DNA of 40,979 nucleotides from a virus: positions 1 through 40,979 of the IMG/VR virus record IMGVR_UViG_3300044987_002605, one strand, 5' to 3'. The position numbers and the translations under genes are program-made. Of this stretch, positions 1 through 40,979 are shown piece by piece. Position 1 is the stretch's first letter, and the number at the start of each line of letters is the position of its first letter. The notes under the pieces were generated by a model. It was not told the origin of the DNA, made no database searches, and worked only from the letters and a program-made list of their open reading frames with translations.

Positions 1-44
1 GTATGTCCTCAAAGGTTGTAGACTTTTGATCCCCCCTACCCCTT

Positions 45-410
45 TCATGGTGTTACCGCCTTACGGTTGCCGAAGCCGCCGTCCTGGGTGGCTGTCTTGC
101 GTGAATGGTCGGAACGTAGGCGAGGGATAAGCTCGTACTTGCGGTGGTCGCTCTCGATGAGCCTGTTGTAGGGAGGGTTATGATCTATGTCATAGGCTCC
201 CCATTGTGCTTTGGGGATGTGGTGTCTGACCAGGACTTCGGCGCGTATCTTGCGCCACTCGGCATCGTAGCCACGTTTGTGCGGGGATGGCCTTGAGTCT
301 TCGGGTCGTACGTAGCGGGGGTGAAGCGGGGCATGGTCGGCGCAATACCGGTCATGTGTGAGTTGCGGACATCCTATATGCTTACATGGTGTCGCTGGTG
401 CAAATGGCAT
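45..410 (-). CDS. HNH endonuclease next to terminase (packaging-associated)
   Basis: 121-aa protein with an N-terminal Cys/His cluster (CKHIGC, then CADH) and an HNH nuclease core: GYDAEWRKIRAEVL near residue 47, DIDHNPP near 75, and a final SDHSRKT before a GGFGN tail. HNH proteins of this size encoded just before the terminase genes in HK97-like phages are known to help TerL cut DNA at cos during packaging. Here the gene is read leftwards and, if the window is circular, lies directly upstream of terS at 40915. The zinc cluster and HNH order fit the family well. The packaging role is inferred from context. Confidence 0.85.
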   Translation of the reverse strand: MPFAPATPCKHIGCPQLTHDRYCADHAPLHPRYVRPEDSRPSPHKRGYDAEWRKIRAEVLVRHHIPKAQWGAYDIDHNPPYNRLIESDHRKYELIPRLRSDHSRKTATQDGGFGNRKAVTP

Positions 411-500
411 TGTGATTCGATCTTAACGGCGGGCTGTTTTGGATACTGCAATATTTATAAACTCTGCAATTTGTGATATTGTTTTCGCATGGGTGCGATC

Positions 501-620
501 ATGAGTCCTTGCCAGGCGGCGGCCGTTCTCAACTGTAGCGTGTGGCATGTGTATTATCTAATCCGCATGTCCAAGGTCAAATCGTTCAGGCTGGGCAGAT
601 CATGGCGTGTAGTGATCTGA
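501..620 (+). CDS. Tiny helix-turn-helix (excisionase/AlpA-like) protein
   Basis: 39-aa ORF starting MSPCQAAAVLNCSVW and ending RLGRSWRVVI. It follows the HTH_17/excisionase pattern closely: an AA.LL.CS turn, a VYYLIR recognition helix, then a basic LGRSWRV wing. An in-frame ATG at 489 would add four residues. No strong Shine-Dalgarno is visible. It overlaps the next plus-strand ORF, whose ATG lies at 602 inside this gene, and both are opposite to the surrounding early and late genes. Plausible roles are excisionase or a small transcription regulator. The domain call is from sequence pattern and the role is inference. Confidence 0.6.
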   Translation: MSPCQAAAVLNCSVWHVYYLIRMSKVKSFRLGRSWRVVI

Positions 621-802
621 CTGCGATCCTGGCCGACTACCCGGCGATTCTTTCAGTGGATGATATCAAAATCATTCTGGGTGTTTCGGATTACAAAGTC
701 ATGAGGCTTGTAGTCAATGGCCAATTGAGATTCTACAATACCGATGGTGAGACTGTGATAACCAAGAGTGATCTGATTGATTATATAAACGGATTCAATT
801 GA
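602..802 (+). CDS. Small helix-turn-helix DNA-binding protein
   Basis: 66-aa protein starting MACSDLTAILADYPA. The segment LSVDDIKIILGVSDYKVMRL followed by NGQLRFYN and a C-terminal KSDLIDYI matches the excisionase/MerR-type winged helix seen in phage Xis and AlpA proteins. A GTG start at 542 is possible, but ATG 602 puts the domain at the usual place. It overlaps the preceding HTH ORF in another frame, and its stop overlaps the lytic transglycosylase stop by 8 bases tail to tail. Two successive mini-HTH genes suggest a paired regulator or Xis/Cox function. Confidence 0.65.
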   Translation: MACSDLTAILADYPAILSVDDIKIILGVSDYKVMRLVVNGQLRFYNTDGETVITKSDLIDYINGFN

Positions 803-1277
803 AAACGTGATTGAGTAGCCGGAGTGTCCCTGCGGGGAATGTCTTCCCTTCGCTAATGTATCGCCTGTATTTTTTCAGCCCCATATTGTACGCGGCGACG
901 GCTCCGGGCCAGTATCCTATTACCTGGTGAAGATCGCTCAGGTGATGGATGCCTATGTCGATGGATACCCGCCACATCCAGGGATCTATCTTTTCTCCAT
1001 CGTTGTACCGGTCCCCAAAGTAAACGAGATATTGATTGTTGAGCTGCATTATGCCCAGGTCGATGGATCCGTTAGTGTTGTAGTTGACTGCCTGTTCATT
1101 CCATCCAGATTCCCATTCGATCAAGGCGTGGGCAAGTGCTACAGGAACGTTGTATCTCAGGCATGTTTCCACAAAATGGGATTCCATGATGGTGGGGATG
1201 GAGGGCGATGCGCATACTTCCCTGGACAATAACAACGCAATCAGTGCAATTCCTGCATTTTTGCCATTTATTTTCAT
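795..1277 (-). CDS. Secreted lytic transglycosylase (SLT/lysozyme-like)
   Basis: 160 aa. A signal peptide (MKINGKNAGIALIALLLSREVCA) is followed by a soluble lytic transglycosylase fold. The catalytic Glu is in LIEWESGWN, followed by the GIMQLN motif and a late AVAAYNMG motif, which are the three SLT signatures in order. Such enzymes cleave the MurNAc-GlcNAc bond of peptidoglycan. The start overlaps the upstream gene's stop (ATGA), so it is translationally coupled. It lies outside the main lysis cassette at 21.7-23.3 kb, so it may serve DNA entry or a second lysis step, or be an export-dependent endolysin. The activity call is firm; the stage of use is inferred. Confidence 0.85.
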   Translation of the reverse strand: MKINGKNAGIALIALLLSREVCASPSIPTIMESHFVETCLRYNVPVALAHALIEWESGWNEQAVNYNTNGSIDLGIMQLNNQYLVYFGDRYNDGEKIDPWMWRVSIDIGIHHLSDLHQVIGYWPGAVAAYNMGLKKYRRYISEGKTFPAGTLRLLNHVFN

Positions 1278-1681
1278 TGATTACCGCCAGATTGGCCGTA
1301 TCTAATCCTACGGGTTACCCAGGCTTTGAGTGCACGTTTTCTGGACCGTCCGGGTTCGGCTATATCGGCGATCTTTTTGATCAGGTGGCCGTACATCAAA
1401 AAGCATTTGTCCATTAGCCTGTATTCAGGATCCTGCAATCGGCGTTTCTGGCATTCAGAATGGCTCAGGCATGCAAGGTTTTTCAGGGTGAGGTTGTTCC
1501 TGTTACCGTCCAGGTAAATTATCTTGTGCCCGGCCGGGATGGTGCCGTTGTGCTGCTCCCAGATCAACCTGGTCAGGTTGTGGCGGTTGCCCATGGTTGT
1601 GCACCTCCAGTATCCCTTGACGCTCCAGGTGTAGCGCCTGCCCTGGTAGACAAGCACCTGTCCGGCTGGCTTCCGTCCCAT
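1274..1681 (-). CDS. HNH_3-type homing endonuclease-like protein, possibly degenerate
   Basis: 135 aa with the HNH_3 pattern: VKGYWRCTTMGNRHNLTRLI, then WEQHNGTIPAGHKI, then YLDGNRNNLTLKNL. In active members the segment before DGN usually reads HHIDGN. Here it is IIYLDGN, so the usual catalytic/metal-binding His pair is missing. After it comes a basic C-terminal tail with RSRKRALKAW. It is coupled to the lytic transglycosylase gene by an ATGA overlap. It may be an inactive or diverged free-standing homing endonuclease, or a DNA-binding derivative. Confidence 0.65.
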   Translation of the reverse strand: MGRKPAGQVLVYQGRRYTWSVKGYWRCTTMGNRHNLTRLIWEQHNGTIPAGHKIIYLDGNRNNLTLKNLACLSHSECQKRRLQDPEYRLMDKCFLMYGHLIKKIADIAEPGRSRKRALKAWVTRRIRYGQSGGNQ

Positions 1682-1690
1682 AATCGGGCC

Positions 1691-1912
1691 TTATTTCCCC
1701 GGTTCCAGAAAGCGCATATCCGTTCCGAAGGTTCCGTCTTTTGGTATTGCCTTCGTCGCGCGGATAAACTGCACCTCGGCGTTTGCCGCCTGGACAACTC
1801 CTATTCCCAGCTGTGCTATTACCTGTGCATCCTTGGAGTCAATCTTTTTTTCTGAGAGGTTTTTCATAGCCTGGATCATCAATTCCGCTGCTTCCATTAC
1901 CATTGGCTTCAT
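1691..1912 (-). CDS. Hypothetical small protein
   Basis: 73 aa, start chosen at ATG preceded by a good AAGGAGG site. Mostly helical by composition (MEAAELMIQAMKNLSEK, then DAQVIAQLGIGVVQAANAEV). No cysteines, signal peptide or recognised domain. It ends a few bases before the HNH-like gene. Function not recognised. Confidence 0.65.
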   Translation of the reverse strand: MKPMVMEAAELMIQAMKNLSEKKIDSKDAQVIAQLGIGVVQAANAEVQFIRATKAIPKDGTFGTDMRFLEPGK

Positions 1913-1936
1913 ATTGAGTCCTCCTTGAAATGGTTG

Positions 1937-2182
1937 TTATGCGCCACGTCTAAGCTTTAAGACTATGTCGATGAAAACAAATACCAACACACCAATAGCC
2001 AGTGGAATAGTGACGCTTCCATCAATCCAATTTGACTGCACGTTCTCGATATAAGCGTCTTTACCCATTCTGTCTTGTATCAAGCTTGTAAAAGCCGAAT
2101 GACATAGAAAGCCATGCAAAAAGTAATTGAAACTAACATACCTTTTGATTGTAATTTTCAATGTCTTGTATTCATCGTCCAT
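1937..2182 (-). CDS. Hypothetical membrane protein
   Basis: 81 aa with one clear C-terminal membrane segment (IPLAIGVLVFVFIDIVL) followed by a positively charged KLRRGA tail, and an N-terminal half of amphipathic character containing FNYFLHGFLCHSAF. The start has an AGGAGGGCTGA site and follows the previous stop directly. Size and topology allow a holin-like or membrane-anchoring role, but the main lysis cassette already has a better holin. Not recognised. Confidence 0.6.
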   Translation of the reverse strand: MDDEYKTLKITIKRYVSFNYFLHGFLCHSAFTSLIQDRMGKDAYIENVQSNWIDGSVTIPLAIGVLVFVFIDIVLKLRRGA

Positions 2183-2560
2183 TCAGCCCTCCTTCAGAGC
2201 GTTGTTAGATGTGATATCAGCTACCTTTTTACTCCAATAGTCTGCCATATAAGCGGCCGACATATTCCCAAGAACTCGGTTGAAGTATTCATCAAGACGG
2301 TTGAATTCCTCTTTTGTGTAAAGCAATAATGCTTGCGTTCTAAACATACAGCCTTTCGATCTGAACTCATCCTCCTTCATTTCCAGGCGTTTGATATACT
2401 CATCATGCATTCTTTCAATCTCGTTATACCTTGCGACTTGATCTTCGATAGTCGTGTCAAACTCACCAGTGAATAATGGAAATGTCTTTCTCAGATTGTT
2501 ATTGATGCGGCTGACGGCTCTTTTTATTTTTTGTTCTCGTGTCAGTTTATATCCAGTCAT
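2183..2560 (-). CDS. Hypothetical protein
   Basis: 125 aa, highly charged and probably mostly alpha-helical: KLTREQKIKRAVSRINNN at the start, then IERMHDEYIKRLEMKEDEF in the middle. Coupled to the methyltransferase gene by an ATGA overlap. It has noticeably more A/T than its neighbours, as do the YopX-like and 81-aa genes nearby, which suggests a separately acquired block. No domain recognised. Confidence 0.65.
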   Translation of the reverse strand: MTGYKLTREQKIKRAVSRINNNLRKTFPLFTGEFDTTIEDQVARYNEIERMHDEYIKRLEMKEDEFRSKGCMFRTQALLLYTKEEFNRLDEYFNRVLGNMSAAYMADYWSKKVADITSNNALKEG

Positions 2561-3786
2561 GCTGACAGCGCCTCCAGCGCGAGGGCTCGAGCAAGCCCGA
2601 CGGGAACAGCGTTTCCGATCTGCTTGACCTGATCTGTCTTTGTTCCGGCGAAGTCGTACCCTGAAGGGAAGCCTTGGGCCGCCGCTAGTTCGCGCGGATG
2701 TAGCATCCGAAGGGTGATGTCCAACCCGGCCTTGCCCTCGACAAGGGCGAATCTATCTTTTGTGGTCACGGTCGCGAGAGGGATCCGTGTTGGCACGGCA
2801 TCACCGTTTCCGTAGTAGTGGACGATGAACGGTTCGACGAGGCCATGCCCGTTGCGGCCGCGAATCGTCGGTACCGGCTCATCCAATAATCGTGGCCTTC
2901 CAGGAGCATCTTGGTGGAGGATGAAGGGCTGTACGAGTCCGTAGCGATTCGAGCAGTCCTGCACTGGCAAGGGCTCGTCAAGGGAATGCACCCGCCCGTC
3001 TCCGGAGTTGAAGCGAACCAGGAAAGGCTCGGCCCACTCACCCCAGTATCTCTTGATTCCGGCTTGGATGCGGCGCATGGTGGCATCAGCCAACGGTGTT
3101 TTGCGGTTCCAAATGCTGGTTCCATGGATGTTCCAATCAATGATCTCGCGGGCGGCCTTCCACTGCGCACGTCCGAAAAGTCCTGGATCCTGTGCGTGTG
3201 ACGGTTCGGGCCATACGATGCGCCCATGCCCACGGACAGCCTGCAAAAAGAAACGAGTCCGCGTGGTCGGATCTCCGTAGTCGGCTGCGCAAAGCAGGCG
3301 ATGATCGACGCGGTAACCCAAGGCTTTCAGGCCATTCACAAAAGTATCGAATAACTTGCCACGACCTGAAGGCATGGGTTTTCCGTTCGCACCGAGCGGG
3401 CCCCAACTGATGAATTCGGGAACGTTCTCAATTATGATTCTTCTGATGTATAATTCGGAAAGCCATTTCATGATCAGCCAGGCAGAAGCACGACTCTGGT
3501 TGGATCGTGGGCGCCCGCCCCTTGCGTTGGAATGGTGTGTGCATTCCGGCGATGCCCAAAGTAAATCAATCTTTTCACCGGATCCGAAAACGGAAAGCGG
3601 ATCTAGTTGTTCCAGACTCATGCAGTATGATCGCGTGTCTGGGTGGTTTCGCTTGTGCGTCTCGATGGCGATGTTCCAATGGTTCACCGCGGCAACATCA
3701 TGGTGCCCGCCGATTTCGCCTATGGCCTGCATGATTCCGGTAGTCTCTCCACCTGCGCCGCAAAATAAGTCAGCAACACGGATCAT
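2557..3786 (-). CDS. C5-cytosine DNA methyltransferase
   Basis: 409 aa from the ATG at 3786, which has an AGGA site and overlaps the upstream stop as ATGA; a longer upstream reading in this frame is unlikely. Motif I is DLFCGAGGE at the N-terminus, motif IV is SPECTHHS with the catalytic Cys near residue 82 (PEC instead of the usual PPC), motif VI is ENVPEF, motif VIII is TTRTRFFLQ, and motif X is QIGNAVPVGLARAL. The target-recognition region holds repeated VQPFILH / VEPFIVHYYG segments. It transfers a methyl group from SAM to cytosine C5. With no partner nuclease nearby it is probably an orphan phage enzyme protecting against host restriction or marking regulatory sites. Confidence 0.93.
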   Translation of the reverse strand: MIRVADLFCGAGGETTGIMQAIGEIGGHHDVAAVNHWNIAIETHKRNHPDTRSYCMSLEQLDPLSVFGSGEKIDLLWASPECTHHSNARGGRPRSNQSRASAWLIMKWLSELYIRRIIIENVPEFISWGPLGANGKPMPSGRGKLFDTFVNGLKALGYRVDHRLLCAADYGDPTTRTRFFLQAVRGHGRIVWPEPSHAQDPGLFGRAQWKAAREIIDWNIHGTSIWNRKTPLADATMRRIQAGIKRYWGEWAEPFLVRFNSGDGRVHSLDEPLPVQDCSNRYGLVQPFILHQDAPGRPRLLDEPVPTIRGRNGHGLVEPFIVHYYGNGDAVPTRIPLATVTTKDRFALVEGKAGLDITLRMLHPRELAAAQGFPSGYDFAGTKTDQVKQIGNAVPVGLARALALEALSA

Positions 3787-4220
3787 GATTTCCTTTTGGT
3801 ATTCATCAATTCCGAGTTTTCGTGAATGTTTCCAATGACTTCGCAGAACTGGTTTTGTTCGGCAGAAAGAATAAACTCGCACCACTGTTTGTCTTTAAGT
3901 TTTTTAATCATTATAAATGATGGACCCTGATAAATTATGCGTAAGGGAATACCGTTCAAACTGACAATATCCCCTTCGTAGATCGCTGTACCGTTTTTGT
4001 CTTTCAGGCCGGTAAATTGCTCGATATCAGCTTTTTCAATCCATATTCCCCAAAAACCACAATCATCCTCATTATTTATATTGAAAAGTTTCAGTCTCCC
4101 GGCATGCCCGTTTGGAAAATTCTCATCACCATTTGCGAACGTACCCGGCCAGCCAATTTCCAAAACCTCACCATATATATTTCTTGTTTTATCCCATGCC
4201 CTAAACTTTATTTCACGCAT
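3783..4220 (-). CDS. YopX family protein
   Basis: 145 aa with the YopX signature: MREIKFRAWD at the N-terminus, IEQFTGLKDKNG in the middle, IYEGDIV, and VIGNIHENSEL near the end. YopX proteins are common in early regions of phages; their function is unknown. The gene is coupled to the methyltransferase by ATGA. It has a lower G+C look than the flanking late genes. Confidence 0.9.
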   Translation of the reverse strand: MREIKFRAWDKTRNIYGEVLEIGWPGTFANGDENFPNGHAGRLKLFNINNEDDCGFWGIWIEKADIEQFTGLKDKNGTAIYEGDIVSLNGIPLRIIYQGPSFIMIKKLKDKQWCEFILSAEQNQFCEVIGNIHENSELMNTKRKS

Positions 4221-4252
4221 ATCAACTCCTTAATCGATTTGTCATGTATTCA

Positions 4253-4543
4253 TCATTTGCTGATCAGCCCTGCTGATACCATTCTTCGCTTCAGCTCTGC
4301 CTTTGAGAGGTCAAGATCTCCGATTGCGATTGAACATAAATTATTAATCATGTAGTCAAGCAGTTTTACCTGAGCCTCTCGTTTTGTCATCAAAGCGCTT
4401 GCGTTGCACCAAAACTTTTTTCCTTTTTTGTCAGTTATCTCCACCTGTATTATTCCGCCGTCAACTCTTACCACCGGGTTATAGTCATCTGTCTTTGAGA
4501 GCGAAGCATCAACTTCTGGGTAATATTTATTCCTTGCATCCAT
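4253..4543 (-). CDS. Hypothetical protein
   Basis: 96 aa with a good AAAGGAG site before the ATG. The central part is beta-rich (VVRVDGGIIQVEITDKKGKK, FWCNASALMTKREA) and the C-terminus helical (LSKAELKRRMVSAGLISK). No recognised family. It follows a gap of about 100 bases after the zinc-finger-like gene and lies upstream of the YopX gene. Confidence 0.65.
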   Translation of the reverse strand: MDARNKYYPEVDASLSKTDDYNPVVRVDGGIIQVEITDKKGKKFWCNASALMTKREAQVKLLDYMINNLCSIAIGDLDLSKAELKRRMVSAGLISK

Positions 4544-4646
4544 GAACCTACTCCTTTCGCGGATTGTCCGAGTATTGGCGCAGCCGATATGCGGCTGGAC
4601 GTCGTCCTAACAAGGCTTACACCCATCGGTATAACATTTTCCCGTG

Positions 4647-4823
4647 TTATTGTAGTTTCCAGAAATCGCATACTTTCATTGGCTTGTTTTTTATTCCGGT
4701 AAATCCGCACAGGTGGTAGACGTAATATCCTGAATCCCAGCTGATCATGTTGGCGCACGTTTTGCAGGCACGATTGCGGTCATGGCTTTTACGGTAATGC
4801 AGGTTCTTCTGGATGATGGTCAT
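4647..4823 (-). CDS. Small cysteine-rich (zinc-binding-like) protein
   Basis: 58 aa beginning MTIIQKNLHYRKSHDRNR. Cysteines occur as CKTCAN, then YHLCGF, then VCDFW, a C-x2-C ... C ... C layout that could hold one metal ion. The start overlaps the upstream stop as ATGA. Stop-to-start coupling and the Cys spacing support a real gene despite its size. Function unknown. Confidence 0.6.
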   Translation of the reverse strand: MTIIQKNLHYRKSHDRNRACKTCANMISWDSGYYVYHLCGFTGIKNKPMKVCDFWKLQ

Positions 4824-5089
4824 ACTAATTCATCAACTTTCCACGACCGTGGTTTAAAAGCATCATGCCAGAGCACCGGGCAGTATTTGGCGTATAGGTA
4901 CTGCGAAACATATTTCATGATGTGACCCCTGCGGCCTTCTGATTCGCAAATTCTGCATAGTTTCAGCTCATTTTCGACGAAAGTACATTTCATCATTTCC
5001 ACCACGTTTTCAGGTACGATGCCGTCAAGAATATCTTCTGAAATTACCATGACTTCGCCTCTGCGCCGAATTGAAACAAAGTAATTCAT
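4820..5089 (-). CDS. Hypothetical protein
   Basis: 89 aa beginning MNYFVSIRRRGEVMVI. It has Cys/His residues in KLCRICESEGRRGH and a later KYCPVLWH that might form a zinc site. Overlaps the replication initiator stop by ATGA upstream and the 58-aa gene by ATGA downstream. Not recognised. Confidence 0.6.
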   Translation of the reverse strand: MNYFVSIRRRGEVMVISEDILDGIVPENVVEMMKCTFVENELKLCRICESEGRRGHIMKYVSQYLYAKYCPVLWHDAFKPRSWKVDELV

Positions 5090-6165
5090 CCGAGCGTTCC
5101 CAATGCCAATAGGTTTGATTCAAGTATCATCGGGTCAGGTTCCTCGGACTTTTGTATTTGTTTCCAGGCTCCTTCGTGCAGCTCCCACATGGCTCCACAC
5201 TTGCATCCAGCTGAGTCGGTGGTGTGGCGGATGGTGCCTTCGCAATGGGGGCATTTTTCGGGGGGTGGGGGGATTTTTTTCCGGTTGCGCATGGCTTCGC
5301 GTACCTGGTCGCCGATGGCGGCGGGTCCGGTCTTGTTTCGCAGGCATCGGGTCCAGGGGTCGGCGTCTGCGGCGTATTTGGAGACGCCGGCGGCCAGGAA
5401 GCCTTCGAAACTTTTGTATTCGGGGTCGGCGGCGTGTTCGGGGCTTCGGGTTATTCCGGAGTAGTTTTCAAGGGCGTTTTCGATTTCATCGTCGGTGTAG
5501 ACTTTGATCGTTGCCAGGCAGGCGGCGAGGATGTCGGGTCGGAAATTGAGCGGGGTGTATCGACAGGGCGGTTTCAGTTCCTTGGCGTTCCAGATTTGTC
5601 TGGCGGTTTCGATGCGGGTTGTTCCGTCGGTCCTGTTCGGGTTGAGTTCATCCGAAAGTAAAAAAACGGGCGCTTCGGTCTTATATTCTTTTTCTTTCTC
5701 TTTATCTTCTTCTATATCTATATCTTGCCGTTTCACTTCGCGTTTCAGTAACGTTACTGTAACGTTACTTGGTGATGATTCGTCATTGTCTGTCTTTGGT
5801 TCCTCACTGGCCGCCCCGGACGTGACGGCCCGCTTTTTCTCTCTCCAATTGCGTACACGCTCGGCACTCTCAGACTCAACGTCCTGGTATTCGTGCCAGT
5901 TCACGATTGTTATGCTTTCGTCGTCGGCTATGGAAATAAAGCCTTTCTTGGAAAACGCGGTGAGCAGTTCGCCGAGGCGTGCTTCATCCACTATGCACAG
6001 GTAGGCAAGCACATCGCGCTCCATGGACACGACACCGTCGTCGTCAGCCCTGGTGAGCAGGGCCATCCATATAAAGCTGCATTCGTGACCGTATTTGGTA
6101 ATCATGAATCTCAGCTTTTCGTCGTTCGGGGTGGAAATGTACAGCTTACGCCATGGTTTTTTCAT
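5086..6165 (-). CDS. Replication initiation / replisome organizer protein
   Basis: 359 aa. The N-terminus (KKPWRKLYISTPNDEKLRFM ... WMALLTRADDDGVV ... LLTAFSKKGFI) resembles the winged-helix N-terminal domain of phage replisome organizers and DnaD-like initiators. An acidic low-complexity linker (DIDIEEDKEKEKEYK) follows, then a helical domain, and a C-terminal zinc ribbon (CPHCEGTIRH ... CKCGAMWELH). These proteins bind the phage origin and recruit the host helicase or its loader. Two tandem palindromes and an A/T- and purine-rich tract inside the gene could be the origin, as in lambda O. No separate helicase loader is seen, so the C-terminal part may do that job. Confidence 0.7.
   Translation of the reverse strand: MKKPWRKLYISTPNDEKLRFMITKYGHECSFIWMALLTRADDDGVVSMERDVLAYLCIVDEARLGELLTAFSKKGFISIADDESITIVNWHEYQDVESESAERVRNWREKKRAVTSGAASEEPKTDNDESSPSNVTVTLLKREVKRQDIDIEEDKEKEKEYKTEAPVFLLSDELNPNRTDGTTRIETARQIWNAKELKPPCRYTPLNFRPDILAACLATIKVYTDDEIENALENYSGITRSPEHAADPEYKSFEGFLAAGVSKYAADADPWTRCLRNKTGPAAIGDQVREAMRNRKKIPPPPEKCPHCEGTIRHTTDSAGCKCGAMWELHEGAWKQIQKSEEPDPMILESNLLALGTLG
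5748..5768. repeat. Tandem palindromic repeats inside the replication gene (candidate origin)
   Basis: GTAACGTTAC, a perfect 10-bp palindrome, occurs twice with an 11-bp period. A strongly biased pyrimidine/purine, A/T-rich tract lies beside it at about 5676-5728. Location in the middle of the initiator gene, next to an easily melted tract, is like the iterons of lambda-type origins. Only two copies are visible, so this is a candidate only. Confidence 0.4.
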
Positions 6166-6322
6166 TCTGCTTCCTCTGTTTTCTTTTCTTGGTTTCCGAC
6201 CCTACACGGCCATGGTTGGTGTGCGTTGGCAGGTTGCAGGCGGAGCGCCTGGGAGCTGAAACAACAACCGTGTCGGGCATGGTGTTTTCCGTGAACCACA
6301 GGCGGGCTTCCATGTGGGTCAT
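6146..6322 (-). CDS. Hypothetical small basic protein
   Basis: 58 aa starting MTHMEARLWFTENTMPD and ending in a very basic tail (TKKRKQRKQNEKTMA). The start overlaps the DUF4406 stop as ATGA, and its 3' end overlaps the replication gene start by 20 bases, carrying that gene's ribosome site. Could be a coupling peptide; no domain recognised. Confidence 0.5.
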   Translation of the reverse strand: MTHMEARLWFTENTMPDTVVVSAPRRSACNLPTHTNHGRVGSETKKRKQRKQNEKTMA

Positions 6323-6645
6323 AGGTGGGACCTGGCGTGGTAGTACGCCTGCATGTCGCTCAGGTTTTCGAATACCGGTATGCCGATTTTCCCGGCCAGC
6401 TCTATCTCGATAGCCGCCCCGGATGAATCGTCGCAACCGTCCAAAGTGAACACCGCGTCGGCGTCCATCATGACGCGGATGCAGTCCCGCATGGCCTCTT
6501 CCCAGGTGCTTCCCGGCTTGACATGGTTGTGCGGTATGTACGGGTTGAATCCATGTCCCTCAAGGATTGCGGCGGCCGCCTCGAATGCCTCGCGGTTCTC
6601 TCCTGGCAGGCCGGTTACCGGGCCGGATATGTAAATCTTTTTCAT
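6319..6645 (-). CDS. DUF4406 protein (nucleoside deoxyribosyltransferase-like fold)
   Basis: 108 aa with the family hallmark MKKIYISGPVTGLPGEN at the N-terminus, then MRDCIRVMMDADAVFTLDGC, then SSGAAIEIELAGKIGIPVF. This is the layout of nucleoside 2-deoxyribosyltransferase-like phage proteins annotated DUF4406. They are thought to act on nucleotides or nucleotide-derived signals, but the substrate is not established. Coupled by ATGA to the genes on both sides. Confidence 0.85.
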   Translation of the reverse strand: MKKIYISGPVTGLPGENREAFEAAAAILEGHGFNPYIPHNHVKPGSTWEEAMRDCIRVMMDADAVFTLDGCDDSSGAAIEIELAGKIGIPVFENLSDMQAYYHARSHL

Positions 6646-7370
6646 ACGGCTACCTCATTTGTTAAAAGACGTTTGGCTATCCAGACCTCGCCTCGGCCGG
6701 TAACGTAGGTTTTCGAGTACAGGTGGTCCACGCCGTTCATTTCGTAGGTGCTCTCACGGACGCGGAAGTACCCGGCGTCAACGTACTGCTGGTACGGAAT
6801 CCAGCTTTCACCGCGGCGGAACATGATGCCCTGGTCGGCGAGCAGGTCGAAGATTTTCTGGGGGCCGATGCCGTTGATCTTTCCGATCTCCGAAAGGGTC
6901 TTGAGGCCGACGGCGTTGGTGATCCGGTCGGCGGCGGCGGCTGACGGGGCCAGCTCGGCTATGATGCGGTCCTTTTCGTCCAGGAGCTTCTGCGCCTCAA
7001 GGACGGCAAGTGCCAGGAGTTCCGGCCCCTTGGGTGCTTCGCTTTTTGTGTAGCTGCCGGTTTTCCGGATGGAGGGTAGCACCTCGGATGTCACCCATTT
7101 GCGGAAGCGGCGGGCTTCGGGCTTGTCGGACCGGAGAATGACCGAGTACAGGCCGGATTCGTTCACCATGGTCTTGAACGGGTTCCCGGGAGTACCATCC
7201 ACCAGGCGGATAGTATTCTTTTCGTCATCCTCCAGGCGGTCCGCCACATTGCCCACGTTTGCTATTCCCAGAGCGGCGCATACGTCGGCAAGCATCCACC
7301 AGGGTTCGCCGTCTACCACGGACATGCGGATGGGGCGGTCCTCGAATTGTTTCTGGATGAGGTGGTTCAT
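6642..7370 (-). CDS. Phage antirepressor (BRO-N plus KilAC-like)
   Basis: 242 aa from the ATG at 7370, preceded by GGAGGGAAACCC. The N-terminal BRO domain is visible as IRMSVVDGEPWWMLADVCAA, VADRLEDDEKNT, GLYSVILRSDKPEARRFRKW and SEVLPSIRKTGSY. A helical linker follows, then a C-terminal ANT/KilAC-type domain (LKTLSEIGKINGIGPQKIFD, then GESWIPYQQYVDAGYF). Such proteins bind DNA or the repressor to promote lytic growth. A longer upstream start (to 7550) would lack the ribosome site and overlap a likely 33-codon gene. Confidence 0.9.
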   Translation of the reverse strand: MNHLIQKQFEDRPIRMSVVDGEPWWMLADVCAALGIANVGNVADRLEDDEKNTIRLVDGTPGNPFKTMVNESGLYSVILRSDKPEARRFRKWVTSEVLPSIRKTGSYTKSEAPKGPELLALAVLEAQKLLDEKDRIIAELAPSAAAADRITNAVGLKTLSEIGKINGIGPQKIFDLLADQGIMFRRGESWIPYQQYVDAGYFRVRESTYEMNGVDHLYSKTYVTGRGEVWIAKRLLTNEVAV

Positions 7371-7468
7371 GGGTTTCCCTCCATCGACTGTATGGCGTTT
7401 TCCAAAGTTCCAACGGCTATCCACCGTCCGCAAAAATGCACGTACCACATTCCGAATTCCCGCTTCAT
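7367..7468 (-). CDS. 33-aa micro-ORF coupled to antirepressor
   Basis: Begins MKREFGMWYVHFCGRWIAVG and ends in SMEGNP. The ATG has a strong GGGAGGGGAA site, and the TGA overlaps the antirepressor start as ATGA, the junction style used by nearly every gene on this strand. The product is too short for a domain call. It is either a real micropeptide or a leader controlling antirepressor translation. Confidence 0.5.
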   Translation of the reverse strand: MKREFGMWYVHFCGRWIAVGTLENAIQSMEGNP

Positions 7469-7625
7469 TTCCCCTCCCGTTTAAATAAGAAACGCTCGGC
7501 TGGCCGGATCGACGGCCATTGGGGGTACAACCGGTTACCCGGCTTGCCACGGCGCGTGATGTCCCGCACCGGTTTATTCCCGCCCCGGAAGTGGAGTGGC
7601 TTCCATCAGGGACCGAACAGATTCG

Positions 7626-7708
7626 TGGAAGCGTCCGGCGTTGACCCGGTGACCTTCATCCGTAAACGGGGTCGTTTCTTGCCGCCTTACCCTTGCGGCC
7701 TCGCTTCC
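7626..7708 (-). ncRNA. tRNA-like element 1 (acceptor stem perfect, T-arm imperfect)
   Basis: 83 bases whose ends pair perfectly over 7 bp (5' GGAAGCG with 3' CGCTTCC) and leave a single A as discriminator; CCA is not encoded. Inside is a D-arm-like hairpin GCCGC-AAGGGTAAG-GCGGC and a CCGG-GTCAACG-CCGG arm in the T-arm position, which departs from the TTC consensus. I could not find a canonical 5-bp/7-base anticodon arm. It is a degraded or unusual tRNA, or a tRNA mimic; no amino acid can be assigned. Confidence 0.35.
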
Positions 7709-7864
7709 TCAGTCACTTTGTCGGTCGAGGCAGTAACCGCCTCTGGTATCCCACCGCTAGGGGCACCGTTGCCCACCCCGTATCGCCGGGGTCACGCGGT
7801 GTTTTTCCGGGCCACCCGCCCTTAAGGTTTCCGACCGGGTTCTAACCGGCTCTGTTATCCCTAA

Positions 7865-7958
7865 TGGAAGCGGCGGGAGTCGAACCCGCTCACGCAGTCA
7901 GCGGGGAGAAGTGCGTTTCGGCTTCATCCGCTCTAGGTGGCCCAGCCACTTCACTTCC
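7865..7958 (-). ncRNA. tRNA-like element 2 (canonical T-arm, class II length)
   Basis: 94 bases. The 3' part is a textbook T-arm, GCGGG-TTCGACT-CCCGC, followed by acceptor strand CGCTTCC and discriminator A, with no encoded CCA. The 5' end GGAAGTG pairs with it over 7 bp (one G-U). The length would suit a serine- or leucine-type tRNA with a long variable arm (ACGCA/TGCGT can pair). The anticodon arm is not canonical: the best stem is GAAG/CTTC closing a 10-base loop without U33. Decayed tRNA or tRNA mimic are both possible. Confidence 0.4.
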
Positions 7959-8030
7959 TTTTCTCCCGTCTCTCCGGGCTGTCGGGCTACTACTCGCCTT
8001 GTCGTCCGCTCAACCCCGAGCGGCTAGGTA

Positions 8031-8129
8031 TGGAAGCGGCTGGAATCGAACCAGCTGGCCGAAGCCGTCCACAGTCCACAACTGGCCCGCCGCAGCGCTT
8101 ATAGCCTACAGGCCCAGGACGTCGCTCCT
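8031..8129 (-). ncRNA. tRNA-like element 3 (canonical T-arm)
   Basis: The 3' part is a perfect T-arm, GCTGG-TTCGATT-CCAGC, followed by the same CGCTTCC acceptor strand and A as in the other two elements. The best 5' partner is AGGAGCG (six pairs, one terminal mismatch), which gives 99 bases; the 5' boundary is therefore uncertain. A CAG-TTGTGGA-CTG arm with a 7-base loop could present GUG, but only three pairs support it. No confident isotype. Confidence 0.35.
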
Positions 8130-8134
8130 GGAAA

Positions 8135-8172
8135 GCCCCGCGTATCCTTCGGCGGACTTTGCAACGCGGGGC
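8135..8172. other. Strong GC-rich hairpin upstream of tRNA-like element 3
   Basis: Nine perfect pairs (GCCCCGCGT with ACGCGGGGC) around a 20-base apex that contains a smaller TCC/GGA stem-loop. On the minus strand it is followed by CTTTCC, too short a U-tract for a typical intrinsic terminator. It may protect or separate RNA segments between the secreted-protein gene and the tRNA-like island. Confidence 0.4.
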
Positions 8173-8227
8173 CTAAAAACGCTGGTTTTCCTGCCCGTCG
8201 ATATGCGCCAGCCCGCATACCAGGGCG

Positions 8228-8521
8228 TCAACCGAACAGCACTGGGCTGGGGTTTATGACACTTTCATTTTCAGTCAAGTTAAAAAGTATGAACACCGGT
8301 TCATTGTGGACGGTCTCGACAAGGATGGGTTCGGCCAAAATGGCCAATGCTTCACAGACCGCGTCAAGCGGTGCTGCTACTTCCTCCTTCAGGTCGGTCT
8401 TGGTCTCTAACAGGATGGTGAACCCAAGCGCGGGTTCGTTGGTCGGCGCATACGCCGCCGCTGTTGCCGACATAGCGACCAGCAGACATGCCAGCAACAG
8501 CAGGAGTTTACCGGTTTTCAT
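8228..8521 (-). CDS. Small secreted protein
   Basis: 97 aa from ATG 8521, which has an AGGAGG site; a GTG nine bases upstream is too close to that site. MKTGKLLLLLACLLVAMSATAAA is a classic Sec signal peptide with an ATA-A-A-type cleavage region, and no lipobox Cys at the right place. The mature part is acidic with hydrophobic patches (EEVAAPLDAVCEALAILAEP, then PVFILFNLTENESV). No family recognised. A secreted product in the early region suggests a host-envelope function. Confidence 0.6.
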   Translation of the reverse strand: MKTGKLLLLLACLLVAMSATAAAYAPTNEPALGFTILLETKTDLKEEVAAPLDAVCEALAILAEPILVETVHNEPVFILFNLTENESVINPSPVLFG

Positions 8522-8567
8522 TTCAGGCACCTCCTAAGATGTTTCCAGCCCATGCGGGCAAGGATTT

Positions 8568-8598
8568 CCGGATGTTGTCCGATTACCGGATGTTGTCC
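8568..8598. repeat. Two 13-bp direct repeats upstream of the secreted-protein gene
   Basis: CCGGATGTTGTCC occurs at 8568-8580 and again at 8586-8598, separated by GATTA, an 18-bp period. They sit in the roughly 145-base gap between two early genes, about 50-80 bases upstream of the start at 8521, and may be a protein-binding site or act at the RNA level. Confidence 0.45.
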
Positions 8599-8666
8599 CC
8601 TACGGTCTCCGGGGCGGGAGCCACAATCCAACCGCCGGGCCGAAACACCGTGCGGGAATTACCTGG

Positions 8667-8843
8667 TTAAAAAAGCGTTGCCTGCGTGCTGTCCTGGGCG
8701 AGTCCCGCAAGCTGCAGGCGCAGGGTCTCAAGCTGGCGCCCAACCTGTTCCAGACGGCCGCCGGTGCGTCTGGCCTCATGGTCAAGGCCGAACAGATCCA
8801 GGCGGATGTCGGCGATTTTCTCTTCAATGCCGGCGGCGTTCAT
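8667..8843 (-). CDS. Small coiled-coil protein
   Basis: 58 aa from the ATG at 8843, which overlaps the DUF1064 stop as ATGA; the longer reading in this frame is rejected. The sequence IEEKIADIRLDLFGLDHEAR followed by LEQVGRQLETLRLQLAGL has heptad-like leucine spacing and should form a coiled coil. No catalytic motif. Possibly a partner or dimerisation protein for the upstream nuclease-like protein. Confidence 0.6.
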   Translation of the reverse strand: MNAAGIEEKIADIRLDLFGLDHEARRTGGRLEQVGRQLETLRLQLAGLAQDSTQATLF

Positions 8844-9193
8844 ACGGCCTTGACCTCGACCAGGTGCACTTCCGGGTAGCGCCACAGCAGCAGGGTACGC
8901 TTGATCTTGTACACCGGGGTTTCCATACCCTTCACGTCCTCGACGATGGTTTTACCGGTGGACGTCTCAAAGTAGCGGAAATCGGCGCGGTACTTGATCG
9001 CCCGCATCTTTCCGAATTCAGCTGAGGTGAAGCCAGGGATCAGGACGTACTCGGTCTGGCGTTCCAGGTTGGTGATCTCTCCGGCGCGCTCCATGTGCAG
9101 CAGGACGATGTAGCGGTGCATCTCGGCTTTTGAGTCGAAAAGCATGCCGTTATAAGTCCTGCAAGCCGCGGGAGCAACGCCGTACTTATGCAT
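8840..9193 (-). CDS. DUF1064 nuclease-like phage protein
   Basis: 117 aa matching DUF1064: KYGVAPAACRTYNGMLFDSK, EMHRYIVLLHMERAGEI, LERQTEYVLIPGF, then the YRADFRYFE and VEDVKGMETPVYKIK core typical of the family. The D...ExK-like arrangement (ADF ... VEDVKG) is consistent with a PD-(D/E)xK nuclease fold, as suggested for this family. Proteins of this type sit in phage recombination and replication regions. Stop of the upstream gene overlaps its start by one base. Confidence 0.85.
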   Translation of the reverse strand: MHKYGVAPAACRTYNGMLFDSKAEMHRYIVLLHMERAGEITNLERQTEYVLIPGFTSAEFGKMRAIKYRADFRYFETSTGKTIVEDVKGMETPVYKIKRTLLLWRYPEVHLVEVKAV

Positions 9194-9927
9194 CAGGCTA
9201 TAACCGTCATCCCGGGGAGGGCTTCTTCCAGAAACTTCTTGATCGACTGGCTGGCGAAATGCCGCCAGCGTCCGCCGTCTGCTTCGTACAGGCAGGCTCC
9301 GACAATGTTGTCCTCGGTGTCCACCAGTTTCATGCGGAAGAGGAACTCGCTTTCCGTCTGTTCGATATCACGGAAGGTGCGGTAAGGCCTGAGCCTGACA
9401 ATGGCCGGTGCCGTTTCCTTTTTGGTGAGCGCGCCGGACACGCCGACAGCTACGCTTGTGGTCTGCGAAACGCCGTCGTCATCCAGGGAAAATGACTTTC
9501 CGCCCCGGACCTTCGATACGTACATGACGAGCTTTTCCAGATCCGGCGTCGGCTCGAACATGGACCTAAGCCCTACGACGAAAGATTCCACGTCCTGGTA
9601 TTTCCCGAACGGAAATTCTTTCAGATTCGTATCCAGCTTTACGATTGCATAGCAGTCGCGGTGCCTGTCCTTGCCGTTGATGAGTGACACAAGTTCGACC
9701 GTGCCGGGGTTGTCGACCAGTATCAGTGATTGCTTGGGCAACAGCGAATCCATGTTTGGCCTTAAATATTCCACTAGCCCGGACAACGTGTGCATTTCCA
9801 GGGGTTTCGGGGTCGGTTCGTGGAAAACCGGTTTAAGCGGAAGCGGCGAGAAGGTAAGGCCGTCCAGCTCGACGAGCATGTTCTCTTTTGACAGCCGCTC
9901 GATTTGCTGTACTGCGGTTCCGTCCAT
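9193..9927 (-). CDS. Conserved phage early protein (DUF2303/YfdQ-like)
   Basis: 244 aa. Landmarks are LSGLVEYLRPN, LILVDNPGTVELVSL, EFPFGKYQDVESFVVGL, a DDGVSQTTSVAVGV segment, LRPYRTFRDIEQTESEFLFR and LYEADGGRW. I know this motif series from a widespread phage early-gene family usually found beside the gene that precedes it here; the DUF2303 label is my best guess. Function unknown, probably DNA metabolism by context. Confidence 0.6.
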   Translation of the reverse strand: MDGTAVQQIERLSKENMLVELDGLTFSPLPLKPVFHEPTPKPLEMHTLSGLVEYLRPNMDSLLPKQSLILVDNPGTVELVSLINGKDRHRDCYAIVKLDTNLKEFPFGKYQDVESFVVGLRSMFEPTPDLEKLVMYVSKVRGGKSFSLDDDGVSQTTSVAVGVSGALTKKETAPAIVRLRPYRTFRDIEQTESEFLFRMKLVDTEDNIVGACLYEADGGRWRHFASQSIKKFLEEALPGMTVIA

Positions 9928-10290
9928 TTACCTGGCCTCCTTCTTGAATGCCGTTACTGAGGATCCGATGTTTATCCCAAGATCATCTCCAAGCTCCTGC
10001 TGGCGCGGATCCGTGGTGTATGCCTGCAGCCTGCCATGCTCGCCGCCCAGGACGATGAACGATTCGTGCGGCTGGTTCGGTTCGAGCTTTGAGGTTACGG
10101 CTACCTTGGTTATCGCATGGTTCCGGTCCTTGTCCGGTTTCACGGTAACCTCGATCTTTACCCGGCGCACCGCATCCGGACGGGTATTCTCGTCCTGGAT
10201 GTTTTCCAGCATCCGGTTCCACTCATTGCCAAACAGGTCAATGACCGCCCCTGAATTGAGCGTTTCCAGGGTAACGACGTGATAATCCAT
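9928..10290 (-). CDS. Conserved phage early protein, partner of the 244-aa gene
   Basis: 120 aa. The core RPDAVRRVKIEVTVKPDKDR with following VAVTSKLEPNQPHE is a pattern commonly found in a small phage protein next to the family encoded by the following gene. It is beta-rich in the middle. The stop directly adjoins the next start. Function not known; co-occurrence suggests they work together. Confidence 0.6.
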   Translation of the reverse strand: MDYHVVTLETLNSGAVIDLFGNEWNRMLENIQDENTRPDAVRRVKIEVTVKPDKDRNHAITKVAVTSKLEPNQPHESFIVLGGEHGRLQAYTTDPRQQELGDDLGINIGSSVTAFKKEAR

Positions 10291-10326
10291 AAGCCCTCCA
10301 TTCCTCTGAAATATAAAATCCCGATG

Positions 10327-10578
10327 CTAAAAGTCGTCCGCGTCGTCGTGGGTTCTTCCGCCGTTCTGGTTCTGCTGGCCCTGCTTTTTCTGATCCTCAT
10401 TCTCGCAAAACAGGATCAGGTCCGGGGCTTTCTCTTTGCCCTTCTTGTCGTTCTTCCGTACGGTTATGCGTGACTTGACTCCGGGCCATTCCATCTCGCC
10501 GGAATAGAAAACCTGTTTATCACCGGAGTTCTTGTCCTGGTATTCATGCCTCCACAGAGCGCCGATCTTGATGCTCAA
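10327..10578 (-). CDS. DUF736-like small protein (TTG start)
   Basis: 83 aa if started at the TTG at 10578, which has a GGGAGGA site five bases upstream and overlaps the preceding stop as TTGA. An ATG at 10647 would extend it into the upstream membrane-protein gene. IKIGALWRHEYQDKNSGDKQ followed by YSGEMEWPG and VRKNDKKGKEKAPDLILF fits the DUF736-type layout (K-IGALW, S-GE, FKNDKK, PDY). A Q/N/D-rich tail follows. Possibly ssDNA- or dsDNA-binding, but unproven. Confidence 0.6.
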   Translation of the reverse strand: MSIKIGALWRHEYQDKNSGDKQVFYSGEMEWPGVKSRITVRKNDKKGKEKAPDLILFCENEDQKKQGQQNQNGGRTHDDADDF

Positions 10579-10718
10579 AAATGTCCTCCCTTTTTGCGTG
10601 TCAGCGGAAAGCCGCCGGTCCGGGGCGTCCTGTTCAGGGACAGCCATACCGATCCGATGCCGAAGGTCACGATGCCCAGCAAAATGGCCAGTGCAAGCAA
10701 GGCGTTTATGATTTGCAT
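10575..10718 (-). CDS. 47-aa single-span membrane protein
   Basis: Starts MQIINALLALAILLGIVTFG, a hydrophobic segment of about 22 residues, and ends in a basic TRKKGGHF tail. The ATG has a GGAGGAAAGA site; the stop forms a TTGA overlap with the DUF736-like start. The start lies inside the end of the MazG-like gene (13-base overlap). Tight coupling on both sides argues it is translated. Function unknown. Confidence 0.6.
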   Translation of the reverse strand: MQIINALLALAILLGIVTFGIGSVWLSLNRTPRTGGFPLTRKKGGHF

Positions 10719-11005
10719 TCTTTCCTCCGTTTTGCTTCTACGACGGCCAGGCGGTCGCGCAGGCGACGTATCTTGGCGTCCATCCAGTCTTCCACTTTCT
10801 CCTCGCCGACTATGCGGGATGCGGACATCATCATGATGGTGACGTCCGCTATTTCCTCGGCCAGCTGGATCTGGTGCTCTTCCGTGGGGTTATTGAGCCA
10901 GCGGGCCATTGCGGCGGAGCATTCGCCCAGTTCCTCGATGGCTTTCACCAGCTGCGCTTCCGGGCCGTATTCGCGCAGGGCGCGGAGGATTGTTTCCTTG
11001 ATCAT
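10706..11005 (-). CDS. MazG-like nucleotide pyrophosphohydrolase
   Basis: 99 aa from the ATG at 11005 (ATGA overlap with the upstream stop; the 16-residue longer reading is unlikely). The all-alpha NTP-pyrophosphatase pattern is present: AIEELGECSAAMARWLN, then LAEEIADVTIMM, i.e. the ExxE ... ExxD metal-binding helices. Such enzymes hydrolyse nucleoside triphosphates to monophosphates. Phages use them to reshape nucleotide pools or lower alarmone signalling. Confidence 0.8.
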   Translation of the reverse strand: MIKETILRALREYGPEAQLVKAIEELGECSAAMARWLNNPTEEHQIQLAEEIADVTIMMMSASRIVGEEKVEDWMDAKIRRLRDRLAVVEAKRRKECKS

Positions 11006-11313
11006 GCGAGGCCCCTGGCCCTCCGGCGGGCGTTCAGCGGCAGTGCCTCCCATTCAGAGCGTCGATCAACCTCCGGGCGTTGCATCCACTCGCGCCAGAC
11101 TGAAAGGGCATGAAGCGATCCAGACTGGGAGAAGTTCGGCATGCGCCATGGTTTTCCGTGGAAGTAGCGCTCGGGGTATCCAAGGGTGCGGGCGGCTTCC
11201 AAGGCGTTGACCCTTTTTTCATCTCGCATCCGCTCTATCGTCTCAAGCCGATCCATGATCCATCCCAGGGAACCGACTATATCCGTAGGGGCAGGGCGTA
11301 CCGTGGCGGTCAT
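11002..11313 (-). CDS. Hypothetical protein, possible HTH
   Basis: 103 aa. The stretch VNALEAARTLGYPERYFHGK followed by PWRMPNF resembles the excisionase/MerR-type HTH that precedes a basic wing, but the match is loose. The C-terminus is Arg-rich (PLNARRRARGLA). ATGA overlaps on both sides. Not recognised with confidence. Confidence 0.55.
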   Translation of the reverse strand: MTATVRPAPTDIVGSLGWIMDRLETIERMRDEKRVNALEAARTLGYPERYFHGKPWRMPNFSQSGSLHALSVWREWMQRPEVDRRSEWEALPLNARRRARGLA

Positions 11314-11549
11314 CTGGCGGCCTCGATGGCGTCTGAAAGGCAGTAGGGGTCAGATTCCAGGCAGCCGGTCTGCTCCGAGAGCGCCGCCATAAGGTAGTCG
11401 GCGGCGAGCACGGCGTCGGAAGCGGCGGTGGCCAGGTTGTAGGGCGGGCCGTCGTCGTTCCTGGAGTCGCGGTCCATGAATTCCAGGTACCGGGGGTACA
11501 AAGCCAGCGCGATCTGCGCGCGCATAGGGTCGATTTTGGGGGATATCAT
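11310..11549 (-). CDS. Hypothetical small protein
   Basis: 79 aa with an AGGAGC site before the ATG and an ATGA overlap with the next gene. Helical by composition (MRAQIALALYPRYLEFMDRD, then ATAASDAVLAADYLMAAL). No known motif. Confidence 0.6.
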   Translation of the reverse strand: MISPKIDPMRAQIALALYPRYLEFMDRDSRNDDGPPYNLATAASDAVLAADYLMAALSEQTGCLESDPYCLSDAIEAAR

Positions 11550-11815
11550 GCGTTTGCTCCTGATGCAGGGTTCGCCTTGAAAAGGAAAGCCCCCATACTC
11601 ATACTTGGTTTGTGGTAACCCAATACTTTCAGGAGGCTATTGATGAATGAACGAATGGAACGAAGGGCGAAGGCGCTGGAAATATCCGCGATCCTTCTTT
11701 CGTCCGCGACAACGACCATAAGCGTTACCGTCGAAGGAAAATCGGTGTATCCGAGCCTCAAGCCGGTTTCTATGGATGAAAAGAAGTCGGGACTGGCGCT
11801 CATTGCCGATTTCAT
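11546..11815 (-). CDS. Alternative minus-strand ORF, antisense to 11643-11843
   Basis: 89 codons with ATGA overlaps at both ends (with 11812 upstream and 11549 downstream), exactly like its operon neighbours, which is the case for it. Against it: the predicted product (PDFFSSIETGLRLGYT, AFALRSIRSFINSLL) looks like a reverse-strand shadow, and the downstream gene has its own Shine-Dalgarno. The plus-strand ORF across it looks more protein-like. Kept as a low-confidence alternative. Confidence 0.3.
   Translation of the reverse strand: MKSAMSASPDFFSSIETGLRLGYTDFPSTVTLMVVVADERRIADISSAFALRSIRSFINSLLKVLGYHKPSMSMGAFLFKANPASGANA
11577..11605 (+). promoter_or_regulatory. Candidate sigma70-type promoter for the antisense small gene
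   Basis: TTGAAA at 11577-11582, a 17-base spacer, and CATACT at 11600-11605 match the -35/-10 layout. Start of transcription would be near 11612, about 30 bases before an AGGAGG site and the ATG at 11643. Confidence 0.4.
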
Positions 11816-11843
11816 CGACGAAGACCTAGCTCGTTTCCAATAG
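11643..11843 (+). CDS. Small plus-strand protein inside the early operon
   Basis: 66 aa starting MNERMERRAKALEISAILLS, with a beta-rich middle (TTTISVTVEGKSVYPSL) and an acidic helical end (LALIADFIDEDLARFQ). A perfect AGGAGG lies six bases before the ATG and a promoter-like element upstream. It opposes the early operon and overlaps the 3' end of the 124-aa gene by 32 bases. The product looks like a real protein, but the minus ORF across it cannot be excluded. If expressed in the lysogen, its transcript would also be antisense to the early message. Confidence 0.55.
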   Translation: MNERMERRAKALEISAILLSSATTTISVTVEGKSVYPSLKPVSMDEKKSGLALIADFIDEDLARFQ

Positions 11844-12186
11844 AAGCGGCAAACTCCTCCACGCTCTGCTGAGGAAGCGCATCGGTTGCTATGGTGACCG
11901 ATGCCGGAACTCCCAGGGGCACTGTCATTACGCCGGTACGCAGGAATGTCTCAGCCAATTCCCGCGCCTGCCCGGCTCCCAGATCGGGAACCGCCCGCCC
12001 GCGCATGGCCGCCTCCACGATGGGACCGGCGGAAGGATCCATTGCCGTCAAAAGTAGCTGCCTGACGAATGGTCCGGCCTTTGCACCACGCAGTCCCAAA
12101 AAGTCACGAAAGCGATTGCCTTCGTCTGTTTCGAATGGTACGTCCACCGGGTAAGCGGTCCTAATCCGTGCGTTCACGTGTTTCAT
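11812..12186 (-). CDS. First gene of leftward early operon, unknown
   Basis: 124 aa starting MKHVNARIRTAYPVDVPFET. It contains NRFRDFLGLRGAKAGPFVRQ and a Gly/Ala-rich second half with TFLRTGVMTVPLGVPASV. No family recognised, although the N-terminal half could be a DNA-binding fold. It is the first gene after the divergent control region. The ATG coincides with the position expected for the transcription start, so the message may be leaderless, and one operator copy covers the start codon. The position resembles a cro-like or early control gene. Confidence 0.65.
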   Translation of the reverse strand: MKHVNARIRTAYPVDVPFETDEGNRFRDFLGLRGAKAGPFVRQLLLTAMDPSAGPIVEAAMRGRAVPDLGAGQARELAETFLRTGVMTVPLGVPASVTIATDALPQQSVEEFAASIGNELGLRR

Positions 12187-12237
12187 ATAGTGATATTACC
12201 ACAATTCACGTGTTTGTCAATAAAGAAAACACGGGTT
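12173..12237. promoter_or_regulatory. Divergent operator region between early operon and repressor
   Basis: TTCACGTGTTT occurs at 12173-12183 and 12205-12215, exactly 32 bp apart (about three helical turns). A weaker inverted copy sharing AAACACG lies at 12227-12237. One copy covers the start of the leftward gene and one lies between its -35 and -10. The repressor's own promoter (GATAAT at 12256-12261) lies just to the right. This is the layout of a repressor-controlled switch; the repressor at 12268 is the natural ligand. Confidence 0.6.
12193..12220 (-). promoter_or_regulatory. Leftward early promoter with operator in the spacer
   Basis: Read on the minus strand: a consensus -35 TTGACA (12220-12215), 16 bases, then TAATAT (12198-12193). 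The spacer begins with an operator copy (AAACACGTGAA in this direction). Transcription should start near 12186, at or next to the start codon of the first early gene. Confidence 0.6.
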
Positions 12238-12267
12238 TTTACGTATTATTTGTACGATAATATAAAT

Positions 12268-12720
12268 ATGAATAAGGATTTTCCCGGAAATCTTAAAAAG
12301 CTGATGACCATCAGCAAGATTTCAGCGAAAGACCTCTCCAAGTATTTAGCGCTTCAAGGGGAAGAGGTCAGTTACAGGACAATAGAAGGTTGGCGCGATT
12401 CACGTGGTGCTATTCCATCGGTATACACAGCGGCCTCTGTCGCCGAAATATTAGAAGTTTCTCTTGAGGAACTGGTTACTGGCATTCCTGAAAAGGTGGT
12501 TCCTCCGCGCCTTCGATCTCTTGTCGACGACCTTTTTATCCTGAACGAGGTTCAGATAGACCCGATTTTCCGTCTGGCGCATTCCTATGCTGCGGAGATC
12601 CGCGCGGAAAATGCCAATAAACCATCTGAACCCGACCCCGGAACGAAAGCAAACCGCACCGCCGCGCGTGGGTCCATACATCCCGTGCCTAGCAAGATCA
12701 GGAAGGAAGGCGATGCGTAA
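12268..12720 (+). CDS. XRE-family (cI-like) repressor
   Basis: 150 aa from ATG 12268; the same frame is open further upstream through the operators, so the internal ATG is preferred. The N-terminal HTH is seen as NLKKLMTISKISAKDLSKYL, VSYRTIEGWRDSRGAIP, and VAEILEVSLEELVTG, matching the HTH_3/XRE layout. No Ser/Lys LexA-type protease domain follows; the C-terminus is a helix (RSLVDDLFILNEVQ) and a basic tail. It probably dimerises and binds the TTCACGTGTTT sites. No Shine-Dalgarno is visible and GATAAT ends 6 bases before the ATG, so a leaderless message like that of lambda cI is likely. Confidence 0.8.
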   Translation: MNKDFPGNLKKLMTISKISAKDLSKYLALQGEEVSYRTIEGWRDSRGAIPSVYTAASVAEILEVSLEELVTGIPEKVVPPRLRSLVDDLFILNEVQIDPIFRLAHSYAAEIRAENANKPSEPDPGTKANRTAARGSIHPVPSKIRKEGDA

Positions 12721-12731
12721 TTCCCTGGTAA

Positions 12732-12971
12732 ATGGCAAAAATATATATATTCCCAAAGAAACAGGACTGCGTAAGCGTGGAGATATTCCGGAACGGATTG
12801 TTTTCCATGACGATGAACATGCCGGAATCATCCTATAAGGACGCGGAGTCAGGCGCGCGTCTGGCACAGGAAAGCGTCGAAATGTTCCTGGCGCGTCTGG
12901 CATGTCGGGTTATCCCCGATTATTTCGATGGGGACACTAGACCCCGTCGGGATCCGAGTCCATCAGGATGA
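12732..12971 (+). CDS. Hypothetical protein following the repressor
   Basis: 79 aa beginning MAKIYIFPKKQDCVSVEIFR, then a helical part (SGARLAQESVEMFLARLACR) and a polar tail. Its ribosome site is weak. A different-frame 41-codon ORF (12713-12838, MRNSLVNGKNIYIPK) has a strong AGGAAGG site and overlaps the repressor stop, so it is a serious competitor for the first part. The 3' end overlaps the converging 57-aa gene. Confidence 0.45.
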   Translation: MAKIYIFPKKQDCVSVEIFRNGLFSMTMNMPESSYKDAESGARLAQESVEMFLARLACRVIPDYFDGDTRPRRDPSPSG

Positions 12972-13110
12972 TGATGCGCATTAGTAGGGTTCTTTCCACC
13001 TCGATCAGCTTGATTTCGGCGTGATCTCCGTCTTCCCGTGCCCGCCTGATATCATCCGACGCGGCCATTAGCCATAGAGACAGGATTTCCCTTAAGCGAT
13101 CCTTGGTCAT
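12937..13110 (-). CDS. Hypothetical 57-aa helical protein
   Basis: Starts MTKDRLREILSLWLMAASDD and continues with IKLIEVERTLLMRIIILM. Clearly helical and amphipathic, ending DSDPDGV at a TAG. It follows the 62-aa HTH gene by 28 bases on the same strand and is probably co-transcribed with it. Might be its partner. No family recognised. Confidence 0.5.
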   Translation of the reverse strand: MTKDRLREILSLWLMAASDDIRRAREDGDHAEIKLIEVERTLLMRIIILMDSDPDGV

Positions 13111-13138
13111 TGTGTCCAGGTGGGTCGCTTGCGGACCC

Positions 13139-13327
13139 TTATGTTTCTCCGACCGCCTGCCGTAGCTTTTCCATCGCGTCTGCAGGACATGGCCGGTAGT
13201 TCGAGGTCCGCTTGTCGCTGGACCATGCCCTGGCTGTCCGTTCAGATACCCCGGTAATCACTGCGATGTCCGAGTTTGACAAATTGTAGCGGGCCTTGAG
13301 CTCGCGGATATCTTCGCTTTGAGGCAG
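13139..13327 (-). CDS. Small HTH DNA-binding protein (non-ATG start)
   Basis: 62 aa if started at CTG 13327. The region RELKARYNLSNSDIAVITGV followed by SERTARAWSSD is a clear HTH: the recognition helix sits in the form seen in Cro/YdaS-like and transposase-type HTHs. There is no ATG/GTG/TTG upstream without a stop in this frame. Six bases downstream of an ideal AGGAGG is an in-frame TTG, but codon 4 is TAG; a second AGGAG within a hairpin then precedes the CTG. The gene has its own promoter with a palindromic operator. Likely a second switch regulator convergent with the repressor transcript. Confidence 0.6.
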   Translation of the reverse strand: MPQSEDIRELKARYNLSNSDIAVITGVSERTARAWSSDKRTSNYRPCPADAMEKLRQAVGET

Positions 13328-13331
13328 ACAA

Positions 13332-13347
13332 TGCTCCTATCGGAGCA
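13332..13347 (-). promoter_or_regulatory. Ribosome-site hairpin before the 62-aa HTH gene
   Basis: TGCTCC-TATC-GGAGCA is a perfect 6-bp-arm inverted repeat. In the message one arm contains AGGAG, four to five bases before the CTG start, so folding would hide the ribosome site. Upstream of it lies a stronger AGGAGG leading to a TTG-CTC-CGA-TAG mini-ORF whose translation could open the hairpin. Confidence 0.5.
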
Positions 13348-13392
13348 ACTCTTTCCTCCTTTCGAAGATGCCGGTCGCTTGTGGCTGGGCCA

Positions 13393-13430
13393 ATGATAGT
13401 TCGAGAGTCTTAAAATGGCAAGAAATTGCC
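13393..13430 (-). promoter_or_regulatory. Promoter and palindromic operator for the 62-aa HTH gene
   Basis: On the minus strand: -35 TTGCCA (13421-13416), 17 bases, -10 TATCAT (13398-13393), each five of six to consensus. An inverted repeat GGCAA-GAAA-TTGCC (13417-13430) overlaps the -35, a natural site for negative control, perhaps by the HTH protein itself. Confidence 0.55.
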
Positions 13431-13504
13431 GAAATTTACCTCTAGGACAAAAATCTACGTGCGGGAATGTGGATTGTGGCCCATACTGGATGGCGGAGGT
13501 AAAC

Positions 13505-13771
13505 ATGACTGTATTTATTATTTGGTTGATCAGCGCGATTGTTTCAGGAATGGTCGGATCCGGTAAAGGGCGAACAGGTGCCGGCTGGGCTCTTGGCTTG
13601 CTGCTCGGACCCATCGGACTGATCATCATTTTCATCATGCCCGCTAATACCGAAAAATATGAGGCCAGGGCCGTGAACTCTGGCGAAATGAAAAAATGCC
13701 CCTTTTGCGCGGAACTGGTGAAGCAGGAAGCGGTCGTCTGCAAACACTGCGGAAAAGATCTGCCAGCCTAA
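13505..13771 (+). CDS. Membrane protein with C-terminal zinc ribbon
   Basis: 88 aa from the ATG at 13505 (GGAGG site; the longer reading lacks one). Two hydrophobic segments, MTVFIIWLISAIVSGMVG and WALGLLLGPIGLIIIFIM, with a short Gly-rich loop GKGRTGAG, are followed by a zinc ribbon MKKCPFCAELVKQEAVVCKH-CGKDL (two CxxC-type pairs). This layout is common in small bacterial membrane proteins and in phage lysogenic-conversion genes. The neighbouring lipoprotein gene suggests an envelope-directed moron pair. Confidence 0.75.
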   Translation: MTVFIIWLISAIVSGMVGSGKGRTGAGWALGLLLGPIGLIIIFIMPANTEKYEARAVNSGEMKKCPFCAELVKQEAVVCKHCGKDLPA

Positions 13772-13784
13772 AAAGAGGAATATT

Positions 13785-14426
13785 TTGAAACCATCACATC
13801 TATTCATTCGGGCTTCCATTTTTGTAGTCATTCTGACTACTTATTCATGCGTGATAACCAGGCCAATAACCCTGACTGATCAAAGAGATACGGTTTCAGG
13901 TGGCATGTCCTGGGTAACATCCATAGTCCCTGGCATGACTCAGGCTCTCAACAAGGAGTATGGGAAGGCAGCGATATTTGCCGGACTGACAGCCGCAACG
14001 GCAGTGTGGTACGGGCTAAGTAAAAACTATGCCGCAGTCGGGTTCGGCGAGATTGTCTTTTTCTACCAATACGCCGATGGGGTGTATTCAAGCAATGTAT
14101 TCGAGGATCAGAAAGCCGAGATATTTCGTGCAGCTTATCTAGAAAAAGAGAACGCTATGGAAGTTGAAGCTCAAGAAAAAGAGAGAAACAAGGAAATGGC
14201 AACTCTTGAAAAATACGGCTTTTCTGCCAATCAGCTGGACGGAATTCGATATAGGCGTGAATTCTGGATAGGAATGCCTATTGAAGCGCTGTACGTATCC
14301 ATGGGAAAGCCTGAAAAAGAAAACAGAACCGTAAATGAGTATACGGTACACATCCAGCATGTGTACGATGACAGCGATCTGCTTATCTATTCGGAAAATG
14401 GAATTGTTACCGCATGGCAGGATTAG
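13785..14426 (+). CDS. Lipoprotein moron with TM segment and SmpA-like C-terminal domain
   Basis: 213 aa from a TTG with an AGAGGA site. The N-terminus RASIFVVILTTYSC is a lipoprotein-type signal with the acceptor Cys near residue 22. Next is SIVPGMTQALNKEYGKAAIF, like the membrane-associated DUF5683/TM2 repeat, a hydrophobic stretch, a charged helix (EVEAQEKERNKEMATLEKYG), and then FWIGMPIEALYVSMGKPEKE with a final SENGIVTAWQD, like the small SmpA/OmlA-type fold. Likely an envelope protein made in the lysogen, possibly for superinfection exclusion or host fitness; this role is inference. Confidence 0.7.
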   Translation: MKPSHLFIRASIFVVILTTYSCVITRPITLTDQRDTVSGGMSWVTSIVPGMTQALNKEYGKAAIFAGLTAATAVWYGLSKNYAAVGFGEIVFFYQYADGVYSSNVFEDQKAEIFRAAYLEKENAMEVEAQEKERNKEMATLEKYGFSANQLDGIRYRREFWIGMPIEALYVSMGKPEKENRTVNEYTVHIQHVYDDSDLLIYSENGIVTAWQD

Positions 14427-14602
14427 TTGTGAAAGAACTTGAAGCCATGATCCAGGCGGGCGACACCAAGGGCGTTGCCCTGGCTGGAGTGCGGGCGATG
14501 CAAAATGGTGATGATCCAGGTCCATGGGATGACGCACTCGCCGCCGCCGTGCGCGTGCGTGATCTGGCCAGGCCGCCTATTGATCCTCCGATACCTGAGT
14601 AG
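14414..14602 (+). CDS. Hypothetical small protein
   Basis: 62 aa (MAGLVVKELEAMIQAGDTKG ...). It overlaps the lipoprotein gene's end by 13 bases and the integrase gene's 3' end by 26 bases from the opposite side. Composition is plausible for a helical protein ending in a proline-rich tail (RPPIDPPIPE). No good ribosome site. Uncertain. Confidence 0.4.
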   Translation: MAGLVVKELEAMIQAGDTKGVALAGVRAMQNGDDPGPWDDALAAAVRVRDLARPPIDPPIPE

Positions 14603-15785
14603 CCCCACCCCTCGCCGCCTCCATCTTGTCGCGGATCGATACTGAACGCCTCAGGATGGTTGCGTCGTCGGGGTGCCGGTAGATAGCATTGGTTATGATG
14701 TTGGAGTGACCGGCGAGCATCAGCACTTCCTGGTCGTTCAGTGTTTCCAGGGCGTAGGTGACGAAACTATGCCGCAACCAGTACGGGGTCCAGCCCTCCG
14801 CGTCGTAGCCCAGGCGTTTTAGGGCACGCTCGAAAGCATCGCCAACCGCCGCCCCGGACACAGGAGGTCCGTCTGTGGCCGTAAACATGAATTCATCATC
14901 GGCGCCGTGGCGTGACTCTGCCCGCCAGATTGCCAGTTCCTGCACGGTGCGCATCTGGAGGTACCCCGCCCGGATCACATCGGTTTTAGTCCCCTTGATC
15001 TTTTCGGCTGTCCCCGACTCAACCCCGTAGCGGATGGGTAGGTACCGCTCCGCCGGGTAGTACGCACCCCATTTCAACGCCCGAACCTCTCCTGGCCTCG
15101 CGCCCGTGTCATTGAGCACGCACATGAGAGCCGCCCACATGGACGATCCCCACACCCGCACCAGCTCGCCATGGGAGGGCGGGAACAGCTTTGCCAGAAC
15201 GTCCCTGGACAGGGCTGACCGTTTGCGTTCTGGCTCCTTGGAATATTTTACTATTCCAGCGCACGGATTCTCGGCGACGATCCCCTGATACACCCAGCGG
15301 TCGTACATAAGCTTTACGGAGTACAGCAGTTTGGATCTGGTGCCCTTGGATAGCGGCTTGATGGATACCGGCGTTTTCCGGCCCCGGCGGGCGGTGAACC
15401 GCATGGCGTCCAGGATGGTCCGGTCGATGTCGGAACCTTTCAGCTCGCGGGCGTCCCAATCGCCGAACAGCGGAACGATGTAGTTGACGATATGCCCCTG
15501 CCTGATGGACAGGCTGGCATCGGTCATGGGACGGCCTTTCTTCAGCTTGTCCTGGTACCAGGGGGCGGTTGCGTCGAAGAATCCTGGGGCAAGGTTACGA
15601 ATCAGCAGCTTGGTATCCGGCTTGGACAAAAGGCGCGTCTTGTTCCGCTTTGCCCACTCCAACGCCCTCCCCCGGTCGCTCTCCGGGGTCATGTGGTACA
15701 TCCCTGGGCTCTCCGCGAAACCCACCATATACCGCCCGGAGGCGCGGTCCAGCTTGTGCTTTATGTCCTTGACAGGTCTACCCAT
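14577..15785 (-). CDS. int: Tyrosine recombinase integrase
   Basis: 402 aa. An N-terminal arm-binding segment, then a SAM-like core-binding domain (IRQGHIVNYIVPLFGDW ...), then the catalytic domain: Arg230 in NDTGARPGEVRALKWG, Arg338 in WTPYWLRHSFVT, His360 in MLAGHSNI, nucleophile Tyr369 in NAIYRHP. The usual first His of the HxxR box is Tyr here (YWLR). It integrates the phage genome by recombination between attP and a host attB. The start has no ribosome site; TACAAT six bases upstream suggests a leaderless message. Convergent with the moron genes. Confidence 0.93.
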   Translation of the reverse strand: MGRPVKDIKHKLDRASGRYMVGFAESPGMYHMTPESDRGRALEWAKRNKTRLLSKPDTKLLIRNLAPGFFDATAPWYQDKLKKGRPMTDASLSIRQGHIVNYIVPLFGDWDARELKGSDIDRTILDAMRFTARRGRKTPVSIKPLSKGTRSKLLYSVKLMYDRWVYQGIVAENPCAGIVKYSKEPERKRSALSRDVLAKLFPPSHGELVRVWGSSMWAALMCVLNDTGARPGEVRALKWGAYYPAERYLPIRYGVESGTAEKIKGTKTDVIRAGYLQMRTVQELAIWRAESRHGADDEFMFTATDGPPVSGAAVGDAFERALKRLGYDAEGWTPYWLRHSFVTYALETLNDQEVLMLAGHSNIITNAIYRHPDDATILRRSVSIRDKMEAARGGATQVSEDQ

Positions 15786-15809
15786 GCGTAGATTGTAGTA
15801 CAGGCACGT

Positions 15810-15833
15810 AGTTTCGGGAAGAGTTTCGGGAAG
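15810..15833. repeat. Tandem 12-bp repeat AGTTTCGGGAAG x2
   Basis: Two exact head-to-tail copies, 25-48 bases upstream of the integrase start. An 11-bp inverted copy (CTTCCCGAAAC) lies at 16004-16014. Candidate integrase arm sites or operators on the integrase promoter. Confidence 0.7.
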
Positions 15834-15839
15834 GGAAAA

Positions 15840-15868
15840 CGCAAGTGCCTATAATTACAGCACTTGCG
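15840..15868. repeat. 9-bp inverted repeat, candidate attP core
   Basis: CGCAAGTGC and GCACTTGCG flank the 11-base spacer CTATAATTACA. It lies between the direct and inverted copies of the 11-12-bp repeat, where an attP core would be expected. It could also be a hairpin or an operator (the spacer contains TATAAT). Confidence 0.5.
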
Positions 15869-16003
15869 CCTAAAAAATTAGCCCCTAGGGCTCAACTGCA
15901 TGGTGCTTGCGTGTCAACTTACGCATATCCGCGCTTATTCTGCGTCCATTACCGCCTGTTTTTGCCTATCCCGCATGGGCTGGAAAGCGTTTCAGGCAGG
16001 ATA

Positions 16004-16014
16004 CTTCCCGAAAC
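16004..16014. repeat. Inverted third copy of the GTTTCGGGAAG element
   Basis: CTTCCCGAAAC is an exact reverse complement of the tandem elements at 15811-15833. It lies 36 bases upstream of the next promoter's -35 and on the far side of the candidate core. Confidence 0.6.
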
Positions 16015-16049
16015 GATTACATTATTTTTTGAATTCCATATACTTTTGC

Positions 16050-16078
16050 TTGACAGTACCGCCATGGCGGTATATACT
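16050..16078 (+). promoter_or_regulatory. Consensus promoter with a perfect 16-bp palindrome as spacer
   Basis: TTGACA at 16050-16055, exactly 17 bases, TATACT at 16073-16078. The spacer is almost entirely the perfect palindrome TACCGCCATGGCGGTA (16057-16072). A bound dimer would block RNA polymerase completely. The RHH-like gene at 16600 is a plausible autoregulator. Start expected near 16085. Confidence 0.75.
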
Positions 16079-16084
16079 CTAATC

Positions 16085-16156
16085 ATGGTTGCAGTAAGGC
16101 AGCCGAGACCTAAGCGAGCCACCCGAAAGGGAAGGCTTCAAGGATGGACAAGATGA
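16085..16156 (+). CDS. 23-aa basic leader peptide, possibly leaderless
   Basis: ATG lies at the predicted transcription start, so it would be translated from a leaderless message. The product (MVAVRQPRPKRATRKGRLQG, then WTR) has eight Arg/Lys among 23 residues. Its TGA overlaps an in-frame ATG (16153) of the next gene as ATGA, so ribosomes finishing it could re-initiate there. A small CCC-GAAA-GGG hairpin lies within it just before the next gene's ribosome site. Could be a control leader or chance. Confidence 0.4.
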   Translation: MVAVRQPRPKRATRKGRLQGWTR

Positions 16157-16545
16157 ACGATACCAGAATGTACAGAGTGTATGCCGAGAACATGGACGGA
16201 AAGCGCCGGTTTATTGCCAAGGCTCGTGCGGATCGCGGCGGGAATGGCCTCTTCGATCTTTACGCTGACAAGTGCGACGACGAAGAACAGGTTGTAATTT
16301 GTGAAATCGAAGAATCTGAAATCCAGTATACGGTGATAATCAACGGCCAAGACGGAATCTGGCAAAAAGCCTCCAGCATTCAGGCCGCGAAGTCAGCCGC
16401 CCGCAAAATGGCTAAATCGTACGGGCAAAGCGCCAGGCGAGCGTTGGTCAGGATGGTGGATGAGGATGGACAAGAATCCGTCATTGCCGAGCTGGCATCC
16501 GACGGTTACAACTGGGCAGGTCGCGGATCCTGGTTCGCACACTAA
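16144..16545 (+). CDS. Hypothetical protein, first large gene of palindrome-controlled operon
   Basis: 133 aa (130 if started at 16153). Beta-rich N-terminus (MYRVYAENMDGKRRFIAKAR ... QVVICEIEESEIQYTVIING) and a helical, basic middle (AAKSAARKMAKSYGQSARRA) followed by LVRMVDEDGQESVIAEL. No family recognised. Its tightly controlled promoter and place between the integrase region and the RHH gene suggest an accessory (moron) function. Confidence 0.65.
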   Translation: MDKMNDTRMYRVYAENMDGKRRFIAKARADRGGNGLFDLYADKCDDEEQVVICEIEESEIQYTVIINGQDGIWQKASSIQAAKSAARKMAKSYGQSARRALVRMVDEDGQESVIAELASDGYNWAGRGSWFAH

Positions 16546-16553
16546 TCACCCCC

Positions 16554-16575
16554 GGCCCCGCCACCGCGCGGGGCC
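16554..16575 (+). terminator. GC-rich hairpin between two accessory genes
   Basis: GGCCCCGC and GCGGGGCC pair over eight bases around CACCGC. It lies in the 54-base gap before the RHH-like gene. No U-tract follows (CTCATCATC), so it may attenuate rather than terminate or may simply protect the message. Confidence 0.35.
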
Positions 16576-16599
16576 TCATCATCTCCAAGGAGGCCCACC

Positions 16600-16995
16600 A
16601 TGGGCAAAAAATCATCCATCTACCTGAGCGACGAAATCAAGGCGAAACTGCGCGTCCCGCCGCGCGGGCAGTCTACGGCCGTCTCCGCGACGATCGACCG
16701 CTATGACGCCCTGCTGGCCCCGGAAAAAAAACGGCTTGCGGTACAATTTTCGGAAGGCGAGTGGAACGCCATGCGGAACGCATGCAGCTCGGTGGCGTGG
16801 ATCGGGGCAACTATTCGCGGCGGGGTGCTTGCTGATGTCCAGGACTCGCTGGACGACGAGCTGGCGATGTACGGCGCGGATCGCGCGGTATTGGAAGGTA
16901 AACTGTCCGGGTTGTCACCGGCGGCACAGTACGCCCTGGTAGAGATGATTGAGGCATGGTGGGAGGCGCAGGGACCAGCCAAGGGTGAGGATTGA
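16600..16995 (+). CDS. RHH-like N-terminal domain protein
   Basis: 131 aa with an ideal AAGGAGG site before ATG. The start SSIYLSDEIKAKLR ... STAVSATIDRYDALL has the strand-helix-helix layout of ribbon-helix-helix (CopG/Arc-like) DNA-binding proteins. The rest is helical (FSEGEWNAMRNACSS; DVQDSLDDELAMYGADRAVL; SPAAQYALVEMIEAWWEA). It could bind the palindromic promoter upstream. No toxin-like partner is obvious, so a classical toxin-antitoxin pair is not claimed. Confidence 0.6.
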   Translation: MGKKSSIYLSDEIKAKLRVPPRGQSTAVSATIDRYDALLAPEKKRLAVQFSEGEWNAMRNACSSVAWIGATIRGGVLADVQDSLDDELAMYGADRAVLEGKLSGLSPAAQYALVEMIEAWWEAQGPAKGED

Positions 16996-16996
16996 C

Positions 16997-17650
16997 GTGG
17001 ATCTGTCCGGCGAGCGATTCGGTCGTTTGCTCGTATTGGAAAAAACACGGCTTAAGGACAAATGGGACCGATGCCTGTTGTACCGGTGCCGATGTGATTG
17101 CGGAGCTGAAATCCTGACCACGAGTACGATGCTCCGGCGCAGCCAGGTCCGGTCCTGCGGTTGCCTCCAGGCTGAGTCTCGCCTGCGGGATGTTGCGGGA
17201 CAGCGCTTTGGACGGCTGGTGGCCTTCCGCCCGACCGGACGGATCGAGCGGGAAAGCTCTGTATGGATATGGGAATGTGACTGCGGTCGTCAGATCGAAG
17301 CCCGCCTGGACTCGGTACTTTATTCGGGAAAACGCTCATGCGGATGCCTGGCACGTGCCAATATAAAAAAGCAGGCCATAGCCATGCAGGAAAAATGCGG
17401 AAGGATTGAAGGCACAAGCCTCAGCCTTATCGGATCAAAAAACAAAACGAGGGATACCGCCAGCGGACGAGTCGGGGTGACTTTCAATTCCGTGCATGAC
17501 AGGTGGTATGCACGGATAAGCTTCCAGGGCAGGGATATATGGCTCGGAGCTTACGACCGCGTCGAGGATGCTATCGAAGCAAGGATCGCAGCGGAGAAAA
17601 AGTATTTTGATCCATTCCTGGAACTACACCCATGCGCGGTTAAAAAATAA
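16997..17650 (+). CDS. AP2-domain / zinc-cluster DNA-binding protein (homing-endonuclease-like)
   Basis: 217 aa from a GTG at 16997 with GAGG six bases upstream; GTG 16985 or ATG 16949 are alternatives. Two related Cys-rich units come first: DLSGERFGRLLVLEK ... YRCRCDCGAEI ... RSCGCL and then AGQRFGRLVAFRP ... WECDCGRQIEA ... RSCGCL. A C-terminal AP2 domain follows (GRVGVTFNSVHDRWYARI, GRDIWLGAYDRVEDAIEA). AP2 domains in phages are usually the DNA-binding part of HNH homing endonucleases, but I see no HNH core here. Site-specific DNA binding is likely; cleavage is not shown. Confidence 0.75.
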   Translation: MDLSGERFGRLLVLEKTRLKDKWDRCLLYRCRCDCGAEILTTSTMLRRSQVRSCGCLQAESRLRDVAGQRFGRLVAFRPTGRIERESSVWIWECDCGRQIEARLDSVLYSGKRSCGCLARANIKKQAIAMQEKCGRIEGTSLSLIGSKNKTRDTASGRVGVTFNSVHDRWYARISFQGRDIWLGAYDRVEDAIEARIAAEKKYFDPFLELHPCAVKK

Positions 17651-17667
17651 TAGTGAAATACACAGGC

Positions 17668-18003
17668 CTACGCCGGATCCCGCACGGTGTTGGCGATGAG
17701 GAATTTCGATTCCTCGCGGTACGGATGATCGGCCATGTAGGCGGAATCATAGGTCCCCTCAACCAGGAATATACGCTCCTTTCCGTCCGCATACAAAAGA
17801 TCATCCCCATACATGACAAAATCATGCTCGGCCCCGGCGGGAGCGACGGGTACACGGTCGCGGGCGTTGATGACCGTTCCGTTTTTGTCGGTGAGTGACC
17901 ATACGCAGGTTTTCGGGGTGAAGTCCGCGCCGTCCACGTCCTTGAACGCTACGGATATGACGATGGAGCTGCCTTCGTTCGGCATCTCGTTCAGGGTGAT
18001 CAT
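17668..18003 (-). CDS. Hypothetical appendage-region protein
   Basis: 111 aa, last gene of the late operon, with a GGAGG site and an ATGA overlap. The beta-rich pattern (SIVISVAFKDVDGADFTPKT, CVWSLTDKNGTVIN, RIFLVEGTYDS) resembles the small Ig-like domains found in phage baseplate or fibre accessory proteins. Convergent with the AP2 gene, with only 17 bases between. Confidence 0.6.
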   Translation of the reverse strand: MITLNEMPNEGSSIVISVAFKDVDGADFTPKTCVWSLTDKNGTVINARDRVPVAPAGAEHDFVMYGDDLLYADGKERIFLVEGTYDSAYMADHPYREESKFLIANTVRDPA

Positions 18004-18284
18004 AGTGCGGCCTCCATGGTGATGCGGTCTGTCTTGGCAGTGATGCCGATTCCGTCCTTTCGGGCGGTTATGGCGATGTTGGCGGTTTTACCGGTTATGG
18101 CGAGCTGAGCGGTCCGAGCGGATATCTCCGGCGATCCGGCGCGGCCCTGGATGGCCAGTCCACCGGAGCGGGCGGCTATCACGAGGGCCGGGGCCTTGGT
18201 TGTGGTGGGTACGTAGGGAGTTCCCGCGAATGGCCACCAGGACGGCCACCAGGATGCCGGAAAAATGCTCCACCGATTAGACAT
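18000..18284 (-). CDS. Repetitive small structural-like protein
   Basis: 94 aa. After a Trp-rich N-terminus (FPASWWPSWWPFAG, possibly membrane-interacting) come about six short repeats of the form x-L-x-I-x-x-R/K-x-G/T (LVIAARSGGLAIQGRAG, QLAITGKTANIAITARKDG, IGITAKTDRITMEA). The repeat should fold as a beta strip. Function unknown; by position a tail appendage part. Confidence 0.55.
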   Translation of the reverse strand: MSNRWSIFPASWWPSWWPFAGTPYVPTTTKAPALVIAARSGGLAIQGRAGSPEISARTAQLAITGKTANIAITARKDGIGITAKTDRITMEAAL

Positions 18285-19407
18285 TGATCGTCACCGCCGA
18301 CCGGTTGCCGTCCGCGTCGATCGTACCTGACACGCGGTCTGCAGTGTCGTTCAGGTCCCGGTACACGATGGGTCCGTCCGGAGCACCCGAAGCCTTGCCG
18401 GCAAGTACGGCAAGCAGCACCCGCATGGCCTGGCGGAGCGTGACCGTGCCTTCCACTGGCTCGTCGAGTATTCCGTCCACGGCTCCGGTCGAAAGCGTCA
18501 TGGCGTCCCCGGGTGCGGCGCGGGTGGCGATGGCTGATTCCAGGAGCGATTCGTCAGCCGGGTCTGCGGGTAGCCGTGCATCCACTGCCCCTGCGTACGC
18601 GGCGGCGGCCTGGGAGGCGGCATTGTCGGGAGCGGTATAGGATAATCCGGCCAGGCGGCTGGATACCTGGGCGTCCATCCGGGCAAGCTCGGCGGCAAGC
18701 TCGGTACGGACTGCCGCTGCGTTGGTAGCGGCGCTGGGAATGTTGGAAACGGCCGCAGGGGCCACAGGGAGGTTGTCGGTCTTGGCCTTGATGGCCGTGA
18801 TGTCCGAATTGGCAGGAGCTGTGTACCCGGCGGTTGCCAGGCGGGTCGAGACTGCCGCGTCCAGGTTGGCCAGTGCCGGGGCCTTGCTGGATGTGATCGC
18901 GCCCGCCGCAATCTTGGCGGCGGTTATGGCATCGTCGGCAAGTCCCATGAGGGATCCGACGGCCGCAGGGGCCACAGGGAGGTTGTCGGTCTTGGCCTTG
19001 ATGGCCGCCACGCTCGCGCCGAGGAACGGGGTAGAGTCGCTGACTATCTGCGCCTGGGTGAGCGTTGAACGGGTTGATACGGGTTGATCCAGGTTGGAAA
19101 GCCCAAGACCGTTGGCGTCCTCGGGGTTGTACGCGACAACCTCAAGCAGCATATCCGCCGGGTCTGCCCCGGCGCCGGAAACGTGCAGGGCCAGGTCTCC
19201 CAAAGTGTCCAGGTGGGCGGTTGTGAGGGCAAGGGAATACCAGCCGCTTCCGCGATCGATGACTGCCGGGGAAATTCCAGCAAAGGCAGCCCCTGCCTTG
19301 CTGGCGGTGATGGTAAGGGTAAGGCCGGTTTTTCCGGTCACGTGGTCGGCCGAGTCAACCATGAGGACCATGATGGTCCTGGCCGTGGATTGCCTAACTG
19401 CTCGCAT
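18277..19407 (-). CDS. Tail appendage/structural protein with internal repeats
   Basis: 376 aa from ATG 19407 (GGGAGGA site). An N-terminal beta domain (RTIMVLMVDSADHVTGKTGL, WYSLALTTAHLDTLGDLALH) typical of phage accessory structural proteins is followed by Ala-rich repeats AAIKAKTDNLPVAPAAV occurring twice, LANLDAAVSTRLATAGYTAP and similar. These 'ISTRLA/AGYTAP' units are common in phage or phage-derived tail proteins. C-terminal beta part ends DADGNRSAVTINV. Role inferred from context. Confidence 0.6.
   Translation of the reverse strand: MRAVRQSTARTIMVLMVDSADHVTGKTGLTLTITASKAGAAFAGISPAVIDRGSGWYSLALTTAHLDTLGDLALHVSGAGADPADMLLEVVAYNPEDANGLGLSNLDQPVSTRSTLTQAQIVSDSTPFLGASVAAIKAKTDNLPVAPAAVGSLMGLADDAITAAKIAAGAITSSKAPALANLDAAVSTRLATAGYTAPANSDITAIKAKTDNLPVAPAAVSNIPSAATNAAAVRTELAAELARMDAQVSSRLAGLSYTAPDNAASQAAAAYAGAVDARLPADPADESLLESAIATRAAPGDAMTLSTGAVDGILDEPVEGTVTLRQAMRVLLAVLAGKASGAPDGPIVYRDLNDTADRVSGTIDADGNRSAVTINV
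18749..18797. repeat. 49-bp direct repeat, copy 1
   Basis: Identical to 18959-19007, 210 bp apart, both within the appendage gene and encoding AIKAKTDNLPVAPAAV. In-frame identical repeats allow recombination that would shorten or lengthen the protein. Confidence 0.9.
18959..19007. repeat. 49-bp direct repeat, copy 2
   Basis: Second identical copy of the unit at 18749-18797, same reading frame. Confidence 0.9.
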
Positions 19408-20812
19408 TGACGATCCTCCCGCGGGATACTCCGGACCCGCCCCCGGAAAGTGTACCCGTATATTCCGTCCCGTCGGCTCCATAGCCGGTCCCAAGCCTGA
19501 CATCCCCTATGGCCGGCAACACCAGATCGCCGTCGTACTCGGTTCCTGTCGGTCCGTAATCCACTCCGTCGCGGACATCGTTGGCGGCTGGGTAGACCCC
19601 GGAGCCGTCAGGGCTTTCGATGTACCCGGATATTTCTATGTCAAGGTACGCCTGCTCACTTGTCTCAATTAGTCCAGCGCCTCCGCCGACAACGGCTATG
19701 CCCTGCCCCGGCCACAGGATAAGCTCACATTCGGATATCGCCCCGCGACGGTCTCCCGGCCAGATTTCGAACTCACTGCGGGAAAGCATCGACGGGTCAA
19801 GGGTTACGTTTCTGGTTTCCGATATGTACGGTCCAGCCCCTAACCATCTCCGGAAGCTGTCTAGACTCTGCTGATCGAGGACGGGGATGGGCAGGATGTT
19901 GTACCCGTGATAGTTGACAGGCACGCCATTCACGGCTGACGCGGGAAGGAACCGTGCCGCACCCCGCACCGCTGTCAGTTCGGTCAGGGTGTTGGCTGTG
20001 TCATGGGAGATGATCGTGCCGGGAGAGCCCGGGTAGTCTGGGGCTTGCGCCCCGCCACTCACTCGGACGATCCGGTAGGACGGGATGTTTTCTTCACCCA
20101 TGTCGGGCAGACTGACGATCATCACCTGCAGGACGACGCCCGAACCTGCGCCGTTTATGAACGCGATTGAGGCCAGCCCTTTTTCAAGGGACGATCCTAC
20201 GTCGCCGTCCCGGTACTTGTACGTCCGGCTTGTCCCTGCAACGCGCACAGTAACGCCGAAATGAAACGCTTGCGGCAGGCCGAATTCACGGCGGGTAAGG
20301 CAGAAGCCTTCGCCCTCGCGCAACACCAGCGGTTCGGTGTCGGAGTCGCCGTCAGCGTGCCAGACGTTGTGGCCCTCGCACGTTCTTCCGCTGTGGTCAT
20401 TCGAGTCGCACACTCCCGGCGCACGCATCATGGCCTGGAAGCTGATGCTCTTGAGTATGGTGTAACTGGATATGCAATCACCGAACCGGCGCACGGTGGA
20501 AGTGATTGTCACGCTGTCCGGGTTCTCCACCAGCTTGACTTGCGCGGGGAGGTCAGCGGCGGCAGTATCGTACTTGAACGCGGCAACCTCGGCCCCGCCT
20601 GTCACCGCGCTGATCCTGTCAAGGCTGATTATTCCCTGATTTCCGAGCGGATTTGTCACGTCGGGATTGATCGGGCGGATCATGGTGCGGATCTCGCAGA
20701 TGTGGACCGACTTGGTAGCATCGGCAGCGTTGTTGAACAATGCCGCCATGCCGTCGGCCCCGACGTCAGAGTCGCACCGCTCGAAGGTTGCCGTGAAACT
20801 CTTTCGCCCCAT
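19394..20812 (-). CDS. Structural protein, tail appendage region
   Basis: 472 aa. N-terminal SFTATFERCDSDVGADGMAA then ATKSVHICEIRTMIRP; a long beta-rich body; C-terminus with two copies of a DVRDGVDYGPTGTEYDG / DVRLGTGYGADGTEYTG motif, a short repeat often seen at the ends of phage structural proteins. The body resembles no enzyme I know. Situated downstream of the lysis cassette with other appendage genes, so probably a virion surface or baseplate component. Confidence 0.6.
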   Translation of the reverse strand: MGRKSFTATFERCDSDVGADGMAALFNNAADATKSVHICEIRTMIRPINPDVTNPLGNQGIISLDRISAVTGGAEVAAFKYDTAAADLPAQVKLVENPDSVTITSTVRRFGDCISSYTILKSISFQAMMRAPGVCDSNDHSGRTCEGHNVWHADGDSDTEPLVLREGEGFCLTRREFGLPQAFHFGVTVRVAGTSRTYKYRDGDVGSSLEKGLASIAFINGAGSGVVLQVMIVSLPDMGEENIPSYRIVRVSGGAQAPDYPGSPGTIISHDTANTLTELTAVRGAARFLPASAVNGVPVNYHGYNILPIPVLDQQSLDSFRRWLGAGPYISETRNVTLDPSMLSRSEFEIWPGDRRGAISECELILWPGQGIAVVGGGAGLIETSEQAYLDIEISGYIESPDGSGVYPAANDVRDGVDYGPTGTEYDGDLVLPAIGDVRLGTGYGADGTEYTGTLSGGGSGVSRGRIVNASS

Positions 20813-20813
20813 A

Positions 20814-21323
20814 TCAGCTTGCCGCGTCCGTGAAGGTTATCTCAAACTCCATCGAAGTGACCGCACCTGCCCCGACGTTGAAGATATCGACCCCTTTCGT
20901 GTTACGGAAGACAATCGGTTCGAGGTTCGCGTCTCCACCAGTGGGGAAGAACACAATACCAACTGGTATCAGCACCTCCCAGTTTGCCTGCGTCACGCCC
21001 GTTGTGGTCGCCTCTTCAAGCAACCACATGAACCGCCTGAAGGTGGCCTCGGCTGTAGCCGTTCCGCCATGCACGCTGGTGATGCTGGTGAGGGCTGAGG
21101 AGTTGGTGTCGTGCGCGACGGGTGCGGCGGCTGTACCGGCAGACAGGGCGGACAGACGCCGGATGGACATGATACTTAGCGCCGCAGTGATCGCGGTGGT
21201 CTGCGTGTTGAAAATACAAAACCGGTACGCGCGCATGACACGCGCCCCGCCGTTAAAAAGACCTAGCATCGATTTCGCCGACGCAAACGCCACCGTCGCC
21301 TGTGATACCCAAGTTGCCGCCAT
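20814..21323 (-). CDS. Hypothetical structural protein
   Basis: 169 aa with a GAGGAGG site. Small-residue-rich and beta-like: AATWVSQATVAFASAKSMLG, LFNGGARVMRAYRFCIFNTQ, then VLIPVGIVFFPTGGDANLEP and MEFEITFTDAAS. Looks like a phage decoration or appendage subunit; not recognised. Confidence 0.55.
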   Translation of the reverse strand: MAATWVSQATVAFASAKSMLGLFNGGARVMRAYRFCIFNTQTTAITAALSIMSIRRLSALSAGTAAAPVAHDTNSSALTSITSVHGGTATAEATFRRFMWLLEEATTTGVTQANWEVLIPVGIVFFPTGGDANLEPIVFRNTKGVDIFNVGAGAVTSMEFEITFTDAAS

Positions 21324-21324
21324 G

Positions 21325-21462
21325 TTATATCTCCTCCTCGGCCAGATCAGCCGACCTTATCCACTCGACATTTCCGTCCTCAAGGACGACCTTACACCAT
21401 TTCTCGCCAGTGTAGACGCGCGTGATGGCTACGACCTGCTCACCGAGCGTGGTGACGATCAT
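21325..21462 (-). CDS. 45-aa small protein
   Basis: MIVTTLGEQVVAITRVYTGE followed by KWCKVVLEDGNVEWIRSADL, a small SH3/KOW-like beta pattern. Start overlaps the upstream stop as ATGA; its end carries the GAGGAGG site of the next gene. Coupling and composition support translation. Confidence 0.55.
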   Translation of the reverse strand: MIVTTLGEQVVAITRVYTGEKWCKVVLEDGNVEWIRSADLAEEEI

Positions 21463-21731
21463 GCGAATACCTTTTTCCCTTCTGACTTGTATGCGTCAAA
21501 CAGGACTTTGTCTCCTGATCCGACTATGTTCTGCGTGACCATCATTAGGTCCAGGGCTTTTATGGTCTTGGCGCATTCATCCTTTACCTCACCCGGCCTC
21601 AGCGTCTTGTACCGATCCTTCTGTGTGCGCTTGGTGAATTCAACACAGCGAAGAACCTCTGCATTGGTGAGCGCTGTCTCGGTATCGATGATCCAGCCAT
21701 CTCCGGACCACCACATTCTTGGTTGCTTCAC
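21459..21731 (-). CDS. Hypothetical protein
   Basis: 90 aa starting MKQPRMWWSGDGWIIDTETA, then a charged helical part (RPGEVKDECAKTIKALDLMM). No domain recognised. Lies directly after the spanin-like pair. Confidence 0.55.
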   Translation of the reverse strand: MKQPRMWWSGDGWIIDTETALTNAEVLRCVEFTKRTQKDRYKTLRPGEVKDECAKTIKALDLMMVTQNIVGSGDKVLFDAYKSEGKKVFA

Positions 21732-21744
21732 TTTCCGCTCTCCT

Positions 21745-22245
21745 TTATTTAAAAGCTACCATGAGCCCGATAGTCACTGATTCAACAATCGCAACAACAA
21801 TCCCTATTATTCCGGCAATCTTCCAGCGGTCCCGGCTCTTTTCAGCTCTTACGCCCTTATCGATTGCCAGCATCAAAGTTTTGCGCGCCTGGTCCCGTTC
21901 GTTCAGCATCGCTTCCCGTAAGCTCGTCAATTGCGCTGCGGATTGCCCTAACAAGGACGATGATTCGCTGAGCGCGGTCCGAGATTCCGCCAGCTGTTCG
22001 AGTAGCTTCCTCAAGTCCTCGGCTTGCCCGTTCGCTTCGGATTCTAACTCCGTCAAGAGCTGATCCAAGGTCCCCCAGCTCCCGCTCTGCCCGATCCCTG
22101 TATTCGTCGAGCTCGCGTTCGGCGGCGGCGAGACGCTTGGATCCATCAGATTCGGCGAGCCTTGAGCCAAGGAGATACCCGCCACCGAAAAGAAGCATGC
22201 AAAGAAACAGGCCGACAATAATAGCTGTGATAGTCCGCATTTCAT
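21745..22245 (-). CDS. Spanin-like protein A (signal peptide, coiled coil, C-terminal TM)
   Basis: 166 aa, start with AGGAG six bases upstream. N-terminal signal: LSQLLLSACFFACFFSVAGI, with LLSAC matching a lipobox (very short n-region) or, alternatively, cleavage after SLAQG. A Pro-rich part (PSVSPPPNASS) and coiled coil (LDQLLTELESEANGQAEDLR) follow, then a C-terminal membrane helix (WKIAGIIGIVVAIVESVTIG). It lies right after the endolysin gene, the usual Rz/Rz1 position, and completely contains a second ORF in another frame. Spanin role is by context and topology. Confidence 0.55.
   Translation of the reverse strand: MKCGLSQLLLSACFFACFFSVAGISLAQGSPNLMDPSVSPPPNASSTNTGIGQSGSWGTLDQLLTELESEANGQAEDLRKLLEQLAESRTALSESSSLLGQSAAQLTSLREAMLNERDQARKTLMLAIDKGVRAEKSRDRWKIAGIIGIVVAIVESVTIGLMVAFK
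21857..22240 (-). CDS. Spanin-like protein B (i-spanin-like), nested in another frame
   Basis: 127 aa. Starts five bases inside the 166-aa gene: MRTITAIIVGLFLCMLLFGG is a membrane anchor, followed by a long charged coiled-coil (RLAAAERELDEYRDRAEREL, GLEEATRTAGGISDRAQRII). This is the topology of Rz-type inner-membrane spanins. The whole gene is dual-coding with protein A. The order (endolysin then overlapping spanins) is classical; the unusual point is that both starts nearly coincide and the partner has its own C-terminal TM. Confidence 0.55.
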   Translation of the reverse strand: MRTITAIIVGLFLCMLLFGGGYLLGSRLAESDGSKRLAAAERELDEYRDRAERELGDLGSALDGVRIRSERASRGLEEATRTAGGISDRAQRIIVLVRAIRSAIDELTGSDAERTGPGAQNFDAGNR

Positions 22246-22254
22246 GCCTCGCTC

Positions 22255-22722
22255 CTACCCCTCGAAATGGGGGCTATCCTTGCTCTTCCACCGGCGCCCG
22301 GCTTTCAATCCGTTCTTTTCGGCGATTTGTGCCATACGCTCCCACACCCAGTCCGGTGCATCCCAGGCGGCCTTGATTCCATCCCGGGAGGGGGCCGCGT
22401 CGAAAGCCATGCCGTCGATGTGCTTTGAGTCCAGCGTCCAGGTAGACGGGCGCGTATTCTCGTCCTTTGACGGTACCCAGGAAAGTCCGGCCGCCCGGAA
22501 GAATTCGCGGACCCACTCAAGATCGGTACGGGCATCCTCAGGCAGGGATCGGATCCGCGCCTTGACCGCGTAGGCCATCTGTACCGGAAGCGTCCTGAGA
22601 ACTTCGACAAGCAGGATCCTGAATCCGGCACTTGCGATCTCCCTGTCTTCCGACATTTCACGGAACGCGGACTTCGCCTTGTCCCGAATGGCCGGGTTCA
22701 GATCATCCAGATTGGCTTTCAT
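22255..22722 (-). CDS. Endolysin: M15-family L-Ala-D-Glu / D-Ala-D-Ala peptidase
   Basis: 155 aa from ATG 22722 (GGGAGC site, ATGA overlap with holin). The VanY/M15 zinc motif SKHIDGMAFD matches SxHxxGxAxD exactly, and the second zinc ligand appears in the C-terminal SPHFEG. Between them lies DWVWERMAQIAEKNGLKAGR. Enzymes such as the T5 and Listeria phage endolysins of this family cut the peptide cross-bridge of peptidoglycan. An N-terminal helical region (DLNPAIRDKAKSAFREM) has no signal peptide, so holin-dependent release is expected. A longer upstream reading in this frame is rejected. Confidence 0.9.
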   Translation of the reverse strand: MKANLDDLNPAIRDKAKSAFREMSEDREIASAGFRILLVEVLRTLPVQMAYAVKARIRSLPEDARTDLEWVREFFRAAGLSWVPSKDENTRPSTWTLDSKHIDGMAFDAAPSRDGIKAAWDAPDWVWERMAQIAEKNGLKAGRRWKSKDSPHFEG

Positions 22723-22964
22723 ACCCTGCTCCCTATTTTTGATGCGAGTTCCGAGATATCCGCCCAGGTGGTAAAGAAAAGCAACAGGAGAACGGCTACC
22801 AGGCATGCAATACCTGGAACGAACACGAACCATCCCGTTGCCGAAAAGGAGAAGCCTCTCCATAACAGGCCGATGGCCGCGATGGAAAAGAAAAGCGCCA
22901 GTACCCGCCGTATGGAAACCGGACCCGGCTTGCCGTCGGCAGGAGCTTCCCTGAGCATGGTCAT
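22719..22964 (-). CDS. Holin
   Basis: 81 aa from ATG 22964 (ATGA overlap). Two hydrophobic helices, VLALFFSIAAIGLLWRGF and GWFVFVPGIACLVAVLLLLF, with a charged C-terminus (WADISELASKIGSRV). Size, two-TM topology and position directly before the endolysin fit a class II holin. Confidence 0.75.
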   Translation of the reverse strand: MTMLREAPADGKPGPVSIRRVLALFFSIAAIGLLWRGFSFSATGWFVFVPGIACLVAVLLLLFFTTWADISELASKIGSRV

Positions 22965-23266
22965 GCGCACCCCCCAGACCGTTCGGCCAGCCTGCAGTCA
23001 AGGATTTTGTCTGCTTCATCCAGGCAATCATCCGCAAGCACGGTCGGGCCATTCGCTCCCAGTTCCCGGAGCGCCGCGTTCTGGTGCCTCTGCGCCTTGA
23101 TCAATAGCGGCTGGATGCGGTAGACCGCCTGCATTGAAGGACCAAGGGTACGCACCTCGCGCGTCATGGCCATTACCGACCGGACAACGGAGATGATCCC
23201 GGCCACAAGCGAGACGGCGACGGCCCCGATGGCGGCGTCCTGAAAAGTCATTGCGTGATCTATCAT
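22961..23266 (-). CDS. Membrane protein of lysis cassette (possible antiholin/second holin)
   Basis: 101 aa with one N-terminal TM (AAIGAVAVSLVAGIISVVRS) and a charged soluble domain (REVRTLGPSMQAVYRIQPLL, then CLDEADKILDCRLAERSGGC). Similar single-TM proteins before holins act as antiholins or hemolysin-XhlA-like partners. ATGA overlaps on both sides. Role inferred from position. Confidence 0.6.
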   Translation of the reverse strand: MIDHAMTFQDAAIGAVAVSLVAGIISVVRSVMAMTREVRTLGPSMQAVYRIQPLLIKAQRHQNAALRELGANGPTVLADDCLDEADKILDCRLAERSGGCA

Positions 23267-23499
23267 TCGGTCTCCCCTTCGTACAGCGGTTCGCCCTCGG
23301 CCAGCTTCTCCCCCAGATACGCCACCAGCTCCTCCGGCTTCTCAGCCCCCGGCTCCACGACATACCGGTGGAAGGCACGGGATACCTCGCTCGCCGTCCC
23401 GTCCTCGGCGGTCTCGGTCACGGCAATCACCTTTCGGACCTGTATGTGGCCGGATTCGAGTATCTCGACCTGATCTATACGCTCGGTTTTCTCAAGCAT
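23263..23499 (-). CDS. Hypothetical protein, start of lysis cassette
   Basis: 78 aa, acidic: ERIDQVEILESGHIQVRKVI, then VSRAFHRYVVEPGAEKPEEL. The pattern 'I.V......G.I.VR....V...G' followed by RxV..PG is typical of a small phage protein encoded just after tail fibre genes. Function unknown. Confidence 0.6.
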   Translation of the reverse strand: MLEKTERIDQVEILESGHIQVRKVIAVTETAEDGTASEVSRAFHRYVVEPGAEKPEELVAYLGEKLAEGEPLYEGETE

Positions 23500-23510
23500 T
23501 GATGGCTCCT

Positions 23511-25289
23511 TTAGACGTAGTAATGTCCTTCCAAAATAATGACGTTCTGATCTGCTGTTGCCCCAGTGGTGAGATCATTCGCATCACAATTCAGCACGGT
23601 TCCGTCAGGAGTGTCCCTGTATACCAGATAGATGGAGGATTCGCCTGTCAAGATATATCCTGCCGATGGATAATCCCCTGCCCAAAGCGTAGCATATCCA
23701 ACAGATATCGAAGCGTATGACGCAGGCACAAACGGGAGACCTGATACTTTGAGAGATCCTGCCGCACCTGCTATCGCAACAGAATCGGTACGGATAAATG
23801 CAGTTAATGTGACGAGCCTACCTATCTTTGTGTATTTAGCTTCCACAATATCCATTGTGTACGGAGTTGTCGGTGGCGTTGAGTTGGTATACGCGGGCGT
23901 CCACGTGCCTTCCTCGTACGCATCCAGCTCCTGCGCGTCGGTCGATGCCTGAGCACCACGGAAGCTGATACCACCCGCCGCGCTCCGAACCACCCTAGAG
24001 TCAGGCACGGCGGTCACGGCGTCGATGGGACCACTGAGGCGGGCCATGCCGGGCTTCTGGTAGAGTTCCCACACCTCTTCAGCACTCAGGGCGCGGTTGT
24101 AGATGCGGGGGTCGGCGATCCAGCCGCTAAATGATCCAACACTATTGCGTATCGATGTTCCTATATTGCAAGACGCCTGACCTATAGCGTCGTAATAGAT
24201 AGAGGCCGGGACTCCGATGGTCAGTGATTTAATCAATACGCCGTTTTTGTAGAGGCTCATGGATGCGGAAGGAATAAAAACAAAGACCAGATGACAGTCG
24301 GCTGTGCATTCCGACCCTGCATCAGCAGTCAGGTTCACCCAATTGGTTCCGTCTCCAGAGATGTAAAAATCCGGTCGATTATTTGCTGAAAGCCCTGTAT
24401 TTATACCTCTGGAACCGGCGGCGGATGACCTGCGTGTGAACAAGCTTGTAAGCACTGATCTTGCCTTGCCTTGCACCCAACATGAAAACGCGAATGCTCC
24501 AGTAAAATTGTTTTTGGTTACGTCTAGGGCAATATACTTGCTGTCTGTGTCGTCTCCAAGGTCAAACCCCTTCCCCGCCACTGTATCGACCGGAGTAGCG
24601 CCGTACACCGTGCCGTGGTTGCCGTTGCCGGAGGCGTCGAGGGCCTTGGTGGTGTAGGTGCCGTCGCCGATGTAGATGAATGATATTTCATAGACATCTA
24701 GGTTTGCCGATCCAGTCGAGCCGGGATATATTGCCTCGAACCACTCATTTGATGGAACACAGCTGAATATTTTCTCAGCAAGACCGTCGTATGATATATC
24801 CTGCGACCATATGGTTCCCGTGTTGTTGGAAAACCGTGCGTGCGTGGCCGACCCTGAGACCCTCTTTATCTTGGCCTTTATCGTTTTGCCGGTCAGCCCT
24901 GACCACTGTGCGCGGTAAATGAAAGGATTTGCCGCCGTAGCGGTTACAATCAGCGTCCCCGGTTTTGTGGTGTAATCGATGGTGCATCTTGTCCCTGCCC
25001 ACCCATCCAGTGTGGCAAATACATCCTGAAAGTACGTCGTCCCCGCCGCGTTGTCCGGCCACTCGGGTACGTTGGCCTGCGGGGCGCAGACGAGGCCGGA
25101 GTTGAGGGGGGTCTGGGCGAGGACATCACGGCCGCCGACGAGATCGGCATCGAGCAATCCAGACCCACGGCTGGCCTTGTGGGCAATCTGGTTCAGGACT
25201 GTCTCGATGGCAGTCAGTGCGCTGGGGCGTGCGCCTTTTGCCGGGTCGCCCGCGACGAATCCTGCGGGAGTGAATGCTATGTCAGCCAT
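23511..25289 (-). CDS. Tail fibre/appendage with LamG-like jelly-roll domain
   Basis: 592 aa. The N-terminus (AFTPAGFVAGDPAKGARPSA) is a short virion-attachment segment. Residues about 90-190 form a beta domain (TIDYTTKPGTLIVTATA ...). Then a concanavalin-like LamG_3 fold: LDASGNGNHGTVYGATP, AFSCWVQGKARS, MSLYKNGVLIKS, SGWIADPRIYNRALSAEEV, a classic signature. The C-terminus (AQELDAYEEGTWTPAYTNST, then YTKIGRLVTL) is a terminal fibre domain common in phages. Likely carbohydrate-binding receptor protein. Confidence 0.8.
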   Translation of the reverse strand: MADIAFTPAGFVAGDPAKGARPSALTAIETVLNQIAHKASRGSGLLDADLVGGRDVLAQTPLNSGLVCAPQANVPEWPDNAAGTTYFQDVFATLDGWAGTRCTIDYTTKPGTLIVTATAANPFIYRAQWSGLTGKTIKAKIKRVSGSATHARFSNNTGTIWSQDISYDGLAEKIFSCVPSNEWFEAIYPGSTGSANLDVYEISFIYIGDGTYTTKALDASGNGNHGTVYGATPVDTVAGKGFDLGDDTDSKYIALDVTKNNFTGAFAFSCWVQGKARSVLTSLFTRRSSAAGSRGINTGLSANNRPDFYISGDGTNWVNLTADAGSECTADCHLVFVFIPSASMSLYKNGVLIKSLTIGVPASIYYDAIGQASCNIGTSIRNSVGSFSGWIADPRIYNRALSAEEVWELYQKPGMARLSGPIDAVTAVPDSRVVRSAAGGISFRGAQASTDAQELDAYEEGTWTPAYTNSTPPTTPYTMDIVEAKYTKIGRLVTLTAFIRTDSVAIAGAAGSLKVSGLPFVPASYASISVGYATLWAGDYPSAGYILTGESSIYLVYRDTPDGTVLNCDANDLTTGATADQNVIILEGHYYV

Positions 25290-25301
25290 GGAGCCTCCTG
25301 G

Positions 25302-28300
25302 TTATCCTGTCAGCTTGCGTGAGTAGGGACGTGATAGTGAAAACTGGAAACGGTACAGGCGAAGGGTGTCGTTGACACTGTCAATGAAAGCCACATCAGT
25401 CCCATTCAATGAGGCCAGCGCAGGACTCCCACCGCCAATGGTTAGTTTTCCCGCATCTGGGACCGCACTCCAATCACTGCCTGACCATCGATAGACTCTG
25501 AGGGCGTCGTTTATACTATCGACGAACGCCACATCTGATCCGTTTAGGGAGGAAAGGGCAGGCACGCCTGTTGCCGAAATGGCTAGTCCCGACCCAACTA
25601 TATTCCAATTTGACCCTGACCATCGGTAGGTCCGTAGTTCATCATTCGAGCTGTCGATAAAAGCAACATCTGTTCCGTTCAACGCGGCAAGGGAAGGATA
25701 ACCCGAACCTGAAATGCTCAGCGATGATCCTACCGAACTCCAGCTTGACCCGGACCAACGAAACACTCTTAGAAGGTTATGGTAAGAATTTATGAACGCC
25801 ACATCCGTTCCGTTCAATGCGGCAAGAGCAGCGTATTCAGTGTTCGGCAAAGAAAATCCTGACCCGAGCAAACTCCAGCTCGATCCTGACCATCGGTAGG
25901 TCCGTAGTTGCTCATTCGAGCTGTCGATAAAAGCAACATCTGTTCCGTTCAACGCGGCAAGGGAAGGATAACCCGAACCTGAAATGGCTAGTCCCGACCC
26001 AACCATGCTCCAGCTTGTACCTGACCAACGATATACTCGTAATTCATCGTTCCCTGAGTCAATGAACGCCACATCAGTTCCGTTCAACGCGGCAAGGGAA
26101 GGGACGATGGCTCCGGAAATGGAGAGCGCTGTCCCGATCAGCGAAGGCCCTCCCCACTGCACACCACCTCCGAGTGTCCCCTCAAACTCTACGCCAGCGG
26201 ACTTGCATGCTCCGCTGGCGCCCATGTAAAACCCAGCAGCAGTATCGTCAACAACCGCTCCCGCCGTGTCATATCGGCCCCCTACCCTGAATGTTTTTCG
26301 CACAAGCAGGTCGTTCGCCTCCACGTAACCAATAACAGCCGCCTGGAAGAATGCAAAATCGGTCTGCGTTGTCGAGTCGCTTGTGTAGTCGGACGCCGTG
26401 CCGTAGATGGCCACCGGCGGGTCAGACTGGTCCTTGTAGGCGATGATGTACGAGATGTCCGCAAGGGCCTGCATGATGTACTTGCGTTCCTCGGTCCTGA
26501 CCCATGCGCTCCCGTCCCATAAAAACACCCCACGGTTTGCCGCGCCCGCGGTTACCGAATATTTGGTGTAGCAGTCGCCTATCGCATTGGCTGTCGGGGC
26601 GCTGGTCGCCTTCCCAAGGTATCGCGGGGTATAGGTCACCACTGCCGCATTGGCTGCCGCTTCAGCAGCGTTTGCCTTTGCTGTCGCGTCGTCGGAGGCA
26701 ACCGTTATCGCCTCGTCACGGCGGGCCACGGCGTCGGCTATGGCGCGGGATTCCTCAACTGTCACGATGCCGTCGGCGTAGGCTTCGGCGGTCAGGCGGG
26801 CAACCTCAGCTTCTGCGTAGGCTAGGGCCTGGGACTTCTCCAGAACATTGGGGAGGATGGATGTATTGTAGGTATCCAGCCGTGTCTCATAGAGGGCGTC
26901 GGCGTACAGCTCGGCGCGGAATACAGGACCGAATGGCGTAGTCTCGTAGATTACGGAGTCATCAGCAACGGGCAACTCCGATGGAACGGTGATCGTTGCG
27001 GCGGCGACGGTGTTTGCGTGGCCGAGCACCCCACCCCGCCAGATTTTCCAGAATCCTGCGTACGCGGTCCCATCGGCGCGCAGGGCTGAGAATGTCACCT
27101 CGTCGGGATCGTAGTCGCCGGAGGTTGTCATGTACACGAGTGGGCTGGTGCAGGATATGCGGGGCAGGGCGAGTATGTCTGAAGGACCCCGCGGTCTGCT
27201 TATGACCTGGGATTCAGTCAAAACGGGCACAACGGTGAATTCATCCACCGCCTCTACTGTAACCTTGACGGTCTTTTCGTTGGATCCATGGTTCACGCTT
27301 ACGACGCGGACGGTCGTTGAGATGCCCATGATGGCCAGTTCTGAAAAAGTGCGGTAATCGCCTGGCTTGACAGACAGGTCGGTGCATTCAAAATGGTACT
27401 CGTATGCCGCGTCGCGGTACCAGTTTGCGCGCAGGATTGACACGCGCGCGGCTGTCGTGGCATCGCCCACATAATCAAGCGTAATCTGTTCGCGCTTGGT
27501 GGTGAGTGCGACGTTCTCGCGGATAGCCTTCCCAAGATCGCCCTTGACTGTGGCGGTCCCGGTTATGTTCAGTTTTTTAATAGTGCATCCGCCGGATGAG
27601 TACAGGCGCAGTTTTGCCTTTTTACTTTCTGGGGTGAATACCTGGGCAGTCGGGACACTGCCGGCGCTTACCTCGACGACAAGAGCCGCGCTTTGTGTGT
27701 CGATTATCTCGTAGTTGTCGATCTTGTATTCCGCGTCGACCGAGTGTGTGGCATCAGCTCCATTTGGATAATATCCTCCAGGAGGTATGACGATTGTCGC
27801 TTCCTGCAAATCCGTTCCGCCCGTGGTGTCGGAGAAAACAACCTGGGCAGTCATGGTCTTTGGAGGATAGTAGGAGACATCGACAGCCTCGACGCTTTCC
27901 TCCCGGCGCTCTATGTCGTAGCCTTCGGCTATGTTCCCGGCTGCTCCGGAGGAGAACGAGAGGGCCGCGGTAATGCTGGCAGGTCCCAGATCATACAGGT
28001 GGACAACGCCCGATTCATCCACATACGCGGTATATCCATTTTCAGACAACAGCTTTTCGATTACCGCCCGGAATGTGGGGGCTGATCCTGTAGTTGTGTC
28101 CACGGCAAACGCGGCAATCGGGATGGCAATGGCGTCAAGGCTGAGTGATGCGTCGGCGAATCCGGCACGGTAGAAAAGCTGGTGGAGGATGGATAGTGAT
28201 TTCGTCGTTGGATTGGAAACGTTGCAGGATCTCATGACAAGAAGTGATCCGTTGAAGGTGCGATCCAGAGTATACCAGGCATCCACACATTCGATCGCGA

Positions 28301-28586
28301 AGGACTCTGCGCGGATATGCCCTATTTTTGCCTTATGGGTAGGCCTGATTATCCCGGTGAAATAATCGGAAGAATCCTTGTGGATACGAACAGGGACATC
28401 AGATGTCGCTGATAGAAATTGATTGATAAGTGACTGGTCGCGTACGATCTTGAAGCGGGCGGTGTCGATCACAGGTTTCAGGTTTTTGTGTATCGCCCGG
28501 GTGCTTGAGACCGGCAACCTGCCGTACAGCTTCGTGGATATATCCACCCACCCGCTGCCAAAATCAACCTCTACCTGGTACGACAT
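25302..28586 (-). CDS. Tail hub / tip protein with C-terminal beta-propeller-like repeats
   Basis: 1094 aa. The N-terminal part (EVDFGSGWVDISTKLYGRLP, then FTGIIRPTHKAKIG and later LSVKPGDYRTFSELAI) resembles tail-hub proteins that cap the tail tube. A Lys/Ala-rich helical linker follows (ALAYAEAEVARLTAEAYADG), then a small domain with RKYIMQALADISYIIAYKDQ. The last 280 residues are six repeats of about 45 residues, each with SLAALNGTDVAFIDSSND and LRTYRWSGSSWSLVGS, the look of a six-bladed propeller for receptor binding. The gene starts with a one-base TAATG overlap with the tape measure stop. Confidence 0.8.
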   Translation of the reverse strand: MSYQVEVDFGSGWVDISTKLYGRLPVSSTRAIHKNLKPVIDTARFKIVRDQSLINQFLSATSDVPVRIHKDSSDYFTGIIRPTHKAKIGHIRAESFAIECVDAWYTLDRTFNGSLLVMRSCNVSNPTTKSLSILHQLFYRAGFADASLSLDAIAIPIAAFAVDTTTGSAPTFRAVIEKLLSENGYTAYVDESGVVHLYDLGPASITAALSFSSGAAGNIAEGYDIERREESVEAVDVSYYPPKTMTAQVVFSDTTGGTDLQEATIVIPPGGYYPNGADATHSVDAEYKIDNYEIIDTQSAALVVEVSAGSVPTAQVFTPESKKAKLRLYSSGGCTIKKLNITGTATVKGDLGKAIRENVALTTKREQITLDYVGDATTAARVSILRANWYRDAAYEYHFECTDLSVKPGDYRTFSELAIMGISTTVRVVSVNHGSNEKTVKVTVEAVDEFTVVPVLTESQVISRPRGPSDILALPRISCTSPLVYMTTSGDYDPDEVTFSALRADGTAYAGFWKIWRGGVLGHANTVAAATITVPSELPVADDSVIYETTPFGPVFRAELYADALYETRLDTYNTSILPNVLEKSQALAYAEAEVARLTAEAYADGIVTVEESRAIADAVARRDEAITVASDDATAKANAAEAAANAAVVTYTPRYLGKATSAPTANAIGDCYTKYSVTAGAANRGVFLWDGSAWVRTEERKYIMQALADISYIIAYKDQSDPPVAIYGTASDYTSDSTTQTDFAFFQAAVIGYVEANDLLVRKTFRVGGRYDTAGAVVDDTAAGFYMGASGACKSAGVEFEGTLGGGVQWGGPSLIGTALSISGAIVPSLAALNGTDVAFIDSGNDELRVYRWSGTSWSMVGSGLAISGSGYPSLAALNGTDVAFIDSSNEQLRTYRWSGSSWSLLGSGFSLPNTEYAALAALNGTDVAFINSYHNLLRVFRWSGSSWSSVGSSLSISGSGYPSLAALNGTDVAFIDSSNDELRTYRWSGSNWNIVGSGLAISATGVPALSSLNGSDVAFVDSINDALRVYRWSGSDWSAVPDAGKLTIGGGSPALASLNGTDVAFIDSVNDTLRLYRFQFSLSRPYSRKLTG
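25340..26150. repeat. Six tandem ~135-bp repeats encoding propeller-like blades
   Basis: Six in-frame units of about 45 codons at the end of the tail-hub gene. Units two and four are almost identical in DNA: 25615-25716 and 25885-25986 match at 100 of 102 positions, 270 bp apart. The remaining units are diverged. This suggests recent copying of blades. Confidence 0.85.
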
Positions 28587-30757
28587 TACGCCATCCCCAG
28601 CACGCCGGCCGATCTGAGCTCGCGCCCGATCATGAGTGAAAAGTCACGGATTCCGCCCTCGCCAACCAGGGCTTCGGTGTTGATAGTTACATTTACGGTG
28701 ATGTCCCTGGGAGCGGAATAGGAAGCCGCCGCTCCGGATGTGGTTGGAACCACTCCGCCGGTTACCGTCGAGCCTCCGGCGGCAATAACATCTTCAAGGT
28801 CTATTTTTTGCAGTGTCTGCGTCTCAAACCAGCGCAAAGGATCTATCTTTGTAGCCGCCTTTGCCGCGTCAGCTTTGCCTCCAAAACCTTTACCAATGTT
28901 GATGTAGTCGTCGATCCATTCAAGCATTTTCCAGACGCCAAGCATGATAAAGTTTATGGCTATCGACATTCCATCGGCTAGCATATTTAGGCTGTCGCTA
29001 AAGAACTCGAATATGGGAAGAAGCAAATTATAAGAAAACACAAACATTTCGGTAAACGCTTGGATCACCGGGGTCAATATATTGAATACCGGAATCAGTA
29101 ATTGACCTATGAGCTGGCCGATGATATTAAGCTGTCCGAACAACGGAGCCAGCAGACTGTTTATGACGGGTGCCAGCACCTGCATGATGCCTTCGAATAT
29201 CTTTGTAAGCGCAAGGATGACTAGGCCGATCGGACCGGACGCGGCGACGATCGCCATTACAACCTCGCCAAGCTGGCCCATGTTGGATACGACGGAAAGT
29301 ATGGAGTTGCCGAGTCCATCCAGAAACGAGGTGTCAATGGCTGGCACATCGGATCCAGGGTAGTCTTGGATCAAATCACTGATATTGCCAGGACCTCCCT
29401 TCGCCGGGTCCGAGTTGCGATAATCAGCCTGGCCTCCGTGGCCTATCCCGCCAACGCCCATTCCGGGATCCTGCTGCTGGTAGCCAAGTTCCTTGACGCC
29501 CTCTTTCATGGCAGTCTCGATGTCCTTGGCAAACTGGTAATTCACATCCTGCAGGGAAGAGACGAAATTCTCAAAGGTGTTCGCATTTTCATCCGCATAC
29601 CCAAGGAGAGCATCCCCCGTTGCAGTACCGCCGACAGCTCCGGAATCACTTTCTAGCGCTTTGAGCTGACCCCTGAGCGCTTCGGCTTTTTCTGTGAGCT
29701 GGTCGATTTTGCCTATGAAAGCCTGTTGTATTGGACCCTGTTTGTAGGCATCCACAAGCTTCGCCCAGTCCTTTGTCCACGCCGCTCGTTCTCTGGCCTG
29801 TCCAGCCTCATCAGGGTTCTTATACTGGTATCGTGCATCTCCTGACAACTGCATGGTTTGTAGCCACTGGTCAAAGAAACCCAATCCAGGCAGTGTTTTT
29901 ATATCGTTTACCTGGGCGGTCCTCGTCATTTTTAGTTCGAGCACAACCTTTTCAAGCTCTTCCTCTGCTGTCCGCTTCTCGCCTTTCTTTGAAAGTTCCC
30001 GGTATCGGTTCATTTCTGATATTGCGGTAGTCCATTTTGAGATTATGCTTTCAACGAAGGTGAGAAACGGGCTGGCGACGGGCGCGAACGCTCCGGCTAT
30101 GGCGGCTTTCAGGTCATCCAGGCTGTTTTTGAAATTCTCGATGCGGACAGACATGGAACCGCCCAGCTCGTCGGCAAGGCCGCCGTATTGCTTGGCGACT
30201 ATGTCGATGGCTGCCCCCGATTTAAGTTCCTCTTCGGTCAGGTCTTTCAGGGCGGGTATGAGGGTGTTCAGCCGTCCCTCGGATCCGGAAAAGGTCTTGT
30301 TCAGTTCCTCGACGGAGGTGCGCAGGTCCTTTCCGGTTACCACAGACATATCGGCGGCGGCGGAGATTAACTTTTTTATTTCCTCTTCGGTACGGCCGGA
30401 GGTTGCCAGCAGCGCTGTCATGGAAAGCACAGCTTCGTCATCGGCTCCGGTCTTGAGCGCGATGGCCGATGCGTATTCGCGCAGGCTGGCGGCGGATGAG
30501 CTGGTCAGCTGGGTCGAGGTTTTCATGGCGGCGTTGAAGGTGAGGATGGCGCGTTCCTGCTCGGCGTATTCGGTGATGAATTCATTCACCGTGGCGGCCA
30601 CGGCCTTGACGGCGCGCACCACGTCCCCGGCGGTGACTACCACTCCGGAGAATGCGCCCTTGGATTCCTCGCCCAAGAGCTTAAGCGCGGCGGCGGCGTC
30701 CCGTGCGGCTTTGGAGACGTATTCCTTTCCCTTGATCTCTACGGTCGACGTACTCAT
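28586..30757 (-). CDS. Tail tape measure protein
   Basis: 723 aa. Long helical N-terminus (EYVSKAARDAAAALKLLGEE, LREYASAIALKTGADDEAVL, EEIKKLISAAADMSVVTGKD, typical of TMP/phage minor-tail helical repeats), a coiled middle, a long hydrophobic stretch around residues 490-620 (GPIGLVILALTKIFEGIMQV, VFNILTPVIQAFTEMFVF), and a beta-like end (SAPRDITVNVTIN). Tape measures set tail length and can enter the host membrane. A short tape fits a fairly short tail. It follows the frameshifted chaperone gene as usual in siphophages. Confidence 0.88.
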   Translation of the reverse strand: MSTSTVEIKGKEYVSKAARDAAAALKLLGEESKGAFSGVVVTAGDVVRAVKAVAATVNEFITEYAEQERAILTFNAAMKTSTQLTSSSAASLREYASAIALKTGADDEAVLSMTALLATSGRTEEEIKKLISAAADMSVVTGKDLRTSVEELNKTFSGSEGRLNTLIPALKDLTEEELKSGAAIDIVAKQYGGLADELGGSMSVRIENFKNSLDDLKAAIAGAFAPVASPFLTFVESIISKWTTAISEMNRYRELSKKGEKRTAEEELEKVVLELKMTRTAQVNDIKTLPGLGFFDQWLQTMQLSGDARYQYKNPDEAGQARERAAWTKDWAKLVDAYKQGPIQQAFIGKIDQLTEKAEALRGQLKALESDSGAVGGTATGDALLGYADENANTFENFVSSLQDVNYQFAKDIETAMKEGVKELGYQQQDPGMGVGGIGHGGQADYRNSDPAKGGPGNISDLIQDYPGSDVPAIDTSFLDGLGNSILSVVSNMGQLGEVVMAIVAASGPIGLVILALTKIFEGIMQVLAPVINSLLAPLFGQLNIIGQLIGQLLIPVFNILTPVIQAFTEMFVFSYNLLLPIFEFFSDSLNMLADGMSIAINFIMLGVWKMLEWIDDYINIGKGFGGKADAAKAATKIDPLRWFETQTLQKIDLEDVIAAGGSTVTGGVVPTTSGAAASYSAPRDITVNVTINTEALVGEGGIRDFSLMIGRELRSAGVLGMA

Positions 30758-31502
30758 GCCCCCACCTTCGCGTTGCGCCTTTTAACCAGCTGGTGCCTGA
30801 TGATGGTATAGATCATCAGATCCCGTGCAGGTTGGGCCCGGTACGCTCCCGCCTCCGGCAGGTGCCGCAGCGTACCGTCCCCGTCTATCATCTCCACCAG
30901 GTCATACACCCATGGCCCCCAGGCGATCATGGCCGCATGGGGGTCTATTCCTCCGACATCCCCGCTTTCGCTTCCGAATCGGGATCCGTCAAAGACCCAG
31001 TCGGTAACGTCGGCGATGAGCTGGGTGTCGGCAGCACTAAAGGGAGGTTTTTCTCCCGGACGATTTCCAGTATCTCGTTGGCCACGTCCTTGTATTCGAT
31101 GATCTCCCGCGCCCATTCGACACAGGCTGGTTCCTGGTCGCCCAAGAAATTATGCTCCGCGATTCCGTACGCGATGCGCATGACGTCCTCTTCCACGTGG
31201 CCGATCATGTCGGCGGTGGCCCCCTGCATGACCTTGATGGCGATTTCCTTCTTGGCGTCATCGGATATTCCGCCCGTCATCTTGTCGGCGTCTGATACCA
31301 CGGCATCCTTGAATCCGTCCATCATGGAGGCGGCGACGGCCTTGGATTTGGCCATTGCCCTGGTCTGGGCGGCCAGTATCTCGGCCTCCCCCTGCTTGGA
31401 GAACCTGCGGGGGCGCACCCAGTACCCGGGAATGGTTTTCAGTTCGGTCCGCTCGCCGATGGTTACCCGATCGGCGGCTATCTTCCAGTTGATCTTTTCC
31501 AT
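30754..31502 (-). CDS. Tail assembly chaperone, frameshift product (GT-like)
   Basis: Predicted fusion made by a -1 shift at about 31050. After VREK the ribosome would continue as PPFSAADTQLIADVTDWV ... GIDPHAAMIAWGPWVYDLVE ... DLMIYTIIRHQLVKRRNAKV. The extension runs to an ATGA overlap with the tape measure start, which supports that this frame is really used, and it has no start codon of its own near its beginning. The family precedent is lambda G/GT. Confidence 0.7.
30945..31502 (-). CDS. Tail assembly chaperone, short form (G-like)
   Basis: 185 aa read without frameshift: MEKINWKIAADRVTIGERTE, VRPRRFSKQGEAEILAAQTR, then helical DDAKKEIAIKVMQGATADMI, ending in a Ser/Pro/Thr-rich tail (LPTPSSSPTLPTGSLT) that looks like what remains when no shift occurs. 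Position between tail tube and tape measure is that of lambda G. Confidence 0.75.
   Translation of the reverse strand: MEKINWKIAADRVTIGERTELKTIPGYWVRPRRFSKQGEAEILAAQTRAMAKSKAVAASMMDGFKDAVVSDADKMTGGISDDAKKEIAIKVMQGATADMIGHVEEDVMRIAYGIAEHNFLGDQEPACVEWAREIIEYKDVANEILEIVREKNLPLVLPTPSSSPTLPTGSLTDPDSEAKAGMSEE
31047..31053 (-). promoter_or_regulatory. Candidate -1 frameshift slippery site GAAAAAC
   Basis: In the G frame the codons are GAG AAA AAC. Slipping back one base on the run of five A's moves reading to the frame that continues to the tape measure gene. A more standard heptamer was not found nearby. Confidence 0.55.
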
Positions 31503-31510
31503 GGTCTCCC

Positions 31511-32800
31511 TTAGTACGCGCCGGAATCGGATGTGAGGATATGCACCGTGATCGGCGGCTCGTAGTTGGTGGCAAGCCCGGGGTTGAAGGCCTTGAATTT
31601 CAGGCTGATGTCCAGGCTGTCCCCGTTGGCCTCGTTTGTCACCGTGGAGATCTCCGCGTATGGCATTTCGATAAGCATGAGGGAACGGACGTTTCCGGAA
31701 GCCTCGGCCTCGAAGTAGAGGAACTGGATCGCGGTGATCTCACCGGAAACCGCTTTGGCTCTTTCAAGGATGGAGGTCGCGTCCAGGCGCAGGGTCATGT
31801 CACCCTCTACGGCGAACTTGCCCCGCTGGTGGTACGCCCGGTCAAGGGAGTCCTGGCCGTAGCCGTCCGCATTGTGGTTGTTCGCGATCTTCACGGAGTG
31901 CTTGCGCACGTAGGCGTACTTGACCCCGGCGATGGAGGTGAAACCACCACCGAACAGGAATGGCTTTGCGCTTGGGATTGCCAGGACAGATGCTACCTGT
32001 CCAGCCGTTTCCTCCATACCAAGGACATTCAGTGTCCCTTCGACATCAGCCTTGAGGGCTGCGGACATTTCCAGGGAATCCAGGGCGTTGCCGTCGTACA
32101 GGTAATTGTCCTGGAAACCGTCCCGCTGGATAGAGTAGGTAGCCCGCTCCGATCCGATGGCAAGGTCCGGATAGAACCGGTGGTGGTGCAGGCCTGACCC
32201 GGCGGCGGTGAGAAACAGGAAAGCCCACTTGCCTTTTGCCTGCATGGTTACCCCCACCACGGAGGTGATGAGTGCCGCCCCGGATCCGGTTACGAGCACC
32301 GCTTCATAATTGGCATAGGCATCAATGACGGATACCAGTTCGGCCAGGGTATCAACCGTGATGGCTGTAAGCGTTAATGTACCAGAGGTACCGAACGCGG
32401 CATCATTTGCCTCAGCGCCGGCTACCCCTATTTTGGAATTTATCGTTTTTCCTGACAGGTCAGTGGTGATCTTGCAGGAATCGGAGGTCCCTGTGTACCT
32501 CATGCGCACGACACCGACTATCTCTGCCGGGGTGCCCTCGCTTCCAAACACACCTTTAAGCACATGGCCGAACCCGGCGCATGGCCGCGGCGAAAGGGGG
32601 ATTGGTCCCTTGACGTCTGCCGAAACGGCATACTCCCCGGAAGCCATGGACAGGCCCGCAATAAGCGGGTCTTCCTTCTTGGCAATCTCACGGTCGAGCC
32701 CGCCGATATCACGGATGGGAAGCACGGCGGCGCGTGCCACTGCCGTCCCCGGAGTACTTTCCTTGCCTATCGTGTATTTCACACTTTGTCTGAGCGGCAT
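31511..32800 (-). CDS. Major tail tube protein
   Basis: 429 aa: SVKYTIGKESTPGTAVARAA, LPIRDIGGLDREIAKKEDPL, then ASGEYAVSADVKGPIPLSPR, a start typical of phage tail tube subunits of the 'TPGT' type. A central insertion (SGTLTLTAITVDTLAELVSV) is likely an extra beta domain; the C-terminus NPGLATNYEPPITVHILTSD closes the tube fold. Tube subunits polymerise into the tail lumen. Position before the chaperones fits. Confidence 0.82.
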   Translation of the reverse strand: MPLRQSVKYTIGKESTPGTAVARAAVLPIRDIGGLDREIAKKEDPLIAGLSMASGEYAVSADVKGPIPLSPRPCAGFGHVLKGVFGSEGTPAEIVGVVRMRYTGTSDSCKITTDLSGKTINSKIGVAGAEANDAAFGTSGTLTLTAITVDTLAELVSVIDAYANYEAVLVTGSGAALITSVVGVTMQAKGKWAFLFLTAAGSGLHHHRFYPDLAIGSERATYSIQRDGFQDNYLYDGNALDSLEMSAALKADVEGTLNVLGMEETAGQVASVLAIPSAKPFLFGGGFTSIAGVKYAYVRKHSVKIANNHNADGYGQDSLDRAYHQRGKFAVEGDMTLRLDATSILERAKAVSGEITAIQFLYFEAEASGNVRSLMLIEMPYAEISTVTNEANGDSLDISLKFKAFNPGLATNYEPPITVHILTSDSGAY

Positions 32801-32815
32801 TTTCGCGCCCTCCTT

Positions 32816-33271
32816 TTAGTAGTCGACTTCACCTTTCAACAAAAACTGCACGACGGCCCAGCCCCTGGACCCATCTGGTTCTATTCCCTTGTCTGCCCGC
32901 ACCGGCCATAACTCGAAAGTGTCCACACTCCAACTGCCGGCGCTCGATGCCAGGTCAACGACTGCGTCCAGATACCGTTCAACCACGACGCTGAGCCGTT
33001 CCGGCTTTGAGTCGGCGGCGAAAACGAGTACATCCACCATGCCGGTGATCTGCATCGCTCCTTGCCCCGTTATCTCGAAATCAGCCGATTCGAAATTGAC
33101 CGCCGCGCAGGGGAAGTACTGGACATCCACCTTGACGGTCTTCTCTATTTTCTTGAGCACCGGCGCCGCAACGGCTTTCCCGGCATTGGCCTGGATAAGG
33201 CGCAGGGGCAGTTCCGCCTTGACGTAGGCCACGAAGCTGTCCACCATCCGCTCTACCGGTGATAAGGTCAT
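32816..33271 (-). CDS. Tail terminator / tail completion-like protein
   Basis: 151 aa: SPVERMVDSFVAYVKAELPL, YFPCAAVNFESADFEITGQG, MVDVLVFAADSKPERLSVVV, then a closing WAVVQFLLKGEVDY. The layout matches small minor-tail or terminator proteins placed just before the tail tube gene. No motif is diagnostic. Confidence 0.6.
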   Translation of the reverse strand: MTLSPVERMVDSFVAYVKAELPLRLIQANAGKAVAAPVLKKIEKTVKVDVQYFPCAAVNFESADFEITGQGAMQITGMVDVLVFAADSKPERLSVVVERYLDAVVDLASSAGSWSVDTFELWPVRADKGIEPDGSRGWAVVQFLLKGEVDY

Positions 33272-33780
33272 GCCAGCTGCGCCTTTTTGATTTCGGCATC
33301 CATGACCGATTCAACCTCGGCTTTGGTAGCCGCGTCCCAGCCAAAGGATCCATAGGACGCCGACATGAACGGCCGCTGCCTGCCCTCCACCTTCTTGGTA
33401 AAGACCCAGTGCCCGTCCTTGTCCACGAAGAACAGGACCTTTTTATTTTTAGGGGTAATGGTATACCCGCCTGGATGCTCGAATATGTTGGCAAGTTTCA
33501 CCGGGCGCCCGTCTTCCTGGTTGCCCATCTTCTCGCCCACGAGGTACACGTTCTTATGCTTCTTGTCCTTGTAGACGACCAGCCGCTTGTTCAGGGATTC
33601 GGCTCCCCGGCCTCCGTCGATCATCTGCCCGGCCAGATAGTTGGCGCGCATGTGCGCCCGGTACCTGCGGCCAATGCGCGAAAGGATGAAATTCAGGATA
33701 CGCGATTGGGTGCGCGGGTCGCCGAATTGGGCAAGCGCCGGTCCCACCGTGTCCTCGATGCTCAGGGTGAGTTCGATCAT
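33268..33780 (-). CDS. HK97 gp10-like / minor tail (virion morphogenesis) protein
   Basis: 170 aa: SRILNFILSRIGRRYRAHMR, AESLNKRLVVYKDKKHKNVY, FEHPGGYTITPKNKKVLFFV, RQRPFMSASYGSFGWDAATK. The sequence order (basic helix, HPGG/K-rich loop, RPFM) is typical of the HK97-gp10/phage virion morphogenesis family, connecting head to tail. ATGA overlaps on both sides. Confidence 0.65.
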   Translation of the reverse strand: MIELTLSIEDTVGPALAQFGDPRTQSRILNFILSRIGRRYRAHMRANYLAGQMIDGGRGAESLNKRLVVYKDKKHKNVYLVGEKMGNQEDGRPVKLANIFEHPGGYTITPKNKKVLFFVDKDGHWVFTKKVEGRQRPFMSASYGSFGWDAATKAEVESVMDAEIKKAQLA

Positions 33781-34364
33781 GCGTGCTTCCTTTCGAAATC
33801 GCCCAGCGCGGTACGCACGTGCAGGGGGATGTCGGTCTCGTAGGATACGGAAACACGGTCGGCAGAGTATTCGCCTTTCTTTCCGATCTGGCCGGGAGAG
33901 GCGTACCGGCTTTTGAGCCAGTCCACGTACTCAAGGCAGGCAGCGTTCAGGACCGGATAGTGCAGGTGCCCAGTGTCGTAGCCCAGTTCTGCCACCAGCT
34001 TCACGACGCGGATCATGCCTTCGCACACGAATACATCCGAGTAGAGCGTTATCCTTCCGGATTCGGAATCGACGTAGTATCCGGATGGGTCAATCAGCGA
34101 GTCGGCCGCGAATACGCGGTTTTCATCCACGTGCAGGGAAATGACGGAATTGATGGGCCATTCGGGAACGATAAGCGTCTGGCGTCCATTTCCGTCAAGA
34201 AAGAGCGTCGTGTCACGGGCGGCAAGAAGCCTGCGCGTGAACAGCTCGATCTTGGCCGATGCCACGTTTATCAGATTCTCGACGACGGTCTGTTCCGTGT
34301 CGTCGTATCCGAACATGGCTTTGGCGTTGGCGAATGTGGCTAGCGCGTTCTCGTTCAGTGCCAT
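33777..34364 (-). CDS. Head-tail connector (gp6-like)
   Basis: 195 aa: LATFANAKAMFGYDDTEQTV, VENLINVASAKIELFTRRLL, LFLDGNGRQTLIVPEWPINS, VISLHVDENRVFAADSLIDP, YYVDSESGRITLYS. This is the helix-then-beta layout of HK97 gp6-type connector proteins (IDxxS..IE...R and LDG...L.....P). Sits between capsid and gp10-like gene as expected. Confidence 0.78.
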   Translation of the reverse strand: MALNENALATFANAKAMFGYDDTEQTVVENLINVASAKIELFTRRLLAARDTTLFLDGNGRQTLIVPEWPINSVISLHVDENRVFAADSLIDPSGYYVDSESGRITLYSDVFVCEGMIRVVKLVAELGYDTGHLHYPVLNAACLEYVDWLKSRYASPGQIGKKGEYSADRVSVSYETDIPLHVRTALGDFERKHA

Positions 34365-34367
34365 TTG

Positions 34368-34589
34368 CTATCCCCTGCGCTCTTTGGGCTCTTTCCTGGT
34401 GGCGGTCTCGTGTTCCCGCACCCGGGCGCTTTCGCCAGGCTGTATGGCTGCCGTATCGGCATCGACTGTGGCCCCAATGACCCTTGCCTGCCGGAGCCGT
34501 TGCTCCCGGTTGCCTGTGGCCTCGACCGTGTCGCCCGGATTCTTCCATCCGTCGGTATCGGAAAAGCCCTTGATGACTCGATATTTCAT
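34368..34589 (-). CDS. Hypothetical small protein of head region
   Basis: 73 aa: MKYRVIKGFSDTDGWKNPGD then a Arg/Glu-rich tail. The start resembles a small SH3-like beta unit seen in phage head genes (FxD......Y..GD), which often assist the connector. No firm family. Confidence 0.6.
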   Translation of the reverse strand: MKYRVIKGFSDTDGWKNPGDTVEATGNREQRLRQARVIGATVDADTAAIQPGESARVREHETATRKEPKERRG

Positions 34590-34605
34590 GCACGCTCCTT
34601 GAGAG

Positions 34606-34627
34606 GGAGACCCCGCAGGGCCTCCCC
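34606..34627 (-). terminator. GC-rich hairpin between head genes
   Basis: GGGAGGCCC and GGGGTCTCCC can form an imperfect stem just before the 73-aa gene's ribosome site. No U-tract, so partial attenuation at most. Confidence 0.25.
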
Positions 34628-34635
34628 ATTATTTT

Positions 34636-35361
34636 CTAGACCAGTACGTCAGCCTTCGCGGCGGCTACGAACTGTTCGGGGGTGTAGCGTCCGTCCCCGC
34701 GCACCAGGGCGGCCCCGGTGAGCATGGCGGCCGAGTTGGTTACCCGGATGGCCACGTGGCAGAAGCCGTTGACCTTGTCCAGGAACTGGGCATCGCATTC
34801 CACGTACCCTACGGCGCGGGCCGTGGAGGGAACGCCAACGTCCCCGGCTCCGGCGGCCAGGTCGATCGATATGTCTCCCGGTTCGTCGGCGGTGAGGGTG
34901 AGTACCCCGGCATTCGCGGCGGCACGCACACCAGGCACTCCGAGAGTGGCATGGTTGATCTTTGCCGCGAGGTTTGCCGTCGATGCGGTTGCATCGGCAC
35001 CGATCGCGTAGGTGCGGGAGGTCGGGACGTCGGCGGCGGCGGCGGTGAACACCAGTCCGTTGATGGTGTAGATATCGCCGGCCACATGGACAGCACCACT
35101 TGTAAGCAGCGCGGCCGCGACCTTGGCATTGGCCGTGATGGTTGCGGCGTTGTTGGTCACAACCTTTGCACCGGTACCCTGGGCGTCCTGTGCCTGCATT
35201 ACCTGCAGTACCGACGTAGCCGCGGCGGCCATGGCTCCCAGCTCGACGATGAACAGGGCCTTGCGGTGCCTCGCCATCCCGAAATATTCGCCCGTTCCCG
35301 CGCCGTTAAGGCTTATCGGGGTAAGGGCGGTATCGATCTTGAGTCTTTCGCTCAATCTCAT
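34636..35361 (-). CDS. Structural (possible head decoration/stabiliser) protein
   Basis: 241 aa, Ala/Thr/Val-rich: MRLSERLKIDTALTPISLNG, HRKALFIVELGAMAAAATSV, then a beta domain with DIYTINGLVFTAAAADVPTS and a repeat-like NAGVLTLTADEPGDISIDLA, ending FVAAAKADVLV. Position right after the major capsid gene and composition suggest a capsid accessory protein. It ends in TAG, showing TAG is a working stop in this genome. Confidence 0.6.
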   Translation of the reverse strand: MRLSERLKIDTALTPISLNGAGTGEYFGMARHRKALFIVELGAMAAAATSVLQVMQAQDAQGTGAKVVTNNAATITANAKVAAALLTSGAVHVAGDIYTINGLVFTAAAADVPTSRTYAIGADATASTANLAAKINHATLGVPGVRAAANAGVLTLTADEPGDISIDLAAGAGDVGVPSTARAVGYVECDAQFLDKVNGFCHVAIRVTNSAAMLTGAALVRGDGRYTPEQFVAAAKADVLV

Positions 35362-35386
35362 TGTTTCAGTCTCCTCTCGTAGTGAT

Positions 35387-35408
35387 GGCGGGAGCTTGCG
35401 CCCCCGCC
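35387..35408. terminator. Hairpin after the major capsid gene
   Basis: GGCGGG and CCCGCC pair around a 10-base loop in the 54-base gap downstream of the capsid gene. No U-tract. It may stabilise the capsid message or attenuate downstream reading. Confidence 0.3.
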
Positions 35409-35415
35409 GGGGCGG

Positions 35416-36645
35416 TTACTGCAGGACCACGAACGGGGATACCTGGGTGACTCCGTCACGCTGCAGGAGCGGGGAGGTAAGCCAGGGCTGGCCGTCGACG
35501 TTCCAGAACGCCTTGATGATGGTCCGGTTCGAGGTGAAGAGCGGGTGCTCGGACGCCTGGACGCTGATGCCCGATCCGTCCTTGACCAGGTAGTAGTCAA
35601 GGTCGATAAGCACCAGGTCGCCTTGCGTTCCCAGCGCCGGGCTCTGGTCGTTGATCAGGAGCGGGAATCCAAGGAGGGTTCCCGGAGCACCTTCACGGGC
35701 GCTCGGCTGCCAGATCAGGTTGTTGCCCGCGTCGACCATGGTCATCAGCTGGGGCAGACAGGTCTGGGAGGCTACCCACACGAGGGATCCACCGAACTTG
35801 GCCATGGAGTACATGGCGACGATATCGGTGTAGGCGATCGCGTTCGCGCCGGCTCGGGCGCGGTTGAGGGTGGAGGGATGGCCAATGATGCCCAGGGGCT
35901 TGCCGATACCGTCGCCACGGAAGAACACGTCTTCCTCGGCTCCCTGTATCGCCTTGCGCAACAGGCTGGTGGCCAGAGCGCCGGCGGCTGCGGAGTTCCG
36001 CAGGAGCTTGTCGGTGAGGACGATGTGGGCCGCGACTTCCTGGGGTTCCAGGCGGATTTCGCGGAAGGTGGGATCCGGGGATTGCGGTTTCAGGCCGCCT
36101 TCGGCGATCCACTGCACCACGACGCCGGAGTAGACGCCCAGCACGCCGCCCTGGTCAAGGGCGGGGATGGTGATGGCCGCGTCGGGGGGAGACCCGGCGG
36201 GTATGACCTGGGCGCGGGGCCGGAAAATCGCGGCTCCGGGCTCGACCATGCGGATGGCATCGGAGTGCTGTTCGGGTACCAGGAAGCCGCCAGCGCCGCC
36301 GACACCCATGGACATGTCACGCTTCTCGCCCCGCTCGGAGGGTGATCTGCGCTGCAGGGCCGGGTCGGTGGGATTCCAGCGGATGGTCTGGAGGAAGTCG
36401 CCGAACTCCCGGATCTCGTTGGGGCCGGGTTCCCTGGTGGATGTCTGTTCCATCTCGACACCCTGGAGGCGTTCCTCGCGTTCGATTTCCGCGTTGCGGT
36501 TGTCGACTTCGGACATCAGGGCGGTATAGGACGCCTGCTCTTCGGTGGAAAGCGATCGGCTTTCGGCCTTCGCTTTTTCGTGGATGGCGCGGGCCTCGTC
36601 AAGTTTTACCTTGAGGGCGCGCCTGAGTTCCATGATGTTAACCAT
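35416..36645 (-). CDS. Major capsid protein, HK97 fold
   Basis: 409 aa from ATG 36645 (AAAGGAA site; the longer reading lacks one). Residues 1-90 are a charged coiled coil (LRRALKVKLDEARAIHEKAK, EEQASYTALMSEVDNRNAEI), the delta/scaffold domain removed by the protease. The capsid fold follows: GGFLVPEQHSDAIRMVE, VIPAGSPPDAAITIPALDQG, KLLRNSAAAGALATSLLRKA, FFRGDGIGKPLGIIG, VASQTCLPQLMTM, LLGFPLLINDQSPALG. Motif order is that of HK97 gp5-family proteins. Confidence 0.93.
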   Translation of the reverse strand: MVNIMELRRALKVKLDEARAIHEKAKAESRSLSTEEQASYTALMSEVDNRNAEIEREERLQGVEMEQTSTREPGPNEIREFGDFLQTIRWNPTDPALQRRSPSERGEKRDMSMGVGGAGGFLVPEQHSDAIRMVEPGAAIFRPRAQVIPAGSPPDAAITIPALDQGGVLGVYSGVVVQWIAEGGLKPQSPDPTFREIRLEPQEVAAHIVLTDKLLRNSAAAGALATSLLRKAIQGAEEDVFFRGDGIGKPLGIIGHPSTLNRARAGANAIAYTDIVAMYSMAKFGGSLVWVASQTCLPQLMTMVDAGNNLIWQPSAREGAPGTLLGFPLLINDQSPALGTQGDLVLIDLDYYLVKDGSGISVQASEHPLFTSNRTIIKAFWNVDGQPWLTSPLLQRDGVTQVSPFVVLQ

Positions 36646-37297
36646 GTGTGTTTCCTTTCTCTCGGAGTTGGATGTCGCGTTCGCGCGTTTCGATCTCAAG
36701 ATCGATCCGTGCCCTATCGGATTCAGCCTCGTCCGCCTGGCTCACGGCTGGTTCCTGCCTTGTCTTTCCGCTGTAGGCGATTTCCTTGCTGCGCGCCTGG
36801 ATCTCCGTGCCTTCGTAGGCCGGATACGCTACAGGCGAGTAGTCAAATATTTCCCCGAATTCGGTGATCTCCCGAACGTCGATGTCGATCCCGTCGACCT
36901 TCTCGATGTCCCAGCGCTGCCCGTTTGGGGCGACATCGAAGGCGAAGGACATCTTGTCTATCGTGCCCGTCTGCACCGCTTCGAATCCGTCGCGGCCCCA
37001 CCTGGTCTTGGACACGTCAGCGATGATCTTGACGCCGTGGTCGTCCTCGGTTACCGTCAGGGTTCCGTTGCTTCGTCGGGCCATGGGCTGGTCGCGCATG
37101 TGGTTCCACAGGACGAGTTCGTTCGACCTGGTGAGCGCGTTCTTCGCCGCGCCGCGGGCAATCGTTTCTTTCCAGCATCCATACATGACGCAGGGCTGGT
37201 CGTAGACGATCGGGTACCCTTCAATGATCATGGCTCCGTCCTCGCGCTTTTCAGAGCGGAGTTCCTTCATTTCGAAATATCTGCGTTCGGCGTTCAT
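36638..37297 (-). CDS. HK97-family prohead protease
   Basis: 219 aa with U35-type features: IIEGYPIVYDQPC, ELVLWNHMRDQPMARRSNG (catalytic His), then TIDKMSFAFDV (catalytic Ser), and YSPVAYPAYEGTEI. It cleaves the scaffold part of the capsid protein during maturation. The C-terminal Arg/Glu-rich helix (EIETRERDIQLREKG) is likely self-processed. Overlaps the portal stop by ATGA and the capsid start by 8 bases. Confidence 0.92.
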   Translation of the reverse strand: MNAERRYFEMKELRSEKREDGAMIIEGYPIVYDQPCVMYGCWKETIARGAAKNALTRSNELVLWNHMRDQPMARRSNGTLTVTEDDHGVKIIADVSKTRWGRDGFEAVQTGTIDKMSFAFDVAPNGQRWDIEKVDGIDIDVREITEFGEIFDYSPVAYPAYEGTEIQARSKEIAYSGKTRQEPAVSQADEAESDRARIDLEIETRERDIQLREKGNTHG

Positions 37298-38922
37298 ATC
37301 ATGCCTCCGGTAAAATGGGCTGCCATTTCTGTGGCCCGTGCGCTCCGTGTTTCGTCGAAGCGCGCCTGGAGCGCTTCGGCTCCGGCATCCGCGACGCTGT
37401 CAATTTCCTGGTATCTTGATTGGGCGTATTTTTCTGAATAATCCAAAATGAAGTCTGGTTCCCAGCCTGATACCAAAGCTGCCGGGTTTAGCTGGCTTAC
37501 GACAAAGTCGCGGTGCTCCATGTAGAATCCGGCGAGCCATGAGCGAAGGGCGGCAGGTGCAAGCTTGCGGGCCTGGCGCATGACGTCGGCCTCTTCCCTG
37601 CGCAGGATTCTTTTGGCCGCGTCCAGATAAAGCGGGGCAAGGCTGCGTGCGCTGTCTTTTGCCGTACCTTCTTTCGGGGTTGCGTCCGTGCCTTCGTCCT
37701 GGTTGTCATCCTGCATCTTGGTGGCGTCGGTCATATTCAGGGGCGTGACGTAGATATCACCGCCGTCGATGGGATTCATGTTTTCCAGCTCACGGACATC
37801 GTTCACGCTGAGCCAGCCCCACTGGCGTCCCACCGCGTAGGAGCCGTAGCGGCTCTTGATGTCACCGCGCAAAAGCCCGTCAACCGCGAATTCAGGGAAG
37901 TAATCCCGGCGGTCCTTGGGATCGATGAGCTTCGCGCTGGTTTCCTGTTCCCATGCGACCAGGTAGGGACGCATGGTGTACACCACAAACCCGATTCCCT
38001 GCTGCTCGACTCCGGTTCCCCAGGAGCTGGTCTTTTCGGTATCGCCGATCATGTGGGGAGGGACGCCGTACAGGCGTGCGATATCGGCAACCTGGAACTT
38101 GCGGGTTTCCAGGAATTGGGCTTCTTCCGGAGCGATGCCCACTTTCGTGAACTTCATTCCTTCTTCCAGAAGCATCAGCCGGTGTGCCTTTCCCAGTCCC
38201 TCATACTTTTCGTTGAGGCTTTCTTTCAGCCGGGCGTGGGCTTCGGGTGAAAGTTTCTGCGGATGCTCGGCCACGCCGCCGGGGTTGAGTCCGTTTCCGA
38301 AGAAGCTTGCTCCAAAGGTCTCGGCCGCGATGGAAAGCCCTATCGCTTCCCGCGCCATGCCTATGGGTGAAAGCCCTTTCAATCCGTCAAGGCTCAGTCC
38401 CATGATGTGCCACACCTGGTATGGCGGAAGCTTCTTGGTCGTTCCGTCGGGGAGTTTTATTTCGTAGAACAATTCCCGCTTTTCCAGCGTCCGCGAAGGT
38501 GTGCACAGCCAGGCCGGTATCGGCCACAGGGCCACCGGTTCGCCGAATCGGTCAAACTCGATTTCCGCGTAGCCGTTTCCCCACAGGCAAAGGTGGGACA
38601 TGATCAGGGACCTGAACTGGAAACTGGTCTGTTCGCTGTTCGGACTGTCGTGCAGGATCCTGTACATCCGGTGGTCTGCGGCCCGCTCCTTTCCGCGCGG
38701 TTTAAGTCGGCGGTACAGGTGCAGCGGCAAGGAAGCCAGTGTCCAGGACAGGATGCGTACGCAGGCAAATACGGCGGTTACCCGCATGGCGCTTTCTTCC
38801 GTGACGGTTACCCCGGATGCTACCGGGAAATACGATGATGAGCGCGGCAGGCCGGTGTCCTTGTCCAGCCAGGTAATGAATCGGTTGCGTATTTCCTTGA
38901 TCAAAAACCGGGGAATGTTCAT
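37294..38922 (-). CDS. Portal protein (HK97 family)
   Basis: 542 aa. Typical portal landmarks: VTEESAMRVTAVFACVRILS, LASLPLHLYRR, MYRILHDSPNSEQTSFQFRS, LWGNGYAEIEFD, YQVWHIMGLSLDGLKGLSPI, FFGNGLNPGGVAEHP, VADIARLYGVPPHMIGD and TSSWGTGVEQQGIGFVVYT. The C-terminal part is longer than usual, with helices (AAKRILRREEADVMRQARKL) and probably forms the crown. It is the DNA gate and head vertex. Overlaps TerL by ATGA. Confidence 0.93.
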   Translation of the reverse strand: MNIPRFLIKEIRNRFITWLDKDTGLPRSSSYFPVASGVTVTEESAMRVTAVFACVRILSWTLASLPLHLYRRLKPRGKERAADHRMYRILHDSPNSEQTSFQFRSLIMSHLCLWGNGYAEIEFDRFGEPVALWPIPAWLCTPSRTLEKRELFYEIKLPDGTTKKLPPYQVWHIMGLSLDGLKGLSPIGMAREAIGLSIAAETFGASFFGNGLNPGGVAEHPQKLSPEAHARLKESLNEKYEGLGKAHRLMLLEEGMKFTKVGIAPEEAQFLETRKFQVADIARLYGVPPHMIGDTEKTSSWGTGVEQQGIGFVVYTMRPYLVAWEQETSAKLIDPKDRRDYFPEFAVDGLLRGDIKSRYGSYAVGRQWGWLSVNDVRELENMNPIDGGDIYVTPLNMTDATKMQDDNQDEGTDATPKEGTAKDSARSLAPLYLDAAKRILRREEADVMRQARKLAPAALRSWLAGFYMEHRDFVVSQLNPAALVSGWEPDFILDYSEKYAQSRYQEIDSVADAGAEALQARFDETRSARATEMAAHFTGGMI

Positions 38923-40463
38923 AAGGCTATAACCCCCCGCTCTTCGTAGACCGACGCGCCGTTATCACCCGAATGGCGGATGCTCCGGTCAAGGGCCATG
39001 ATCAGGGCAACCATGCCGTCAATGCGCTCGGTGCTTTTTTCCTTGTCCGGTTTCAGGTTGCCCGCAGGGTCCTTGCGCACGACCATGTTGTCAGCCATCC
39101 ATTCCAGCACCGGGTTTCCGTTGTGCCGGAGCTTGTGGCCAAGGACGAGGGTCAGCAATTCCTTGGTGGGTGCGGACATCGAGATGAATCCCTGGCCGAA
39201 AGGAACCATCGTCGCGCCGTCGTCGACCAGATCCTGGACGAGTTGCGAGGCGTTCCACCGGTCGTAGGCGATTTCAAGGAGCTGGTATTTCTGTCCAAGG
39301 TCGATTATTTTCTGCCGTATAGCCTTGTAGTCGATGACGTTCCCGGGTGTGGCATACATGTATCCCTGGTCAACCCACGTTTCGTAGGGAACTCCGTCAC
39401 GTTTTGCCCGCTCCCTCATGGAGTCTTCCGGTATCCAGAAATGCGGAACGACGTCAACGAAGCCGTCATCGGTCGATCGGACCATGAGGAACGCGGCAAT
39501 ATCGGTGGTGGACGCCAGGTCAAGCCCGCAGTAGAATTCCTCGCCGTCGTAATCAAGGTCTTCCATGGGCGGGCAGGCGTCCCAGTGTTTCATGGGGATG
39601 AACCGCGATTCCTGCTTTACCCACTGGTTAAGGTGGAGCTGCCGGAAGGTGTTCTCAAGGGCCGGCGTCTGCTGGGCCATGGCGCAGTCCTCGCGCACGC
39701 TTTCCAGGCTGAGGGTCTGCCCGATGGATGGGTTGCATTTCTTCCAGGTTGATTCCGCCGTCCAGTCGTCCTCGTCGTCAGCGTAGTAGAGGATCGGGAG
39801 GAAGCTGGGATCCTCGACAATGCCGTCGCGTACCTTGCGCGCGTAGTCGTGGATCTCCCAGCAGATGGAATGCCGGTCGTATCCTGCGGTGGTTATGGAA
39901 AAATAGACCGGCTGACGCCTTGCGGCTCCGGATCCCATGGTGAGTACGTCCCATAATTCTCGGTTAGGCTGAGCATGAAGCTCATCGAAGATGACACCGT
40001 GGGTATTGAATCCGTGTTTGGTGTGGGCGTCGGCCGACAGGACGCGGTAGAATCCGCCGTTGTTGTGGAAAATGCGCTTGGTCGAATCTATGATCTTGCA
40101 GCGCTTGGAGAGGGCGGGAGAATTCCGCACCATGTCGGCGGCTACGTTGAATACGATTGACGCCTGATCCCTGTCAGCCGCGGCCGAATAGATTTCAGCA
40201 CCCTGTTCGTTGTCGGCGAAAAGCAGCTTGAGCGCAATTCCTGCGGCCAGCTCGGATTTTCCGTTCTTCTTCGGGATCTCGACATACACGCGCTTGTATT
40301 TCCGTGAACCGTCCTCGTTGACGGTTCCGAAAAGCCTTCCTATCACTTCCTGCTGCCAGGGCAACAGGTCAAACGGCACGCCAGCCCAGCGTCCCTTGGT
40401 GTGCTTCAGATAACGGGGGAACCAATCTATGGCGCGCTGTGCTACAGCCTGGTCATACCCCAT
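38919..40463 (-). CDS. terL: Terminase large subunit
   Basis: 514 aa from ATG 40463, which overlaps the TerS stop by one base (TGATG); the frame is open further upstream but that part lies across terS. Walker A-like RVYVEIPKKNGKSE near residues 59-71, Walker B GVIFDELHAQP near 156-166, then the nuclease domain with FYCGLDLASTTDIAAFL (first metal Asp), LLEIAYDRWNASQLVQDL, and RIDGMVALIMAL (last Asp). This is the Terminase_1/HK97-type motor that packages DNA and cuts it. Confidence 0.95.
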   Translation of the reverse strand: MGYDQAVAQRAIDWFPRYLKHTKGRWAGVPFDLLPWQQEVIGRLFGTVNEDGSRKYKRVYVEIPKKNGKSELAAGIALKLLFADNEQGAEIYSAAADRDQASIVFNVAADMVRNSPALSKRCKIIDSTKRIFHNNGGFYRVLSADAHTKHGFNTHGVIFDELHAQPNRELWDVLTMGSGAARRQPVYFSITTAGYDRHSICWEIHDYARKVRDGIVEDPSFLPILYYADDEDDWTAESTWKKCNPSIGQTLSLESVREDCAMAQQTPALENTFRQLHLNQWVKQESRFIPMKHWDACPPMEDLDYDGEEFYCGLDLASTTDIAAFLMVRSTDDGFVDVVPHFWIPEDSMRERAKRDGVPYETWVDQGYMYATPGNVIDYKAIRQKIIDLGQKYQLLEIAYDRWNASQLVQDLVDDGATMVPFGQGFISMSAPTKELLTLVLGHKLRHNGNPVLEWMADNMVVRKDPAGNLKPDKEKSTERIDGMVALIMALDRSIRHSGDNGASVYEERGVIAL

Positions 40464-40915
40464 CAGTCTAGATCCTCTCCGTCCCCATCCCCCGCATCCG
40501 GCAGCTGGATTCGTCCACGCGACGAAGGAGTAAAACCGAACTGGATAGAAAAATCCTTGATCAGCTTCATGGCTGTATTCGAAATGGCTATTTCCGGCCG
40601 AGCCATCAGATACCCGTTCGGCGACATGAAGGTAAGACCCTCGTCTTTCAGGATCCGCTGCGAGGCAATGAACTGCGAGTAGGCCGCACAGTAGCAGGCA
40701 AACGCGGCGAAGTCCGCCGAAGTCATGAGCCCGAGCCGCACGATTTCCGGACCTATTCTTTTCCATTCCCGCCTGGCGTTTTTGTCCAGGGAGGATGGGC
40801 AAGGCGGTAGTATCGGTTTGAAGTGGGGTGTTTCCGTTTTTATTTTCCGGTGTCCCGGATTCCCCTCGGCTTTTACAAGCTCGATGGGCCGGGGGGCTGG
40901 TCCTCGTAAACCCAT
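40463..40915 (-). CDS. terS: Terminase small subunit, P27 family
   Basis: 150 aa. The opening MGLRGPAPRPIELVKAEGNP is the P27-family hallmark, followed by LDKNARREWKRIGPEIVRLG, LMTSADFAAFACYCAAYSQF and a C-terminal segment FTPSSRGRIQLPDAGDGDGE. It recognises the packaging site and directs TerL. Directly upstream across the window ends lies the HNH gene, the usual partner. Confidence 0.92.
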   Translation of the reverse strand: MGLRGPAPRPIELVKAEGNPGHRKIKTETPHFKPILPPCPSSLDKNARREWKRIGPEIVRLGLMTSADFAAFACYCAAYSQFIASQRILKDEGLTFMSPNGYLMARPEIAISNTAMKLIKDFSIQFGFTPSSRGRIQLPDAGDGDGEDLD

Positions 40916-40979
40916 GCACTAGAACCCCCCCCCTGAAAACTCGCGGTCACTAATGAGAGCCCAACACGCACGGTATGTC
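40916..40979. other. Terminal stretch joining to position 1; candidate cos/packaging region
   Basis: The last 64 bases plus the first 44 form a 108-base gap between HNH and terS on the circle. It contains a run of ten C's at about 40924-40933 and a run of six near position 31. The last seven bases (GTATGTC) equal the first seven. HNH-terS intergenic DNA is where cos lies in related HK97-type phages. No cos can be pinned down here. Confidence 0.45.

What the first reader, a model, noticed from the sequence alone, without database searches (positions are those of the whole stretch)
7560..8175. Cluster of tRNA-like elements sharing one acceptor end but lacking normal anticodon arms
Three minus-strand elements end in the same CGCTTCCA. 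Two have perfect T-arms with TTCGAYT loops, and two have well-paired acceptor stems. None gives a standard anticodon arm, and all are 83-99 bases long. They fill an otherwise gene-free, hairpin-rich 760-base island in the early operon. Options: decayed tRNAs derived from one ancestor, odd class II tRNAs, or decoys that mimic tRNA ends to capture RNase P, tRNA-modifying enzymes or anticodon nucleases.
Basis: partly seen in the sequence, partly recalled or inferred. Interest (0 to 1): 0.65.

Follow-up and report, generated by a model that had tools for sequence, protein, structure and literature searches.

The report
Phage tRNA mimics without anticodon arms
A bacterial virus carries three short RNAs that look like the top half of transfer RNA but cannot read the genetic code; one of them recurs in two other viruses with its whole fold preserved, including a knot where the anticodon arm should be, so it is a working RNA of unknown job rather than a broken tRNA.

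Summary
The 41-kb phage record has exactly two T-arm matches, both in this island, both followed by the same CGCTTCCA (never in 4,000 shuffles). A third copy (A, 7626-7708) folds unprompted into a cloverleaf with a looser T-arm. ARAGORN and Rfam gathering thresholds give nothing. The middle element, B (7865-7958, minus strand), has homologs in two other phages: L059 (85% identical) and L104, the latter found blind by a covariance model made without it (49.7 bits, E=4.6e-9). Across the three, all six helices, among them an H-type pseudoknot replacing the anticodon arm, show compensatory changes: 9 of 30 pairs, 0 of 500 shuffles. B is therefore a selected non-decoding tRNA-like RNA, not a decayed tRNA. 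Many phages carry comparable elements, often behind a GC-rich leader hairpin that also precedes genuine tRNAs. At one syntenic site a normal tRNA-Met (L085) is exchanged for the pseudoknotted form (L104). Likeliest mechanism: host tRNA enzymes mature it, and the product acts in trans as a mimic of the tRNA acceptor-elbow half. Rival: a cis-acting processing signal. No function was shown here; homology of A and C to B is unproven.

The parts
7865..7958 (-). Element B: tRNA-like RNA with 7-bp acceptor, D-arm GTGGC-TGG-GCCAC, H-type pseudoknot at the anticodon site, T-arm GCGGG-TTCGACT-CCCGC, discriminator A, no encoded CCA
   Evidence: Homologs L059:1150-1243(+) and L104:1462-1560(-); six helices with compensatory changes
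7901..7931 (-). Central arm of B at the anticodon site: outer helix GCGG/CCGC (7928-7931 with 7901-7904), inner helix GAAG/CTTC (7922-7925 with 7908-7911), conserved loop CCGAAACGCA (7912-7921)
   Evidence: Two compensatory pairs in each helix
7892..7916 (-). Pseudoknot helix of B: loop ACGCA (7912-7916) with TGCGT (7892-7896)
   Evidence: ACGCA/TGCGT, GCGCA/TGCGC, ATGCA/TGCAT in three phages; not part of the model used for the alignment
7965..7978 (-). Leader hairpin CCCG-GAGAGA-CGGG, 6 nt upstream of B
   Evidence: aligned with CCCG-GCGATA-CGGG in L059
7626..7708 (-). Element A: tRNA-like cloverleaf, acceptor GGAAGCG/CGCTTCC, D-arm GCCGC-AAGGGTAAG-GCGGC, irregular arm at the anticodon site, T-arm CCGG-GTCAACG-CCGG
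   Evidence: Free fold; no homolog found; weak model match 21.2 bits
8031..8128 (-). Element C: T-arm GCTGG-TTCGATT-CCAGC plus CGCTTCCA; 5' acceptor strand GGAGCG lacks one A
   Evidence: weak model match 23.7 bits
8136..8171 (-). Possible leader hairpin CCCCGCG...CGCGGGG, 7 nt upstream of C
   Evidence: Direct reading
7776..7791 (-). Hairpin CCCCG-GCGATA-CGGGG, same loop as leaders in L059 and L050, with no recognisable element directly behind it
   Evidence: Direct reading, compare
7367..7468 (-). 33-codon ORF with Shine-Dalgarno, overlapping the probable antirepressor start at 7370
6642..7370 (-). Antirepressor (Bro-N plus KilAC), the next full gene after the island

Best explanation
The island encodes phage tRNA-like RNAs that enter the host tRNA maturation route but cannot decode. 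Shown: each has a tRNA acceptor end and T-arm; B has a covarying D-arm and an H-type pseudoknot where the anticodon arm should be, and is conserved in three phages. Inferred from known substrate rules: RNase P cuts before G1, RNase Z after the discriminator A, the CCA enzyme adds CCA, and T-loop modifying enzymes act. Inferred with less certainty: the stable product acts in trans as a mimic of the acceptor-elbow half of tRNA, occupying or shielding against a host protein that recognises that half (a tRNA-targeting defence nuclease or a tRNA-handling enzyme), while offering no anticodon to cut or read.
For: Compensatory changes in all six helices, 9 of 30 pairs, 0 of 500 shuffles, slid controls at most 1. 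L104 found blind (49.7 bits, E=4.6e-9). Conserved unpaired stretches (CTAG, CCGA, GAC) and the pseudoknot go beyond what RNase P or RNase Z need, which points to a job for the RNA body. An unrelated phage element (L034) shows the same pseudoknot topology with another sequence (P=0.027 uncorrected). The D-loop GG is kept in most elements, so the D-loop/T-loop elbow is probably intact. At one syntenic site a normal tRNA-Met (L085) and the pseudoknotted form (L104) share 57 of 68 leader bases. In L030 the next gene is an RNA ligase.
Against: No transcript, processing or binding data. No target protein or defence system identified. Only three B homologs are known, so the conserved loops rest on few sequences. 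A and C are not shown to belong to the same family; C has an imperfect acceptor and no fold signal. Minimal elements such as L024 (40 nt) fit a processing signal better.
Confidence: 0.45

Rival explanations
1. Cis-acting punctuation: the elements are cut out of a polycistronic early mRNA by RNase P and RNase Z, setting message ends or exposing ribosome-binding sites, as tRNAs do in mitochondria and t-elements in plant mitochondria.
For: In L059 and L104 the element's 3' end abuts the Shine-Dalgarno and start codon of the next gene; L024 and L042 keep only acceptor plus T-arm, close to the minimal RNase P substrate known from the literature; a leader hairpin sits a few nt before G1 in most.
Against: Processing does not require the conserved pseudoknot, the D-arm covariation or the conserved unpaired stretches of B; L006, L017, L034 and L052 appear to have promoters directly upstream (direct reading).
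Confidence: 0.25
2. Decaying or rapidly diverging phage tRNAs that no longer work.
For: Phage tRNA sets are variable; some relatives (L045, L105 first element) are near-normal tRNAs with altered anticodon loops; C has a one-base deletion in its acceptor.
Against: B keeps every helix by compensatory change across three phages.
Confidence: 0.13
3. A C4-like antisense RNA released by RNase P that controls the antirepressor downstream, as in phages P1 and P7.
For: Same gene order: structured RNA, small ORF, overlapping antirepressor; the P1/P7 C4 precursor is a known RNase P substrate (reference listed in PMC12710915).
Against: No Rfam C4 match even at E=10; island pairing with the small-ORF leader is no better than shuffled (48 of 100); B homologs lie upstream of other genes.
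Confidence: 0.06
4. A tmRNA-derived or alanine-charged mimic.
For: B matches both ends of the Rfam tmRNA model (21.1 bits, E=2.2e-6); L059, L035, L041, L047 and L057 carry G3-U70 with A73.
Against: Below the gathering score of 47; no room for a tag reading-frame domain; window A and B have A3-U70 and L104 has G3-C70, so alanine identity is not conserved.
Confidence: 0.04
5. Attachment-site remnants carrying the 3' end of a host tRNA or tmRNA gene.
For: T-arm plus acceptor 3' half resembles a typical tRNA-gene attP core.
Against: Integrase gene lies 6.5 kb away (14577-15785); several copies with different T-stems; 5' acceptor strands are present and covary.
Confidence: 0.02

Closest known systems
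Phage phi80-induced M3 RNA and C4 antisense RNA of P1/P7 (non-tRNA phage substrates of RNase P)
   Same: Phage-encoded non-tRNA RNAs presenting a tRNA-like end to host RNase P (both cited in the reference list of PMC12710915).
   Different: Neither is known to have T-loop TTCGANT plus D-arm plus a pseudoknot at the anticodon site (own knowledge); no Rfam C4 match here.
tmRNA (RF00023)
   Same: tRNA-like domain with acceptor and T-arm; pseudoknots; weak lax match to both ends.
   Different: 94 nt, no tag frame, D-arm is paired, below gathering score, G3-U70 not conserved.
Plant mitochondrial t-elements
   Same: tRNA-like structures between genes that can act as RNase P and RNase Z signals (own knowledge; one search lists papers).
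   Different: There they are processing signals; here the body is conserved as a pseudoknot, and processing is untested.
Bacterial Y RNA YrlA tRNA-like module
   Same: Non-coding RNA with a tRNA-like module (own knowledge).
   Different: No Rfam match; no Ro-binding stem seen.
Phage tRNAs that resist or rescue from tRNA-targeting defences (PMC10264068, PMC11555353)
   Same: Phage RNAs proposed to counter host anticodon nucleases.
   Different: Those are decoding tRNAs with ordinary anticodon arms.
Theta ribozyme-associated phage tRNAs (PMC10879173)
   Same: Extra structured RNA fused to phage tRNA genes.
   Different: [quoted passage not shown] the hairpin seen here is in the 5' leader. A ribozyme motif search was not run.

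Membership tests
tRNA (RF00005), class I or II | 7-bp acceptor stem and T-arm with TTCRANY loop | tested here: met
   B fully; C T-arm only; A acceptor with variant T-loop
tRNA (RF00005), class I or II | D-arm with GG in the loop | tested here: met
   A loop AAGGGTAAG, B loop TGG (5-bp stem, unusually short loop)
tRNA (RF00005), class I or II | 5-bp anticodon stem with 7-nt loop | tested here: not met
   Pseudoknotted arm with 10-nt loop in B; ARAGORN none; no RF00005 match
tmRNA (RF00023) | Score at or above gathering, full-length domain set | tested here: not met
   21.1 bits against 47
tmRNA (RF00023) | G3-U70 alanine identity | tested here: not met
   A3-U70 in A and B; G3-C70 in L104
tRNA-Sec (RF01852) | 8-bp acceptor, UCA anticodon arm | tested here: not met
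   C 15.4 bits against 47; no such arm
C4 antisense RNA | Rfam match and complementarity to the leader of the antirepressor operon | tested here: not met
GOLLD / ROOL / YrlA | Rfam covariance model match | tested here: not met
   No match at gathering or E<=10; that each family is in the library was not checked separately
Theta (HDV-like) ribozyme next to tRNA | Double-pseudoknot ribozyme starting at the tRNA 3' end | not tested
   No dedicated motif search was run
t-element / processing signal | Cleaved in vivo by RNase P and RNase Z | not testable with these tools
   Needs RNA data

The most novel reading that the evidence does not exclude
A new class of small phage RNAs that keep the acceptor-elbow half of tRNA and replace the anticodon arm by a pseudoknot (or a hairpin insert, or nothing), exchangeable with true tRNAs in shared leader cassettes, and used as decoys or inhibitors of host tRNA-recognising proteins, for example tRNA-targeting anti-phage nucleases.
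Probability: 0.3. Interest if true: 0.85.

Novelty: new variant of a known kind. Interest (0 to 1): 0.62.

Why it matters
tRNA finders discard these elements because they test for an anticodon, so phage genomes may hold many overlooked non-decoding tRNA mimics. If they act on host tRNA enzymes or defence nucleases, they would give a direct handle on why phages carry tRNA genes, a question open for decades (PMC10264068). The covariation gives a ready design for tests: break and restore the pseudoknot.

Tried and rejected
Relaxed ARAGORN with introns: only implausible calls, no intron explanation. Rfam at E<=10: no family. BLASTN in phages and plasmids: only T-arm fragments. Genome contigs, pattern of the B core: one unrelated hit. 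Degenerate viral scan for more B relatives: only L104 again, the rest are coding regions. Search by neighbouring gene: no further B copy beyond L059 and L104. Antisense to the antirepressor leader: no better than shuffled. Alanine identity G3-U70: not conserved. Attachment site: integrase too far, 5' strands covary. tRNA-Sec likeness of the UGG mini D-loop: Rfam far below threshold. Pseudoknots of the same topology in the other relatives: none or not significant except L034. First MAFFT alignments (A2, A3) misplaced the L104 acceptor, so pair counts were made on the model-fitted alignment A6, whose model did not contain the pseudoknot. Small ORF MKPKRTSPR inside B: not kept in L104.

Full report
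What the window is. It is a 40,979-base virus record of a temperate tailed phage: integrase 14577-15785, Bro-N/KilAC antirepressor 6642-7550, DnaD-like replisome organiser 5086-6165, portal and terminase at the right end, nearly all on the minus strand. The host is unknown.

The observation. Three minus-strand elements end in CGCTTCCA: A 7626-7708, B 7865-7958, C 8031-8128. The whole record holds only two sites with a 5-bp stem around TTCRANN, those of B and C; in 4,000 dinucleotide shuffles of the island the mean was 0.0035 and none had two, nor two followed by the same 8-mer. A has a 4-bp T-arm with loop GTCAACG and folds into a cloverleaf without constraint. C has an imperfect acceptor (6 bp plus a bulge) and its fold is no better than shuffles. 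ARAGORN reports nothing and Rfam nothing at gathering. No sizeable minus-strand ORF fills 7551-8227.

Relatives. Exact-pattern scans of viral contigs for the T-arm plus CGCTTCCA gave true tmRNAs, true tRNAs and a set of elements that ARAGORN misses and whose middle is odd: L006, L017, L024, L030, L034, L035 (two), L041, L042, L047, L050, L052, L057, L059; L051 is similar but ARAGORN calls it tRNA-Cys. They were chosen for this acceptor, so its recurrence outside the window is not evidence of anything. In 12 records scanned, strict acceptor plus T-arm hits are 0-0.1 per record by chance. Cores differ: some have only acceptor and T-arm (L024 40 nt, L042 49 nt), some a normal D-arm and an anticodon loop blown up by hairpins (L047, L109), some extended arms (L050, L051).

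Element B is a conserved RNA. L059 carries a homolog, 85% identical over 122 nt. A covariance model from those two alone finds L104 at 49.7 bits, E=4.6e-9, among 0.69 Mb. On the model-fitted alignment of the three, 97.8% of cells pair and 9 of 30 pairs change on both sides; shuffles never reach this (0 of 500) and sliding the partners by 1-3 columns drops pairing to about half or less with at most one such pair. Every helix takes part: acceptor (A-U, G-U, G-C at position 3), D-arm, outer and inner helix of the central arm, T-arm, and a pseudoknot between the loop of the central arm and the stretch before the T-arm (ACGCA/TGCGT, GCGCA/TGCGC, ATGCA/TGCAT). The pseudoknot was left out of the model, so its covariation is not an artefact of fitting. 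Caveat: three sequences only. L034, an unrelated sequence, has the same topology (TGGAT/ATCCA, P=0.027 before correction for the 21 elements tried).

Context. Most elements have a GC-rich hairpin 3-9 nt before G1, often with loop GCGAWA or CGCGTAA. Individually the hairpins are modest, but 12 of the 30 upstream regions tested reach P of 0.04 or less against shuffles, and the same kind of leader stands before genuine tRNAs in L105 and L085. L085 and L104 share the upstream gene (78% identical) and 57 of 68 leader bases, but carry a tRNA-Met and the pseudoknotted element respectively. So the odd elements sit in tRNA cassettes. In L059 and L104 the 3' end abuts the ribosome-binding site of the next gene; promoter-like sequences lie directly before L006, L017, L034 and L052 by eye, and none was found in the window island.

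Mechanism. Acceptor, T-arm and D-loop GG make the half of tRNA read by RNase P, RNase Z, the CCA enzyme, T-loop modifiers and EF-Tu (established knowledge). Without an anticodon arm the RNA cannot decode. The conserved pseudoknot and unpaired stretches exceed processing needs, so I favour a trans role for B as a tRNA-half mimic (0.45) over cis punctuation (0.25). For A and C either model, or decay, is possible. The target is unknown; the RNA ligase gene behind the L030 element hints at a tRNA-damage context but is a single case.

Comparison. Closest known kinds are tRNA-like RNAs: tmRNA, YrlA, plant t-elements, and phage RNase P substrates such as phi80 M3 RNA and P1/P7 C4 RNA (reference list of PMC12710915). 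Membership tests fail for tRNA (no anticodon arm), tmRNA (score, size, G3-U70), tRNA-Sec and C4. GOLLD and ROOL, other phage RNAs near tRNAs (PMC12286853), gave no match. I found no paper in the held library that describes non-decoding tRNA-like phage elements of this build; the library lacks most subscription papers.

Verdict. Real, conserved in the case of B, new as a family, function open.

Noticed in passing
window 8635-8650 (-); also L024, L050, L085, L087, L088, L095, L099, L103-L106, L108-L110; near copy (CCGTGTTTCGGCCGGG) in L057: A hairpin with conserved apical sequence YACGGTGTTTCGGCCCGG and a variable but paired stem recurs in phage non-coding stretches, often near tRNAs or tRNA-like elements; no Rfam match.
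   Followed up: partly
L085:5333-5375 and L104:1583-1625 with the bodies downstream: Syntenic cassettes with nearly the same leader but a normal tRNA-Met in one phage and the pseudoknotted tRNA-like RNA in the other.
   Followed up: partly
L034:2201-2284: Unrelated tRNA-like element with the same pseudoknot topology (TGGAT/ATCCA), directly before a normal tRNA-Thr.
   Followed up: partly
L047:1137-1268 and L109:3117-3220: tRNA bodies with normal D- and T-arms whose anticodon loop is expanded by inserted hairpins; L109 scores as tRNA in Rfam but ARAGORN rejects it.
   Followed up: no
L024:319-358 (+) and L042:6251-6299 (-): Minimal elements of acceptor stem plus T-arm only (40 and 49 nt), like laboratory RNase P model substrates.
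   Followed up: no
window 7367-7468 (-): 33-codon ORF with Shine-Dalgarno that overlaps the antirepressor start, like the icd-ant order of phage P1 (P1 comparison from memory).
   Followed up: partly
L030, gene directly after the element: RNA ligase family protein PF09414 (E=9.6e-16) follows the tRNA-like element.
   Followed up: partly
L105:6317-6389 (-): tRNA-like gene with an apparent 8-nt anticodon loop, beside a normal tRNA-Arg with the same kind of leader hairpin.
   Followed up: no
window 7864-8259 (+): Plus-strand ORF starting MEAAGVEPA is the antisense of a T-arm; such reading frames are likely spurious gene calls that could help to find more elements.
   Followed up: no
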